A stretch of DNA of 64,000 bases from Ancalomicrobiaceae bacterium. GTDB taxonomy: Bacteria; Pseudomonadota; Alphaproteobacteria; Rhizobiales; Ancalomicrobiaceae. The translations under genes and the position numbers were made by a program. Positions 1-64,000 of the stretch are shown here, in pieces; position 1 is the stretch's first letter; every line of letters begins with the position of its first letter. The stretch covers positions 1 to 64,000 of the forward strand of contig JARLIT010000073.1 of assembly GCA_031291575.1 (NCBI GenBank), written 5' to 3'. The notes beneath the pieces were generated by a model. The model was given only the letters and a program-made list of their open reading frames with translations, had not been told where the DNA came from and did not search any database.

Positions 1-1459
1 GATAGACCGGCTTCAGCGCGGAATAGAGGCGCCGGAACAGCGGATAGCGCTCGGCCAGCGCGGCCCGGCGATCCGGCGCCGGCAGGATCTCGGCCTCGAC
101 ATCCGGGCGGAGGCAGACAGTGGCGACGTCCTCCCCGGTCAACGCGATGCGGGCAAGCCGCGCCGCGCCGAATGCCGGCCCCTTGGCGCCGCCTTTCAAC
201 AATTGCAGCGGTTTGTCGAGCGCCGAGGCGATGATCTCGGCCCACAAGAGGCTGCGTGCGCCGCCGCCGATGAAGGCGTAATGCGTGGCACTCGTGCCGG
301 CGACGGCCAGCGCATTCTGCGCATCAAGCAAGGTGAAGGCGACCCCCTCCAGTACCGCCTGAACGAGATCGGCGCGGGCGGCACCGCCATCCATGCCGAA
401 CAGCACGCCGCGCGCGTCGGCATCATTGTGCGGCGTACGCTCGCCCTGCAGATAGGGCAGGAAGGTCACCGGCGAGACGGGCTTGGCCGCGGCCTCCACC
501 TCGGCAAGGAGTTCGGGGATCGGTGCCTTGATTGCCTGCGCGAACCAGGCGAGCGCCGAGGCGCCGTTGAGCATGGCCCCCATCTGGAACCAGCGGCCCG
601 GCAGCGCGTGGGCGAAAGCGTGCACCAGGGCAGCAGGATTGGGGGCATAACGGGCGGTGGTCACGAACACCTGGCTTGACGTGCCGAGCGAGATGAAACT
701 GTCACCGTCGTTGACCGAGCCGATGCCGACGGCCCCGGCCGCCGCGTCGCCGCCGCCGGCGGCCACCGGGATGCCGGCCGGCAGACCAAGCGTCGCAGCC
801 GCCGATCCGGTGAGGTTGCCGCTGACGTCGGTGCCTTCGAGAAGTCTCGGCAGTTGCTCGCGGTGCAAGCCGACCGCGTCGAGCGCCGGCTGCCACCAGT
901 CGCGCCGCGCCTCGTCGAGGAGGAGCGCGCCAGCGGCATCGCACATGTCGGTGGCGAATGTGCCGGTCAACTTGAGCCGGACGTAGTCCTTGGGCAGGAC
1001 GACATGAGCGATGCGCGCATGCAGATCGGCGCGGTGGCGCGCCAACCATAAGAGCTTCGGCAGCAGGAACCCAGGCATCGCCGGTACGCCGGTCGCCTCG
1101 GCTAGGCCGGAGATGCCGATATTCAATTCGTTGCACTCGGCAACCGACCGGCCGTCGTTCCACAGGATCGCCGGGGCGAGCGGGCGATCGTCGCTGCCGA
1201 GAAGCACCGCGCCATGCATCTGGCCGGACAAGCCGATGGCGGCGACATCGGAAAGCCGCGCGCCGAGGGTCGCTCTGAGGCTGGCAATCGCCTCGCATGT
1301 CGCCTGCCACCAGGCATCCGGGTCCTGCTCGGCCCAGCCCGGTTCGGGGCGGGACAGGGCGAGCGCGATCTCCGCCTCTGCCAGAAGCCGCTCGTCGCCA
1401 TCGACGACCAGCGCCTTGACTGCCGAAGTGCCTATGTCGATACCGAGATACAAGCTCAC
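1..1459 (-). CDS. xylB: xylulokinase, 3' end cut by window edge
   Basis: ATP-dependent FGGY-family kinase expected to phosphorylate D-xylulose to xylulose 5-phosphate in the cytoplasm. Reading leftward from a GTG at 1459, the protein starts MSLYLGIDIGTSAVKALVVD (phosphate-binding loop). It carries the xylulokinase signature SGQMHG near residue 80, the catalytic-Asp region GGGDAAAGAVG, and the C-terminal motifs FIGGGARS and AFGAARL. The last readable residues, YSALKPVY, are typical of the very end of XylB, so only about ten residues are missing. It lies 196 bp downstream of a LacI-type gene on the same strand, which probably controls it. The GTG is chosen because the conserved N-terminus begins there. 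Confidence 0.93.
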   Translation of the reverse strand, partial: MSLYLGIDIGTSAVKALVVDGDERLLAEAEIALALSRPEPGWAEQDPDAWWQATCEAIASLRATLGARLSDVAAIGLSGQMHGAVLLGSDDRPLAPAILWNDGRSVAECNELNIGISGLAEATGVPAMPGFLLPKLLWLARHRADLHARIAHVVLPKDYVRLKLTGTFATDMCDAAGALLLDEARRDWWQPALDAVGLHREQLPRLLEGTDVSGNLTGSAAATLGLPAGIPVAAGGGDAAAGAVGIGSVNDGDSFISLGTSSQVFVTTARYAPNPAALVHAFAHALPGRWFQMGAMLNGASALAWFAQAIKAPIPELLAEVEAAAKPVSPVTFLPYLQGERTPHNDADARGVLFGMDGGAARADLVQAVLEGVAFTLLDAQNALAVAGTSATHYAFIGGGARSLLWAEIIASALDKPLQLLKGGAKGPAFGAARLARIALTGEDVATVCLRPDVEAEILPAPDRRAALAERYPLFRRLYSALKPVY

Positions 1460-1655
1460 GTTCACCTCTGCTTGTTGATGCCCTGCCTCGGGGCACGCAT
1501 TCCAGCCAGATCCGACACGTGCGCGCACCTCAGGCAAGCGCGCGGGATGCCGCCAAACGTCACTGTGGAGAAGATCTCAGACTTGGCCGCATCGGGACCC
1601 CACGATTCACTTCCCTGTTGTCCGGTCCCTGTTGTCCGGGCACTCGTGCCGGTTT

Positions 1656-2696
1656 TCATGCACTGGGCCCGGCCGCGAGCGACGGCCCGATTGATCGGGT
1701 GGAACGGCGGACCTCAAGCTGGCAGCTGAAGATAAGCCGTTGGGGCTCGCCGGCGGGCGAGGCGATGCGTTGTTTCAGCAGTTCCCAGGCTGCGGTCCCC
1801 AACCCGTCCAGCGGCTGACGGACGGCGGTGATCGGCGGCGTCGAGGCGATCATCCAGGCGTAGTCGTCGAAGCCGACGAGCGAGAGATCGCGCGGCACGA
1901 CGAGGCCGAGGTCGCGCGCCGCCGACAGGACGCCGAGCGTTGCGGTGTTGGTGAGTGCGATGATGCCGGTGGCCCGCCTGTCAGGGGAGATCAGGTGAGG
2001 CGACAGGATGGCAGGCACGATGTCGAAGGTCAGGCCCACCTCGACGATCGCCGGTGCCGGCAGACCGGCCTCGGCGAGGGCCGCTCGCACACCGTCGCAG
2101 CGCTCGCGGATATTGGCGAGAAGAAGTGACGAGGCACAGACGAGGATCCGGGCGTGGCCGAGGCCGAGGAGGTGTTCAGCGGCCAACCGTGCTGCGGCAC
2201 GGTTGTTGACGGAGACGCTGGAAATGCCGCCGACGCCGGCGATGCGGTCGACCGCGACCACGGGCACGCCGGAGACATCGGTCAGGCTGCGCGCCGGAAA
2301 GGCGTCGGAGCACGGCACGACGATCAGGCCAGCCGGACGCCACGACAGCATGGCGGAGATGCGGGCGCGTTCCTGCACTTCGTCGCTGTTCGACGAGGAG
2401 ACGATGATATCGTAACCCTCGCCCTGCACGGCGCGTTCAATCGCGGCGATGAACCCGGTGAAGAACGGGTTGTCGAGGCTCGGCACGACGATGGCGACAA
2501 CGGCGGCTCGGCCGGTCCTGAGCTGCGAGGCGGCGCGGTCGATCTGGTAATCGAGTTCGGCGGCGACTTCGAGCACACGCTTGGCCAGTTCCGGATCGAC
2601 CGCCTTGCGGTTGCCGAGCACATTGGAGACCGTGGCCGTGGAAACGCCGGCCCTTAAGGCCACATCACGCATGGTCGGAGCGCGTCGCGACACCAT
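1656..2696 (-). CDS. LacI-family sugar-responsive transcriptional regulator
   Basis: 346-residue LacI/GalR-type repressor. The N-terminal helix-turn-helix and hinge run from TMRDVALRAGVSTATVSNVL (residues 8-27) to about residue 60, followed by a periplasmic-binding-protein-like sensor domain (VVAIVVPSLDNPFF, DLSLVGFDDYAWM). The start is supported by GGAGG five bases upstream. It lies upstream of xylB on the same strand and divergent from the GH31 gene, so it plausibly controls both. The palindrome AAATCGATTT at 2857-2866, about 160 bp upstream of its start, is a candidate operator. The ligand is not readable from sequence; xylose or a xylose-containing oligosaccharide is a guess from the neighbours. 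Confidence 0.92.
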   Translation of the reverse strand: MVSRRAPTMRDVALRAGVSTATVSNVLGNRKAVDPELAKRVLEVAAELDYQIDRAASQLRTGRAAVVAIVVPSLDNPFFTGFIAAIERAVQGEGYDIIVSSSNSDEVQERARISAMLSWRPAGLIVVPCSDAFPARSLTDVSGVPVVAVDRIAGVGGISSVSVNNRAAARLAAEHLLGLGHARILVCASSLLLANIRERCDGVRAALAEAGLPAPAIVEVGLTFDIVPAILSPHLISPDRRATGIIALTNTATLGVLSAARDLGLVVPRDLSLVGFDDYAWMIASTPPITAVRQPLDGLGTAAWELLKQRIASPAGEPQRLIFSCQLEVRRSTRSIGPSLAAGPSA

Positions 2697-3212
2697 TTGA
2701 CCTCCGCCGCTCGGCGCGACGGCCCTGCCGCTGCCTTCGCCGCCTTCTGGCGGCCTTGTCGTTGTTCATCGACTTCTGGCGGCTTTCTTGGCGTCAGCCG
2801 CCTTCCAGCGGTGAGCGAGGCGGCGGACGGCGCCATTTCAAGTACAGCCGTCTCAAAAATCGATTTACGCGAAGACCGGTAACAGACGTTCCGGCGTGGG
2901 TCAAGGCTCGGAGAATGGCGCAAAGCTCATTGTCGCGAAGCACTGGCAGCCATCCGGACTGCCCCCAATGCATCACGGATTATCGGTATAGTATCAATAT
3001 GTTATGCTGTAGCGCGCGATCGGCCCCAGCACTCGAGATTCGCCTGAACGACGAGGCGAGAGGAAGATGGCCGGCCGACGAATGGCGTGAAGCGCCCGGC
3101 ACCACATTCACCGCGACCGGCGCCCGTGATATCGACTGTGATCGATCGCCGCAGCCGGCCTCGGCGAGCCAACACTGCCTGCGACGGCCGCCAAACGGCC
3201 GAGGAAACGCCG
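2697..3212. promoter_or_regulatory. divergent intergenic region, LacI gene / GH31 gene
   Basis: No convincing gene. The region holds the 10-bp perfect palindrome AAATCGATTT (2857-2866), a plausible LacI-type operator, and an AT-rich patch around 2980-3010 that could be the GH31 promoter. A reading frame continues upstream of the chosen GH31 start from 3087, but it encodes an Arg/Pro-rich, low-complexity stretch unlike a real N-terminus. It is treated as leader sequence. Confidence 0.5.
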
Positions 3213-5624
3213 ATGTCGCTGACGCCCCCTCCTGTCTTCGCCGTGATCACCCGCGATACCGCCCGGCTGACGCTCGCCGCTCCGCAAGGCCATGTCGCCC
3301 ATGTCTTCGTTCTCGAAGACGACATCATCCGCGTGATGGTGCTGCCCAGGGGGGCACTCAACCTGACGAAGACCTGGGCGATTGCCCCGGGGGCGGAGGA
3401 CGTGCCGACGAATGGCCGAGACCGCTTCGATCTGACCGGCTTCACCTGCCCCGCATTCGATCTTGCCGAGGCGGACGGACGGCTGACCGTCTCGACATCG
3501 CGGCTGCGGCTGACGGTGACGCTCGCGGGTCTCTACTGCCGCTGGGACAGTCTCACCCGCGGCAGCTGGCACACGATGGCCGAGGACCGGGCGACGCAGG
3601 CCTATAACTTCGGCTGGTGGGACGCGCGCATCTATCACTACCTGAAGCGCGAGCCGGACGAGATGTATTTCGGCCTCGGCGAGCGCGCCGGCCTCGCCAA
3701 CCGCGCCGGCCAGTCCTACCGCATGGTCAACCTCGATGCGATGGGCTATTCGGCGCGCACCACCGATCCCTTGTACAAGCACATCCCGTTCTACATGGTG
3801 TGGAAGACATCGGTGCAGGCGCCACTCGGGGTGTTCTACGATACGCTTGCCGACTGCACCTTCGACATGGGCCGCGAACTCGACAACTACCACGGCCACT
3901 ACCGTTCGTTCATCGCCGAGGCCGGCGATCTCGACTATTACATCATCGCAGGCGAGCGGCCGGCCGACATCACCAAGCGTTTCACCTGGCTGACCGGTCG
4001 TCCGGCCATGATGCCGAAATGGTCGCTCGGCTACTCCGGCTCGACCATGAGCTATACCGACGCGCCCGACGCCCAGGGCCGGATGCAGGAGTTTCTCGAC
4101 AAGTGCCGGGAGCACGACATCCCCTGCCAGTCGTTCCACCTGTCGTCCGGCTACACCTCGATCGGAGCAAAACGCTACGTCTTCAACTGGAACCGCGACA
4201 AGTTCCCGGACCCGAAGGCATTTGCTGAAAGCTATCTCGGCCACGGCGTCCGGCTCTGCGCCAACATCAAGCCCTGCCTCCTGAAGGATCATCCGCGCTT
4301 CGCCGAGGCCGAGCGCGAGGGCCTGCTGGTGGGAAACGAAGACGGCTCGCCGAACCTTGTGCAGTTCTGGGACGAGGCCGGCGCCTACCTCGACTTCACC
4401 AACCCGAAGACGTTTAAGTGGTGGAAGGACCGGGTGAAGGACGCGCTGCTCGACTACGGCATTGCCGCCACCTGGAACGACAACAACGAATTCGAGATCT
4501 GGAGCGATCGGGCGGAGATCGACTTCTTCGGCCAGCCGCGCAAAGCCAAGGACTTCAAGCCGCTACACACGCTGTTGATGATCCAGGCGTCCCAACAGGC
4601 GCAGCGCGAGCATGCCCCGACAAGCCGGCCGTTCCTGATCTCGCGCGCCGGCGCCACCGGCATGCAGCGCTATGTACAGACCTGGTCGGGCGACAATTAC
4701 ACCTCCTGGGAGACGCTCGAATTCAACGTCCGCATGGGCACCGAACTGGCGGTTTCCGGCGTGTCCAACACCGGCCACGACATCGGCGGCTTCGCCGGCC
4801 CAAAGCCGGAGCCGGAACTGTTCCTGAGGTGGGTGCAGTTCGGCATCTTCCTGCCGCGCTTTTCCATCCACTCGTGGAATGACGACGCCACCGCCAACGA
4901 ACCGTGGATGTATGCGGAGATCACGCCGGCGATAGCGCGGCTGATCAAGCTGCGCACCGCGCTGATCCCCTATTTCTACGATCTCCTCTGGTGGTCGCAC
5001 AGCGCCTACGAGCCGATGATCCGGCCGACCTACTATGACTTCCCGGATGATCCCCGCTCATTCGGGGAGAACACCGACATGATGGTCGGCGCCAACCTCC
5101 TCGTCGCGCCGGTGGTGACACGGGGGGCGCGCGAACGGCGCGTCTATCTGCCGGCGGGCGCCGGCTGGGTCGATTTCTGGACCGGCAAGCATTATGTCGG
5201 CGGGCAGGAAATCAGAGTCAACGCGCCTTGGGAGCAGCCGCCGGTGTTTGCCCGCGAGGGCTCGGTCCTTCCGATCAACACCGCGCCGGCGCATTTCAAC
5301 GATGCGTCGGACGAGCGCGGCTTCCTGGTCTATCCGCCAAAAGGTGAGGGATCCTTCATCGCCACCTGTCACGAGGACGACGGCGCGAGCGAAGCTTATC
5401 GCGACGGCGCGTTCGGCGAATGGCAACTCGCCGTGACGGCGACCGCCGAAACCATCACGATCGCGGTATCAAAGGCCGGTCAGCGTCCGCCGCTCGACCG
5501 CTTCGTCCGGCTCATCCTGCCGAAAACAGAGACGCGCACGATCGTTGTCGAGGGCGGGCGGGCGCGGGTGGGAGATCTACCCGAATTCGACGATCCGATT
5601 CTGGTGGAATTGCCGCCGGCGTAG
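3213..5624 (+). CDS. GH31 alpha-glycosidase (alpha-glucosidase or alpha-xylosidase)
   Basis: 803-residue glycoside hydrolase of family 31, a retaining alpha-glycosidase. Visible signatures are an N-terminal beta-sandwich with GLGERAG, the catalytic nucleophile in WNDNNEFE (Asp423) and the acid/base in WSGDNYTSW (Asp494), followed by C-terminal beta domains. No signal peptide is seen, so it probably acts on imported oligosaccharides in the cytoplasm. The ATG at 3213 is chosen over an in-frame extension because GAGG precedes it and the upstream residues are low complexity. Glucosidase versus xylosidase cannot be decided from motifs; the xylulokinase and GH3 neighbours make a xylose-containing substrate possible. 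The sulfoquinovosidase subfamily is unlikely because the nucleophile motif differs. Confidence 0.88.
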   Translation: MSLTPPPVFAVITRDTARLTLAAPQGHVAHVFVLEDDIIRVMVLPRGALNLTKTWAIAPGAEDVPTNGRDRFDLTGFTCPAFDLAEADGRLTVSTSRLRLTVTLAGLYCRWDSLTRGSWHTMAEDRATQAYNFGWWDARIYHYLKREPDEMYFGLGERAGLANRAGQSYRMVNLDAMGYSARTTDPLYKHIPFYMVWKTSVQAPLGVFYDTLADCTFDMGRELDNYHGHYRSFIAEAGDLDYYIIAGERPADITKRFTWLTGRPAMMPKWSLGYSGSTMSYTDAPDAQGRMQEFLDKCREHDIPCQSFHLSSGYTSIGAKRYVFNWNRDKFPDPKAFAESYLGHGVRLCANIKPCLLKDHPRFAEAEREGLLVGNEDGSPNLVQFWDEAGAYLDFTNPKTFKWWKDRVKDALLDYGIAATWNDNNEFEIWSDRAEIDFFGQPRKAKDFKPLHTLLMIQASQQAQREHAPTSRPFLISRAGATGMQRYVQTWSGDNYTSWETLEFNVRMGTELAVSGVSNTGHDIGGFAGPKPEPELFLRWVQFGIFLPRFSIHSWNDDATANEPWMYAEITPAIARLIKLRTALIPYFYDLLWWSHSAYEPMIRPTYYDFPDDPRSFGENTDMMVGANLLVAPVVTRGARERRVYLPAGAGWVDFWTGKHYVGGQEIRVNAPWEQPPVFAREGSVLPINTAPAHFNDASDERGFLVYPPKGEGSFIATCHEDDGASEAYRDGAFGEWQLAVTATAETITIAVSKAGQRPPLDRFVRLILPKTETRTIVVEGGRARVGDLPEFDDPILVELPPA

Positions 5625-5716
5625 CGGATCGGTGGCCTCGGAACCGACCATCACGCGTCTGTCACCGGGCATTGCTAGAGAGCGGCGTCCCCTCAGGCTG
5701 TCTCGGAGTGCTCCCC

Positions 5717-6544
5717 ATGCCTCTCATCGACGGACGTCCGGTCCTCGGCGCCGCCCTGACGCTAAAGACGCTGGCGCAACACCGCGACTGGATCATCAAC
5801 CGGCAGCGCGACCTCGAACTGCAGGATTTCTGCGAGTTGGCCGTGCTTGACGGCGACTGGCGCGCGACAGCCGAGGCCATCAAGCGGTTGCTCGACGGCT
5901 ACGAGGGGCGGCTCGGCATGCACGGGCCGTTCTGGGGGCTCGTTCTCGACGCCGAGGACCCGCAGATCCGCGCCGTCGTCACCCGGCGGCTCCTACAGGG
6001 GCTGGAGATAGCCGAGGCGATCGGCGCGACGCAGATGGTCATCCATTCGCCCTACACCACCTGGGACCACAACAATCTCGACATCTATGCCAATGCCCGC
6101 GACAAGATGATCGACCGGGTGCACGACACGTTGTCGAGCGTGGTGCCGCGCGCCGAGGACATCGGCCTCGAACTGGTGATCGAAAATATCGAGGATATCG
6201 ACCCCTATGCGCGGGTCGAACTGGCCGAGAGCTTCGACAGCGATTCTGTGCTGGTCTCCATCGACACCGGCCACGCACTCTATGCGCACGTCAGCCTCGG
6301 CGCGCCGCCGGTCGACTATTACGTCCAGGCGGCGGACGAACTGTTGGCGCATATCCACCTGCAGGATGCGGACGGCTACGCCGACCGCCACTGGCAGCCG
6401 GGCGATGGGGCAGTCAACTGGCGCGCCGTGTTTGCGGCAATCGCCCGCATCGACGCCGATCCCCGGCTGATCATCGAGGTGAGGGATCCCGGCCAGCTGA
6501 TGCGCGGCGTGGAGTACCTGACGCGGCTGGGCGTGGCTGTTTGA
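5717..6544 (+). CDS. sugar phosphate isomerase/epimerase (xylose-isomerase-like TIM barrel)
   Basis: 275-residue member of the AP-endonuclease-2 / xylose-isomerase-like TIM-barrel superfamily. Metal-ligand positions typical of the fold are visible: a Glu in VIENIED, Asp/His in SIDTGHALY, His in HIHLQDADG and a C-terminal Glu in LIIEV. The start ATG at 5717 follows GGAG at a good distance. It lies 92 bp after the GH31 gene on the same strand, so the two are probably co-transcribed and this enzyme may isomerise or epimerise the released sugar or a derivative. The exact substrate cannot be named. Confidence 0.8.
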   Translation: MPLIDGRPVLGAALTLKTLAQHRDWIINRQRDLELQDFCELAVLDGDWRATAEAIKRLLDGYEGRLGMHGPFWGLVLDAEDPQIRAVVTRRLLQGLEIAEAIGATQMVIHSPYTTWDHNNLDIYANARDKMIDRVHDTLSSVVPRAEDIGLELVIENIEDIDPYARVELAESFDSDSVLVSIDTGHALYAHVSLGAPPVDYYVQAADELLAHIHLQDADGYADRHWQPGDGAVNWRAVFAAIARIDADPRLIIEVRDPGQLMRGVEYLTRLGVAV

Positions 6545-6605
6545 CGTCGAGATCGGCGGGACAGGCACAATCTGGCGCGGTGAGGTGCCAGGCCAGCCAA
6601 GTTGT

Positions 6606-6629
6606 CGTCCCGGCGCAAGCCGGGATCCA
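6606..6629. repeat. REP-like palindrome between convergent genes
   Basis: Contains CCCGGC-GCAA-GCCGGG followed by ATCCA. Nearly the same palindrome occurs twice, in inverted orientation, at 26131-26246, so this is a dispersed repeat of the REP type. It lies in the short gap between two converging genes and could serve as a bidirectional terminator. Confidence 0.7.
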
Positions 6630-6669
6630 CTCGCCTATCATGGCGTCTGCTCGGCTGGAGCGGTCCGGC

Positions 6670-7479
6670 TCAGGTGGCTATCAGCACCTCGATGCCGCGC
6701 CGCTCGAACTCCTTGACGTCGGCATCCGAAATGCCATCGTCGGTGATGAACGACTGGATGACGTCGAGCGAGCCGAGCCGAGTGAACGACGTCTTGTTGA
6801 TCTTGGTGGAATCGGCGACGAGATAGACATGCGCCGCCGCCTTGATCATCGCCTGCTTCAACTGCAGGTCGGCGAAGCTCGGGTAGGTCAGGCCGGTATC
6901 GAGCGCCACGCCGGCGGTGGCGAGAAACAGCTTTGCCGCGAACACGTCGGAAAAATACTCGACGCTCTTGTCGCCGGAGAGCGACAGCGTCGGCGACTTG
7001 AACTGGCCGCCCGGCATGTGCACGGCAAACGTCGGCACGGCGCCGAGGATGATGGCGATGTTGAGCGCGTTGGTGATGAGGGTAAGATTGCGCTTCGTCG
7101 TCAGGCGAAGCGCAATTTCGGTCGTCGTGGTGCCGGCGTCCATGATCAGAGTCTCGCCGTCCTTGACGAGGCTGGCCGCCAGCGCGCCGATGCGGCGCTT
7201 CTTGTCCATGTTGTCCTGGTGATGCAGGACCATGGTGCCGACCTGCGGCTTGACCGGATTGAGGAACGCTCCGCCATGTTCGCGGGTGATGAAGCCTTCG
7301 CTTTCGAGCCGCTCCAGATCCTGCCGTATGGTAGCGTCCGATACCTGGAAGGCGACCGCCAGATCGCGCACGCGAGCCGAGCCCTCCTCCTGAATCCATT
7401 CCAGAATCCGACGCCGGCGAGGCTCGGACAGGAGCCCCGTCAGGCTTTCGTTCGTCTCCTGGAACACTTTTGATTCCAT
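6670..7479 (-). CDS. DeoR-family transcriptional regulator
   Basis: 269-residue DeoR/GlpR-type sugar-phosphate-responsive repressor. The N-terminal winged HTH lies around residues 20-75 (RRRRILEWIQEEGSARVRDL, then VSDATIRQDLERLE), followed by the DeoR C-terminal sensor with the phospho-sugar-binding signature DAGTTTTE. It is the last gene on the same strand as the RbsABC-type transporter, 102 bp after the permease, so it probably senses an intermediate of this pathway and controls the two-armed locus. The TTGATTGAT copies between 12090 and 12320 are candidate binding sites. Confidence 0.9.
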   Translation of the reverse strand: MESKVFQETNESLTGLLSEPRRRRILEWIQEEGSARVRDLAVAFQVSDATIRQDLERLESEGFITREHGGAFLNPVKPQVGTMVLHHQDNMDKKRRIGALAASLVKDGETLIMDAGTTTTEIALRLTTKRNLTLITNALNIAIILGAVPTFAVHMPGGQFKSPTLSLSGDKSVEYFSDVFAAKLFLATAGVALDTGLTYPSFADLQLKQAMIKAAAHVYLVADSTKINKTSFTRLGSLDVIQSFITDDGISDADVKEFERRGIEVLIAT

Positions 7480-7581
7480 CGTGAAAGCCCGCCGAATGAG
7501 AACTGAACGGAAGATATCCTCTGACAGTTCACGTTTACCGGCAAAAACCGCAAGGGCAACAGAAAATCATCAGTTAAACGA

Positions 7582-8628
7582 TCAACCCCGCTGCTGCAGG
7601 ATGACTCGGGCCTGGAGTTTCTGCTGCACCTGGTCGATCACCACGGCTCCGATGATCACCGCGCCCTTGATCACCGTCTGCCAGAAGGCCGAGACGCCCA
7701 TCATGATCATGCCGTCGGCCAAGATGCCGATGACGAAGGCGCCGATGATGGTGCCGCCGATCTTGCCGCGTCCGCCGGACATCGAGGTGCCGCCCAGCAC
7801 CGCTGCGGCGATGGCATTCAACTCGAAGGTCTCGCCGGTCGCCGGATGGCTCGCCTGCAGCTGCGACGCGATGATCAGTCCGACCAGCGCGGCACAGAGC
7901 CCGGAGAACATGTAGACGAACAGCTTGACCCGATCGACGTTGACGCCCGACAGGGCAGCGCCGCGTTCGTTGCCGCCGACGGCATAGATGTGGCGGCCGA
8001 GCGGGGTGCGCGCGGCGATATAGGCGGCGATCAGCGCCACGGCAATCAGCATCCAGATCAATATCGGCACTGTCAGAAAGCTGCCGTCGCCGATCGACTT
8101 GAATGTGTCGGATCCGTATTCCGGATTGCCGTTGAGGTTCGGGAAAGTTCGGCCGTCGGAGGAGAGCAGCGCCGCACCGCGTGCCATGTAGAGCGTGCCC
8201 AGCGTCGCGATGAAGGGAGCGACATTCAGCTTGGTGATCAGGATGCCGTTGATCCAGCCAATGATGACGCCGACGACCATGACGATCAGGCAGATCTCGA
8301 TGGTGTTGAACTGCAGCGTCCAGCCGACGCCAGTATTGATGCCGTAGAGCACCAGCCAGCCGGCGACCATGGCGCACAGGCCGACGATCGATCCCACCGA
8401 CAGATCGATGCCGCCGGTGATGATGACGAAGGTCATGCCGATGGCGAGAAAGGCGTTGAGCGCCACGTGCTTCGAAACGAGGACCACATTCTCCGCCGTC
8501 AGGAAGTTCGGTGCGGCATAGGCGAAGAAGCCGAACACCAGCAGCAGGGCGACGAACGTGCGCAGTCTGAGGATCAGCAGCGTGACGGAGGTCGATGACA
8601 GGTCATGTCCGAGAAGAGGGCGCATCAT
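7582..8628 (-). CDS. sugar ABC transporter permease, RbsC type
   Basis: 348-residue integral membrane permease of the ribose/xylose-type (CUT2) importers. It is strongly hydrophobic with about 8-10 membrane segments and carries the family signatures FVIITGGIDLSVGSIVGL near the N-terminus and AAAVLGGTSMSGGRGKIGGT near the C-terminus. Its ATG at 8626-8628 overlaps the stop of the upstream ATPase gene as ATGA, implying translational coupling. It forms the channel of the importer with the ATPase and binding protein encoded upstream. Confidence 0.93.
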   Translation of the reverse strand: MMRPLLGHDLSSTSVTLLILRLRTFVALLLVFGFFAYAAPNFLTAENVVLVSKHVALNAFLAIGMTFVIITGGIDLSVGSIVGLCAMVAGWLVLYGINTGVGWTLQFNTIEICLIVMVVGVIIGWINGILITKLNVAPFIATLGTLYMARGAALLSSDGRTFPNLNGNPEYGSDTFKSIGDGSFLTVPILIWMLIAVALIAAYIAARTPLGRHIYAVGGNERGAALSGVNVDRVKLFVYMFSGLCAALVGLIIASQLQASHPATGETFELNAIAAAVLGGTSMSGGRGKIGGTIIGAFVIGILADGMIMMGVSAFWQTVIKGAVIIGAVVIDQVQQKLQARVILQQRG

Positions 8629-10151
8629 GGGACGGTCCTGGATTGAGCGGGTACGGTGGCCGAGATGACGTCCGCCGGGTTGGAGCCGGAGGGGAACGAG
8701 CCGGTGATCCGGCCATTGGCCATGACGAGAATGCGGTCGGAGAGCGCGAGCACCTCCTCGAGATCGGAGGTGACGAACAGGATCCCCAGGCCGGCCGCGG
8801 CGAGCCTGCGCATGGTGCGGAACACTTCCGCCTTGGCGCCGATGTCGATGCCGCGCGAGGGTTCGTCCATCAGGAGGATTCTCGGCTGCGTCATCAGCGC
8901 CTTGCCGATGACGACCTTCTGCTGGTTGCCGCCCGAGAGCGATGAGACGGGATGCTCGACGTTGCCGATCTTGATCGACAGGCTCTTGACGAAGGTAAGC
9001 GCGGCCTTCGCCTCCGCCGCCAGATTCAGATGGAAGCCCTTCGCCAGCTTCCAAAGCGACGACAGCGTGAGGTTCTCGCGGATGGCCATGATCTGCACGA
9101 GACCGTCGCGCTTGCGATCCTCCGGGATCAGCGCCAGCCCCATGTCGATGCGGCCCGCCGCCGTCCTGGTCTTGACCGGCTTGCCGGCGATGAACAGTTT
9201 GCCGGAGGCTTCCGGGTGCTGCGCCATGACGCATTCGAGAAACTCGGTGCGGCCCGCGCCCATCAGGCCGTAGAGGCCGACGATCTCCCCGGCTTTCACC
9301 GACAGCGACACGTGATCGACCGTGTAGCCGCCGCCGAGGCGGGGCAGGCAGACATTTTCGGAGCGGAACACCTCGTCGCCGAAGGTGACGGCTTCGCCGC
9401 GCGGGAATTCCTTCGAAGCGCTGCCGATCATGTGCTCGACGATCCAGGCGATATCGACGCCCTCCATCGAGCGCGTACCGGTGATCTGCCCGTCGCGCAG
9501 TACGGTGATGTAATCGCCGATGCGGATCAGCTCTTCCAGACGGTGGGAAATATAGACGATGCCGACGCCGTGCTTCTTCAAATCGCGGATGATGCGGAAG
9601 AGGACGTCGACTTCGGACGCCGACAGCGCTGAGGTCGGCTCGTCGAAGATCAGGATGCGGGCGTCTTCGGCCAAGGCTTTGGCGATCTCGACGATCTGCT
9701 GCTGGCCGATCCTCAGATTGCCGAGCGGCGCATCCGGCTCGATGTCCTGCTCGAGGCGCCGCATCAGGGCGCGGGCACCTTCGGCCTGCGCGCTGCGATC
9801 GATGTGGATGCCGGCATGCGCCTTCTCGCGGCCGATGTAGATGTTGTCGGCGACGGACAGGTTGGGAAACAGGTTCAGTTCCTGGAAGACGATGCCGATG
9901 CCGCGTCGGGCCGCATCCGCCTTGTCGGCGAAGGTGACCTCCTTGCCGTCGAGCATGATCGTGCCTTCGCTCAATTGCTCGACACCGGAGATGATCTTCA
10001 TCAGCGTCGACTTGCCGGCGCCGTTCTCGCCGACGAGGACGTTGACCGCTCCCATGCGCAAGTCGAAGTCGACGCCCTTCAGTGCCATGGTGCCGGGATA
10101 GAGCTTGACACCCCCCCTTATCGTCAGACCGATCGGATGGGTCTCTGTCAT
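8625..10151 (-). CDS. sugar ABC transporter ATP-binding protein, RbsA type
   Basis: 508-residue ATPase with two nucleotide-binding domains, as in RbsA/XylG. Domain 1 has Walker A GENGAGKST, the signature region LRIGQQQIVEIAKAL and Walker B ILIFDEPTSAL. Domain 2 has signature LSGGNQQKVVIGKAL and Walker B ILLMDEPSRGIDIG, and its Walker A region is degenerate (GLYGLMGAGRTEFLE), as usual for this family. It drives import of a monosaccharide. The gene overlaps both neighbours by ATGA (8625-8628 and 10148-10151), binding it into one translational unit with the DUF2291 lipoprotein and the permease. Confidence 0.94.
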   Translation of the reverse strand: MTETHPIGLTIRGGVKLYPGTMALKGVDFDLRMGAVNVLVGENGAGKSTLMKIISGVEQLSEGTIMLDGKEVTFADKADAARRGIGIVFQELNLFPNLSVADNIYIGREKAHAGIHIDRSAQAEGARALMRRLEQDIEPDAPLGNLRIGQQQIVEIAKALAEDARILIFDEPTSALSASEVDVLFRIIRDLKKHGVGIVYISHRLEELIRIGDYITVLRDGQITGTRSMEGVDIAWIVEHMIGSASKEFPRGEAVTFGDEVFRSENVCLPRLGGGYTVDHVSLSVKAGEIVGLYGLMGAGRTEFLECVMAQHPEASGKLFIAGKPVKTRTAAGRIDMGLALIPEDRKRDGLVQIMAIRENLTLSSLWKLAKGFHLNLAAEAKAALTFVKSLSIKIGNVEHPVSSLSGGNQQKVVIGKALMTQPRILLMDEPSRGIDIGAKAEVFRTMRRLAAAGLGILFVTSDLEEVLALSDRILVMANGRITGSFPSGSNPADVISATVPAQSRTVP

Positions 10152-10798
10152 GGCGCGATCTCGAGCGAGATGGGGACGAGGCTGAGCTTGTCGGTCGCGG
10201 AATGCACCTCCAAAGCGCCGATGAAACTGGCTGTCTTGCCAACGGGATCGCCGTCGGGACGCTTCAGGGCCTTCACCGCGGTATCGTTGAGGCCGCGGGC
10301 AAGTTTGGCAAATTCGATCTGATCGCGGAAATCGGTGAAATTGTAGAAGGGCGCGAAATCGCGCAACGCTGCCGATCCCAGCACCACCGGTCCGATCTGC
10401 ACGACCACGTCCGGCTGGCCGTCGCCATCGACGTCGATATCGATGTGTGCGGCACGCGACTTCAGATCTGCGGCGACGATCTTGCCGGCGCCCTTGACGG
10501 CAAAGCTCCAGGGGCTGCCCTCGCCGGGTCCGCGGTGGCCGTATTTCTGCCCGGCGGCATCGAGGTCGGCGGCGATCGCTTGCTTCAGGCTCGCGGCATC
10601 GACGGCCTTGGCCTGGATGAGCGGCACGAGCTGCGCCTCGTAGGTCTTGGCGATCCGCGCGGCATTGCGGCTATCATCGCCCGCCTCGCCGGCGGGAACC
10701 TGGGCGGTCGAGCCGTCGCCGCCAACCTTCACCAGCTTGCAGCCTGTCAGCGCAATCGCGAGCGCGAGAACTGCGGCACTTAAGACGATTGTCTTCAT
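10148..10798 (-). CDS. DUF2291 family lipoprotein in sugar ABC operon
   Basis: 216-residue predicted lipoprotein. A short signal sequence ends in the lipobox ALTGC with Cys20, so the mature protein should be membrane-anchored on the periplasmic side. The rest matches the DUF2291 pattern and has an Asp-rich stretch (DIDVDGDGQPDVVVQIG) that could bind a divalent ion. The ATG at 10798 is chosen because the signal peptide begins there; the frame is open further upstream, through repeat sequence. Its stop overlaps the ATPase start as ATGA, so it is made stoichiometrically with the transporter. Function is unknown; a role as an accessory of the importer is inferred from position only. Confidence 0.85.
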   Translation of the reverse strand: MKTIVLSAAVLALAIALTGCKLVKVGGDGSTAQVPAGEAGDDSRNAARIAKTYEAQLVPLIQAKAVDAASLKQAIAADLDAAGQKYGHRGPGEGSPWSFAVKGAGKIVAADLKSRAAHIDIDVDGDGQPDVVVQIGPVVLGSAALRDFAPFYNFTDFRDQIEFAKLARGLNDTAVKALKRPDGDPVGKTASFIGALEVHSATDKLSLVPISLEIAP

Positions 10799-10841
10799 GG
10801 GGCGTCCCGAGCGTTCAGCCAGTCCACTTGGCGTGGCTCTA

Positions 10842-10912
10842 GTGGTCCGATTCCGACATTTGCATCCCACTTGCCGCGCGCTCATACGCAAATGTCGGAA
10901 TCGCAGGACCAC
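10842..10912 (+). repeat. 71-bp palindromic element, copy A
   Basis: Starts GTGGTCC and ends GGACCAC, with inner arms GACATTTG and CAAATGTC enclosing the core CCCACTTGCCGCGCG. It is the same length as the element at 10932-11002 and shares its core and arm layout, in opposite orientation. The stem bases that differ between copies change in pairs. It lies between the binding-protein gene and the DUF2291 gene. Confidence 0.8.
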
Positions 10913-10931
10913 CAGCAATACATTGATTCTA

Positions 10932-11002
10932 GTGGAGCTTTGAATTTGACATTTGAGTTTGATCGCGCGGCAAGTGGGACTCAAATGTCAAATTCGCTCC
11001 AC
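10932..11002 (-). repeat. 71-bp palindromic element, copy B (inverted)
   Basis: Read on the minus strand it starts GTGGAGCGA and ends GCTCCAC, with arms GACATTTGAG and CTCAAATGTC around the same CCCACTTGCCGCGCG core as copy A. The two copies are separated by 19 bp and each is preceded on the plus strand by CTA. See copy A for the paired stem differences. Confidence 0.8.
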
Positions 11003-11088
11003 TCGTGTGGCACCCTCCAGGCACGGCTCCCCGGCAGCGGATGCGGCCGATGTGGCGTCCGAGCGGTTGCGTCCGGCTGGTGGAAAGC

Positions 11089-11113
11089 CCCCGGCGGCTT
11101 TACGCCGCCGGGG
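11089..11113 (-). terminator. intercistronic hairpin after binding-protein gene
   Basis: A perfect 10-bp GC stem (CCCCGGCGGC / GCCGCCGGGG) with a 5-base loop begins 12 bases after the stop of the binding-protein gene. It is followed on the minus strand by only a short T-run (CTTTCC). It probably acts as a leaky terminator and 3'-end stabiliser, favouring binding-protein mRNA over the downstream transporter genes. Confidence 0.7.
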
Positions 11114-11125
11114 AATTGCGCGACG

Positions 11126-12373
<1,248 letters not shown>

Positions 12374-13840
12374 ATGAGCTTGATCATCAACAAAAAGATC
12401 ACCCTCGGGGTGGTCATCGGGTCTCGCGCTTTCTTCTCCGGCGCACCGTGTCGCCAGGCGCGCGAAGATATACTGGCCCATCTTGGCAATCTTGGGCTCG
12501 AGGCTGTGATCCTGCCGTTCGAGGCGACGGTAAATGGCGCGGTGCAGTCGATCGCCGACGCCGATCTCTATGCGAAGGCCTTCAAGGCGCGGCGCGACGA
12601 TATCGACGGGCTCATCATCGCACTGCCGAACTTCGGCGACGAAATCGCGGTTGCCGAACTCGTTCGTCGCTCAGGCCTCAACGTGCCAATCCTCCTCCAG
12701 GCGAGCAATGATGAGGTGACCAAGGTTTCGGTTGCCGAGCGGCGCGATGCCTTCTGCGGCAAACTGTCGGTCGCCAACAATTTCTGGCAATACGGCGTGC
12801 CGTTCACCGAGACGACATCGCACACCTGTGACACCGGGTCGGCCGAGTTCAAGTCGGACATCGACCGTTTCGCCCGCGTCTGCCGCACGGTGAAGGGACT
12901 GAAGAACGCCCGCATCGGCGCCATCGGCGCCCGTACCAGCCCGTTCCAGACCATGCGCTACTCGGAGAAGCTCTTACAGGCCTCCGGCATCACCGTCGTT
13001 ACTGTCGATCTCTCCGAACTCCTCGGCGCCGCGGCGGCGATTGCCGACAGCGATCCGACGCTAGCCGAGAAACTGGCGCGCATCGAGTCCTATGGCCGCA
13101 TCGCCGCCCATATCCAGCCCGAGCAGATCCTCCGCCAAGCGAAGTGGACGCTGGCGGTGAACCGCTGGATCGAGGCGAACGAATGCGACGCCTCCGCCAT
13201 CCAGTGCTGGCGCTCGCTGCAGGACAATTTCGGCTGCGCCACCTGTCTCACCATGTCGATGATGGGCGAGGACCTGATGCCGTCGGCCTGCGAGGTCGAC
13301 GTGATGGGCTCGATCTCGATGTATGCGCTGACGCTCGCCGCCGGAGCGCCGTCGGCCATCCTCGACTGGAACAACAACTACGGGCTCGAGCCGGAGATCT
13401 GCGTCTGCACCCATTGCGGCAACTATCCGAAGAGCTTCCTCGGCGGCACGCCGGAGATCGGCGAACTCGACGTCTTGGGTGAATCGCTCGGCCGCGAGAA
13501 ATGCTTCGGTGCGGTGAAGGGCAAGGTGAAGCCTGGGCCGATGACCTATTTCCGCCTGTCGAGCGACGACCGCGCCGGCACGCTCAAGTGCTACCTCGGC
13601 GAGGGCGAATTCACCGACCATCCGTTCCCGATGGACGGCGGCATCGCGGTGACGAAGGTCCCCCGGCTCAGGGAACTCATGCGCTTCGCCACCCAGAACG
13701 GCTTTGAGCACCATGTCGCCATGGTGCGCGGGCTCTACGCCGACGTCGTCAACGAGGCGGCCTACCGCTACCTCGGCTGGCCGATCTACCACCACAACGG
13801 CACCCCTGAACCGAGCACTGTCTCCTTCAAGCGCCCCTGA
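12374..13840 (+). CDS. L-fucose/L-arabinose isomerase-family sugar isomerase
   Basis: 488-residue member of the L-fucose/L-arabinose isomerase superfamily, metal-dependent aldose-ketose isomerases. The conserved metal-ligand regions are seen as CEVDVMGSISMYAL (Glu307) and AILDWNNN (Asp331). Several Cys/His residues follow (CVCTHCGNYP), as in family members of unknown substrate. The ATG at 12374 follows GGAGG by seven bases. It is the first gene of the rightward arm, 10 bp ahead of the split transketolase and FGGY kinase genes, so its ketose product is probably phosphorylated and then cleaved by C2 transfer. D-apiose to D-apulose is one candidate reaction; L-fucose proper is unlikely since no fuculose-phosphate aldolase is present. 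Confidence 0.85.
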   Translation: MSLIINKKITLGVVIGSRAFFSGAPCRQAREDILAHLGNLGLEAVILPFEATVNGAVQSIADADLYAKAFKARRDDIDGLIIALPNFGDEIAVAELVRRSGLNVPILLQASNDEVTKVSVAERRDAFCGKLSVANNFWQYGVPFTETTSHTCDTGSAEFKSDIDRFARVCRTVKGLKNARIGAIGARTSPFQTMRYSEKLLQASGITVVTVDLSELLGAAAAIADSDPTLAEKLARIESYGRIAAHIQPEQILRQAKWTLAVNRWIEANECDASAIQCWRSLQDNFGCATCLTMSMMGEDLMPSACEVDVMGSISMYALTLAAGAPSAILDWNNNYGLEPEICVCTHCGNYPKSFLGGTPEIGELDVLGESLGREKCFGAVKGKVKPGPMTYFRLSSDDRAGTLKCYLGEGEFTDHPFPMDGGIAVTKVPRLRELMRFATQNGFEHHVAMVRGLYADVVNEAAYRYLGWPIYHHNGTPEPSTVSFKRP

Positions 13841-13850
13841 CGAGAGAGCC

Positions 13851-14675
13851 ATGTCCCCTTTGAACGATACGGCAGCCGGAATTCGGGCGAAGGCGGGGTG
13901 GATGCGCCGCCACGCCCTGAAGATGGTGTACGACAAGCAGCTCGGTCATCTCGGCGGCGATTTTTCCGCCACCGATATCCTGGCGACGCTCTACTTCGGC
14001 GTGATGCGCTACGACGCGAAGACGCCGGGCCTGCCCGGTCGCGACCGCTTCATCATGTCGAAGGGGCACGCCACCGGCGCCTTCTATTCGGTCCTGGCCG
14101 CCGCTGGCTATTTCCCGGAAGACTGGCTGTCGACCTACATGCAGCCGAACTCGAAGCTCAACGGCCATCCGAACCGCAACTACTTGCCCGGCATCGAGAC
14201 CAACACCGGACCTCTCGGCCACGGCCTGCCGGTGGCACTGGGCATCGCCATTGCCGGCAAGCTGTCGCGGTTGGATTACCGCACCTTCGTCCTGACCGGC
14301 GACGGCGAGTTGCAGGAGGGCTCGAACTGGGAAGCGGCGATGTCGGCCGGCAACCGGCACCTCAGCCATCTGACCGTGATCGTCGACCGCAACCGGCTGC
14401 AGCAGGGCGCCGGCACGGAAGAGACCAACGGGCTCGACCCTCTCGACGACAAGTTCCGCGCCTTCGGCTGGCATGTGGAGATGGTCGACGGCCATGATGT
14501 CGAGGCGCTTCTCGCCGTTCTCGGTGCACCTGTCGGGGATCGCCGCAAGCCCTTGTGCGTGATCGCCAACACGGTCAAGGGCAAGGGCGTTTCGTTCATG
14601 GAGAACAAGGCGATGTGGCACCACGGCGTGCCGAGCGCGGCCCAGTATGAACAAGCCTTGAAGGAACTCGTCTGA
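13851..14675 (+). CDS. split transketolase, N-terminal (TPP-binding) subunit
   Basis: 274-residue transketolase subunit A carrying the thiamine pyrophosphate fold. The Mg/TPP motif is GDGELQEGSNWEA with the downstream Asn in VIVDRN, and family signatures RFIMSKGHA and NTGPLGHGLP are present. It needs the C-terminal subunit encoded immediately downstream to form a full active site. ATG at 13851 follows GAGAG and lies 10 bp after the isomerase stop. Dedicated split transketolases inside sugar operons usually act on an unusual ketose phosphate rather than on the central pentose-phosphate pool; apulose 4-phosphate is a candidate substrate here. Confidence 0.92.
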   Translation: MSPLNDTAAGIRAKAGWMRRHALKMVYDKQLGHLGGDFSATDILATLYFGVMRYDAKTPGLPGRDRFIMSKGHATGAFYSVLAAAGYFPEDWLSTYMQPNSKLNGHPNRNYLPGIETNTGPLGHGLPVALGIAIAGKLSRLDYRTFVLTGDGELQEGSNWEAAMSAGNRHLSHLTVIVDRNRLQQGAGTEETNGLDPLDDKFRAFGWHVEMVDGHDVEALLAVLGAPVGDRRKPLCVIANTVKGKGVSFMENKAMWHHGVPSAAQYEQALKELV

Positions 14676-15649
14676 TGGCAGGAAGCGCAACAGGCGCGGG
14701 CGAAGCAAGCCGCCAGGGATGGCACGACTGCCGCGAGGCATGGGCGCGCACCATCGAGGGCTTGGCGGAAGCTGATCCCAACATCGTCGTCGTGGTCAAC
14801 GATTCCGTGGGCTCGTCGAAGCTCGGCGGCTTCCAGAAGAAGTTCCCAGATCGGGTGATCAACGTCGGCATCGCCGAACAGACTTTGGTCGGCGTGGGCG
14901 CGGGGCTGGCCAACGGCGGCAAGATCCCGTTCGTGTCCGGCGCCTCCTGCTTCCTGACCGCCCGCGCGCTCGAACAGGTGAAGGCCGACGTCGCCTACGC
15001 CAAGGCCAACGTCAAGCTGGTCGGCCAGTCCTCCGGCATCGCCTATGGCGAGCTCGGCCCGACGCACCATTCGATCGAAGACTTCGCCTGGCTCCGGCCG
15101 CTCGACAACCTCACCGTGATCACCCCCGCCGACCCCTGGGAAACGGCTGAGGCGGTCAAATGGGCGGCCGGCTACGAAGGTCCCGTCTACCTCCGCCTCA
15201 GCCGAATGCCGGTGCCGAACCTCGACATTCCCAACCGTGTCTTCCGCCCGGGCCACGCCGAACTGGTGCGCGAGGGCACCGACGTCGCGATTCTCGCCTG
15301 CGGCACGCTGGTGCATCTGGCGGTGCAGGCTGCCAACCTGCTGGCCAAGGAGGATATCTCCGCGCGGGTCGTCAATTTCTCCTCGCTTGCTCCCTTCGAC
15401 CGCGACGCCGTCCGCGCGGCGGCGAGCCTCGGGGCGATCGTCACGGCGGAAGAGGCCAACATTCGCGGCGGGCTCGGCGGGGCGGTCGCCGAATTCACCG
15501 CCGAAAACATGCCCGTCCCGGTGCAGCGCGTCGGCTTTCCCGGGTTCTTGCCGACAGGGTCGATCGAGGATCTATTCGAAGCCTTCGGGCTGACTGTGAC
15601 GGGCATCGCCGCGGCCGCGCGCAAGTCGCTCGCTCGGAGGGCGAGATGA
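14675..15649 (+). CDS. split transketolase, C-terminal (pyrimidine-binding) subunit
   Basis: 324-residue partner of the preceding subunit, with transketolase pyrimidine-binding and C-terminal domains. Recognisable stretches are RVINVGIAEQTLVGVGAGLA (catalytic Glu of the pyrimidine domain), GPTHHSIEDFAWLRPL and EEANIRGGLGGAV. Its ATG shares one base with the stop of the N-terminal subunit (TGATG, 14673-14677), so the two chains are translationally coupled and probably made in equal amounts. The stop overlaps the kinase start as ATGA. Confidence 0.92.
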   Translation: MAGSATGAGEASRQGWHDCREAWARTIEGLAEADPNIVVVVNDSVGSSKLGGFQKKFPDRVINVGIAEQTLVGVGAGLANGGKIPFVSGASCFLTARALEQVKADVAYAKANVKLVGQSSGIAYGELGPTHHSIEDFAWLRPLDNLTVITPADPWETAEAVKWAAGYEGPVYLRLSRMPVPNLDIPNRVFRPGHAELVREGTDVAILACGTLVHLAVQAANLLAKEDISARVVNFSSLAPFDRDAVRAAASLGAIVTAEEANIRGGLGGAVAEFTAENMPVPVQRVGFPGFLPTGSIEDLFEAFGLTVTGIAAAARKSLARRAR

Positions 15650-17112
15650 GCGCCGCGTTTCTCCTTGCCATCGACCAGGGCACCACCAACACCAAGGCGG
15701 TGCTGGTGGATGGCGCCGGGCGGATCGTCCTGACCGCTTCGGCACCGATGACGTCGGCCTATCCGCACCCCGGCTGGGCGGAGCAGTCGGCGGACGATAT
15801 CTGGGCAACCGTCGCGGCGGTCATCGCCGACATCGCCGCCCGCCTCGATGGCCGCACCATCGCCGCCATCGCCATCACCAACCAGCGCGAAACGCTGGTC
15901 ACCTGGGACCGGATAACGAGGCGCCCCGTCACACCGGCGATCCTGTGGCAATGCCGGCGTTCGGCCGAGGATTGTGACGCGATCCGGGCGACCGGCGCCG
16001 ATGCCGGGATCGTCGAGGCAACCGGGCTCTCCCTCAATCCCCTGTTCCCCGCCTCCAAACTCGGCTGGCTCCTGAAGCGCAATGCCGACGTCAAGGTTCT
16101 GGCGGACAGCGGCCGCCTTGCCGCCGGCACCGTCGACAGCTGGCTCCTCTATCAGCTGACCGGGGCGAAGCGCTTCGCCACCGATCATTCCAACGCCTCG
16201 CGCACGCAGCTGTTCAACACGGCCACGCTCTCCTGGGACGCCGACCTCTGCCGCCTGTTCGGCGTGCCGATCGCATGCCTGCCGGAGGCGCTCCCCTCGG
16301 ATTCCCGCTTCGGCGAGACGGCAGCGGGCGTCACCACGCTTCCCGCCGGCATCCCCATTCACGCCATGATGGGCGACAGCCATGCCGCGCTTTACGGCCA
16401 CGGCGTCAGAGCCCCCGGCGCGGTCAAGGCAACCTACGGCACCGGTTCGTCTCTGATGACGCTGACGCCCACCCGCGTTGCCTCGCGGCACGGCCTGTCC
16501 GGCACCATCGCATGGAGCCGGGGGGCGAGGACGGCCTATGCGCTCGAAGGCAACATCACGGTGTCGGCCCAGGCCGCCAGCTTCATGGCGAAACTGATCG
16601 GATTGAAGGGCGCGCCCGAATTGTCCGATCTGGCCCGGACAGTCTCGACCTCGAACGGCGTCGCGTTCGTGCCGGCGCTCGCCGGCCTCGGCGCGCCACA
16701 TTGGGACGACTATGCCACCGGGCTCGTCACCGGCATGACGCTGTCGACAACGCCGGCGCATGTGGCGCGCGCCACCTTCGAAGCGATCGCACTGCAGATC
16801 TACGACGTGTTCACGGCCATGGAGCAGGACATCGGCGCGCCGCTCGAAGCGCTGCTTGCCGACGGCGGCGCTTCGGCCAATCCGTTCCTGATGCAGCTGC
16901 AGGCCGATATCCTGGCCAAGCCGGTCAATCGTTCGGATGTCGCCGAACTGAGCGCCATCGGGGTTGCCGCGATGGCGGCGTCGGCCCTCGGACTTGCCGC
17001 CGGAGAGCCGGCCGCCGCGCACGCGATCTTCGAGCCTGCGGCGGGCACGGCCTGGCGCGACACGGTGATTGCCGGATGGCATGCTGCGATCGCCAGAGCT
17101 AAAAGCGGATGA
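15646..17112 (+). CDS. FGGY-family carbohydrate kinase
   Basis: 488-residue FGGY kinase, closer in motif to glycerol kinase than to xylulokinase. It has the N-terminal phosphate loop AIDQGTTNTKAVLVD, ITNQRETLVTWD, the catalytic-Asp region GDSHAALYGHG and the ATP-site motif LLADGGASANPFLMQ. The start is fixed by GGAGG and an ATGA overlap with the transketolase gene. It should phosphorylate the ketose made by the isomerase. It is distinct from the xylulokinase at the window start, which argues for a non-xylulose substrate. D-apulose kinase is a candidate role; glycerol kinase proper is unlikely given the operon. Confidence 0.9.
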   Translation: MSAAFLLAIDQGTTNTKAVLVDGAGRIVLTASAPMTSAYPHPGWAEQSADDIWATVAAVIADIAARLDGRTIAAIAITNQRETLVTWDRITRRPVTPAILWQCRRSAEDCDAIRATGADAGIVEATGLSLNPLFPASKLGWLLKRNADVKVLADSGRLAAGTVDSWLLYQLTGAKRFATDHSNASRTQLFNTATLSWDADLCRLFGVPIACLPEALPSDSRFGETAAGVTTLPAGIPIHAMMGDSHAALYGHGVRAPGAVKATYGTGSSLMTLTPTRVASRHGLSGTIAWSRGARTAYALEGNITVSAQAASFMAKLIGLKGAPELSDLARTVSTSNGVAFVPALAGLGAPHWDDYATGLVTGMTLSTTPAHVARATFEAIALQIYDVFTAMEQDIGAPLEALLADGGASANPFLMQLQADILAKPVNRSDVAELSAIGVAAMAASALGLAAGEPAAAHAIFEPAAGTAWRDTVIAGWHAAIARAKSG

Positions 17113-17130
17113 GCCGGTCCTGACCCAAGT

Positions 17131-17268
17131 CCTTCATGGTGAGGTGCGAGCGTCAGCGAGCCTCGATACCCAAGAAGGGTTCGATTTGTGTCCGAACGGC
17201 CAGGGCAACGACGTACCTCGCCCTTCGTCGTTCGAGGCACAGCAGAGCCGCGCACCTCAGGATGAAGG
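17131..17268 (+). repeat. Rhizobiales-type intergenic repeat, copy 1
   Basis: Begins CCTTCATGGTGAGGTGCG and ends CGCACCTCAGGATGAAGG, so the ends are near-perfect inverted repeats (two mismatches). Between them is GCGAGCCTCGA and variable filler. A second copy lies at 17792-17910. Sequences of this form are scattered through many Rhizobiales genomes. This copy fills the gap between the kinase and mutarotase genes. Confidence 0.8.
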
Positions 17269-17299
17269 GCTCATCGAGGACCAATCGGGGAGGATTACC

Positions 17300-17752
17300 A
17301 TGCTGATCGGACTGGATCCGCTGTTGGACGCGGAATTGCTCTATACGCTCAGGCGGATGGGCCACGGCGACGAACTCGTCGTCGTCGACACCAACTACCC
17401 CGCCGTCTCGTCCGCACGCAAGACGGTCATCGGCCATCCGATCCGCCTGACCGGCGTGCCGGCGCCGCGCGCGATCCAGGCAGTCCTGTCAGTGATGCCG
17501 CTCGACGATTTCGTCGAAAACGCAGCGTTCCGCATGGAGGTCGTCGGCGATCCTGTGGGTGTGCCGCCGGTGCAGGTGGAAGTGCAGGGACTGGTCGACA
17601 AGGCTCTCGGGCACCATCAGCCGATGGCCGGGATCGAGCGTCACGCCTTCTACGCCCGCGCCGCCACCAGCTTTGCCGTGCTCGTCACCGGCGAGACCCG
17701 CGTCTACGGCTGCTTCATCCTGAAGAAGGGTATCGTGCGGACGCCGGACTGA
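17300..17752 (+). CDS. RbsD/FucU-family sugar mutarotase
   Basis: 150-residue protein of the RbsD/FucU mutarotase family, which speeds interconversion of sugar anomers. The family N-terminal pattern is seen as LLYTLRRMGHGDELVVVDTN, with the C-terminal IVRTGE-like region absent or altered. ATG at 17300 follows GGGGAGG. It should act on the imported aldose just ahead of the isomerase. It is separated from the kinase gene by repeat copy 1 and followed by repeat copy 2, so it could have its own promoter or have been added later. FucU versus RbsD substrate preference cannot be read from sequence. Confidence 0.88.
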   Translation: MLIGLDPLLDAELLYTLRRMGHGDELVVVDTNYPAVSSARKTVIGHPIRLTGVPAPRAIQAVLSVMPLDDFVENAAFRMEVVGDPVGVPPVQVEVQGLVDKALGHHQPMAGIERHAFYARAATSFAVLVTGETRVYGCFILKKGIVRTPD

Positions 17753-17791
17753 GCCTGCCAAGGGGCGATGTTGGCGGACACCTGCAGTGAT

Positions 17792-17910
17792 CCTTCATGG
17801 TGAGGTGCGAGGCGGCGGCCGAGCCTCGAACCATGAGGGCCGCAGGAACGCGACGACAAAGCCCTTTTTGCCTAACGAGGCTGGCTACGGCTTGCTCCTC
17901 AGGATGAAGG
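17792..17910 (+). repeat. Rhizobiales-type intergenic repeat, copy 2
   Basis: Begins CCTTCATGGTGAGGTGCGA, continues GAGCCTCGAACCATGAGG, and ends CTCCTCAGGATGAAGG. Same family and orientation as copy 1 at 17131-17268; the two bracket the mutarotase gene. Located between convergent genes. Confidence 0.8.
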
Positions 17911-17937
17911 GCCCGTCCGATCTGTACCGCTACCCCC

Positions 17938-20301
17938 TCACGACCAGCGGCTAAGCATGCGCCAGTCGCGCGGCAGCCGCCGCGTCGTGCCGGTCAATTC
18001 GACCTGCGTCTTCAGCCGGATGTCGCCGGACGAGGCACCGATCATCAGTTCGATGCCGCCCGGCTCGACGATGCGCTCGCCCTCCGGACCGGTGAAATTC
18101 AGCATGTCGGTCGGCAGGTGCACGGTGAGGCGGCGCGCCTCGCCGGGAGCGAGATCGGCCCTTGTGAAGGCCTTCAGTTCCTTCATCGGCCGGACCACGG
18201 AAGCGAGGACATCGCGCACGTAGAGTTGCGGCACGGCTGTGCCCCGGCGCTTGCCGATGTTCTTCACGGTGAAGCTCACCGCGATCTCGCCGGTAGCAAC
18301 ATCGACCTGGGTCTCCGCCAGCGCCACGTCCTCGTATGAAAACTCGGTATAGGCGAGGCCGTGGCCGAACGGATACTGGCTGCCGAAATGAGCGGCGATC
18401 GGCGTGCCCGAGCTCTTGAATTTGTGGTTGTAGAAGTAGGGCATGGCCCCGACCGAACGCGGCACCGACAGGGTCAACCGGCCGGAGGGCTCGACTTTCC
18501 CCGTCAACACGTCGGCGATCGCCGGGCCGCCCTGCTGTCCGCCGAAGAAGGCCATCACCTGCGCGGCAACCCGATCTTCGAGCCCGCCGAGGTTGTAGGG
18601 GCGGCCGGACGTCAAAACGACGACGACCGGCTTGCCGGTGGCCACGACCGCCTCGAGGAGCGCCTGCTGCACGCCGGGCAAATCGAGGGTTGCAGCATCC
18701 GATCCCTCCCCCACCGTGCCGGTCTGGAAGATGCCGGAGAGATCGCCGACGAAAACGATCGCCACGTCCGAGGCCTTGGCCGCCGCGACGGCCGCCGGGA
18801 TCAGGTCGAGCCGCCTCGACAGGTGCGAGGCCTGCTCGACGGCAGCCGAATCCTCGACGTCGCCGGGAAATACCGGACTGCCGGACTGGCGCTGTTCGAG
18901 GATGTGGCAGCCGCGGGCATAGACCACGTGATCGTCGCCAAGACTTGACCGAAAGGCGGCCAGCGGGGTCACGACATTCTGGGTGGTGTCGTTCAGATTG
19001 GCGATGATCAGGTGCACCGGAAAGGAGTAGTCGCCGAGAAGGGCGAGAGGATCATCGGCGGTCGGGCCGATGATGGCGACCTTGGCGCCCGGCTGCAGCG
19101 GCAGCGTGCCGTCGTTCGACAGGATGACGACGGATTCATCGGCCACCTTGCGGGCAAGCGCGATCGCCTCCGGTGTCTGCAGGGAAATGGCGCTCTCGTC
19201 GGCGTAAGGCTTCTCGAAGATGCCGAGCCGGACCTTCCAGTCGAGAATGCGGGAGACGATGGCATCGATGGTCTCGAGCGTGATCTCGCCGCGGGCAATC
19301 GCGGTCTTCAGATGGAGCGCGCAATCCTCGCCCGGCAATTCGATGTCGAGGCCGGCATTGAAGGCGATGGCGCCGCCCGCTGCCCGATCGGCGGCGATGC
19401 CGTGGTGCTGATACAGGAGGCTGATGCCGATGTAATCGGCGACGACGAGCCCGTCGAAGCCCCAGTCCTGGCGCAGCACCTTGGTCAAGAGGTGATGCGA
19501 AGCGTGGCAGGGTTCACCGTCGATGTCGTGATAGGCGGGCATCACCGAGCCGGCCCGCGACAGTTTCACCGCCATTTCGAACGGCAACAGGAATGTATCG
19601 TTCAATTCCCGCCAACCCAGGTTCACGGGCGCGTGGTTGCGGCCGCCCTCCGAGAAGGAGTGGCCGGCGTAGTGCTTCAACGTGGCGAGGAAATCGCGGT
19701 TCTTCCCCTGCAGGCCATCAACGTAGCGGCTCGCCAGCACGCCGACGAGGTAGGGGTCTTCGCCGAATGTCTCTTCGGTGCGACCCCAGCGGGCGTCGCG
19801 GGCAACGTCCAGGACCGGCGCGAGGCCCTGGTGGCAGCCGATGGAGCGGGCCTCAAGCCCGATGATGCGACCGACCTCCTCGATCAGGTCCGCATCCCAG
19901 GTAGCGCCGAAAGCGAGAGCCGAGGGAAACAACGTCGCCCCCTTCGCCATCAGACCGGTCAGGCACTCCTCGTGGCTCATCACGGGGATGCCGAGGCGCG
20001 TCTCCTCGACGATGAACTTCTGCAAGGCGTTGAGGGCGCGAACACCTGTCTCGGGATCGACGATGTGGGTCCCCAGCGGCCGGGTGATCTGGCCGAGGCC
20101 GTGGCGCAGCAGTTCACGTACCCGGTTCGCGTCAGAGGATCCGGTGAAGGCGTCGGAGCGGACGCGGTGCTCGCCGTCCGGCGACAGAATCAGCCAGAAG
20201 GCATGCATCTGGGCGATCTTCTCGTCGATGGTCATCCGGGCGAGGAGATCGGCAACGCGGGTCGCGGCCGGCTGGCTCGGGTCTTTATAGAGGGGGGACA
20301 T
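17938..20301 (-). CDS. GH3 beta-glycosidase (beta-glucosidase / beta-xylosidase)
   Basis: 787-residue three-domain glycoside hydrolase family 3 enzyme: a TIM barrel with substrate residues in LKHYAGHSFSEGG (Lys209-His210) and the nucleophile in GFDGLVVADY (Asp289), an alpha/beta sandwich domain around residues 390-640, and a C-terminal fibronectin-III-like domain (VPQLYVRDVLASVVRPMKEL). No signal peptide is seen, so it likely hydrolyses imported oligosaccharides in the cytoplasm. It is the last gene of the leftward ABC operon, 28 bp after the ATPase gene. The substrate is probably a beta-linked glucose or xylose oligomer; motif reading does not separate these. Confidence 0.92.
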   Translation of the reverse strand: MSPLYKDPSQPAATRVADLLARMTIDEKIAQMHAFWLILSPDGEHRVRSDAFTGSSDANRVRELLRHGLGQITRPLGTHIVDPETGVRALNALQKFIVEETRLGIPVMSHEECLTGLMAKGATLFPSALAFGATWDADLIEEVGRIIGLEARSIGCHQGLAPVLDVARDARWGRTEETFGEDPYLVGVLASRYVDGLQGKNRDFLATLKHYAGHSFSEGGRNHAPVNLGWRELNDTFLLPFEMAVKLSRAGSVMPAYHDIDGEPCHASHHLLTKVLRQDWGFDGLVVADYIGISLLYQHHGIAADRAAGGAIAFNAGLDIELPGEDCALHLKTAIARGEITLETIDAIVSRILDWKVRLGIFEKPYADESAISLQTPEAIALARKVADESVVILSNDGTLPLQPGAKVAIIGPTADDPLALLGDYSFPVHLIIANLNDTTQNVVTPLAAFRSSLGDDHVVYARGCHILEQRQSGSPVFPGDVEDSAAVEQASHLSRRLDLIPAAVAAAKASDVAIVFVGDLSGIFQTGTVGEGSDAATLDLPGVQQALLEAVVATGKPVVVVLTSGRPYNLGGLEDRVAAQVMAFFGGQQGGPAIADVLTGKVEPSGRLTLSVPRSVGAMPYFYNHKFKSSGTPIAAHFGSQYPFGHGLAYTEFSYEDVALAETQVDVATGEIAVSFTVKNIGKRRGTAVPQLYVRDVLASVVRPMKELKAFTRADLAPGEARRLTVHLPTDMLNFTGPEGERIVEPGGIELMIGASSGDIRLKTQVELTGTTRRLPRDWRMLSRWS

Positions 20302-20329
20302 CGGTCAATCCTCAGGTCAGTCGACGGAT

Positions 20330-21454
20330 TCAGGCGCCGGCAATGCGCGGCAACGCCAGGTCGTCGGGTCCGAACAGATGGCAGGAAGCGGCGGGAACGC
20401 CGAGGCGGAATCTCTGGTCCGGCGGCATCGCCGTCTCGCCCTGGACTTTGGCGATCAGCGGCATGCTCTCGCCGGACGTCAGGTAGACGAAGCTGAATTC
20501 GCCGAAGTGCTCGATCATCTCGACCGGACGGACGATCGTCTGGGCGGTCGCGTCGGAGGCCGGAGCCAAATGCTCCGGGCGGATGCCGAGCGTCAGCTGC
20601 GCCCCGATCTCAAGCGAACGGGCATCGACGGGGAACGTGATGCGCTCGCCGCCGGTAAGTTCCACCGTCGCCCCCGTCGCGTCAGCAGCAACGAGCGTGG
20701 CGGACAGGAAGTTCATGGTCGGCGAGCCGAGGAAGCCGGCAACGAAGCGGTTCTTCGGGCGATAGTAGAGATCGAGCGGGCTGCCGACTTGGGCGATCGA
20801 GCCGCGTTCCTGCGCGGTTCGGCCGGTGTGCAGGAGCACGATCTTATCGGCCAGTGCCATGGCCTCCATCTGGTCGTGTGTCACATAGACGAATGAGGCC
20901 GACGGGAACTTGCGGTGCAGGCTGGCGATCTCGGAACGCATATGGACCCTGAGCGCCGCGTCGAGATTGGATAAGGGCTCGTCGAACAGAAAAACCTTCG
21001 GCTGGCGCACGATTGCCCGGCCGATGGCGACGCGCTGGCGTTGGCCGCCGGATAAGGCCTTCGGCATGCGGTCCATCAGCGCCTCGATCTGCAGGATGCG
21101 GGCGGCCTCGGCGACGCGCGCCTTGATCTCCGGCTTCGGCACCTTCGTCTGCTTCAATCCGAAGGCCATGTTCTCGTAGACGGTCATGTGCGGATAGAGC
21201 GCGTAGTTCTGGAACACCATGGCGACCTGGCGTTCGGCTGGGGGCACATGGTTGACGAGGCGGCCGTCGATGCGGATCTCGCCGGCCGAGGCCGCCTCAA
21301 GTCCGGCGATCATCCTTAGAAGCGTCGACTTGCCGCAACCGGAGGGGCCTAAGAACACGCAGAATTCGCCGGGCGCGATGTCGAGGTCGACGTCGCGGAT
21401 CACCTGCACCTTGCCGAAGTTCTTGGCGACGTGGGTAAAGGAAATGCTGGTCAT
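20330..21454 (-). CDS. oligosaccharide ABC transporter ATP-binding protein (UgpC/MsmK type)
   Basis: 374-residue CUT1-family ATPase with one nucleotide-binding domain (Walker A GPSGCGKST about residues 37-45, signature LSGGQRQRVAIGRAI, Walker B VFLFDEPLSNLD, switch His in YVTHDQ) and a C-terminal TOBE-like regulatory domain from about residue 240. It powers the two permeases encoded upstream on the same strand. Such ATPases are sometimes shared among several CUT1 importers. The gene lies between the permease and GH3 genes, with spacings of 21 and 28 bp. Confidence 0.94.
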   Translation of the reverse strand: MTSISFTHVAKNFGKVQVIRDVDLDIAPGEFCVFLGPSGCGKSTLLRMIAGLEAASAGEIRIDGRLVNHVPPAERQVAMVFQNYALYPHMTVYENMAFGLKQTKVPKPEIKARVAEAARILQIEALMDRMPKALSGGQRQRVAIGRAIVRQPKVFLFDEPLSNLDAALRVHMRSEIASLHRKFPSASFVYVTHDQMEAMALADKIVLLHTGRTAQERGSIAQVGSPLDLYYRPKNRFVAGFLGSPTMNFLSATLVAADATGATVELTGGERITFPVDARSLEIGAQLTLGIRPEHLAPASDATAQTIVRPVEMIEHFGEFSFVYLTSGESMPLIAKVQGETAMPPDQRFRLGVPAASCHLFGPDDLALPRIAGA

Positions 21455-21475
21455 GGATGGGCAGGTCCCTTCACC

Positions 21476-22303
21476 TCAGCCTTTGAGCGATCCGGCCATC
21501 ATGCCCTTGACGATGTGCTCCTGGCCGATCGCATAGGCGATGATCAACGGCAGACAGCTCAAGGTGACGACCGCAAGCGCGGCGGGAATGTTGGTCTGGT
21601 ATTGGCCCTGGAAGTCCCACACCGCCAATGGCAAGGTGCGCTTGTCGGGCGAGGAGGTGAGCACATAGGCGAAGATGAACTCGTTCCACAGCTGAATGGC
21701 GTTGTAGATCGCCACGGTCGACACGCCCGGTCCGCACAGGGGCAGGAAGATCTTGAAGAATTTGGCAAACGGACCGCAGTTGTCGAGTTCGGCGGCCTCT
21801 TCCAGTTCCTTCGGGATCTGCCGCATGAATTCGGTCAGGATGAACACTGAGATCGGCAGCGAGATCGCGACATAGGGGCCGATCAGCCCGAACGGCGTGT
21901 CGTAGAGCCCGATCTGGCGCGTCAGCAAGTAGATCGGCACCAGCGTCACATGCACCGGCACGATCATGCCGGCGACGATCAGTCCGAACAACGGACCGCT
22001 CAGCCGGAACTTCAGCCGCGCGAGCGCAAAGGCGGCCATGGCGCTGATCAGCACGATCAGCACGACCGACACAGAGACGACGAGAACGCTGTTGCCGAGG
22101 TAGGTGAAGAAGCGGCCGCGCAGCACCTCCTCGTAGTTGACGAGGTTGAAGCTCTTCGGCAGCGCCCAGATCGAGGCCGAATAGGTCTCCTCCTGCGTCT
22201 TGAAGCTCATCAGCGCCAGGTAGAGAAACGGCACCGTCGTGACCGCCAGCCAGAACAGCCCCAGGAGCGGCAGGACGAAACGGCGACCGAGGAAACCAGC
22301 CAT
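21476..22303 (-). CDS. carbohydrate ABC permease, MalG/UgpE type
   Basis: 275-residue inner-membrane permease with about six membrane segments. The cytoplasmic EAA loop that contacts the ATPase is seen as [20 protein letters not shown]. The ATG at 22303 lies two bases after the stop of the partner permease. The upstream in-frame extension belongs to another frame of that partner gene. It forms a heterodimeric channel with the UgpA-type partner. Confidence 0.93.
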
Positions 22304-22305
22304 GG

Positions 22306-23232
22306 TCAGACCTCCGTCTCGAGGCGGCTGGTCAACCGCAGAGAAATGCCGGCAATCACCGTGACGATGATGAACATCGCGGAGGCGACGGTCGAGCCGT
22401 AGCCGAGCTGGAAGGAGGCGAAGACCGACCGATACATGTAGGTCGCCATCAGTTCGGATGCGCCCTCCGGGCCGCCGCCGGTCATGACATAGATGAGGTC
22501 GAAGTACCGCAGCGAGCCGATGATGGCGAGAAGCGCGCCGGTCCTCAGCGTGCCCTTGAGGTGCGGCAGCTTCAGCCGCCAGAAGATGGTCACTTCGCTG
22601 GCGCCGTCGAGGATGGCGGCCTCGGAAATCTCGGCCGGAAACGACGCAAGGCCGGCGAGAAACAGCACCATGTAGAACGGGATGTTCTGCCAGCAGATCA
22701 CCGCGATGACGGCAGCGAGCGAGAAGTGCGTGTCGCCGAGCCAGTCCTGGGCGAGATTGCCGAGGCCGAGGCCTTCCAGCAGCGCGTTCAACGGGCCGAA
22801 ATTCGGATCGTAGAAATTCTTGAACAAGACGCCGAGCGCCACCGACGACATCAACAGCGGCAGAAAGTAGAGGATCTTCAACAGTTGCGAACCGCGCCCG
22901 AGGTTGTCGAGCACGACGGCCAGAACGACCGCGATCGGCAATTGGATCAGCACGGAAAAAATGGCGAGCAGGATGTTGTTGCGGGCCGCCGCCCAGAACA
23001 ATCCGTCGTGCAACAGCCGCCACCAGTTGGCGAGGCCGATATACTTGCCTTCCTCTCCCAGCCCGTTCCAGGACAAGAGTGACAGGCGGAAGCTCGACAT
23101 CAAGGGGTAGATCAGGAAGACGAGCAGAAGCAGAACGACCGGAGCCAGGAACACGATCGGCGCCAGGTCCTCAGCCAACCGGCGGGGTGGGCGGGGGTCG
23201 CCCACAGCCTCCCTCGCACTGATATCGACCAT
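22306..23232 (-). CDS. carbohydrate ABC permease, MalF/UgpA type
   Basis: 308-residue permease with about six membrane segments beginning near residue 25 ([20 protein letters not shown]). The EAA loop is seen as [23 protein letters not shown] at 23232 follows GGAGG. It is separated from the binding-protein gene by 264 bp that contain a hairpin, and is followed almost without gap by the second permease gene. Confidence 0.93.
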
Positions 23233-23360
23233 GGAGCCTCCGTCGCCGCCCGAATGTGTTGGAATGCTGCCGTCATCAGGCCGATCCGGCCGGACGACGG
23301 TCGAACTCGGCCACTGCCGGCGGCGGTGGCCGTCGTCGTGTCTTGGAGATACCGGGATCA

Positions 23361-23386
23361 TGCGGCGCCTGGTGGAGGACGCCGCA
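23361..23386 (-). terminator. intercistronic hairpin between binding protein and permease genes
   Basis: Inverted repeat TGCGGCG / CGCCGCA with a 12-base loop, in the 264-bp gap after the binding-protein stop. No T-run is present. Such hairpins commonly protect the abundant binding-protein message or partly block read-through; that role is inferred. Confidence 0.4.
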
Positions 23387-23496
23387 TATCGGGATCGTCG
23401 GGCGATCGCCGGAGGAAGACGGGAAAGGCTCGACCGGACGGAAGGATGTCCGATCGGGTTACCCGCTCCTCCGGCGATGCCACTCGCGGGAAACAG

Positions 23497-24786
23497 TTAC
23501 TTCAATTCTTCCTTGGCGGCCTCTTCCATCTGCTTGGCAGCGGCTTCCGGCGTCGCCGACAGGCCGAACAGCGCCTGCGTCGTATCCTTGTGCAGCTCAC
23601 CCAGCTTCGGCGGCAATTCCTGGTCGTACCAGAGCTGTACGCTCGGCGCCTTGGCGATCAGGTCGAACATCGAGGCGACGAAGGGGTCGTCGATCTTGAT
23701 GCCCTTCAGCGGCATGGCACGCCCGTCCGCCAGACGCCCGGCGGCGGCCTTGTCGTCGGTGATCGACTTGATGAGGTCGACGGCCGCGTCCTTGTAGGGG
23801 CAGGAAGCCGAGACCGAGACGAAGTTGTCGCCCATCGTGCCGATGACGTTCTTCGGATCGCCCTTGCCGCCGGGGACCGACGGGAAGGGGAAGAAGCCGA
23901 GCTTCTTGGCGAAGTCCGGGTTCTCGCCGCGAATGATCGAGGCCTCCCAGACGCCCATCAGCTCCATCGCCGCCTTGTCGGAATACATCAGCCGCCGGGC
24001 GGCGCCGACATCCCAGTCGAGGCCGTTGTAGCCCTTGGCGAAGGCTCCGGCGTTGACCAGTTCCTGCAGGCGCTTGCCGGCTTCGATGAAGGCCGGATCT
24101 TCGAACGACCCGCCCGGCTTGCGCTGGACGGCTTTGGCGAAGGCGTCCGGTCCGCCGATGCGGTCGGCGAGATAGACAAAATACATCGAGCCCGGCCACT
24201 TGCCCTTGTTGGCCAGCGCGAAGGGAGCGATGTCCTTCGACTTCAACACGTCGATGACCTTCAGCAGATCTTCCCAGGTCGCCGGCGGGGTGAGACCGAG
24301 CTTGGCGAACATCTCCTTGTTGTAGAAGATCAGCGCGGCGGCCGAGTTCTCGGCAGGCAGGCCGTAGATCTTGCCGTCGGCGGTGACGGCGCCGAAGCTG
24401 GGGGCCAGGAAGCGGTCCTTGAAGGCCGGGTCCTTGTCGAGATAGGGCGTCAGATCGAGAACCTGATTGGCGTGCACGTATTCGCGCAAGGGTCCACCAC
24501 CCCAACTCGAGAAGATGCACGGAGCGTCGTTGGCGCCAAAGGCGATCTTGATCTTCGCCTTGTAGGCATCGTTCTGGATATGGGTGTCGGCAACCTTGAA
24601 GCCGGGGTGCGTCGCCTCGAAACGGTCGGCGGCGTCGCGGATGACCTTGACGGCCGCGGGGGTCGTCTGCAGGTCCCATTCGGTGATGGTCTTGACGTCG
24701 TCGGCGACGGCGGCGGTGCCTGCGAACACGGCGAAAGACGCCCCCATCAGAAGCGCAGACAGCGTAGATGCCCGTTTGGCTGACAT
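23497..24786 (-). CDS. extracellular solute-binding protein (CUT1 / MalE-UgpB type)
   Basis: 429-residue periplasmic binding protein of family 1 for oligosaccharides. A Sec signal peptide ends near AAVA-DD (about residue 28). The mature part has typical stretches YGLPAENSAAALIFYNKEMF, LTPPATWEDLLKVIDVLK and MELMGVWEASIIRG. The ATG at 24786 follows GGGAGGAG. It is first in the leftward operon that ends with GH3, so the ligand is probably a short beta-linked oligosaccharide. A LacI-type palindrome lies 46 bp upstream of the start. Confidence 0.94.
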   Translation of the reverse strand: MSAKRASTLSALLMGASFAVFAGTAAVADDVKTITEWDLQTTPAAVKVIRDAADRFEATHPGFKVADTHIQNDAYKAKIKIAFGANDAPCIFSSWGGGPLREYVHANQVLDLTPYLDKDPAFKDRFLAPSFGAVTADGKIYGLPAENSAAALIFYNKEMFAKLGLTPPATWEDLLKVIDVLKSKDIAPFALANKGKWPGSMYFVYLADRIGGPDAFAKAVQRKPGGSFEDPAFIEAGKRLQELVNAGAFAKGYNGLDWDVGAARRLMYSDKAAMELMGVWEASIIRGENPDFAKKLGFFPFPSVPGGKGDPKNVIGTMGDNFVSVSASCPYKDAAVDLIKSITDDKAAAGRLADGRAMPLKGIKIDDPFVASMFDLIAKAPSVQLWYDQELPPKLGELHKDTTQALFGLSATPEAAAKQMEEAAKEELK

Positions 24787-24831
24787 GATCTCCTCCCTTC
24801 GCGATTGTCCGCTCGCGCTGCGGTTAGACAA

Positions 24832-24849
24832 AACGTTAGCGGTAACGTT
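24832..24849. promoter_or_regulatory. LacI-family operator
   Basis: Perfect 7-bp inverted repeat AACGTTA-GCGG-TAACGTT, placed between the binding-protein start (24786) and the divergent LacI regulator start. Symmetry, length and position are those of a LacI-type operator, and repression of both directions is likely. Confidence 0.75.
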
Positions 24850-24992
24850 AAAGGGTGTCAATCGCCTTTGCATTGCTGCGACAATGCCTCTAATCTGCGC
24901 CGCGACAGATGCGCGCAGGCGCCAGAATCGATTGGCAACCCATTGAAGCGACACGCAATGCCACAGACCTGGCAAAGGTGTTTGATCCCGTC

Positions 24993-26012
24993 ATGAGACA
25001 ACGTCCGGTGCCGACCCTCGCCGAGGTCGCCAAGATTGCCGGCGTCTCGATCATGACTGCCTCAAGGGCCGTGAACAATCGTCCGGGTGTCTCGGAGCGC
25101 ACGCGCGAAGCCATCATCCGCATCGCCGATGAGATCGGCTACGTCGCCAATCGCGCGGCGCAAAAGCTGTCGGGCGGCCAGACCCATCTGATCGGCGTGA
25201 TCGGGCAGTTGCACACGGGCTTCACGGCCGAACTGGTGCTGAACATCGGCTCGGCCGCGCGCGCGGTCGACTACGAGATGCTGGTCTATTCGCTCCCGGC
25301 GGAAGACCGAAGCCCGCCCGGCAACGTCGTCGATCTCTTAAATCAGGTCGCCGACGGCGTCATCGTCATCCTGCCGTATGAATCCGAGTATCTGGCCCAG
25401 CTCAATCGCTCGCACATCCCGATCGTCACCATCGACCAAACCAAGCCCGATCCGTTCCCGGCCATCATCGCCGACAATTACGCCGGTGCGCGGTTGGCCA
25501 TGCAGCATCTCTACGAACTCGGGCACAAACGCATTGGCTTCATCACCGGCAACGAACGGCTCGCCTCGGCGCGCGATCGTCGTCGCGCCTATGCCGACCT
25601 GTGCAGCCAGTTCGGGCTCGAGGCGAGCGACGAACTCGTCTCCAAAGGCGACTTCATGCAGAAGGGCGGATACGAGGCGGCCAAGCGGCTTCTGGCGCTG
25701 AAGCGTCCGCCGACGGCCATTTTCGCCGCCAACGACGTCAGCGCCTTCGGCGCGATGACGGCGATCCGCCAGGCGGGACTGCGTGTGCCCGAGGACATGT
25801 CGTTGATCGGCTTCGACGACATTCCGCTTGCCGCGCAGCTGCATCCGGCCTTGACCACCATCCGCCAGCCTCTGCCACAGATGGCGCGCGCCGCTGTCAA
25901 TCTTCTCCTCGCCATGATCGCCGGCATCGAGGCGCCGTCGCCGCTGATCACGCTGCCGACCCAGCTCGTCGTGCGCGAGACGACGGTTCGGCCAGGGGGA
26001 CGCGGCGTATAA
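24993..26012 (+). CDS. LacI-family transcriptional regulator of the oligosaccharide operon
   Basis: 339-residue LacI/GalR-type repressor: HTH TLAEVAKIAGVSIMTASRAV (about residues 7-26) with a hinge to residue 60, then the sensor domain (THLIGVIGQLHTGF, AIFAANDVSAFGAM, MSLIGFDDIPLAA). It is divergent from the CUT1 operon and probably binds the palindrome at 24832-24849. ATG at 24993 gives the usual LacI length; ribosome-binding signals are weak here and the frame is open to 24909, so the start is uncertain. Confidence 0.9.
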   Translation: MRQRPVPTLAEVAKIAGVSIMTASRAVNNRPGVSERTREAIIRIADEIGYVANRAAQKLSGGQTHLIGVIGQLHTGFTAELVLNIGSAARAVDYEMLVYSLPAEDRSPPGNVVDLLNQVADGVIVILPYESEYLAQLNRSHIPIVTIDQTKPDPFPAIIADNYAGARLAMQHLYELGHKRIGFITGNERLASARDRRRAYADLCSQFGLEASDELVSKGDFMQKGGYEAAKRLLALKRPPTAIFAANDVSAFGAMTAIRQAGLRVPEDMSLIGFDDIPLAAQLHPALTTIRQPLPQMARAAVNLLLAMIAGIEAPSPLITLPTQLVVRETTVRPGGRGV

Positions 26013-26343
26013 TTTCCGCCGGCCGCCGTTCGGGCCCAATTTACGCCTTCCTCGTCAGTGCGAGCGAAGCGAAGCAATCCAGACTACTTGTGCGACGGCC
26101 CTTCCGCCTGTCCCATGGTCCCGTGACGGTGTCCCGGCGAAAGCCGGGATCCAATGGCGATGCAACGGGCAGGCAGGCGCGGCAGGACCAGCCGTCTTGC
26201 CAGGCGGAGAGGGCAATGGATCCCGGCTTTCGCCGGGATGACACCAGTCGAGGCGAGAGCGGTCAACTATCGAGGGCGCTGGCATTACCGGTATTCTGGA
26301 GTGCCTCGCCCACAATGACGGCAGCGTTATTCTCTACTCGACA
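26013..26343. repeat. composite repeat region between convergent LacI and putA genes
   Basis: No gene is seen. The region holds a CAGTGCGAGCGAAGCGAAGC motif (about 26056-26075), a repeat type common in many bacterial genomes. It also holds an inverted pair of the CCCGGCGAAAGCCGGGATCC palindrome, at 26133-26152 and, on the other strand, ending near 26218. A related palindrome is at 6606-6629. The pair could fold into a large hairpin and terminate both converging transcripts. Confidence 0.7.
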
Positions 26344-29300
26344 TCACCCGATGGTCATCAGGCTGGCGTTGCCGCCGGCGGCGGCCGTGTTGATCGACAC
26401 CGAGACCTCTTCCAGCAACCCTTCGAGCCAATAGGCGTCAGCGCCCTTGGCCACATCGCCGGAAGCCGTTTGCGCGCTCACCACCGGGCCCGGCAGGTCG
26501 GCAAGGACGGCCAATTGGGCAAGGATCCGTTCCGAGCCACCTTCGATCAGCGCGGCAGCGAGGCCGGCCTCGGCGAGGTTGCCCTCGGCGAAGGTGATCC
26601 GGGCGGCGACCGGCTCGGGCAGGCCGGCAAGCCGGTGCGCCAGTCCAGGCGATGCGGAAACGAGGGCGCGATTGCCGGTCGCCAACACCGCGCCGATCTG
26701 GGCGAACAGTCCTTCGTCACTGTCCGGCACGAGGAGGACCAGCCCGCGCGGATGCAGCTGATAGGCGTTGCGTTCGCCGACCGGACCGGCAAGGTCCGCC
26801 TCGAACCCCAGGGGAGAGCGGGCAATCTGGGCATGCACGGCGCCAGCCGATGCGGCGTGCCCGGTCACCTCCAGCCAGCCGGCAAAGGCGGTCGCCGCCG
26901 GATCCGGACTTGCGCCGGCGGGAAGGACAGAGGGAGCCGTCTCGACCAGCCGCGACAGGTACAGCGGGCCACCGGCCTTCGGGCCGGTACCGGACAGGCC
27001 GCGACCACCAAAGGGCTGCACGCCGACGACCGCACCGATGATATTGCGGTTGACGTACAGATTGCCGGCGCGGATGCGGGCGGAGACGCGGGCGATGGTG
27101 GCATCGAGCCGTGTGTGCAAGCCGAAGGTCAGGCCGTAGCCGGTGGCATTGATCTGATCGATCAGCACATCCAGTCCCTCGCGGGCGTAGCGGACGATAT
27201 GCAGTACCGGTCCGAACACTTCGCGGCCGAGATCGCCGATCGAGCCGATCTCAATGATGGTCGGGGCGACGAAGGTGCCGGCAGCCGTCTCCGGCGGCAG
27301 CTCGAGCTGATGCACCGTGTGGCCGCGGCCGCGCATGCGCTCGATATACGCGTCGATCCCCGATTTGGCTTCGGCCGTGATCACCGGGCCGACGTCGCTC
27401 GACAGACGGTCCGGGCGGCCGACGACGAGTTCGACCATGGCGCCCTTCAGCATGGCGAGGATACGGTCGGCGGTCTCTTCCTGCAGGCAGAGGACGCGCA
27501 GGGCTGAGCAGCGTTGGCCGGCACTGTCGAAGGCGGAGGCGATCACGTCGCCGACCACCTGCTCCGCCAGAGCCGAGGAATCGACGATCATGGCGTTCTG
27601 GCCGCCAGTCTCAGCGATGAGCGGGATCGGCTTGGCCGACGCCGACAGGCGCGTCGCCAATTGGCGCTGGATCAGCCGGGCAACTTCGGTCGAGCCGGTG
27701 AACATCACCGCCGCCATCTCGGGCGCGCTGACCAGCGTCGCGCCGATATCGCCAGCACCAGGAAGGAGTTGCAGCGCGGCGACAGGCACGCCCGCCTCGT
27801 GCAGCAATTTCACCGCGGCCGCCGCGATCAGCGGCGTCTCTTCCGCCGGCTTGGCGACGACCGGATTGCCGGCAGCCAGCGCCGCGGCGATCTGGCCTGT
27901 GAAGATGGCGAGCGGAAAGTTCCACGGGCTGATGCAGACAGTGGGGCCGAGCGGCATCTGCGCCGGGCCGAAGCTCGAAACCGCCTCTGCCGCGTAGTAG
28001 CGCAGGAAGTCGATCGCCTCGCGCACTTCGGCGATGGCGTTCGACGCGGTTTTGCCGGCCTCGCGCATGGCGAGCGCCATGAATTCGGGCGCGCGCGCTT
28101 CCAACCGATTCGCCGCCTGAGCGAGGATCGCAGCACGCTCGGCGACCGGTCGGGAACCCCACGCCATACCGTCTGCCGCCGCCGTGGCAACGGCCCGGCG
28201 GGCATCGTCCGGGCCGGCAAAGGCGACTGCGCCGACGACGTCGCGATGGTCGGCCGGATTGCGCACGGGCGCGAGGTCGGCCGCCACGTGCGGCGTAGCG
28301 AGGATCGGCTCGGCGCGCCACGTCCGGGCGGCGCTGGTCTCGAACGCTTCGGTCAATTTGGCGAGGTCCGTCTCGTTCGACAGATCGAAGCCGGCGGAGT
28401 TCAGGCGCGCTTCGTCATAGAGGTCGCGCGGCAGCCGGATCGCCTCGTGTGGACTGCCGAGAAGGGGGAAGTTGCGCACGGTGTCGGCGGGATCGGTCGT
28501 CAGTTCCGCGACGGTGACCGTCTTGTCGCCGAGCCGGTTGACGAAGGACGAGTTGGCGCCGTTTTCCAACAGCCGCCTGACCAGATAGGCCAACAGCGTC
28601 TCGTGCGTGCCGACGGGGGCATAGACGCGGCAGGGCCGGTCGAGCTTGTTCTTGCCGACCACTTCCTCGTAGAGCGGTTCGCCCATGCCGTGCAGGCACT
28701 GGAACTCGTAGTCGCCGAGCGAAAATGCCGGGCCGGCCAGGTGGTAGACGGTCGACAGCGTCTGGGCGTTGTGGCTGGCGAACTGCGGAAACACCGCGTC
28801 GCGGGCGGCGAGCAGCTTTTTCGCTGAGGCGATGTACGACACATCGGTATGGGCTTTTCGGGTAAAGACCGGGAAATCCGATTGCCCGTCGATCTGCGCC
28901 CGCTTGATCTCGGCATCCCAATAGGCGCCCTTCACCAAGCGGATCATCAGTCGCCGGCCGGCGCGGCGGGCGAGATCGATGAGAAAATCGATGACGAACG
29001 GGCAACGCTTGCCGTAGGCCTGCACGACGAAACCGAGGCCGTTCCAGCCCGACAGATCCGGATCGGTCGCGAGCGCCTCCAACAGCGACAGCGACAGCTC
29101 CAGCCGGTCGGCCTCCTCGGCGTCGATGTTGAGGCCGATGTCGTGGCGCTTGGCGATCAGCGCCAGATCCTTCACCCGGGAGAGGAGTTCGGTCATGACG
29201 CGCGAACTCTGCGCGCGCGAATAACGCGGGTGCAGCGCCGACAGTTTGATGGAAATGCCGGGACCAGCGTAGATGCCGCGCCCTGCCGCTTCCTTGCCGA

Positions 29301-30075
29301 TGGCGTTGATCGCCCGCTCGTAGTCGCGATAGTAGCGCGCCGCGTCGGCCTCGGTCGTCGCCGCCTCGCCGAGCATGTCGTAGGAGTAGGTGAAGCCCTT
29401 GCCGACCATCGGCCGGGAGCGGCTGAGTGCGTCGTCGATGGTTTCGCCGGTGACGAACTGCTCGCCCATCATGCGCATGGCGAGATCGACGCCGATGCGG
29501 ATCACCGGCTCGCCGCAACGGGCGATGAGGCGGGTCAGGGCCATCGACAGGCGGGAATCGTCGACGGAGGCCGTCAGCTTGCCGGTGACGACCAATCCCC
29601 AGGTGGCGGCATTGACGAACAACGAGCGGTCGCGCCCCACGTGCGACAGCCAGTCGCCATTGGAGATCTTGTCGCGAATCAGCGCATCGCGGGTGCCTGC
29701 ATCGGGAATGCGCAACAGTGCCTCGGCAAGGCACATCAGCGCCACTCCCTCCTGGCTGGAGAGGGCGTATTCCTGCACCAGACCCTCGACGCCCCAGCCG
29801 CGCGGCTTCTCTCGCAAGGCCTCGATCAGCTTGGCTGCGGTCGCCCTGATGTCGGCGCGCATCGCTTCGGGGAACGTTGCCGCATCAACGAGCGGTCGCA
29901 CGCAATCGGGCTCTGTCCGGCGATAGGCTGCAGTGATCGCATCGCGCAAGGCCGACGGCCGATGCACCGGCGGGGCAAAGGCGGCAAACGGCGGGGGTAG
30001 GTCGGCTGCGGAGGCAGCACCAGCCGGCGCGGCAGCGGACGTGACGTCGGACAACGGAGCAGTCAGGGAGGACAT
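26344..30075 (-). CDS. putA: bifunctional proline dehydrogenase / L-glutamate gamma-semialdehyde dehydrogenase
   Basis: 1243-residue PutA that oxidises proline to glutamate in two steps. The N-terminal half is the FAD-dependent proline dehydrogenase barrel (GPGISIKLSALHPRYSRAQ, RLVKGAYWDAEIKRAQ). The C-terminal half is the NAD-dependent aldehyde dehydrogenase with catalytic Glu in LIAETGGQNAMIVD and Cys in DSAGQRCSALRV. No ribbon-helix-helix DNA-binding domain is seen at the N-terminus, so this PutA should not repress itself. Control is left to the divergent Lrp-type gene. The extra C-terminal segment after about residue 1040 resembles the long form of PutA. Confidence 0.96.
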   Translation of the reverse strand: MSSLTAPLSDVTSAAAPAGAASAADLPPPFAAFAPPVHRPSALRDAITAAYRRTEPDCVRPLVDAATFPEAMRADIRATAAKLIEALREKPRGWGVEGLVQEYALSSQEGVALMCLAEALLRIPDAGTRDALIRDKISNGDWLSHVGRDRSLFVNAATWGLVVTGKLTASVDDSRLSMALTRLIARCGEPVIRIGVDLAMRMMGEQFVTGETIDDALSRSRPMVGKGFTYSYDMLGEAATTEADAARYYRDYERAINAIGKEAAGRGIYAGPGISIKLSALHPRYSRAQSSRVMTELLSRVKDLALIAKRHDIGLNIDAEEADRLELSLSLLEALATDPDLSGWNGLGFVVQAYGKRCPFVIDFLIDLARRAGRRLMIRLVKGAYWDAEIKRAQIDGQSDFPVFTRKAHTDVSYIASAKKLLAARDAVFPQFASHNAQTLSTVYHLAGPAFSLGDYEFQCLHGMGEPLYEEVVGKNKLDRPCRVYAPVGTHETLLAYLVRRLLENGANSSFVNRLGDKTVTVAELTTDPADTVRNFPLLGSPHEAIRLPRDLYDEARLNSAGFDLSNETDLAKLTEAFETSAARTWRAEPILATPHVAADLAPVRNPADHRDVVGAVAFAGPDDARRAVATAAADGMAWGSRPVAERAAILAQAANRLEARAPEFMALAMREAGKTASNAIAEVREAIDFLRYYAAEAVSSFGPAQMPLGPTVCISPWNFPLAIFTGQIAAALAAGNPVVAKPAEETPLIAAAAVKLLHEAGVPVAALQLLPGAGDIGATLVSAPEMAAVMFTGSTEVARLIQRQLATRLSASAKPIPLIAETGGQNAMIVDSSALAEQVVGDVIASAFDSAGQRCSALRVLCLQEETADRILAMLKGAMVELVVGRPDRLSSDVGPVITAEAKSGIDAYIERMRGRGHTVHQLELPPETAAGTFVAPTIIEIGSIGDLGREVFGPVLHIVRYAREGLDVLIDQINATGYGLTFGLHTRLDATIARVSARIRAGNLYVNRNIIGAVVGVQPFGGRGLSGTGPKAGGPLYLSRLVETAPSVLPAGASPDPAATAFAGWLEVTGHAASAGAVHAQIARSPLGFEADLAGPVGERNAYQLHPRGLVLLVPDSDEGLFAQIGAVLATGNRALVSASPGLAHRLAGLPEPVAARITFAEGNLAEAGLAAALIEGGSERILAQLAVLADLPGPVVSAQTASGDVAKGADAYWLEGLLEEVSVSINTAAAGGNASLMTIG

Positions 30076-30128
30076 GCCGGCACCTCTCGGAGCGGAACAC
30101 AGGGAGCTGACGCATGCTACTCCAAACA

Positions 30129-30164
30129 GAAAAGTCGATTTTCCTTCAGATCTCTGATCATCAG
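30129..30164. promoter_or_regulatory. candidate PutR (Lrp-type) binding region
   Basis: The 125-bp gap between putA and the regulator holds two small palindromes: GAAAA-GTCGA-TTTTC (30129-30143) and CTGAT-C-ATCAG (30154-30164). Lrp/AsnC proteins bind AT-rich, loosely palindromic sites in arrays, so this is a reasonable binding region for the divergent regulator. It is not proven. Confidence 0.45.
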
Positions 30165-30200
30165 TGATATTCCCTTCTTTGGAACCGGCTGGAGGTCGTT

Positions 30201-30674
30201 TTGCAGAATATTGCCCAGACTGATAGTGAAATCGACCTGTTCGATCGGAGGATTCTCGAGGAACTGCGCGATGATGGGCGGCTTTCGGTCACGGATTTGT
30301 CGGCCCGTATCGGGCTGTCGAAGACGCCGTGCCAGATGCGGCTGAAGCGGCTGATCGAGCGCGGCTACATCGAAGGATTTAGAGCGGTGCTGAATCCGGA
30401 AAAGCTCGGCTTCGATCATGTCGCCTTCACCGAGGTGACGCTGTCGGATACGCGCGAGGAGGCGCTCGAAGCCTTCAACGCGGCGGTGAAGAAGATCCCG
30501 GAGGTGGAGGAATGCCACATGATCGCCGGGCGCTTCGACTATCTCCTGAAAGTCCGCACCTCCAACATCCGCAGATATCGCGAGGTGTTGGGCGAAAAGA
30601 TCTCCAGCCTGCCGCACGTCGCCTCAACCTCGACCAGCGTTGCCATGCAGGCGGTGAAGGAGACCTGGGTGTAA
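30201..30674 (+). CDS. putR: Lrp/AsnC-family regulator of proline use
   Basis: 157-residue Lrp-type regulator with an N-terminal HTH (FDRRILEELRDDGRLSVTDL, then GLSKTPCQMRLKRLIERGYI) and a C-terminal RAM ligand-binding domain (EVEECHMIAGRFDYLLKVRT). Divergent from putA, as for PutR of Agrobacterium and related bacteria, where it activates putA with proline. The start is TTG at 30201: GGAGG lies five bases upstream and no suitable ATG exists within the HTH-coding part. Confidence 0.92.
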   Translation: MQNIAQTDSEIDLFDRRILEELRDDGRLSVTDLSARIGLSKTPCQMRLKRLIERGYIEGFRAVLNPEKLGFDHVAFTEVTLSDTREEALEAFNAAVKKIPEVEECHMIAGRFDYLLKVRTSNIRRYREVLGEKISSLPHVASTSTSVAMQAVKETWV

Positions 30675-30732
30675 CGCCATCTACCGAGACGGGGAGGTAG
30701 CGGGTCGTGCTGCGCGCGCCCGCCACCGAACC

Positions 30733-31218
30733 TCATGCCGCAGGCCGCGCTTCCTCGATCGCCGGCGGAAAACCGAGGCCGACGACAATGCGGTTCCAGG
30801 CGCTGATATTGGCGATGGCCGACGTCACATGGGTCGCCTCATGGGCGGAAAACTCGGCAAAGAGTGCGGCTCTGGCCGCGGCGACATCGCGATGGCTGGT
30901 CAGGTCGGTCAGCGCCTCGGCCCAGCCGAGGGCGGCGCGTTCCCGCGATGAATAGAGGGCGGTCTCGCGCCAAGCTGGCAGCAGATCCAGCTTCAGCTGC
31001 GACACCCCGTGCTTTCGCGCCAGGCCGAGGTGCATGTTGATGCAGAAAGCGCAGCCGTTCAACTGCGACACCCGCACCTTCATGAGTTCGACCAACGCCT
31101 TGTCGATCCCGGCGGCGTCGACCGCCTTGCCCAGCGCCAATAGCGCGTCGCGGACCGGCGCGGCCAACTCGCAGAAGCTGTCGTAGGTCATTCCGGCATG
31201 TTCGCTCATGGCTGACAC
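30733..31218 (-). CDS. AhpD-like carboxymuconolactone decarboxylase family protein
   Basis: About 160-residue alkylhydroperoxidase (AhpD-like) family protein. The redox motif is NGCAFCINMHLGLARKHG, a CxxC with the downstream His typical of the peroxidase members. It probably reduces peroxides with thiol partners. The start is ambiguous: GTG at 31218 or ATG at 31209, since AAGGA lies too close to one and rather far from the other. A MarR regulator is encoded divergently 78 bp away and probably controls it. Confidence 0.85.
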   Translation of the reverse strand: MSAMSEHAGMTYDSFCELAAPVRDALLALGKAVDAAGIDKALVELMKVRVSQLNGCAFCINMHLGLARKHGVSQLKLDLLPAWRETALYSSRERAALGWAEALTDLTSHRDVAAARAALFAEFSAHEATHVTSAIANISAWNRIVVGLGFPPAIEEARPAA

Positions 31219-31242
31219 AGGTCCTTTCCGATGATAATGTCA

Positions 31243-31274
31243 GAGCACGAACATGATATTCGAGCACTGATATT
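31243..31274. promoter_or_regulatory. direct repeat in MarR/AhpD divergent promoter
   Basis: GAGCAC occurs at 31243 and 31262 and TGATATT at 31254 and 31268, giving a two-copy direct repeat in the short divergent gap. It is a candidate binding site for the MarR protein, although MarR sites are usually palindromic. Confidence 0.35.
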
Positions 31275-31295
31275 ATTTTCAAGAGGGCTGCGTCG

Positions 31296-31745
31296 ATGAT
31301 TCCAGCACCGGGCGAGGGAAAGCGCGGCGAGGCCGGCTATCTCGGCTATCTGCTGCGCCAGGCCGCGCATGCCAATCGCCTGAAAATGGAAGCGATTCTC
31401 GCCGATCTCGCGGTTACGTCGCCGCAGTTCGCCGTCCTCACCATGATCGCCGCCTATCCCGGCTGCTCGAACGCAGACATCGCGCGGCTGAGCCTGATGA
31501 CGCCGCAGACGGCGAGCTTCATCGTCGCCAACCTGTTGAAAGCCGGACACCTCGCCCGCAAACCGCATGCGACGCACGGCCGCATCCATATGCTGTCGCT
31601 CACCGATAAGGGCGCAGCGCTGCTCGAGGCGGCGCGCGAGCGGGTGCGGGCCCATGAAGCCGCGCTCTCCGCCGGGCTCGATAGCGCGGAGGAGGCTATC
31701 GTCCGCCGCTGGTTGGTGCGTCAGGCCGAGGGCATCGAGGACTGA
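31296..31745 (+). CDS. MarR-family transcriptional regulator
   Basis: 149-residue MarR-type winged-helix regulator (TSPQFAVLTMIAAYPGCSNA, LSLMTPQTASFIVANLLKAG, RIHMLSLTDKGAAL for the wing). Divergent from the AhpD-like gene and probably its repressor, responding to oxidants or phenolic compounds. No cysteine sits in the typical OhrR position near the N-terminus, so a classical OhrR peroxide switch is not indicated. Confidence 0.88.
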   Translation: MIPAPGEGKRGEAGYLGYLLRQAAHANRLKMEAILADLAVTSPQFAVLTMIAAYPGCSNADIARLSLMTPQTASFIVANLLKAGHLARKPHATHGRIHMLSLTDKGAALLEAARERVRAHEAALSAGLDSAEEAIVRRWLVRQAEGIED

Positions 31746-31764
31746 GCGGGACCAGGAGGTGACG

Positions 31765-32799
31765 TCACGCCGCGCGGCTCAGTTCCGCCATGCCTTCCTC
31801 GAAACCCACGGCCGGATTCCAGCCCAACTCTCGCCTTAGCCGCGATGAGTCCGCCGTAATATGGCGGACATCGCCGAGCCGGTAGCGGCCGGTGACGACC
31901 GGCACCGGGCCGCCGAGCGCGTGGGAGAGCGCCGCCGCCATGTCGCCGACGGTCCGTGGCGTGCCCGAGCCGACATTGAAGGCGGCCAGCCCCGTGGCGT
32001 GCGCTTCGGCGGCCAGGATCGTCGCGGCGGCGATGTCACGCACATGCACGAAATCGCGGCGCTGGCCGCCGTCCTCGAACACTGTCGGAGCCTCGCCGCG
32101 CCGAAGCGCCGACAGGAAGATCGCAGCGACTCCGGCATAGGGCGTGTCCTTCGGCATGCCCGGTCCGTAGACGTTGTGATAGCGCATGGCGGCAACGGAT
32201 CCGCCGACGGCACGGGCCCAGTTGCGGGCATAGAACTCCTGCGCCACCTTCGAGGTGGCATAGGCGTTGCGCGGATCGAACGGCGTATCCTCGCCCACGA
32301 GCTTCGTCTGCAGCGGGCGGCCGCAATGCGGACAGGGTGGCTCGTAGTCGCCGCGAGCCAGCGACGCCTCCAGCCGCGGCGCCGGGGCGACGGCTCCGTG
32401 CTCCGGGCACAGCGCCTCGCCCTCGCCGTAGACGACCATGGAGCTGGCGAGCGTCAGCCGCTTCACCCCGGCTCGTGCCATGCCGGCCAGGAGTTCCGCC
32501 GTGCCGACGTCGTTGGAGGAGGCGTAATCAGGCAGGTCCGAGACATCGACCCCGAGGCCGACCTTGGCGGCCAGATGAATGACGGCATCGATGCGCTTCA
32601 GCGCCCGGTCGAGGCCCTCGCCGTCGCGCACGTCGGCACGCCAAAACTCGCTGCCCGAAGGAGCCTGCCATTGCGGGCCCAATCCGTGCACATCGGGTCT
32701 GAGCGAATCGAGGATTCGGACCTCGTGGCCGCGCGCGATAAGCCCGCGCACCACGTGCTGGCCGATGAAGCCGGCGCCGCCGGTTACCAGAATGTGCAT
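31765..32799 (-). CDS. NAD-dependent epimerase/dehydratase with inserted Cys cluster
   Basis: 344-residue extended SDR of the nucleotide-sugar epimerase type: NAD loop GGAGFIG (residues 7-13), active-site YATSK (Tyr180, Lys184). Between the beta-strand holding LASSMVVYG and the active-site Tyr is an insertion with Cys131-x2-His134 and Cys156-x2-Cys159, looking like a small zinc site. A similar insertion is known in dTDP-L-rhamnose 4-epimerase-like proteins. ATG at 32799 begins the Rossmann fold. It is the last gene of the glycosyltransferase operon and probably makes or modifies a nucleotide sugar for it. Confidence 0.87.
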   Translation of the reverse strand: MHILVTGGAGFIGQHVVRGLIARGHEVRILDSLRPDVHGLGPQWQAPSGSEFWRADVRDGEGLDRALKRIDAVIHLAAKVGLGVDVSDLPDYASSNDVGTAELLAGMARAGVKRLTLASSMVVYGEGEALCPEHGAVAPAPRLEASLARGDYEPPCPHCGRPLQTKLVGEDTPFDPRNAYATSKVAQEFYARNWARAVGGSVAAMRYHNVYGPGMPKDTPYAGVAAIFLSALRRGEAPTVFEDGGQRRDFVHVRDIAAATILAAEAHATGLAAFNVGSGTPRTVGDMAAALSHALGGPVPVVTGRYRLGDVRHITADSSRLRRELGWNPAVGFEEGMAELSRAA

Positions 32800-32819
32800 G
32801 GATTGCCCTCCCCTCATCC

Positions 32820-33575
32820 TCAGCCCAACGCCTGCCGGGCGTGTGTACTGGACGCCACGGATCGCGATCGCAATTGCCACCACAGACGCAGGAAGGTCGT
32901 CGTGATCTTGCCGGCGGCGGCGAGACCGGCGCGCAGATTGCCGGAGACCTTCGAGACGCCGCCGCGGCGGCAGCGATGGTCGACCGGCCGTTCGACGCAG
33001 CTGAACCCGGCGGCGGCAACGCGCATCTGCATCTCGAGGTTCCAGCCGTAGGTCGTCTCGGCCATGCCGAGGTCGCGCAGGCTTGCCAGCCGCATGGCGC
33101 GGAACGGCGACATGTCGGAGAAGGTGACGCCATAGGCCGCCTGCATCAGCAGGCCGGCGATGCGGCCGGCAACGAGTTGCTGCGGCGTCATGCTGCCGGG
33201 CTCGCGCCGACCTTTCAGCCGCGAGCCCATGGCGAAATCGGCGCGACTGCTGGCGACTTCATCGGCGACCTGCGGCAAGAAAGCCGGCACGTCGCTGCCG
33301 TCACCGTCGAGAAACGCAACGATGTCGCAGTCCGACCGGACAGATGCCACGCCGGCAGCGCAGGCCCGGCCATAGCCGCGGACGGGCTCGAAGACGACAC
33401 GGGCCCCGGCGGCCGCCGCGGCTTTGGCAGTTGCGTCGGTCGAGCCGTTGTCGACGACGACGACCTCGTCGACGCCTTCAGCCAGGATTTCCAGGACCAG
33501 CGGTCCGATGGCCTCGGCCTCATTGAGGCAGGGCACGACGACCGAGACGATGGCGTGGCCGGATGGGAGCTGCAT
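32820..33575 (-). CDS. family 2 glycosyltransferase
   Basis: 251-residue GT-A fold glycosyltransferase of family 2: IVSVVVPCLNEAEAIGPLV at the N-terminus, the nucleotide-binding VVVDNGSTD, and the metal-binding DGDGSD. It resembles polyprenyl-phosphate-type sugar transferases without C-terminal membrane segments. ATG at 33575 follows GGAGGAT. It lies in the operon between the membrane glycosyltransferase and the epimerase genes, so it probably loads a sugar on a lipid carrier used by the membrane enzyme. Confidence 0.88.
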   Translation of the reverse strand: MQLPSGHAIVSVVVPCLNEAEAIGPLVLEILAEGVDEVVVVDNGSTDATAKAAAAAGARVVFEPVRGYGRACAAGVASVRSDCDIVAFLDGDGSDVPAFLPQVADEVASSRADFAMGSRLKGRREPGSMTPQQLVAGRIAGLLMQAAYGVTFSDMSPFRAMRLASLRDLGMAETTYGWNLEMQMRVAAAGFSCVERPVDHRCRRGGVSKVSGNLRAGLAAAGKITTTFLRLWWQLRSRSVASSTHARQALG

Positions 33576-33597
33576 GGATCGATCCTCCGGGAAAGGG

Positions 33598-34971
33598 TCA
33601 GGCGCCGGTTTCGGCGGCGAGTGCGGTCGGTTCGGCCGGAGCCAGCGATGATGGACGGGTCTCGCCCCGGGCGGGTCTTTCCGCCCGGCGACGGGCCAGG
33701 AACCAGCCCGCCAGCAGCGCCGCGAAGGTGCCGAGGTTCAGCACCGTTTTCCAGATCAGGAAGCGGGTGCCCTGGTCATCGGGTGTCGGCCACCAGACGT
33801 GCAGGGTCGAGGCCAGCAGCGTCGTCGCCCACAGGAGGCTGCTGTCGAACACTGCGAGGAAGGGAACGAGCGGCAGATAATACCAGGGATAGTTCGGCGA
33901 CAGGATGAAGAGGCCGATGAACATCAGCGCTACAGTGTCGCGGATCTGCTCGGCCTGACGGTACTGCGCCGGCTTGAACAGGATCCTGAGTGTCGCCAGG
34001 CCCAGCACCATCGCGCCAACCGAGAGATAGAACGGCAACAGGCCGGGAGCGTCGCCGGCGAAGCGCCTGACCAGCGACACCAGCCAGAACCCGCCGCCAG
34101 CGACGAACCCCTCCTCGTTCAGATACGCCGGCAAGAAGCCGAGAACTCCGGAGCCGACGCTCGCATAGAGCGAATAGAGGAAGGCGACGAGACCGACGAC
34201 GAAGAGGGGCGCGCGCCAGTCCCATGGCCGCCAGAACGCCGGAAGAGCCACGATGACGTAGGGTTTCACCAGGACGCCGCAGGCGATGGCGAGGGCGCCG
34301 AGGATGCGCCGGTTCGAGGTGAGGAGCACCAGCGCGCCGAGAAGGAGCGGCATGACGAGGGCATCGACATGGCCGGCGTTGGCGATCTCCCAGACGCTCA
34401 GGGGATGCCAGAGATAGGCGACCAGCAGCGTGCGCGGCCGGCCGAGGCGGGTGAGGATGACGGCCAGAAGCCCGACGGTCGCCGCCTCGCAGGCAAGCAT
34501 GGCGATGCGCATCGCATCGAGCGTGGCGCTGAGGCGGGTGACGAGGAAGAAGAAGACTTCCGCGAACGGCGGATAGGCGGTGACGGCGTAGTTGGCGCGG
34601 TTGATGTTGGGAAAGATGTCGGCATCCTGCAGGAACGCCAACGCCGGATCGGCCGGAATATAGCGGTAGGGGTTGATGCCGGCGCCGGCTACCCGCCCGT
34701 CCCAGACGTAGCGATAGACATCGGTGGACAGGAGCGGATCGTTCGAGAGGGCGATCAACCGGATGGCGACGGCGACCGCGACGATGACGATCAGGGCCGA
34801 ACGCTCCGGCGCATCGCCGGCGATCCGCGCCGCGGCGAAGGCAAGCAGACCGGTCGCCAGTCCGACGACGACGAAGCCGCCCTCGTCGTATTGCTCGAAG
34901 GCCGGCCCGCCGGCAAACGTCAGCGCCACAACCGCCAGGCCGATCAGGCCGAGGAGCGCGATCCGCCTCAT
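33598..34971 (-). CDS. GT87-like polyprenol-sugar-dependent membrane glycosyltransferase
   Basis: 457-residue polytopic membrane protein with about ten hydrophobic segments. The periplasmic-loop signature LLSTDVYRYVWDGRVAGAGI followed by NPYRYIP is that of GT87/DUF2029 and related mannosyltransferases, with the Asp probably catalytic. It likely transfers a sugar from a polyprenyl phosphate donor on the outer face of the membrane. ATG at 34971 overlaps the stop of the DUF2064 gene as ATGA. The acceptor glycan or lipid is unknown. Confidence 0.82.
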   Translation of the reverse strand: MRRIALLGLIGLAVVALTFAGGPAFEQYDEGGFVVVGLATGLLAFAAARIAGDAPERSALIVIVAVAVAIRLIALSNDPLLSTDVYRYVWDGRVAGAGINPYRYIPADPALAFLQDADIFPNINRANYAVTAYPPFAEVFFFLVTRLSATLDAMRIAMLACEAATVGLLAVILTRLGRPRTLLVAYLWHPLSVWEIANAGHVDALVMPLLLGALVLLTSNRRILGALAIACGVLVKPYVIVALPAFWRPWDWRAPLFVVGLVAFLYSLYASVGSGVLGFLPAYLNEEGFVAGGGFWLVSLVRRFAGDAPGLLPFYLSVGAMVLGLATLRILFKPAQYRQAEQIRDTVALMFIGLFILSPNYPWYYLPLVPFLAVFDSSLLWATTLLASTLHVWWPTPDDQGTRFLIWKTVLNLGTFAALLAGWFLARRRAERPARGETRPSSLAPAEPTALAAETGA

Positions 34972-35729
34972 GGCGCGGCGGTTCCGGAGGCTGCGCGACC
35001 TTGATGGCTGACTGCGTCGTGCCCGGCGCGTTCGAGCGCCTCGAGGAAAGCGCGCGTCGCAGGCGCCGGGTTGCGACGGACGTCGTCGGGCGCAAAGGTG
35101 AGCGGGTCGCCGGCGAGATCGGCTCTCAGGATGTCGAGCGTGGCAGCGTCGTCGACGTCGTACCACATGGGCAGGCTGTGGACCCGAAGCCCTAGCGCGG
35201 CGGCTTTCAGCACCGTCAGGCGATAGACGTCCTCGGTCGACCAGGGCATGTCGGCGAAAAGTTCGGGATGCGGACGATTGAGGCCGATGAACGTATAGCC
35301 GCCGTCGATGGCCGGGCAGAGCACGACACAGTCCTGCTCGTTCAGGAAACGAGCTGCTTCGGCGAAATAGCTCGCCGGCAGCGTCGGGCTGTCGGAGGAA
35401 ACGATGATCGCACCGCTGTGCCCCTTGGCGAGCAGCGCCTCGATGCCGGCGGACAGACGCACGCCGAGGTCGCCCTCGACCTGGGGCACGAGGCCGAACC
35501 TGTCGGGGAGAAGGCGTGCAAGCCGCTCCTCGCTGCCGACCGGCGTGTAAAGCGCATGGCCGGAAACCGCTGCCGACCGCTCAAGGGCGCGTAGGTTCGC
35601 CGTCAGATCGCGGATGAAGCAGGCGGAAATGGCGGCGCACTGGTCCGGTGACAAGGGCGGCGACAACCGCGTCTTCGATCTGCCGGGCTCCGGGGTCTTC
35701 AAAATGACGGCAATGGCGACCGTGGGCAT
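34968..35729 (-). CDS. DUF2064 / TIGR04282-type glycosyltransferase-fold protein
   Basis: 253-residue GT-A-like protein of the DUF2064 family (VAIAVILKTPEPGRSKTRLS, then IIVSSDSPTLP, CPAIDGGYTFIGL). Members are often labelled arsenosugar glycosyltransferases, but no arsenic gene is nearby, so that label should not be used for function here. The fold suggests nucleotidyl or sugar transfer. ATG at 35729 follows GGGAG. It is translationally coupled to the GT87-like gene and lies 13 bp after the PLP-enzyme gene. Confidence 0.8.
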   Translation of the reverse strand: MPTVAIAVILKTPEPGRSKTRLSPPLSPDQCAAISACFIRDLTANLRALERSAAVSGHALYTPVGSEERLARLLPDRFGLVPQVEGDLGVRLSAGIEALLAKGHSGAIIVSSDSPTLPASYFAEAARFLNEQDCVVLCPAIDGGYTFIGLNRPHPELFADMPWSTEDVYRLTVLKAAALGLRVHSLPMWYDVDDAATLDILRADLAGDPLTFAPDDVRRNPAPATRAFLEALERAGHDAVSHQGRAASGTAAP

Positions 35730-35742
35730 GACAGGACTCCCT

Positions 35743-36939
35743 TCAGGCGTTGTCGGAGGACGGATCGCGGAAATGCCCAGCAATGAGCCCGAGGGCGCGA
35801 AAAGCGCGGTCAAGATCGGCGTAGAGATCGTCGGGGTCTTCGATGCCGACGGACAGACGCAAGAGGTCGTCGGGACACGCCTCGCTCGCCCCTTCCATCG
35901 AGGCGCGATGCTCGATCAGGCTCTCGACGCCACCGAGCGAGGTGGCACGGCGCCACAGCTGCACGGCGCCGGCAGTGGCGAGCGCCGCCTCGGAGCCGCC
36001 CTTCATGCGGATCGACAGCATGCCACCGAAGCCGCCGCGCATCTGTCGGCAGGCGACGGCATGGCCGGGATGGTCCGGCAGGCCGGGATAGAGAACGGAT
36101 GCGACGGCCGGATGGATCACCAGCCGGCGGGCAAGGTCCGCGGCGGTAGCGCTCTGCGCCCGGACACGGACGTCGAGCGTGCGCATGCCCCGAGACAACA
36201 GCCACGCGTCGAACGCCGACAGCCCTGCACCGAGCTCAGCCCGGAGCATGCCGATGCGTGACCACAGCTCGCTCGGCCTGGCCGCAACGATGACGCCGGC
36301 CGACACGTCGGAATGGCCATTCAGGTATTTCGTCGCCGAGTGCATGACGAAGTCGGCGCCGAGCTCGATCGGCCGGGTGAACACCGGCGTGGCAACGGTC
36401 GAATCGACGGCCAATTCGGCATCGGCGGCATGGGCAAGCCGCGCCACGGCGGCGATATCGGTCACCTGCCACAAGGGGTTCGACGGCGTCTCGATCCAGA
36501 TGAGCCGCGGCGGGCGGCGTTCGATGGCGGCGCCGACGGCGATGAGATCGGTCGTCTCGACGAAATCGATCGTGTGGCCGAAGCGGGCGATGCCGGAGAG
36601 CCAATTGCGCAGCCCATAGTACATCGAGCTTGAGGCAATCACGTGCATCGGCTGGTCGAAGCCGAGAACGACGGCCGCCGCCGCCGCCATGCCGGAACCG
36701 AACAGCCGGGCGGAATGCCCCTTTTCCAGCGCTGCGATCTGAGCCTCGGTATCGCGCAGAGTCAGATTGTCCGAGCGGCCATAGACGTAGTCGGAGACAT
36801 AGGCATAGCTCTCGTCGCGGGTATAGGTCGTCGCCATGTGGATCGGCGCGACCAAACCGTTCGACGGGGCGTCCGTGGCCGCCCGGCCGGCCACGACCTG
36901 CGACCGGAAACTCAAGTTCGCAAAGGGCTTCTGATACAT
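35743..36939 (-). CDS. trans-sulfuration family PLP enzyme (cystathionine gamma-synthase-like)
   Basis: 398-residue Cys/Met-metabolism PLP enzyme. The PLP lysine lies in HSATKYLNGHSDVSAG, with upstream SGMAAAAAV and cofactor Asp in DSTVATP. Members include cystathionine gamma-synthase, cystathionine lyases and O-acylhomoserine sulfhydrylases; which one this is cannot be read from sequence. It is first in a leftward operon of glycan genes, an unusual setting. ATG follows GGGAG. Its 5' leader is rich in hairpins. Confidence 0.85.
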   Translation of the reverse strand: MYQKPFANLSFRSQVVAGRAATDAPSNGLVAPIHMATTYTRDESYAYVSDYVYGRSDNLTLRDTEAQIAALEKGHSARLFGSGMAAAAAVVLGFDQPMHVIASSSMYYGLRNWLSGIARFGHTIDFVETTDLIAVGAAIERRPPRLIWIETPSNPLWQVTDIAAVARLAHAADAELAVDSTVATPVFTRPIELGADFVMHSATKYLNGHSDVSAGVIVAARPSELWSRIGMLRAELGAGLSAFDAWLLSRGMRTLDVRVRAQSATAADLARRLVIHPAVASVLYPGLPDHPGHAVACRQMRGGFGGMLSIRMKGGSEAALATAGAVQLWRRATSLGGVESLIEHRASMEGASEACPDDLLRLSVGIEDPDDLYADLDRAFRALGLIAGHFRDPSSDNA

Positions 36940-37329
36940 CTGGACTCCCTTGTGCGTCTGGCGGAGCGGAGGCGTCCGCCGTCCTGAGGTGCCTGAGACG
37001 GGCGGGACGCCGGGCAGATGCCAGCCTCCCCTTCTCCGTCGGGTTGCAAAGGGGATTTCGCCGAGCGTGGCGGATTGGTTACCGCCAGGTCACAATTCTT
37101 TCCTCTCCTGGCGATGCCGGCCCCTCGCCCGCACGTAGTATTTACTATAACATTTGAATGTGTCGATTCACGGAGTGATTTCGAGGCGCCCGCCGCACGT
37201 GCAGAGGAAGCACCCGATCAATTGATCCGGATGTAACGTTTGCGGCTCGGCCGCCGAATGAGCCATCGACGACGGGCCGTGTGGCGGCAGACGCTGCCCA
37301 CTCCCGAAACGATGTCGATGGAGGCCACC
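36940..37329. promoter_or_regulatory. divergent region with hairpin-rich leader
   Basis: No gene is supported. On the minus strand, ahead of the PLP-enzyme gene, three hairpins follow one another: CGCCAGG/CCTGGCG with a 17-base loop (about 37084-37114), TCCCCTT/AAGGGGA (about 37026-37054), and a long GC hairpin pairing GGCGTCC with GGACGCC (about 36970-37012) just before the ribosome site. An AT-rich stretch at 37136-37160 (TATAGT on the minus strand) may be the promoter. This looks like an attenuator or riboswitch-like leader. It does not match the SAM-II consensus I know. Confidence 0.45.
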
Positions 37330-38010
37330 ATGTCCAGAAAAGATTCGAGGCCGGCCCGGCGGCTGCACCCGCTCGCGCTCAGGATCATGCATTGGATCAA
37401 TGCCATCTCGATTCTGGCGCTGATCTTTTCCGGCTGGAAGATCTACGATGATTACCCAATCCTCTCCTGGCTCAGGTTTGACGACGCCTATACGCTCGGC
37501 GGCCATCCGGAGACGGCGCTGCAATGGCATTTTCTGTTCATGTGGCCCCTGGCAATCAGCGGCATCGCCTACATCCTCTACGGGCTCGTCTCCGGTCGCT
37601 TCTGGAACAAGCTGTTGCCCCTATCGATCGGCGAGATCCTGAAGACGGTCGGCGACGCCTTGCGCTTCAAACTCGGGCATGACGACATCACCCATTACAA
37701 CGGCGTGCAGAAGCTCCTCTATCTCGGAGCTATCGCCCTGATAGTCCTACAGATTTTGACCGGGTTGGCGATCTGGAAACCTGTGCAGTTCTCCGAATAC
37801 GCCGCCCTCTTCGGCTCGTTCCAGACAGCGCGCATCCTGCATTTCACCGGCATGGCGCTCATCTGCGGCTTCGTCGTCGTGCATGTCGCACTCGCGCTTC
37901 TGGTGCCGAAGACGCTCCTCGCCATGCTGACCGGCGGACCGCGCCTCGAACCCGCTGCCGCGCCGGCTGCCGCAATTGCCGCCCCAGACGTCCCGGTTTC
38001 CTCGAACTGA
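37330..38010 (+). CDS. membrane cytochrome b subunit (cytochrome b561 / Ni-hydrogenase b type)
   Basis: 226-residue di-haem cytochrome b-like protein with four or five membrane segments. Likely haem histidines are in HPLALRIMHWINA, ALQWHFLFMW and ARILHFTGMALICGFVVVHV. It should carry electrons between the quinone pool and the periplasmic molybdoenzyme encoded 12 bp downstream. ATG at 37330 has GGAGG six bases upstream. It is analogous in role, not sequence, to MsrQ in the MsrPQ system. Confidence 0.85.
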   Translation: MSRKDSRPARRLHPLALRIMHWINAISILALIFSGWKIYDDYPILSWLRFDDAYTLGGHPETALQWHFLFMWPLAISGIAYILYGLVSGRFWNKLLPLSIGEILKTVGDALRFKLGHDDITHYNGVQKLLYLGAIALIVLQILTGLAIWKPVQFSEYAALFGSFQTARILHFTGMALICGFVVVHVALALLVPKTLLAMLTGGPRLEPAAAPAAAIAAPDVPVSSN

Positions 38011-38022
38011 TCGGAGCCTCCC

Positions 38023-38811
38023 ATGACCTTCAAACGCAGGCTGTCGCTCTTCCGTCCCAAGACCGGCGTCGACCAGGGTGCCTTCGAGGCCAACCGCCGT
38101 CTGGTCGACGACATCAACCGCCGGGGGATCCTGCGCGGCACATTGTCGCTCGGCGGCCTCGTCATGCTGACCGGCTGCGAGGCCGGCCACGATGGCGCGA
38201 TCAATTCCGCACTCCGCGCCGTCTCTGAGCTCAACGACAGCGTGCAGGCGGCGTTGTTCCGCCCCGACCACCTGGCCCCGACCTATTCGGCCGATCAGGT
38301 GCTGAGACCGCCACGTTTCAACGCCTTCTACGGCATCGACGACGTCGAAGCGGTCGATGCCAAGGACTGGAAGCTTGAGCTCGCCGGCAGCATCGCCACC
38401 AAGAAGGCATGGACGCTCGACGACATCTACGCCCTGCCGCGCCAGGAGATGATTATCAAGCACATCTGCGTCGAGGGCTGGGACTACATCGGCCAATGGG
38501 CGGGCGTGAACCTGCGGAGCTTCCTCGAACGCGTCGGCGCCGATACGAAGGCGCGCTACGTCGCGTTCAAGTGCGCCGACGACTACACGGGCTCGATCGA
38601 CATGGCGACGGCCCTGCATCCACAGACGTTGCTGGCCACCCACTACGCCGGCGAACCGCTTGGCGATCCCTACGGCTTCCCCTTGCGGCTCAGGACAGCG
38701 ACCAAGCTTGGCTACAAGAACCCCAAGTGGATTACGGCGATAGAGGTCACCAATGTAAAGCCGGGCGGCTATTGGGAAGACCGCGGCTTCAACTGGTTCG
38801 GCGGGATCTGA
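38023..38811 (+). CDS. sulfite-oxidase-fold molybdopterin oxidoreductase, Tat lipoprotein
   Basis: 262-residue protein with the sulfite oxidase / YedY molybdopterin-binding domain. The Mo-ligating Cys is in IIKHICVEGWDYIGQW, with other cofactor contacts in FKCADDYTGSIDM and YGFPLRL. The N-terminus carries a twin-arginine-like signal NRRGILRGTLSLGG followed by LVMLTGC, which fits a lipobox, so the enzyme may be Tat-exported and lipid-anchored. The electron partner is the upstream cytochrome b. The substrate is unknown: a sulfoxide or another small oxyanion or organic S/N-oxide. Confidence 0.87.
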   Translation: MTFKRRLSLFRPKTGVDQGAFEANRRLVDDINRRGILRGTLSLGGLVMLTGCEAGHDGAINSALRAVSELNDSVQAALFRPDHLAPTYSADQVLRPPRFNAFYGIDDVEAVDAKDWKLELAGSIATKKAWTLDDIYALPRQEMIIKHICVEGWDYIGQWAGVNLRSFLERVGADTKARYVAFKCADDYTGSIDMATALHPQTLLATHYAGEPLGDPYGFPLRLRTATKLGYKNPKWITAIEVTNVKPGGYWEDRGFNWFGGI

Positions 38812-38843
38812 GATCCGCATTCCCGCCCATGTTCGGAGCATCC

Positions 38844-38877
38844 GACGCCCCGTTTTCCCGACCGGAAGCGGGGCGTC
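38844..38877 (+). terminator. hairpin terminator after molybdoenzyme gene
   Basis: Perfect 9-bp inverted repeat GACGCCCCG / CGGGGCGTC with a 16-base loop, 33 bases after the stop codon and followed by TTG. It probably ends the cytochrome b / molybdoenzyme transcript and separates it from the TetR gene. Confidence 0.6.
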
Positions 38878-38993
38878 TTGCTGCCGATGCGGGCGTTCCG
38901 CGCGTCCGAATGCGCCTGTCCCGCATTCGCTCTTCGACGTTGGCGTCGGTCCTTCGCCGTCCGTTCGCCCTGCCCTTCCCAAGGCCGTGCATT

Positions 38994-39013
38994 TTGATTA
39001 TGTTGATAATCAA
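38994..39013. promoter_or_regulatory. TetR-type operator
   Basis: Perfect 8-bp inverted repeat TTGATTAT-GTTG-ATAATCAA ending 20 bases before the TetR start. Its symmetry and location overlapping the probable promoter point to autoregulation of the TetR / ketoacyl-synthase operon. Confidence 0.75.
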
Positions 39014-39033
39014 TATTGGCCGGGGATTTGGCG

Positions 39034-39576
39034 ATGCGGGTCAGCAGGGAACGGGTGCGGCAGAACCATCGGCAGATGGTCGAATCCGCCGGCCGGCTGT
39101 TCCGGGAATGCGGCATCGATCGGGTGAGCCTCGCCACGATCAGCGCCGACGCCGGGCTCACCAACGGCGGTTTCTACCGGCATTTCGCCTCCAAGCAGGC
39201 GCTCGTTGCCGCATCCTTGCGCCACCTCCTCGTCACCGCGGGCAAGTCCGTGAAAGCGCTGATGCGGCAGGGTGGCCGCCGGGCGGTCGCCGAGGCCTAT
39301 CTCTCGCCCGAGCACGCCGAGGACATCGCCACCGGCTGCGCCTTCGTCGCGCTCGCCGCCGAAGTCCGGCGGCTCGAGCCCGAGACGCGGCAGATTCTCG
39401 CCGACGGGCTCGATGGCTGGCTCAGAATCATTGCGCAACCCGATGGCGACCGTGATAGCACCATCGCGTTCATCGCTTTGCTCGTAGGCGGGCTTACGCT
39501 CGCCCGCGCAGCCGGGCCGGGTCAACGGGCCGAGGAAATTCTGGCGGCCGCGCGCGCAGCTGCCAACCGCATCTGA
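39034..39576 (+). CDS. TetR-family transcriptional regulator
   Basis: 180-residue TetR/AcrR-type regulator: HTH in VSLATISADAGLTNGGFYRH and FASKQALVAASL, then an all-helical ligand domain (TGCAFVALAAEVRR). ATG at 39034 follows GGGGA. It is encoded 21 bp before a ketoacyl-synthase gene, and a perfect palindrome precedes it, so it probably controls both itself and the synthase. Confidence 0.9.
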   Translation: MRVSRERVRQNHRQMVESAGRLFRECGIDRVSLATISADAGLTNGGFYRHFASKQALVAASLRHLLVTAGKSVKALMRQGGRRAVAEAYLSPEHAEDIATGCAFVALAAEVRRLEPETRQILADGLDGWLRIIAQPDGDRDSTIAFIALLVGGLTLARAAGPGQRAEEILAAARAAANRI

Positions 39577-39597
39577 CGGCAACACTTGGAGCGAAAC

Positions 39598-40866
39598 ATG
39601 GGTCGCATCGTGGTCACCGGCATGGGAGTTGTGTCGCCGCTCGGCACGGGTGTGGAAGCGGCCTGGACGCGGCTCATTGCCAGCCGATCCGGGATCAGGG
39701 GGCTCTCCGGCCTCGTCGTCGAGGATGTGCCGGCGAAGGTCGCGGGCGTCGTGCCCTCGATCGAGGAGGATGCAGAGGCCGGCTTCGATCCCACTGCGGT
39801 CATCCCCGCGAAAGACTTGAAGAAGATGGATCGCTTCATCCAGTTCGCGTTGCGTGCCGCGAACGAGGCGATCGTCGCGAGCGGCTGGCAGCCCGGCGAC
39901 GAGCAGGCGGCAACCCGGACGGCGACGATCATCGGCTCTGGCGTCGGCGGCTTTCCGGCCATGGCGGAAGCGACGCTGACGACCGCGACCAAGGGACCGC
40001 GGCGGCTCTCCCCCTTCATCGTGCCGTCGTTCCTGGCCAACCTCGCCGCCGGCCATGTCTCGATCCGCTACGGCTTCAAGGGGCCGATCGGCTGCCCGGT
40101 GACGGCTTGCGCGGCGAGCGTGCAGGCGATCGGCGACGGCATGCGGCTGATCCGATCCGGCGAGGCGGATGTCGCTGTCGTCGGCGGCGCCGAGGCCTGC
40201 ATCGACCGGGTCAGCCTGGGCGGGTTTGCTGCCGCCCGCGCCCTGTCGACCGGTTTCAACGATCGTCCGGAAACGGCATCACGGCCGTTCGACCGTCGCC
40301 GTGACGGTTTCGTCATGGGCGAAGGGTCTGCGATGATGGTGATCGAGACGCTCGATCATGCCCTGGCACGCGGTGCCCGACCGCTCGTCGAACTCATCGG
40401 CTATGGGACGACGGCGGATGCCTATCACGTGACGTCGGGCCCGCCAGACGGTGACGGCGCGGCCCGGGCGATGCGGCTGGCGCTCGCCATGGCGGGGCTG
40501 CCGCCGGAGGCGATCGGCTACGTCAATGCACATGCGACCTCGACGCCGGTCGGCGATGCCGGCGAGATCGCCGCGATCAAGCGGGTCTTTGGAACCGGAA
40601 GCGGCCCGGCGATCTCCTCCACCAAGTCGGCGACCGGCCATCTGCTTGGCGCGGCAGGAGCGCTCGAGGCGGTATGGACGGCGCTCGCGTTGCGCGACGG
40701 TATCCTGCCACCGACGCTCAATCTCGAGGAGCCGGATGCCGAGGCCGAAGGTGTCGACCTGATCGGCCCGGAGAGCCGCCGCGCTCCCATCGAATATGCG
40801 CTGTCGAACGGCTTCGGTTTCGGCGGCGTCAACGCCTCGATCGTGCTGAAGCGCTGGACCGATTAA
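39598..40866 (+). CDS. beta-ketoacyl-ACP synthase II-like enzyme (FabF family)
   Basis: 422-residue condensing enzyme of the KAS I/II type with an intact catalytic triad: Cys171 in GCPVTACAASVQAIGD, His312 in NAHATSTPVGD and His348 in KSATGHLLGAAGA. It should extend acyl-ACP with malonyl-ACP in the cytoplasm. No ACP, ketoreductase or dehydratase genes are adjacent, and the gene is under its own TetR control, so it may be a specialised paralogue rather than the housekeeping FabF. ATG at 39598 follows GGAG. Confidence 0.9.
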   Translation: MGRIVVTGMGVVSPLGTGVEAAWTRLIASRSGIRGLSGLVVEDVPAKVAGVVPSIEEDAEAGFDPTAVIPAKDLKKMDRFIQFALRAANEAIVASGWQPGDEQAATRTATIIGSGVGGFPAMAEATLTTATKGPRRLSPFIVPSFLANLAAGHVSIRYGFKGPIGCPVTACAASVQAIGDGMRLIRSGEADVAVVGGAEACIDRVSLGGFAAARALSTGFNDRPETASRPFDRRRDGFVMGEGSAMMVIETLDHALARGARPLVELIGYGTTADAYHVTSGPPDGDGAARAMRLALAMAGLPPEAIGYVNAHATSTPVGDAGEIAAIKRVFGTGSGPAISSTKSATGHLLGAAGALEAVWTALALRDGILPPTLNLEEPDAEAEGVDLIGPESRRAPIEYALSNGFGFGGVNASIVLKRWTD

Positions 40867-40908
40867 GATCGCTCCGGCCGGGCGTGGATGCCGGTCGGCG
40901 GCGCTCTG

Positions 40909-42108
40909 TCAAAGGAGGCCGCGCCCGGCGAGGTTGCGCATCAGGTCAGCCGCACCGAACGCCCACGGTGGCGCCTCGGTCGACAGGCCGACCCGGTTCG
41001 ACAGGGTGCCAAGACCCGGGGTGGAGATGCGCACGACATCGCCCAGCGCATGGGTGAAGCCCTTGCCCGGCGCGTGGCGATCGGCAACGGGAGCGAACAT
41101 CGTGCCGAGGTAGAGCACGAGCCCATCCGGATACTGGTGGTGCCGGCCGATCGCCGCCTGAGCCAGATCCTCGGGCGGCCGCGCAATTGCCGCCATGTCC
41201 GAAGCCGCCCTGAGTTCGAACCCGTCCACCCCGAGAATTTCCAGGCCGACGACGGCCGACTTGACGTTGTCGAGACCGAAATCCGCGTCGAACAGGCGGA
41301 TGAACGGCCCGAGCGCGGCCGAGGCATTATTGTCCTTGGCCTTGCCGAGGAGGAGGGCCGACCGCCCCTCGACGTCGCGCAGGTTCACGTCGTTGCCGAG
41401 GGTGGCGCCGACGATTCCCCCCTTCGAATTGACGACGATGACCACCTCCGGCTCGGGGTTGTTCCAGGTCGAGATCGGGTGGAGGCCGACGGTCGCACCG
41501 AACCCGACGGCGGAGAGGGGCTGCGCCTTGGTGAAGATCTCGGCGTCGGGACCAATGCCGACTTCCAGATACTGCGACCAGACGCCTCTGGAGATCAGCA
41601 GCTGTTTCAGCTGCATCGCCTCGGCCGACCCGGGTCTCAGCCTCGACAGGTCGGAGCCAATGAGCGAGCCGATGTCGCCTCGGATCGCCGCCGCGCGTTC
41701 CGGTGCCCCGCGCGCCTGCTCCTCGATGACGCGTTCCAGAAGCGAGACGACGAAGGTCACGCCGGCGGCCTTGACCGCCTGCAGATCGATGGGGGCCAAG
41801 AGGAAGGGGCGCATCGGATCGCGGCCGGCCTCGTCGGAATTGGCCAGGAGCGCTTCGAGCGGGCCGATCGCGACGCCACTGGCGGCTCGCACCCGGCCGG
41901 CGAGATCATCCGTCTCGGCGAGGTCTCTGATCGTCGCCAGGTCGCGGCTGGTGATGTCGACGACGATCCCCTCCCGCACCGTGACCACCGACGGGCCGAT
42001 CCCTGGCCGCCAGACGCGACCGACGAGCGTGGCCTGCAGGTGATCCTCGGGAAGGGCCGAACTGCCCGCGGCAAGCATATCTATACAACCCTGTACTGCT
42101 TCGACCAT
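40909..42108 (-). CDS. fumarylacetoacetate hydrolase-family protein (XylX-like)
   Basis: 399-residue member of the FAH superfamily. Metal and substrate regions are visible as GLHPISTWNNPEPEVVIVV and TLGNDVNLRDVEGRSA. Long members of this type include Caulobacter XylX and other 2-keto-3-deoxy-pentonate dehydratases of non-phosphorylative pentose routes; that role is a reasonable guess but not shown. ATG at 42108 follows GGGGGAG. It is divergent from a LacI-type regulator, which suits sugar-acid control, and convergent with the ketoacyl-synthase gene. Confidence 0.82.
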   Translation of the reverse strand: MVEAVQGCIDMLAAGSSALPEDHLQATLVGRVWRPGIGPSVVTVREGIVVDITSRDLATIRDLAETDDLAGRVRAASGVAIGPLEALLANSDEAGRDPMRPFLLAPIDLQAVKAAGVTFVVSLLERVIEEQARGAPERAAAIRGDIGSLIGSDLSRLRPGSAEAMQLKQLLISRGVWSQYLEVGIGPDAEIFTKAQPLSAVGFGATVGLHPISTWNNPEPEVVIVVNSKGGIVGATLGNDVNLRDVEGRSALLLGKAKDNNASAALGPFIRLFDADFGLDNVKSAVVGLEILGVDGFELRAASDMAAIARPPEDLAQAAIGRHHQYPDGLVLYLGTMFAPVADRHAPGKGFTHALGDVVRISTPGLGTLSNRVGLSTEAPPWAFGAADLMRNLAGRGLL

Positions 42109-42491
42109 TTTCTCCCCCTGGTGGCGCTCGCTTCGAACGCACGCGCGATTCGCATATTTGGCAAGTCGGAGCGCCCCCCGATAGGCTATTCAAATATCTC
42201 GGCACCCTACAAATTCTCTCATATGAATATAATAAGACTCAAATTTCCGCAAGAATGGCCAAGTTGCACGGATTTCGGCGTCATTGCTTGGCACCGCCCG
42301 GCCTCGGACTTCGGAAAACCGGACCGCCGGACATAAACATCGCATTTTATAGAATCCTTATGGAGATTCACGTGGCCAAGTTGTATGAGTTATGCCCGCT
42401 GGCTGTCTAGGTTGGTTTGCCAGCGCGGCGGAACGGTGACTGTCATACACGACCGCCGAATATGGGAGGACATGGCAGCCGGAGCGACCAA
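42109..42491. promoter_or_regulatory. divergent intergenic region, FAH gene / LacI gene
   Basis: No gene is supported. The middle (about 42180-42260) is AT-rich for this genome, and the small palindrome TCATATGA lies at 42219-42226. It must hold the promoters of both divergent genes. I see no long symmetric operator like those elsewhere in the window. Confidence 0.4.
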
Positions 42492-43508
42492 GTGTCACTT
42501 AAAGTCATTGCGACCAATCTCGGGCTCAGCATTACGACCGTTTCCCGCGCCCTGGGCGGACATTCCGACGTTTCCGAACCGACGAAGATGAGGGTCGAGC
42601 GGGAAGCGCAGCGCATTGGCTACGTGCCGAACGAAATGGCGCGCCGCCTGCAGAAGGGTCGTGCCGACGCCATCGGGTTCGTCGTGCCGGGCATGCCGCA
42701 ATCGCTTGATGACCCTCATTTCGTCGAAGTGATGGCCGGCGCCTGGTCCCGCCTTGAAATGCACGATCTCGATTTCCTGGTCATGTCGGCCATCCCCGGT
42801 CCGTCGGAGTTGCGAATGTATCGACGGCTGGTCGAGGGGCGCCGGGTCGATGGGTTGATCGTCACACGGGTGCGCAAAGACGATCCGCGCCTCGCCTATC
42901 TCGCCGAGACCCGTTTCCCGCATGTCGTCATCGGCAACGGGCCGCGCGACCGGCATGTGGTCTCCTTCGACATCGACCGGCAGCAGGTGGCGGATCTGAT
43001 CGTCGGACGCCTGGCCGAATTCAACCACCGACGTATCGTCTGCATCGGGTCGGATACGACAGCCTGCACGTTCGAGAGAAAGCAGGCCGTGAAGGATGCC
43101 GCGCTGCGCCACGGCATGGCTTGCGTCGACCTGCCGACGACAGGCGAGGATGGCGAGTTCGAACGGCTGGCTTCGCGGCTGGCGTTCGAATATCCTGACA
43201 TCGCGGCGGTCGTCACGATCTCCGGTTGCGAGGCAGCCGAACTGGTCAAAGCATTTCGCGCGCGCGGGCTGACGCCGGGGGAGACATTGTCCGTCATCGG
43301 TTTCGGCGATTGTCCGGCCAACGCCTTCGCCGACCCGCCGATCACCGCCGTGCGGCTGCCGATCCGCGAAATGGCAGCACGCGCGGTCGACACACTGCTC
43401 AGAGTGCGCGACGGATTGTCGACCGGTGAGATGCCCGGCTGGGACGGTGAGCTGATCGTGCGGAAGTCCGACGGTCCGGCGCCTGAGCTGGCGGCGATGC
43501 GGGCGTAG
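42492..43508 (+). CDS. LacI-family transcriptional regulator, divergent from FAH gene
   Basis: 338-residue LacI-type regulator: HTH LKVIATNLGLSITTVSRALG at residues 3-22, hinge region PNEMARRLQKGRADAIGFVV, then the sensor domain (RMYRRLVEGRRVDGLIVTRV, LSVIGFGDCPANAF). The start is a GTG at 42492, seven bases after GGAG, which places the HTH at the very N-terminus as usual; the upstream in-frame residues look non-coding. It probably regulates the FAH-family enzyme gene. Confidence 0.9.
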   Translation: MSLKVIATNLGLSITTVSRALGGHSDVSEPTKMRVEREAQRIGYVPNEMARRLQKGRADAIGFVVPGMPQSLDDPHFVEVMAGAWSRLEMHDLDFLVMSAIPGPSELRMYRRLVEGRRVDGLIVTRVRKDDPRLAYLAETRFPHVVIGNGPRDRHVVSFDIDRQQVADLIVGRLAEFNHRRIVCIGSDTTACTFERKQAVKDAALRHGMACVDLPTTGEDGEFERLASRLAFEYPDIAAVVTISGCEAAELVKAFRARGLTPGETLSVIGFGDCPANAFADPPITAVRLPIREMAARAVDTLLRVRDGLSTGEMPGWDGELIVRKSDGPAPELAAMRA

Positions 43509-43633
43509 GGCCAGGTGCTTTCGGACGGAACCACTGCGGGTGATCCGCCGATGAGCTGTATCGACTCTACAGTGTCCCCGCATCCGGTCGGACGGCATCG
43601 CCCGATCGGAATGCCCGGCGGGCGCCCCGAAGC

Positions 43634-46600
43634 CTATTCGGCCGCTTCGCGCTGATCGTCCGGCGGCGACGCGATCTGTGACGGGGCGGAGCGGCGGCGT
43701 GTTTCGCTTTTCAGCCGCGCCACCTTGCCGCAACCGGGGGCACTGCTCCCCGCGTCGGCCGCGGGCCCGTCCGCCGGAAGCCTCACCGCCGTCGGGCGAC
43801 GGACGCGGAAGAACAGCGCGTAGGCCGCCGGCAGCACGAGCACCGTCAGGATGGTCGCGGCCAGGATGCCCCCCATCATGGCGTAGGCCATTGGGCCCCA
43901 GAACGGCGATCGGGCGATCGGCACCAGCGCCAGCACCGCCGCCATCGCCGTCAGCATGATCGGGCGGAAGCGGCGGACCGCCGAGCCGATGATCGCCTCG
44001 TAGGGCTCGACACCGGCGTCGAGGTCCTGGTCGATCTGGTCGATGAGGATGACCGAGTTGCGGATGATGATGCCGTTGAGCGCGATGACGCCGAGAATGG
44101 CGACGAAGCCGAAGGCGGAGTTCGTCAGCAAGAGGGCGGCAGAGGCGCCGATCAGGCCCAAAGGACCGGCGGCCAGCGCCAACAGCATCTTGCCCGTGTG
44201 CTGCAACTGCAGCATCAGCAGGACCAGGACGATCAGGATCATCGGCGGCGCCTTGGCGGCGATCGAGTCGCGGCTGGTGGCCGAATCCTCGGCTCCGCCC
44301 TGCAGCTCGATGTGGTAGCCGGGCTGCAGCCCATCGCGCAGCGAGCCGAGGCGGGCGAAGATATCAGCGGCAACGTCGTTGGATTCGACCCCATTCGGAA
44401 CGACGCCCCTGACCGTTATGGTCGGCAGACCGTCGCGCCGCCATTCGATACCGGGATCCATCACCGTCACGACCTTGGCGACCTGGGAAATTGGCACCAT
44501 GCGGCCTTGATCGGTCGGCACATAGGCCTCTTCGATCGCCGTCAGCAATGTGCGGTTGGCGGCCGGCTCGCGAACGACGACGGAAATCGTCTCCTCGCCC
44601 TCACGGAATTCGCCGATCGGTGCACCGGAGAGGCTGCCGGCGAGCACGCGGCGGATGGTCTGAGAGCTGACGCCGAGGGCGCGGGCGCGATCCTGGTCGA
44701 TCACCAGCTTCAGGGATGGCACGGATTCGAGCCAGTCGTCATGCACCACCGACAGCCGTGGATCGGCTCGGAAGGTGTCTTCCACCTTGTCGGCGAGACG
44801 CCTGACCTCTTCGCGGTTCGGCCCCATGACGCGCATCTGCACCGGCCAGCCGGTCGGCGGGCCGAGGTTCAGGCGGTCGACCTTGCTGCGGACAGCGGGG
44901 AAATCCTCGGCCAGGATGCGCCGCATCTCGGCAATCAGCCGTTCGCGCGCCGGCACGTCCTTGGCCATGACCAGGAACTGGGCGAAGTTCGGGTTTCTGA
45001 GCTGCTGGTCGAGCGGCATGAAGAAGCGCGGCGCGCCCTCGCCGATGAAGGTTGCGATATAGCGCTGATCCTGATCGACCAAGATACGCGCCTCGAAGGC
45101 CTTCGCCTGCCGCGCCGTTTCGGCGGTCGAGGTTCCCTCCGGCAGCCACATGTCAACGAGGATTTCCGGCCGGGTGGAGGCCGGAAAGAAGCTCTTCGGC
45201 ACGAACTTGAAGCCGTAGACGCCGAGACCGAAGGCGATGATCGTCAACGTCACGACGAGGATGCGGTGGCCAACGAACCAGGCGATGGCGGATCGCAGCA
45301 TACGGTAGGCGCGGCCGGCGTAGACGTCGCGGTGCGTTTCGCCCGGCTGATGCGGGCGCGCCTTCAGGATCATGTGGCCGATCGCCGGGGTGAAATAGAC
45401 AGCCGCGATCCAGGAGACGATGAGCGCCACGCCGACGACGATGAACAGCGAGCGTACGTATTCGCCGGCGGTCGAGGCGGCGAAGCCGACGGGGATGAAG
45501 CCGGCGGCGGTGATCAGCGTGCCGGTCAGCATCGGGAAGGCCGTCGAGGTATAGGCAAAGCCCGCCGCCGATACCTTGTCGAGCCCCTCCTCGAGCTTTC
45601 TCTCCATCATTTCGACCGCGATCATGGCGTCATCGACGAGAAGACCGAGAGCGATGATCAAGGCGCCGAGCGACACGCGCTGCAGATCGATGCCGAGGAG
45701 ATAGAGCACCGCAAAGGTCGCGGCGAGCACGAAGGGGATGGTGATCGCCACCACCGTTCCGGCCCGCCAGCCGATCGACAGGAAGGAGACGCCGAGCACG
45801 ATGGCAAGCGCCTCGATCAGGGCTTCAGAGAACTCGTCGATGGCCTTGGTGACGACATCGGACTGATCCGACACCGAGCCGAGCGTCACGCCATGGGGCA
45901 GGCTCGCTTCAAATTCGGCGTAGGCAGCGCGGATGTCCTTGCCGACGGTCGTGACGTTGTAGCCGGACGCCATGGTGATGCCGAGAAGGACGGCGTTCTT
46001 GCCGTTGTAGCGGTGGATGTGGGTGAAGGGCTCCTCGGTCCCACGGCTGACCGTGGCGATGTCGCCGAGGCGGATGACCTCCTTGCCGGCCTTCAATGGC
46101 AGGCTGCGGAAATCCTCAAGGCTCAGAGCGTTGCCCTCGACAGTGACGCGCACGGAGCGCTCCGTCGTATCGACCGAGCCGGCCGGGTCTTGTGCATTCT
46201 GGCCGGTGAGCGCGGCCTTGATATCGTTGGCGGTCAGCCCGCGTTCGGCAAGCGTGCGGGAGGAGACGTCGATGAAGACCTTCTCATCCTGGTCGCCAAG
46301 GATTTCGACCTTCTCCACTCCCTTGACGCGCAACAACTGGTCGCGGCCGCGCTTGGCGAAGGTCTTCAGTTCCGGATAGGTGAAGCCGTCGCCGCTGATG
46401 GCATCGAGGCTGATGAAAGTGTCGCCGAATTCATCGTTGAAATAAGGTCCGAGCACCCCGGCAGGGAAGCTGGAGGCGATGTCGCCGACCTTCTTTCGCA
46501 CCTGATAGAAGGCATCCGGGATATCGCGGCCGGAAGCTGACCCCTTGATTGCCACTGTGATGACGGCCGTGCCGGCGCGGGTGAACGACTTCAGATAGTC

Positions 46601-46861
46601 GAGGTGCGGCGTCTCCTGCAGCTTGCGCTCGATCTTGTCGACGACCTGATCCTGCAGCTCGTTGATCGAAGAGCCGGGCCAAACCACCTGCACCACCATG
46701 ACGCGGAACGTGAAGTCCGGATCCTCCTTCTGGCCCATCTGGGTCAGAGAGAATAGCCCGGCCAGCAGCGCCAGGAAAAACAGGAAGCGCGTCAGGCTCT
46801 TGTGTTGGATCGCCCAGCGCGACAGGTTGAAGTGCGTCACCGGTGGGGTTTCAGGCGCCAT
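43634..46861 (-). CDS. RND-family efflux transporter permease
   Basis: 1075-residue inner-membrane RND pump (AcrB/HAE1 type). It has 12 predicted membrane segments in two halves with large periplasmic loops. The proton-relay Asp pair is in ALGLLVDDAMIAVEMMERKL. Drug or lipid efflux is likely; substrate is unknown. ATG at 46861 follows GGAGAG; an upstream TTG is less likely. It is 74 bp downstream of its adaptor gene and in the same operon as a TetR regulator. No outer-membrane channel gene is present, so it probably borrows a TolC-type protein. Confidence 0.95.
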   Translation of the reverse strand: MAPETPPVTHFNLSRWAIQHKSLTRFLFFLALLAGLFSLTQMGQKEDPDFTFRVMVVQVVWPGSSINELQDQVVDKIERKLQETPHLDYLKSFTRAGTAVITVAIKGSASGRDIPDAFYQVRKKVGDIASSFPAGVLGPYFNDEFGDTFISLDAISGDGFTYPELKTFAKRGRDQLLRVKGVEKVEILGDQDEKVFIDVSSRTLAERGLTANDIKAALTGQNAQDPAGSVDTTERSVRVTVEGNALSLEDFRSLPLKAGKEVIRLGDIATVSRGTEEPFTHIHRYNGKNAVLLGITMASGYNVTTVGKDIRAAYAEFEASLPHGVTLGSVSDQSDVVTKAIDEFSEALIEALAIVLGVSFLSIGWRAGTVVAITIPFVLAATFAVLYLLGIDLQRVSLGALIIALGLLVDDAMIAVEMMERKLEEGLDKVSAAGFAYTSTAFPMLTGTLITAAGFIPVGFAASTAGEYVRSLFIVVGVALIVSWIAAVYFTPAIGHMILKARPHQPGETHRDVYAGRAYRMLRSAIAWFVGHRILVVTLTIIAFGLGVYGFKFVPKSFFPASTRPEILVDMWLPEGTSTAETARQAKAFEARILVDQDQRYIATFIGEGAPRFFMPLDQQLRNPNFAQFLVMAKDVPARERLIAEMRRILAEDFPAVRSKVDRLNLGPPTGWPVQMRVMGPNREEVRRLADKVEDTFRADPRLSVVHDDWLESVPSLKLVIDQDRARALGVSSQTIRRVLAGSLSGAPIGEFREGEETISVVVREPAANRTLLTAIEEAYVPTDQGRMVPISQVAKVVTVMDPGIEWRRDGLPTITVRGVVPNGVESNDVAADIFARLGSLRDGLQPGYHIELQGGAEDSATSRDSIAAKAPPMILIVLVLLMLQLQHTGKMLLALAAGPLGLIGASAALLLTNSAFGFVAILGVIALNGIIIRNSVILIDQIDQDLDAGVEPYEAIIGSAVRRFRPIMLTAMAAVLALVPIARSPFWGPMAYAMMGGILAATILTVLVLPAAYALFFRVRRPTAVRLPADGPAADAGSSAPGCGKVARLKSETRRRSAPSQIASPPDDQREAAE

Positions 46862-46935
46862 CGGTCTCTCCTCGGTCAAATTTCTTACAAACGAACATCG
46901 ACGAAATCAGGGTCCTGTCACATCGGGCGGCCGGT

Positions 46936-48048
46936 TCAATCAAGCCGCGCCGTCTCCGAGTCGGGAGAGGCGAGGCGGACTTTCAGCCCGTCGCGCATGA
47001 ATTGCGTGCCGGCGACGACGACGAGGTCGCCGGGCTTCACGCCGGATGTCATCCGCACGCCCTCAGCTGCGATACCGTCGACCGTCACCTTGCGGGAAGC
47101 GACCGTATCGGTCCCGGGATCGACCACCCAGACGAGCGTATTCGAGCCACGCTTGTCGATGGCAGGCAGCGGCAGGACGATCGAGGGCGCATCGTTGGCA
47201 ACGTTCGCCGTCACCGTCGCCGTCTGGCCGAGCCGCAGCCGGGGATCGTCGGGGATGGTCACGCGCACGGCGAAGGTGCGGGAGGCGGGATCGGCGCTGC
47301 CTGAGATTTCGCGGATCTTGCCGGCCTGGACGAGGTCCGGCTCGGCCCAGTAGCGCGTGGTGACCGCCTCGCCCACCGAAAACAGTCGGATATCCTGTTC
47401 GGGGATGGCGACGGCGACCTCGCGGCCCTTGTCAGGAGCAACCGTGATCACCGGCGTGCCGGCGGCGACCACTTGGCCGGATTCGGCGCGAACGTCGGTG
47501 ACGATGCCGGAGATGTCGGCGACGAGATCGCCGTAGCGGGTCTGGTTTTCGGCTTGGTCGCGGGCAGCGCGCGCCGCGTCATAAGCGGATTTCGCCTGGT
47601 CGTTGTCGAGGCCGCGCTGATCCAGGACCGACCGGGCGACGAAGCCCTTCGAAAACAGATCGCGGGCGCGGGCGAGCGCATCAGCGGCCACATCGACCCG
47701 TGTTCTGGTGGCATCGACATTGGCCTCGGCGGTCTTCAGCGACAAAGAATAGTCGGTGGTATCGAGCCGGGCGAGCACGTCACCGGGGACAATGCGGTCG
47801 CCGATGTTCACCTTGCGCTCGACGATCTTGCCGGCGATACGGAAGGAAAGCACCTGCTCGATGCGCGGCTTGACCGAGCCGGAGAAGGTAACCGCCCGCG
47901 TCGGCGCGCTTTGGGAGGCGACCACCACCTTGACCGGACGGATGGGATCCGGTGCCTTGGCGACGTCATTCTTGCAGGCCGCCAAGGCCGCCAAAGAGGC
48001 CAGCAGCAGCACCCGTACCAACGATGGCCCTCGACTGATGTATGACAT
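46936..48048 (-). CDS. RND efflux periplasmic adaptor lipoprotein
   Basis: 370-residue membrane-fusion protein. A short signal sequence ends in the lipobox LAALAAC (Cys25), so the mature protein is lipid-anchored. Then come lipoyl-like half-motifs (SFRIAGKIVERKVNIGDRIV, ISGIVTDVRAESGQVVAAGT) flanking an alpha-hairpin of about residues 100-180, and beta-barrel/MP domains. The ATG at 48048 is chosen because it starts the signal sequence. It links the RND permease to an outer-membrane channel. Confidence 0.93.
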   Translation of the reverse strand: MSYISRGPSLVRVLLLASLAALAACKNDVAKAPDPIRPVKVVVASQSAPTRAVTFSGSVKPRIEQVLSFRIAGKIVERKVNIGDRIVPGDVLARLDTTDYSLSLKTAEANVDATRTRVDVAADALARARDLFSKGFVARSVLDQRGLDNDQAKSAYDAARAARDQAENQTRYGDLVADISGIVTDVRAESGQVVAAGTPVITVAPDKGREVAVAIPEQDIRLFSVGEAVTTRYWAEPDLVQAGKIREISGSADPASRTFAVRVTIPDDPRLRLGQTATVTANVANDAPSIVLPLPAIDKRGSNTLVWVVDPGTDTVASRKVTVDGIAAEGVRMTSGVKPGDLVVVAGTQFMRDGLKVRLASPDSETARLD

Positions 48049-48126
48049 TTTGTAACTTTCGTCAGCATTTAGGCGCGAATAGCGGCCCGGGGCCAATCTT
48101 CCGGAGTTCATTTGTTTCAGGTCAGG

Positions 48127-48726
48127 TCAAGGGCGCAGGGCCAAGAGGATGAAATCAGCCAGCGCGCTGGCATCCGCCATGTCGCGCTCAGTGAAGCAGT
48201 CGGCCGCAAGCATGGGATGGAACATGGTCACGAACGAGCGTTGCACGCATTCGGCGACTAGCAAGGGATCAGACGCAGCCATCTCGCCTGAAGCGACGCC
48301 GTCCGCGATCACCTCGGCGATCAGCGCACGCTGACGAGCGACATAGGCCTCGATGGCCTGCCATTGCTCCTCCATGGCGACGGCCACCATCTCATGCACC
48401 TTCTTGTCATCGAGAAGGGTCGATATTGTCATGTTGTGATTGGCGATGAGGATCGCTTTCAGCCGCTCACGGGCACTTCCCTCGCCGTGGGCGATCTTCA
48501 GCGTGACGCCCTCGCGTTCCGCCAGGATCACGGAGCAGATCGCCTCGTTGATGGCGAGCTTGGAGGGGAAGAAGCGATAGACATTCGCAGGCGACATGCC
48601 GAGTTCGCGGGCGATGTCGGCGACCGTCGTCTTCGAGTAGCCATAGTGGCGGAACAGGCGCTCGGCCTCGGTCAGAATGCGCGAGCGTGTGTCCGGCCGA
48701 ACCTCCTCCAGCGTGGGGGCATTCAT
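48127..48726 (-). CDS. TetR-family regulator of the RND efflux operon
   Basis: 199-residue TetR/AcrR-type repressor: HTH in RILTEAERLFRHYGYSKTTV and ADIARELGMSPANVYRFFPS, then a helical ligand domain. It is first in the operon with the adaptor and pump genes (78 bp gap), so it probably represses the whole unit. The ATG at 48726 starts the conserved region; longer in-frame starts up to 48822 are unlikely. Confidence 0.9.
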   Translation of the reverse strand: MNAPTLEEVRPDTRSRILTEAERLFRHYGYSKTTVADIARELGMSPANVYRFFPSKLAINEAICSVILAEREGVTLKIAHGEGSARERLKAILIANHNMTISTLLDDKKVHEMVAVAMEEQWQAIEAYVARQRALIAEVIADGVASGEMAASDPLLVAECVQRSFVTMFHPMLAADCFTERDMADASALADFILLALRP

Positions 48727-49053
48727 TGCATCGATCTCACGGTCGGGTTGGAAGTGGTAAATTTCTGATGACTGACGATTTATGATTTTCATCAGTTTAT
48801 GAACCGTTACAGGGGAAGTCAACCCAAAAGACCGATTCCGCGCGCCTGTCGTCCAAGACGATTACAGAAGCCTTACCAACCGGGCCAATCGCTGCCGCGA
48901 ATCCGCAGCGGATGGTTGAGGAAGTGCCCATATTCCGCTACTTTGTCGGAAACGGCTCAAAATAGCCAAACTTCCGGGGGATTTGGAATCGTCTCGTTCG
49001 GTGCGTGGAGCGCCGGGCGCTTGTTGCGTTGGTCTACCTCGAAGGAAGCCTCG
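48727..49053. promoter_or_regulatory. divergent region, TetR/RND operon and TPR gene
   Basis: No gene is supported. CTGATGA (48765-48771) and TCATCAG (48789-48795) form an inverted pair 17 bases apart in an AT-rich stretch 39-69 bp upstream of the TetR start, a possible TetR operator. The remainder up to 49053 is the leader of the TPR gene and shows no further structure. Confidence 0.45.
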
Positions 49054-50541
49054 ATGTCCTTGGCCTATGGCATCGTCCTCGCGCTCGTCGGCGTCCTGTC
49101 GGGCGCCGTCGCGCCGGCGTATGCCGCGACGCTTGATGGCGTTCCGCCGTCGAAAGACGCTCGGTCGGTCTGTGCCGATTTCGAGGCCGCGCCGGACGAA
49201 AGCTTTGCCGCCTGCACGCGGCTCATCACCGCGGGCCAACTCGGCGGCCAGGATCTGGCGCGCGTCATGGCGCAGCGCGCCGGTGCCGACCTTGGGCGCG
49301 GCGACATGGCGCGCGCCCTCGCCGACGCCGAGGAAGCACTCGGACTGGAGCCGGGCTCGTCGCTTGCCCATTATGCCCGCGCCATGGTGCTGATGCAGCA
49401 GGGCCAGACGGCGCCGGCCATCGAGGCCTTCAGCCGTAGCCTGGAGACGGCGCCAGACTCAATCCGCACGCTGACTGGGCGCTGTCGGGCCTACGGGCTT
49501 GCCGACGACTTCCAGCGTGGACTTGCCGACTGCGACCGCGCCGTAGCGCTCGATCCCCTGCACGCAACTACGCTGATCACCCGGGCCGACGTGCGCCGCT
49601 CCTCCGGCGACCGGGCCGGCGCCATTGCCGATTATGGCGAGGCGCTGAGGCTCGAGCCGCGCAACGTCTACAGTCTGTCGGCCCGCGGCGACGTCTATCT
49701 GACGGTCAGCGAGATCGACCGGGCGATCGAGGATTTCGACGCCGCGCTCGCCATCGACGCGCTTCGCGCCGACATCTACGTCTCGCGCGGCCTGGCCTGG
49801 CGCGCCAAGGGCGACCGCAAGCGCGCGCTCGACGACACCTCCGCGGCCATTCGGCTGGCGCCGAAGAACTTCAACGCCCTCAACAATCGCTGCTTCTACC
49901 TGTGGGAGTTCGGCAGGCTCGAGGAAGCGCTCGCCGACTGCAACGCTGCGATCGGGATCTCCACCAAGCCGGCGCGCGTCTACGCCAATAGAGCGCTCGT
50001 GCTGGCCACGCTCGGCGACATCGAGCCGGCGATCGCCGATGCTGACGAGGCCTTGAAGCGCGATCCCGGCAGCGTCACGGCACTCGAGGCGCGGGCCGAT
50101 GCGCACTTGAAGCAGGGTCATGCCGATTTCGCCATCGCCGATCTCACCCGCATCGGCGAGATCACCCCCAACAATTCTCGGCTTTGGTATTCGCGCGGAC
50201 TCGCCTACGTCGCGGTCGGGGACCGGCCCCATTCGATCGAGGATTTCACTCGCGTGCTCACGCTGGAACCCGATCACATCGATGCGCGCATCAAGCGGGC
50301 GGAGGCTCTCGCCAAGATCGGCGAACTCGACAAGGCGCTCGCCGATTTTTCCTATGTCCTGAGGCTCGAACCGCAGAACGTGGTCGCCCGCGCCAATCGC
50401 GGTATCGTCTACGAAGCCCGCAAGGAGATCGATCGTGCCCGCGAGGACTATGCCGTCGCGGTCAGGGCAACCGCCTCGCGTAAGGATGAGAAGGCGGCGC
50501 AGGAGATCGCCCGGCTGAAGCTGCATCAATACGGTGACTGA
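49054..50541 (+). CDS. exported tetratricopeptide-repeat protein
   Basis: 495-residue TPR protein. A Sec-type signal (GIVLALVGVLSGAVAPAYAA, about residue 24) suggests periplasmic export. The rest is an almost continuous array of about a dozen 34-residue TPR units with the usual W/L-G-Y-A-F-A-P spacing (for example RADVRRSSGDRAGAIADYGE, RAEALAKIGELDKALADFSY). It is a protein-interaction scaffold with no catalytic motif. ATG at 49054 follows AAGGA and begins the signal peptide. Partners are unknown and neighbouring genes give no hint. Confidence 0.88.
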   Translation: MSLAYGIVLALVGVLSGAVAPAYAATLDGVPPSKDARSVCADFEAAPDESFAACTRLITAGQLGGQDLARVMAQRAGADLGRGDMARALADAEEALGLEPGSSLAHYARAMVLMQQGQTAPAIEAFSRSLETAPDSIRTLTGRCRAYGLADDFQRGLADCDRAVALDPLHATTLITRADVRRSSGDRAGAIADYGEALRLEPRNVYSLSARGDVYLTVSEIDRAIEDFDAALAIDALRADIYVSRGLAWRAKGDRKRALDDTSAAIRLAPKNFNALNNRCFYLWEFGRLEEALADCNAAIGISTKPARVYANRALVLATLGDIEPAIADADEALKRDPGSVTALEARADAHLKQGHADFAIADLTRIGEITPNNSRLWYSRGLAYVAVGDRPHSIEDFTRVLTLEPDHIDARIKRAEALAKIGELDKALADFSYVLRLEPQNVVARANRGIVYEARKEIDRAREDYAVAVRATASRKDEKAAQEIARLKLHQYGD

Positions 50542-50771
50542 CACTGTCGATTCCGGTGACTGTCGTCGGCTGCAAACATCGTGACAGAAACCAGCAAAAA
50601 TCGATGCCGTCGCGCTTCCGTAGGGCCATGGGGCGACTGGAGCGCGTCTGCCATGTTCCTCCGGGCGGGAGGATTTCCGTTTCCCACGGCCTGAATTCCC
50701 TTTAAGACGATTCGCCCGCGTCCGCCGCGAGGAGCGCGCGTTCCAAATCGTCAGCTGAGGAGCCCGAAGTC

Positions 50772-53444
50772 TTGGACACGACCGCTGCGACGCCGAAGAC
50801 CCCGCCGGTCCGGCTTGCCGACTATCGACCGACCGACTACGCCATCTCCACCGTGTCGCTCGACGTCCGGTTGGAGCCTCTCGACACGCGGGTCGTTGCC
50901 GAGATCGCCTTTTCGCGCCGAGCGGGCACGAAACCCGGTACGCCATTGACGCTCGCCGGCGACGAACTCGAACTCGTCGCCATCGCGGTCAACGGACACC
51001 GGCTCGCCGCTTCCGACTATCGCGCCACCCCGGGCGCCCTGACGTTGCATCAGCCGCCGTCCGATCCCTTCGTGCTGCAAGTCGAGACCAAACTCGCCCC
51101 CGAGGCCAACACCAAGCTGATGGGGCTCTATCGCTCCAGCGGCAACTACTGCACCCAGTGCGAGGCCGAAGGTTTCCGCCGCATCACCTATTTCCTCGAC
51201 CGTCCGGATGTGCTCGCCGTCTATACGACGCGCATCGAGGCGGACCAGACCGAGGCGCCCTATCTTCTCGCCAACGGCAATCGCATCGAGGCCGGTGACA
51301 TTCCCGGCACCAACCGGCACTACGCCGTCTGGCACGATCCCTTCCCGAAGCCTTCGTATCTGTTCGCCCTCGTCGCCGGTGGTTTCGCCCGGCTCAGCGA
51401 CCGCTTCGTCACATCGAGCGGGCGCGACGTGGCGCTCGAGATCTACGTCGAACATGGACGCGAGGAGCGCGCGCATTACGCCATGGACGCCTTGAAGCGC
51501 TCCATGGGCTGGGACGAAGAGGTGTTCGGGCGTGAATACGACCTCGACATCTTCATGATCGTCGCCGTCTCCGACTTCAACATGGGCGCCATGGAGAACA
51601 AGGGGCTCAATGTCTTCAACGACAAATACGTGCTCGCCCAACCGACGACGGCAACCGACGCCGACTATGCCAATATCGAGGGCGTGATTGCGCACGAGTA
51701 CTTCCACAACTGGACCGGCAACCGCATTACCTGCCGCGACTGGTTCCAATTGTGCCTGAAGGAAGGACTGACCGTCTTCCGCGACCAGGACTTCTCTTCC
51801 GACCAGCGCTCCCGCGCAGTCAAGCGGATCAGCGATGTGCGGCTGCTGAAGAGCCACCAGTTCCCGGAGGACGCCGGTCCGCTCGCCCACCCGGTCCGAC
51901 CTGACACATACAACGAGATCAACAACTTCTATACCGCGACCGTGTACGAGAAGGGTGCCGAGGTTGTCCGCATGCTGAAGACGCTATTGGGCCCCCAGGG
52001 GTTCAAGGCCGGCATGGACCATTACTTCGAGCGTCACGACGGCGAGGCAGCCACGGTCGAAGATTTCGTCGCCTCGTTCGCCGCCGCGACCGGCCGCGAC
52101 CTCACCCAATTCATGCTGTGGTACCGCCAGTCCGGCACCCCGCGGCTGAATGTACGCCAGAGCTTCGAACCGACATCGGGCACATTGACGCTGACCATTG
52201 AGCAGTCCTGCCCGCCGACGCCGGGACAACCGACGAAACAGCCGATGCTCATTCCGCTCGCCCTCGGCCTCGTCGGCGAGGATGGCCGCGACCTCGTGCC
52301 GGAACGCATCTCCGGCGCGCGGATCGAGGCGAACGACGGCGGCCGCATCGTCGTGTCGATCACTGAACCGCGCCACGACATCGTTTTCACCGGCCTGAAG
52401 GAGAGGCCAGTGCCGTCGCTGCTCAGGGGCTTTTCCGCACCGGTCCAGCTCGACACCGACCTCGACACCGAGGCGCAGCTGTTCCTGCTGGCGCGCGACA
52501 GCGACCCGTTCAACCGCTGGCAGTCGGCGCAGACGGTCTCCATCGATGGCCTGAAGCGGGCGACGCGCGATATCCGGGCCGGGCTGGAACCGATTATCGA
52601 CGACCCCTTCGTTACGGCTCTCTTGAAAACGGCGGCCGACGAGACGCTCGATCCGGCGTTCCGCGCCCTCGTCCTGACGCTGCCGGGCGAGGCGGAGATC
52701 GCCCGCGAGGAGGGTGAGAACGTCGATCCCGATGCCATCCGGGCCGCGCGCGAGCTGCTCAAACGGGCGATCGCCGGCGCCGGCGCCGACCTCTTCGCCG
52801 GGCTGCACGCCAAACTGTCTGCCGCCGGCCCCTATCGCCCCGATGCCGCCGGATCCGGGCGGCGGGCACTCGCCAATATCGCCCTCGACTACCGCGCGGC
52901 GACCGGCACACCAGAAGCCTTTGCGCAAGTCGAGGCGGCCTACGTCCAGGCCGACAACATGACCGACCGGCTCGCCAGCCTCGGCATCTTGGTGTCGAGC
53001 GCTGCGCCCGCCGCCGAACGGGTCCTCGCCGACTTCTACCGGATGTTTGCCGGCGATGCCCTCGTCATCGACAAGTGGTTCACCGTGCAGGCCACCGCTC
53101 CGAGTGCGGATGCGCTCGAGCGGGTGATCGAACTCACCCGGCATCCCGCCTTCTCGCTCGGCAACCCCAACCGGGTGCGCTCGCTGATCACCGCATTTGC
53201 CACCGGCAACCAGACGCAGTTCAACCGTCCCGACGGCGCCGGATACCGCTTCATCGCCGAGCGCGGCATCGAACTCGACCGGCGCAACCCGCAGGTGGCG
53301 GCGCGGCTTCTGTCCGCCTTCCGCTCCTGGCGGGCGCTTGAGGCGGGACGGCGTGGGCAGGCGGAAACGGCGCTTCGCTCGATCGCGGCCATCGACGCGC
53401 TTTCCCCTGACGTCGCCGACATCGTGCAGCGCTGCCTGGCCTGA
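50772..53444 (+). CDS. pepN: aminopeptidase N
   Basis: 890-residue M1-family zinc aminopeptidase that removes N-terminal residues from peptides in the cytoplasm. The substrate-anchoring motif GAMEN is at residues 272-276 and the zinc motif HEYFH at 308-312, followed by NWTGNR. The C-terminal half carries the Ig-like and helical domains of bacterial PepN. The start is TTG at 50772, preceded by AGGAG; the next in-frame ATG would delete more than 100 conserved residues. Not part of an evident operon. Confidence 0.96.
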   Translation: MDTTAATPKTPPVRLADYRPTDYAISTVSLDVRLEPLDTRVVAEIAFSRRAGTKPGTPLTLAGDELELVAIAVNGHRLAASDYRATPGALTLHQPPSDPFVLQVETKLAPEANTKLMGLYRSSGNYCTQCEAEGFRRITYFLDRPDVLAVYTTRIEADQTEAPYLLANGNRIEAGDIPGTNRHYAVWHDPFPKPSYLFALVAGGFARLSDRFVTSSGRDVALEIYVEHGREERAHYAMDALKRSMGWDEEVFGREYDLDIFMIVAVSDFNMGAMENKGLNVFNDKYVLAQPTTATDADYANIEGVIAHEYFHNWTGNRITCRDWFQLCLKEGLTVFRDQDFSSDQRSRAVKRISDVRLLKSHQFPEDAGPLAHPVRPDTYNEINNFYTATVYEKGAEVVRMLKTLLGPQGFKAGMDHYFERHDGEAATVEDFVASFAAATGRDLTQFMLWYRQSGTPRLNVRQSFEPTSGTLTLTIEQSCPPTPGQPTKQPMLIPLALGLVGEDGRDLVPERISGARIEANDGGRIVVSITEPRHDIVFTGLKERPVPSLLRGFSAPVQLDTDLDTEAQLFLLARDSDPFNRWQSAQTVSIDGLKRATRDIRAGLEPIIDDPFVTALLKTAADETLDPAFRALVLTLPGEAEIAREEGENVDPDAIRAARELLKRAIAGAGADLFAGLHAKLSAAGPYRPDAAGSGRRALANIALDYRAATGTPEAFAQVEAAYVQADNMTDRLASLGILVSSAAPAAERVLADFYRMFAGDALVIDKWFTVQATAPSADALERVIELTRHPAFSLGNPNRVRSLITAFATGNQTQFNRPDGAGYRFIAERGIELDRRNPQVAARLLSAFRSWRALEAGRRGQAETALRSIAAIDALSPDVADIVQRCLA

Positions 53445-53465
53445 AGCCGGCGAATAGTGCCGGCT
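53445..53465 (+). terminator. hairpin immediately after pepN
   Basis: Inverted repeat AGCCGGC / GCCGGCT with a 7-base loop starting directly after the pepN stop. No T-run follows, so termination strength is uncertain. Confidence 0.45.
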
Positions 53466-53619
53466 CCCATTCGCGCTCATCCCGATCATCATAATGACCG
53501 GAAATCCGACGGCGGACTCTAGACAACCGCCGTCGGGTGGATTCAAATCGGCGCGAATCGAAGCGGCTGTTTTACGTGCTTCGGCGTGCGTTCCACTTTA
53601 ATGCGGGGAGTATGGCACC

Positions 53620-55974
53620 ATGGCGCGGCCTGCGGCTGCACCGGGTTCGGTGACGATTCGATCGCGGCTATTCGGCTTCCTCAGAGCCGAACCGCGCATC
53701 ATCGGACCCGTTCGCCTGCTGGCTGCCCCGGCCTACCGTCGGCTGCTGGCGATGGAGCCTTACGTCCGCCGCTCGATCCCCGTCCTGATCATCGGCTTCA
53801 TCACCATCCTCGCCATCAGCCGCACGGTTTCGCTGTTCGAACAGCGGATGGCGATCGAGGATACGGCGCGGTCCGAAATCGCGCTTGAGGCCCGTGCCGT
53901 CGCCGCGGAACTGACGGCTGCCGAGGCGCGGCTACCGTCGGAAACTCCTGGCGATCTTTTGCGCATGACGGTCGAAGGCATGTCGACCGCCCGGGTGCTG
54001 CCTGAGGGCCGGCTCATCCTGTTGACCGACCAGGACGGCACCGTCGTCGCCACGGCACCGCAGACCCCGCAGTGGGAGAAGCGCCCGCTGACTGCGCTCC
54101 TCGGCCAAGGGCAGGCGCTGACGACGCTTGGCGAGCGCATCGGCACAGAAGAGTTGACGCTGACCACCGGCGTCGCGGCGATGGCTGCCGCTGCCAATGT
54201 CACCGCCAGGCGCGGAGCGATCGCCGTCGTGCAGAGCCAGGACGCCATCCTGGGAGCTTGGCGCAGCGACCTCCGAAACTCGGCGATGATGTTCGTCTTC
54301 ACCGCCTCGATCCTGCTGGTCCTCACCTACGCGTATTTCGCCCAAGTCTCGCGCGCCGCGGAAGCCGACACGCTCTACGCCGATACGATCGCGCGCTCGG
54401 AAACAGCGTTCAAGCGCGGGCGCTGCGGCCTGTGGGAATGGGATCTGTCGCGCGGCCGCATCTATTGGGCGCGCGCTATCTTCGAAATGCTCGGGCTCGA
54501 ACCCGACGACGGCATCCTCGGCTTCAAGGAACTGCGCGAACTGGTCCATCCCGACGACGTCGACCTGATCGGCCTTGCCAACCTGCTGGTATCCGGCCAG
54601 GTCGGCACCTTCGACCAGGTGTTCCGCATGCGCCACATCGACGGCCATTGGCTGTGGTTCCGGGTTCGCGCCGAAGTGGTCGAACGGCTCGATACCGGCT
54701 CGCGCCACCTGATCGGCACGGCCGCCGACATCACCGAGCACAAGCTTCTCGCCGACAAGACCGCCACAGCCGATCTGCGCCTGCGCGACGCCATCGAGAC
54801 CATATCGGAAGCCTTCGTGCTGTGGGACGCCGAGAACCGGTTGGTGCTCTGCAATTCAAAATACCAACAGCTGCACCACCTGTCCGACGACGACATCTCG
54901 CCGATGACGCCCTATTCCGACATCATGCAGGCGGCCCGGCAGCCGACCATCCGCACCCCGGTCAGGCTCGAGGACATGCTCGACGACCGGCCGCAGGAAG
55001 CCGGATCCTGCACCTACGAGGCGCAGATCGACGACGGACGCTGGCTGCAGATCAACGAGCGGCGCACCAAGGACGGCGGCTTCGTGTCGGTCGGCACCGA
55101 TATCACGCAGCTGAAACGGCACGAAGAGAAGCTCCTCGACAGCGAAAAGCGGCTGATGGGAATGGTCGCGGACCTGAAGAAGTCGCGGCTCGAACTCGTC
55201 ACACACCGCCATCAACTCGTCGACATGGCGGAGAAACTATCGGAAGAGAAGCAAAAGGCTGAGGAAGCCAACAAAATAAAGTCGGAGTTCCTCGCCAACA
55301 TCAGCCACGAACTCAGGACGCCATTGAATGCGATCATCGGTTTTTCCGAGATCATCTGTGCGGGCATGTTCGGGCCGGACAAATACCGTGAATATGGATC
55401 CGACATCCTGGAGAGCGGCCGGTTCCTGTTGAATGTCATCAACGACATTCTCGACATGTCGAAGATCGAAGCCGGGCGGCTGGAACTCTCCCTCAGCGAG
55501 ATCGAGATCGGCTCGATTCTGGCCGAATCGGCCCGCGTGCTTGCCTTCCAGGCAGAAGAGAAGGGCCTGACCCTCACGCTCGACAGTGCCCCGGACATCC
55601 AGGCCCGCGCCGATCGGCGCGCGGTGAAGCAGATCGTCCTGAACCTCCTGTCCAATGCTGTGAAGTTCACGCCGCGCGGCGGAACGGTGAAGGTCTCGGC
55701 CCATGTCATTGGCGACCACGTCACCGTCGCCATCTCCGACAGCGGTATCGGCATTCCGGCGGCGCAACTGCCCAACCTCGGCCGTCCCTTCGTGCAGGTG
55801 GCGAACCAGTTTACCAAGACGCACCGCGGCTCCGGCCTCGGCCTTGCCATCGCGCGGTCCCTCATCGAATTGCACGGCGGGGAGATGCAGATCGGCTCGA
55901 AGGAAGGTGTCGGCACCACGGTCAGCTTCGATCTGCCACGGCTTGCGGCGATCTCGACTGCGGTATCGGCATAA
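53620..55974 (+). CDS. PleC-like PAS sensor histidine kinase
   Basis: 784-residue membrane sensor kinase. Two membrane segments (about residues 52-70 and 222-240) bracket a periplasmic domain. Then two PAS domains (CGLWEWDLSRGRIYWARAIF; AIETISEAFVLWDAENRLVL), a coiled coil, and HisKA with phospho-accepting His563 in FLANISHELRTPLNAIIGFS. The ATPase domain has NLLSNAVKFT, DSGIGIP and GSGLGLAIA. The HisKA segment continuing FGPDKYREY and NDILDMSKIEAG is that of PleC/DivJ/PdhS-type kinases controlling DivK/CtrA in alphaproteobacteria. No response regulator is adjacent. Confidence 0.9.
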   Translation: MARPAAAPGSVTIRSRLFGFLRAEPRIIGPVRLLAAPAYRRLLAMEPYVRRSIPVLIIGFITILAISRTVSLFEQRMAIEDTARSEIALEARAVAAELTAAEARLPSETPGDLLRMTVEGMSTARVLPEGRLILLTDQDGTVVATAPQTPQWEKRPLTALLGQGQALTTLGERIGTEELTLTTGVAAMAAAANVTARRGAIAVVQSQDAILGAWRSDLRNSAMMFVFTASILLVLTYAYFAQVSRAAEADTLYADTIARSETAFKRGRCGLWEWDLSRGRIYWARAIFEMLGLEPDDGILGFKELRELVHPDDVDLIGLANLLVSGQVGTFDQVFRMRHIDGHWLWFRVRAEVVERLDTGSRHLIGTAADITEHKLLADKTATADLRLRDAIETISEAFVLWDAENRLVLCNSKYQQLHHLSDDDISPMTPYSDIMQAARQPTIRTPVRLEDMLDDRPQEAGSCTYEAQIDDGRWLQINERRTKDGGFVSVGTDITQLKRHEEKLLDSEKRLMGMVADLKKSRLELVTHRHQLVDMAEKLSEEKQKAEEANKIKSEFLANISHELRTPLNAIIGFSEIICAGMFGPDKYREYGSDILESGRFLLNVINDILDMSKIEAGRLELSLSEIEIGSILAESARVLAFQAEEKGLTLTLDSAPDIQARADRRAVKQIVLNLLSNAVKFTPRGGTVKVSAHVIGDHVTVAISDSGIGIPAAQLPNLGRPFVQVANQFTKTHRGSGLGLAIARSLIELHGGEMQIGSKEGVGTTVSFDLPRLAAISTAVSA

Positions 55975-56080
55975 GCCCAGAAGCGATCCATTCGCATCCA
56001 GGAGCGTGCTCCCAGAAGATCGTCATCGCCAGGCGAAGCCGACATTCGAGGCGCCGCTGTGATTGTCGCCGGACACAGAC

Positions 56081-56914
56081 CTATTCGGCCGTCCGCCCTG
56101 CCCTCGCCACGATCCGGATGGCGCGGCGCTGACTCCAGCGCAAATACGGGCCGAGGAGGTCCTGGACGCGCATCAGCAGAGAGAGCGCCGGGCCGTTCGT
56201 CACCATGAACTGCCCACGCAGGGCAGCAGAGAGGATCGTCGCCGCCACGACCTCGGCCGAATAGACCCCGCCGGCGCGGGTGATGCGCCTGGTGGCCGCG
56301 GGCTTGGTCGCACGCTCGGCTTCAAGCTGCGGCGTATCGGTGTCCGGCGGCAGCGCCAGCGTTACCGAGATGCCGCGCGCGGCCAATTCCACGCGCAGCA
56401 CTTCGGCCAGACCACGCAGCGCAAATTTCGACGGAGCGTAGGCCGAATAGCCGGTGATGCCGACGAGCGCCGCGCCAGAGGAGACGAACACCAGACGCCC
56501 GCCCCGGGCCAAGGCCGGCACGGCGGCGCGGGCGAGGTGAAGCGCGCCGAAATAGTTGACGCGCATCTGCAGCTCGTGCTGGTCGAGCGGCTGCTCGGCG
56601 AACAGGCCGGGCCGGGAAACGCCGGCATTGGCGATCGCCAATCCCAACGGACCAAAGCGGGCGACCGTCGAGGCAATCCCGCGCTCCACCGCTTCCGCAT
56701 CGCCGACGTCGGCTGCGATAGCCAGGATGTGCGCATCGGCGCGGAGCCGTTTCAGCTCGGTCACCGCGGCAACCAGCCGTGCCTCATTGCGGGCGATCAA
56801 TGCCACAGGCCGGCCGGCGGCGACGATCTGACGCGCCATCGCAAGGCCGATGCCGGAGGATCCACCGGTGATCAGCGCCGGTGCAGACGGGGGCGGCATG
56901 GGCGATCGGGACAT
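56081..56914 (-). CDS. short-chain dehydrogenase (3-ketodihydrosphingosine reductase-like)
   Basis: 277-residue classical SDR: cofactor loop ITGGSSGIGLA, NAG in IANAGVS, active-site SSGAALVGITGYSAYAPSKF (Ser, Tyr, Lys). The stretch LALPPDTDTPQL after the active site resembles 3-ketodihydrosphingosine reductase. That could mean a role in sphingolipid-like or other lipid metabolism, but the family is broad. A hydrophobic C-terminal part may touch the membrane. ATG at 56914 is preferred to longer in-frame options. Confidence 0.83.
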   Translation of the reverse strand: MSRSPMPPPSAPALITGGSSGIGLAMARQIVAAGRPVALIARNEARLVAAVTELKRLRADAHILAIAADVGDAEAVERGIASTVARFGPLGLAIANAGVSRPGLFAEQPLDQHELQMRVNYFGALHLARAAVPALARGGRLVFVSSGAALVGITGYSAYAPSKFALRGLAEVLRVELAARGISVTLALPPDTDTPQLEAERATKPAATRRITRAGGVYSAEVVAATILSAALRGQFMVTNGPALSLLMRVQDLLGPYLRWSQRRAIRIVARAGRTAE

Positions 56915-57023
56915 GGCTGACTCGCTCCGGCGGAGATCGGCAGGATCGCCCATCATTTCCCGTCCTGAGCCGACAATCAATCGGTGAGCGGGACAGAAGA
57001 TCCACGGAGCGACCGACCGGCCG

Positions 57024-59066
<2,043 letters not shown>

Positions 59067-59195
59067 GCCCGGAGGTTTAGGGGCTGGCGCGGGCAAGTCA
59101 ATGACTATGCGTCAAGTCAGGTGAATTGCGGATAACGGGACGCGGATTTCCGCCCGCGGCGGCAGGGCGGGGCCGGTGCGGCCGATCAGGCGATC

Positions 59196-60059
59196 TCATT
59201 CTGGCAATGGGATGAATTCGCTCTCCTCGACCGGCAGCGCCATGCGGCCGGCCGCCCAGTCGGCCTTGGCCTGTTCGATGCGCTCCTTCCGCGAGGAAAC
59301 GAAGTTCCACCACATGAAGCGCTGCCCGAGCGGCTCCCCGCCCAGGAGCATCAGGCGGGCCGGGCCGTCGACGGCTTCGAGCGCCGGTTCGCCGCCAGGC
59401 TTGAACACCAGCATGCGACCGGCCTCGTAGATCTCGCTCTCAAATCGGATCCGGCCGAAGACGATGTAGGCGCCTCGCTCGGAATAGTCGGATGGCAGCG
59501 CCACTTTGGCGCCTTCGATCAGATCGGCATGGGCATAGAACATGGGCGACAGCGCCGGCGCGGCGGAGGACAGCCCATAGGCAGAGCCGGCGACCAGCCG
59601 CACGAACACCCGGCCGTCATCGGCGATCGGCAGGTTGCGATCATCGACGTGGGTAAACGTCGGGGCCGATTCCTCCAGAGCTTCCGGCAGCGCCACCCAA
59701 GCTTGCAGCCCATGCATGAAGCCGCCCTTCGACCGGAGGCTCAAGTCCGTGCGCTCGGAATGGACGATGCCAGAGCCGGCGCTCATCCAGTTGAGTTCGC
59801 CCGGCCGGATGGCCTGCCGGTAACCGAGATTGTCGCGATGGTAGATCTCTCCATCGAACAGGAAGGTGACAGTGGCCAGCCCGATGTGCGGATGCGGGCG
59901 CACGTCGATGCCCTCGCCCGGCAAAAAATCGGCGGGACCCATATGGTCGAGGAAGACGAAAGGCCCGACCATACGTCGTCTGGCGACCGGCAGGACACGG
60001 CCGACGACAAGACCGTCGCCGAGATCCTTCTTTCGCGCTTCGATGACCGTATCGAGCAT
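59196..60059 (-). CDS. pirin family protein (downstream copy)
   Basis: 287-residue bicupin of the pirin family. Metal-ligand residues are visible as HPHIGLATVTFLFDGEIYHR and AGSGIVHSE. Some bacterial pirins oxidise quercetin; others regulate metabolic enzymes by binding, so no exact role is given. ATG at 60059 follows GGAGA. It lies 78 bp after another, clearly different pirin gene on the same strand. Confidence 0.9.
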   Translation of the reverse strand: MLDTVIEARKKDLGDGLVVGRVLPVARRRMVGPFVFLDHMGPADFLPGEGIDVRPHPHIGLATVTFLFDGEIYHRDNLGYRQAIRPGELNWMSAGSGIVHSERTDLSLRSKGGFMHGLQAWVALPEALEESAPTFTHVDDRNLPIADDGRVFVRLVAGSAYGLSSAAPALSPMFYAHADLIEGAKVALPSDYSERGAYIVFGRIRFESEIYEAGRMLVFKPGGEPALEAVDGPARLMLLGGEPLGQRFMWWNFVSSRKERIEQAKADWAAGRMALPVEESEFIPLPE

Positions 60060-60137
60060 ACCACTGTCTCCTCGCATCGCAGGATGGAATGGGTTGCCGC
60101 CGGACCGGGCCGGCGGCGGGAGATCGAACTGGCCGCC

Positions 60138-61007
60138 TCAGCCGGCGAACCGTCCAGCCCGAAAATCGGCAATCGCCTCACGGATTTCGGCATCTGTTGT
60201 CATGACGAACGGTCCGTACTTGGCGACCGGCTCGCCGATCGGCTTGCCAGCGACGACCAGGAGCCGCGCGCCGGCCCGACCAGCCGTCACGTCCAAGATA
60301 GCACCGTCGCCGAGAATGGCGAGCTGACCCGCTGCAATTGCGATGGCCGGTGTCCCCAGATCGCCGCTTCCCTCGTAGACATAGGCGAAGCCATTGTGGC
60401 CGCTGTTGACCGGAATGGTCGCGGAGCTTCCCGGCTGCAGCGCGAGATCGACGAACAGGGGGGCGGTCGCGCCGGCCTCGACCGGGCCAGACCGGCCGGC
60501 GAGGCTGCCGGCAACGAGCCGGGCGGAACCGCCGCCGCCAAGGTCGACCGTCGGGATCGCCTCCGGCGGAATATCCTGGTAGCGCGGCGCAGTCATCTTG
60601 TCCCTGGCCGGCAGGTTGATCCACAGTTGGAAGCCGGACAGCAACCCCTCGATCTGCTCCGGCATCTCGGAATGGATGATGCCGCGCCCGGCGGTCATCC
60701 ACTGCACGGAGCCGGGGTCGAGTTGGCCCTCGTTGCCGAGATGATCGTTGTGGCGCATGCGCCCGGCGAGCATGTAGGTGACGGTCTCGAAGCCGCGGTG
60801 CGGATGGCTGGGGAAACCGCCGATATAGGCATCGGGGTCGTCCGAGCCGAAATGGTCGAGCATGAGGAACGGATCGAGGTCGGGCAGCCGCGGCTGGCCA
60901 ATCAGACGGGTGAGCTTCACGCCGGCGCCATCGCTCGCCGGCAGACCGGCAAAGATCGACGACACGGCGCGACGGGCGGAGGATGCGGTCGTCATCAAGT
61001 CCGTCAT
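60138..61007 (-). CDS. pirin family protein (upstream copy)
   Basis: 289-residue bicupin of the pirin family: HPHRGFETVTYMLAGRMRHN and AGRGIIHSEMPEQ supply the expected three His and one Glu metal ligands. The C-terminal cupin has PLFVDLALQPGSSATIPV. ATG at 61007 follows AAGGA. Sequence differs substantially from the downstream copy, so the pair is not a recent duplication. The two are probably co-transcribed. Confidence 0.9.
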   Translation of the reverse strand: MTDLMTTASSARRAVSSIFAGLPASDGAGVKLTRLIGQPRLPDLDPFLMLDHFGSDDPDAYIGGFPSHPHRGFETVTYMLAGRMRHNDHLGNEGQLDPGSVQWMTAGRGIIHSEMPEQIEGLLSGFQLWINLPARDKMTAPRYQDIPPEAIPTVDLGGGGSARLVAGSLAGRSGPVEAGATAPLFVDLALQPGSSATIPVNSGHNGFAYVYEGSGDLGTPAIAIAAGQLAILGDGAILDVTAGRAGARLLVVAGKPIGEPVAKYGPFVMTTDAEIREAIADFRAGRFAG

Positions 61008-61146
61008 GGGAGATCCTTTCGTTGGCTCCCATGCAGTAGCTTGTACGGTGCGACACACCCGGCGCGCGGCGCACACACTGTTCACCCGAACAACACGGTT
61101 TCCGCCGGCGGCGCGGCCGCAGCAGGCGCCCTGCGTCGGTACCGGA

Positions 61147-62256
61147 TCAGGGCAACAAAAACAGAGTCTGCTCGCGGATGATCGGCAGATGCGCGGCGGC
61201 GGCATCGAGGCCAAGACCGGCACGCTCAGACATCAGGATCTTCGGCATGCCGAGCGGCCAGCCGTCCGGGCGTGGATCCATCGCGGCGACGGCTTCGACC
61301 AGCCGACTGAGGATCGGCCGCGGCAGCGATCCGCCGACGATGATCGCCTCCGGGTCATTGACCCAGGCGACCGTCCGTACGAGTTCGGCGAGCTGCCCGG
61401 CGGCGCGCGCGATCCAGCGCTCGATCACCTCGCGCGGCGGGTCCTCGGCAGCGGCGGCGAACAGGTCGGCCTCAGCCACGCCACTGGCCCGCAGAAAGTC
61501 GAGCAGATCCTGCACCGACGGGCGCAGACCCGGGCGCGGATGCAAGACGCCGAATTCGGCGGCGCAGCCGTTCGCACCGCGATAGAGTTGGCGGCCGAGG
61601 ATCCAGCCTCCGCCGAGTCCACAGTCAATATGCACGAAGGCGAAGGAACTCATGTGGCGGCCCGCGCCGAAGGTCGCTTCGCTGAGCGCGGCGACATTGC
61701 CGTCGGTTTCCAGCGAGACGAGCAGACGAAGCCGCTCGCCAAAGGCGGCGGCGACGGGCATGCCGCGCCAGCCGGGCAATTCCGGGTGGATGTCGCTTAC
61801 CGCACCTGACGACAGGATCGGGCCGGGAAGTGCCACACCAACGCCGAGCAGCAACTCCCGCGCGATCAATTTGTCGGAGACCAGCCGGTCGACAATGGCG
61901 GCAACTGCGTTGAGAATCGCTTCCGGTGCCAGACCAGCGGACGCAAGTCGATCGCGAGATACAACTTCTCCGTTCATATCAACGAGAGACACAGCACATC
62001 TATCGGCGTTGAGCGAGACTCCGACGGAGAACCCGCCCGACGGATTGATCTCCATCATCTCCGGCGGTTGGCCGCGCTGGCCGCGATGATCGCGTCGGCC
62101 AACACGAAGAACGCCGGCTTCGATGAGCTTTTGTGCAATGCGCGTCAATGCCGACGGCGTCAGATCGAATTCACTTGCCAATCTGGCCCGCGATTGAGGG
62201 CCGTTGAACCGTATGAACTCGAGGATCTTACGTTCCGTCCGGTTGAATGTCGTCAC
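61147..62256 (-). CDS. ROK-family transcriptional regulator
   Basis: About 369 residues: an N-terminal MarR-like HTH (FNRTERKILEFIRFNGPQSR, LTPSALTRIAQKLIEAGVLR) fused to a ROK sugar-binding domain (VHIDCGLGGGWILGRQLYRG, ANGCAAEFGVLHP). The usual ROK zinc motif CxCGxxGCxE after that point is missing; the sequence runs PRPGLRPSVQDLL instead. It should be a NagC/XylR-type repressor responding to a sugar. The start is uncertain: GTG at 62256 gives normal length, while the frame stays open to 62457. Confidence 0.85.
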   Translation of the reverse strand: MTTFNRTERKILEFIRFNGPQSRARLASEFDLTPSALTRIAQKLIEAGVLRVGRRDHRGQRGQPPEMMEINPSGGFSVGVSLNADRCAVSLVDMNGEVVSRDRLASAGLAPEAILNAVAAIVDRLVSDKLIARELLLGVGVALPGPILSSGAVSDIHPELPGWRGMPVAAAFGERLRLLVSLETDGNVAALSEATFGAGRHMSSFAFVHIDCGLGGGWILGRQLYRGANGCAAEFGVLHPRPGLRPSVQDLLDFLRASGVAEADLFAAAAEDPPREVIERWIARAAGQLAELVRTVAWVNDPEAIIVGGSLPRPILSRLVEAVAAMDPRPDGWPLGMPKILMSERAGLGLDAAAAHLPIIREQTLFLLP

Positions 62257-62980
62257 GACTCGTTCCAAAGAATCTCTATCGGTTACTCGAAATGCACAGC
62301 ATGACCCGAATGCGACCAGGATTCTCCACTTAACTACCCAGCCGATCGAGGTAATGCCATCACGAAATATTTGCAATGACAAATCGGTTGGAATCCCGAT
62401 ACTTCTCAATTTGAGATGGCATCGATACGGAAGCGCCCATTCGGCGAAATATTTCATTCGATTGACTTAAATTATAGCTCAGTCCTCCGCTAAATGGCCA
62501 ATGATATTGATGCCAAGTCCGCCTCGGCGCATGCAACTTTCGGAAAATTTGTGCAAGAGTCAAATATATAAACTTCAGAATATTATGTTCCCGACAGATA
62601 GCCGGTGAATGATTTCACACTGATGCTCATCATCGATGGTCTCTGCAGCAGACACTGCCGATAAAGACGTTATAAACTTTAGCGCTAGTCGAATGTTACC
62701 TCTACCCATACGATTATCAGCATCCGGCGTTCACGGATTTGTGATCGCAACAGCGGCGGCGGGCTCTTGGATGACTCCGGCGATCTGCCGCCGATCACCT
62801 GACGCAGCAGCCATGCAACAGGGAGTTCGGCATGGGGGAGACACTGCGGCCATCGCTGGTCCCCCCGCCAGATGCGCCCCAGAGCGCCGGCCGACCAACC
62901 GGAATCAACCCTGCGATCTATCTATTTGATTGAACGTATGATTTATTCCGGAACCGGTTACTACTTCCGGGTTCGTTGCT
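62257..62980. other. gene-poor, relatively AT-rich intergenic region
   Basis: About 720 bp between the ROK gene and galT. The part 62440-62700 is clearly richer in A and T than the rest of the window. A 97-codon open frame at 62636-62929 has no ribosome site of note and a composition unlike a protein. I do not call it a gene. The region must hold the promoter of the ROK gene and the end of the galT transcript. Confidence 0.5.
62946..62972 (-). terminator. probable galT terminator
   Basis: Inverted repeat CCGGAA / TTCCGG with an 11-base loop, starting about 10 bases after the galT stop and followed on the minus strand by AATAAATCAT, an A/T-rich tail. Weak but suitably placed. Confidence 0.45.
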
Positions 62981-64000
62981 CTAGACCCGACCGAGATAAT
63001 GCACTGCCGGCAGGGCGCGCAGGCGTTCTGCGGCCGATTCCGGCGTGATGTCGCGCTGCGGACCGGCGAGCAATTCGTAGCCAACCATGAACTTCTTCAC
63101 CGACGCCGAGCGGAGCAGCGGCGGGTAGAAGTGCGCGTGCAGTACCCACTCGGGGTGCGGTTGGCCGTCGGTCGGACGCTGATGGAAGCCCATCGAGTAG
63201 GGGAAGGACGTCTGGAACAGATTGTCGTAGCGAATGGTCAGCGCCGAGACCGCCTCGGCCAGCGAGGCCCGTTCCTCTCTGTCCAGTTCGTCGAGCCCGG
63301 TCACGGCGCGGCGCGGCAACAACATCGCCTCGAACGGCCAGACAGCCCAGAACGGGACGAGCACGACGAAATGCGCGTTCTGAAACACGATGCGTTCGCC
63401 GGACTTGAGCTCCTTGTCGAGGTAGTCGACGAGGAGTGGCCGTCCGGTCTTTGCCAGATAGGCCGCCTGACGATCGCATTCCTTGGCAACCTCGTTGGGC
63501 ACGGTGCGGCTTGCCCAGATCTGACCGTGCGGATGTGGGTTGGAGCACCCCATGATCTCGCCACGGTTCTCGAAGATCTGCACATAGCCGATGTCTTGGC
63601 GTTGCCCCAGATCGACGTATTGCTCGACCCAAACGTCGACGACGCGGGCGATGTCGGCAACCCCCATGCGGGCAAGGGTCAAGTCGTGGCGGGCGGAAAA
63701 ACAGACGACGCGGCAGGTGCCGGATTCGCCCGTCGCCACCATCAGTCCGTCGTCGTCGGCATCGATCTCTGGCGAATCGGCCTTCAGCGCCGCGAAATCG
63801 TTGTCGAACACGAAAGTCTGCTCGTAATCCGGGTTGCGCAGGCCGTTGGCCCGGACGTTGCCGCGGCAGAGATAGCAGCTGGGATCATGCGGCTTGTCCT
63901 CGGGGACGAAGGCCTTCTCCTGCTGCCCCTGCCAGGGCCTGAGCGCCCGGTGCGGCGAGACCAGCACCCATTCTCCGGTCAGCGGATTGAGGCGGCGGTG
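62981..64000 (-). CDS. galT: galactose-1-phosphate uridylyltransferase, 5' end cut by window edge
   Basis: 340 readable residues of GalT, the Leloir-pathway enzyme exchanging UMP between UDP-glucose and galactose 1-phosphate. The first readable codons give [20 protein letters not shown], so only about ten N-terminal residues lie beyond the edge. The zinc Cys pair is CYLCRGN and the nucleophilic His lies in [14 protein letters not shown]. The frame begins exactly with the codon at 64000. Other galactose genes may lie outside the window. Confidence 0.95.

Follow-up and report, generated by a model that had tools for sequence, protein, structure and literature searches.

The paired palindromes at positions 10839-11005 of the window (the whole stretch of 64,000 nucleotides analysed here) probably represent a copy of a MITE-like element that is dispersed, non-coding and bimodular, is mobilized in trans by a transposase of the IS630 kind and inserts at the TA within CTAG. 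The two 71-bp palindromes are present with the arms given in the initial annotation, which took them for a pair of copies. Their positions and lengths stand, but they are not independent: A and B are two diverged modules, arranged head-to-head in a single unit that recurs about 40 times in the genome. The suggestion that they are mobile palindromes moved in trans is borne out by the many copies, the empty sites and an exact CTAG target. More fully, the case for mobility rests on copy number, fixed length, exact CTAG or NTAN borders, empty orthologous sites and tandem units with a common CTAG.

The unit is laid out as CTA-A-spacer-CTA-B-TAG and is about 168 bp long (167 bases in the window, Table 1), with a family consensus that runs from CTAG to CTAG over 168-169 bp. 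It has no genes of its own, and its outer ends, GTGGNNCGANTNNGACATTTG, are inverted at both unit ends as terminal inverted repeats. A and B are 76% complementary to one another over 75 bp, and the perfect stretch shared by the inner arms is 16 bp in A and 17 bp in B. Short or partial forms are few. Module A stands by itself at two loci (L066 and L068), a hairpin form of about 72 bp that combines an outer A arm with an outer B arm is found at L016 in the same genome and at L306, and outer-arm pairs lie 48 bases apart in a short form in genomes G212 and G265.

Table 1. Features of the bimodular unit and its neighbouring genes (window positions).
Feature	Position	Strand	Description and evidence
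Whole mobile unit, CTAG-A-spacer-B-CTCG	10839-11005	.	Alignment of about 40 same-genome copies; no conservation outside CTAG in 162 copies
Left terminal CTAG (TA, putative target duplication)	10839-10842	.	Copy alignment, empty sites
Module A palindrome	10842-10912	+	71 bp, GTGGTCC...GGACCAC; outer arm 10842-10863, loop, inner arm 10888-10912 with 3-5 base bulge; covariation
15-base core CCCACTTGCCGCGCG in A loop	10866-10880	+	Exact repeat in B loop only in window copy
Internal CCAG, decayed CTAG, A inner end	10912-10915	.	Sequence, copy alignment
Inter-module spacer, family pattern roughly TAGCAANNNNNTTGATTCTA	10913-10931	.	Copy alignment; conserved in other genera
Internal CTAG, B inner end	10929-10932	.	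Sequence, copy alignment
Module B palindrome	10932-11002	-	71 bp, GTGGAGC...GCTCCAC; inner arm 10932-10958 with bulge, loop, outer arm 10979-11002; covariation
Second occurrence of CCCACTTGCCGCGCG, in B loop	10964-10978	-	
Right terminal CTCG, decayed CTAG	11002-11005	.	Sequence, boundary comparison
Downstream gene, DUF2291 predicted periplasmic lipoprotein	10148-10799	-	
Upstream gene, periplasmic sugar-binding protein (Peripla_BP_4)	11126-12094	-	

Searching with the whole region returned the roughly 40 places in the genome, and as most of these matches cover both modules, the repeated unit is A plus spacer plus B. Most copies are 84-91% identical to the window copy over 162-169 bp, as expected of a MITE, which is dispersed in many non-coding copies of constant length. 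Both congeneric genomes that were searched have the unit, one of them (G001) as just one weak copy, and it is also encoded in a few genomes of other families. Named Hyphomicrobiales with the unit are Chelatococcus, Pleomorphomonas, Rhodomicrobium, Stappia and Pseudaminobacter; MAGs of Ancalomicrobiaceae and Afifellaceae bear it as well, and a few matches fall in MAGs labelled outside Hyphomicrobiales. The Ancalomicrobiaceae MAG appears to be the congeneric genome G002, whose copies in L082 and L105 agree with it in spacing and scores. Across 397 Hyphomicrobiales genomes the distribution is patchy, with the end pattern in 37 and no match to a reversed-pattern control. Copies of the same plan, at 71-75% identity, are carried on plasmids of Ochrobactrum, Martelella and Rhizobium, and an Agrobacterium plasmid matches in part; Sinorhizobium plasmids gave no match to the unit at 1e-5. 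A second kind of dispersed palindrome is present in the window at 6603-6639 and 26207-26243, a short inverted repeat pair of the GATCCCGGCTT...AAGCCGGGATC type that is 84% complementary. Two further repeats flank individual copies: one of about 100 bp to the left of L036 (G000:C293:17786-17949), with some 10 further places in the genome, and an abundant one of about 95 bp (...CTACAGCGTCGTGC...) to the right of copies in G043 of genus g36 (query 1557-1650 and 3267-3370).

The boundaries of the unit are sharp. A terminal CTAG is found at the left end in 113 of 162 copies and at the right end in 124, with no base conservation outside it. Empty sites have one CTAG or NTAN where occupied sites have two, in keeping with a target-site duplication, though duplication of TA and of CTAG are indistinguishable because CTAG is palindromic; the variable outermost base at some empty and occupied sites favours TA. 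In the congeneric genome G002 the unit is absent from the window locus, where the alignment is messy in intergenic DNA as it is at L052 and L253, and a second empty locus in G002 reads exactly CCGCAG-CTAG-AGCCGAGG. Similarly, loci occupied in G043 are empty in relatives from genus g36, the junction being CTAG, TTAG, TTAA or CTAC and often or usually the stop codon of the gene ending there. Tandem units have one CTAG in common, as expected if one unit inserts at the end of another.

The terminal TAG or CTA forms the stop codon of a neighbouring frame in 36 of 139 copies. In some of these the frame could have been shortened by the insertion. In several cases the empty sites already have the stop codon, which must have come first. 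An annotated Agrobacterium gene of the RraA family has its stop codon within the terminal CTAG. The copy at L057 sits close to a reading frame's 3' end, and given a consensus of 168 bp, a multiple of three, in-frame insertion is conceivable.

The common core reported for the two palindromes is present, 15 bases long and in both loops, but it does not mark the family. Only one of the 183 aligned copies, that in the window, has more than 9 bases common to its A and B loops, and the usual B loop in this genome differs from the one in the window copy. An exact search of the 5.58-Mb genome placed the core at 10 sites, 9 of them in an A module. The core is thus a local patch, probably copied from the A loop into B. 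The copied patch may also be why the window copy is among the 10 of 183 that prefer a long-range fold between A and B.

The palindromes of both modules are kept. In the 183-copy alignment, stem positions pair in 94.7% of cells in A and 94.8% in B as against 23-40% in slid controls. Cells with changes on both sides of a pair number 208 in the A stems (shuffles: mean 60, maximum 72) and 50 in the B stems (shuffles: 7, maximum 15), although many rows come from few genomes and the cells are accordingly not independent events. These values come from explicit pair counting, RNAalifold having given a poor, partial structure on the same alignment. The paired stem changes first seen between A and B therefore hold in the family, yet the A-versus-B comparison itself is no test of compensation, because both modules are old and fixed and almost every copy has the two together. 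The initial annotation was staked on other genomic copies and on covariation, and both were found.

It had also held that paired change means the folded form is under selection, which the alignment does not support. Since RNA pairing in a fixed orientation tolerates G.U more, G.U-type one-sided changes should outnumber A.C-type ones. On the element's strand there were 125 of the former (71 and 54) and 134 of the latter (78 and 56), a comparison that is weak alone because the orientation of copies relative to genes varies. With A.C-type changes as frequent as G.U-type, the covariation is no proof of a selected fold, and it fits a DNA palindrome or template-switch correction of the arms; copying from one arm to the other by template switching could yield paired changes even where no selection acts. 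That the twin hairpins are a conserved mRNA element between the binding-protein and lipoprotein genes, acting in stability, attenuation or termination, is very improbable. The minus-strand fold of the window copy is very stable (-91.7 kcal/mol; z = -12.2 relative to 200 dinucleotide shuffles, none of which was as stable), the stem covariation is real, and the unit sits between two genes on the same strand. However, covarying stems, while typical of structured RNAs, are equally expected of a DNA palindrome, and the insertion is missing from the corresponding intergenic region in G002, which speaks against the proposed tuning of expression in this operon. Copies show no preference for the 5' or the 3' end of a gene: among 139 copies there were 36 convergent, 67 tandem and 29 divergent contexts, and 10 were inside reading frames. 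In Rfam no family reached the gathering score for the element; the best matches below threshold, to miRNA and archaeal sRNA models unrelated to it, were discounted as the kind that a long palindrome gives by chance. Taken together, the G.U and A.C counts and the gene context give no sign of a regulatory RNA role.

An IS630-type transposase is the most likely candidate for the enzyme that moves the unit, given the CTAG target, the resemblance of the ends and the published preference of IS630. IS630 prefers the TA in 5'-CTAG-3' (Tenzen and Ohtsubo 1991, as cited in PMC2170065), and insertion at TA, preferably in CTAG, as is usual for IS630/Tc1-mariner elements, is what is seen for the unit. Genome G064 carries 11 copies of a 1146-bp IS630-type element (DDE_3) that begins GTGCACTGAC and is flanked by CTAG in all 10 aligned copies. 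The outer ends of the unit resemble the ends of this element (summed P = 0.003 against shuffles, a post hoc test), whereas the inner ends do not (P = 0.19); shuffles were used as background because CTAG sites are contaminated by decayed copies. DDE_3 genes are encoded in some hosts only, and none was found in eight element-bearing genomes (G002, G054, G042, G063, G212, G237, G087 and G295), where the partner may belong to another family or may have been lost. No autonomous element with the ends of the unit was found in the examined loci or among the matches listed from 397 genomes. Two candidates for one were rejected: a long end pair at L100 turned out to be another MITE inside a copy, and an interrupted copy at L208 held an IS5-type insertion.

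The main rival is an IS5-family (IS427/IS711-like) transposase acting on the same MITE-like element, inserting at YTAR/CTAG and duplicating TA. As IS5/IS427-type elements also use CTAG, the target alone does not decide the transposase family. In the same group of hosts, IS5-type elements occupy CTAG sites (L208 and G308), one of them exactly at the CTAG of a copy, and DUF4096 transposases are encoded in 14 of 18 element-bearing genomes. In Brucella, IS711 duplicates TA at YTAR, and the Bru-RS palindromes are reported hot spots for it (PMC2266754). Nevertheless, the ends of the IS5-type elements examined (GGGCGTAGACTC and GGAAGTGTGGAC) resemble the outer ends of the unit no better, or little better, than background, and DUF4096 is absent from the element-bearing genomes G000, G042, G237 and G087, making an IS5-type mover unlikely. 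Still less likely is a REP/BIME system moved by a RAYT or an IS200/IS605-type HUH transposase, with the hairpins acting as single-stranded DNA. Head-to-head palindromes, tandem arrays and a fixed tetranucleotide at the ends look BIME-like, and the genome does have one Y1 transposase gene. However, this sole Y1 gene looks IS200-like, its 3.4-kb locus contains no repeat module, and no RAYT was found in the genome, so that the search for a RAYT-like transposase suggested at the outset ended without one. A RAYT gene flanked by the repeat and a palindrome of 20-40 bp with a GTAG tag at one end, both typical of REPs, are missing here, the modules being 71 bp with CTAG at both ends (compare PMC3733652). 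The single CTAG at empty sites against two at occupied sites also argues for duplication, with a fixed CTAG target without duplication formally possible. Moreover, no Y1 gene was found in G001, G002, G043, G054 and G042; four genomes with several to many copies are without one, by which a Y1 mover is largely refuted.

Under the favoured scenario, the mover would be a DDE transposase supplied in trans that most likely belongs to the IS630 (Tc1/mariner) group. It would recognise the two outer arms (GTGGNNCGANTNNGACATTTG), excise the whole A plus B unit and insert it at the TA within CTAG, with duplication of the TA. As a TAG stop codon is often part of the CTAG, the upstream frame could stay intact after insertion, which would favour accumulation of the element. 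The palindromes are best understood as belonging to transposable DNA, as arms that may be bound by the transposase or as a foldback or cruciform; their symmetry may be maintained because the ends are used, because template switching copies one arm into another, or for both reasons. It is improbable that the unit represents a class of foldback transposon of its own, with the pair of DNA hairpins as substrate and the outer arms as ends; in that case the conserved 3-5-base bulge of the inner arms would block the inner CTAGs, and the CTAG target would spare stop codons.

Copies of the unit are themselves targets. Three elements have each gone into a copy precisely at a CTAG: an IS630-type element (G064, L380), an IS5-type element (L208) and an inverted-repeat element (L100). 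The IS5-family-like element (L208:4181-5045) has two transposase frames and ends GAAGTGTGGAC, and lies exactly at the CTAG of module A. The one in L100 (1225-1492) is a second inverted-repeat element, about 255 bp long with ends GGGTCAGGACCTATTAAATT and no gene noticed, and lies at the internal CTAG of its copy.

Among known systems, RUP of Streptococcus pneumoniae, an IS630-type MITE, is small, non-coding and mostly intergenic, with inverted-repeat ends and TA borders, and is moved in trans. The unit is like such MITEs in being small, non-coding and mostly intergenic, with inverted-repeat ends, TA at both borders and probable movement in trans, and differs from them in consisting of two complete head-to-head palindromic modules over 168 bp and in that no autonomous IS with matching ends was identified. 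RIME1 and RIME2 of Rhizobium and Sinorhizobium consist of a pair of palindromes that together span about 100 bp; compared by description only, they are like the unit in their paired palindromes and come from the same bacterial order. Bru-RS1 and Bru-RS2 of Brucella (103-106 bp) are likewise palindromic repeats from this order, and as with Bru-RS and IS711, TA-duplicating IS elements (IS630- and IS5-type, and also another MITE) jump into copies of the unit; by description only, their length differs from that of the unit. REP/BIME repeats resemble it in paired inverted palindromes, tandem arrays and high copy number, while those with a RAYT are set apart by its larger modules, CTAG at both ends, lack of a GTAG tag, lack of restriction to 3' ends and the absence of a detected RAYT. 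No earlier description of the element was found in the open-access literature, searched with stem sequences included as text and with most subscription papers outside its scope. The element belongs to a widespread, bimodular, MITE-like family that, judged against the descriptions of Bru-RS and RIME, is new within a known kind.

Recognition of this family accounts for a conspicuous repeat of Hyphomicrobiales that would otherwise be annotated locus by locus as an RNA structure or regulatory element, and it provides a clear case in which stem covariation is not evidence of a functional RNA. As CTAG is able to serve as a TAG stop codon, the target may allow a mobile element to settle at the ends of genes while leaving the reading frame unbroken, a proposal that is directly testable.
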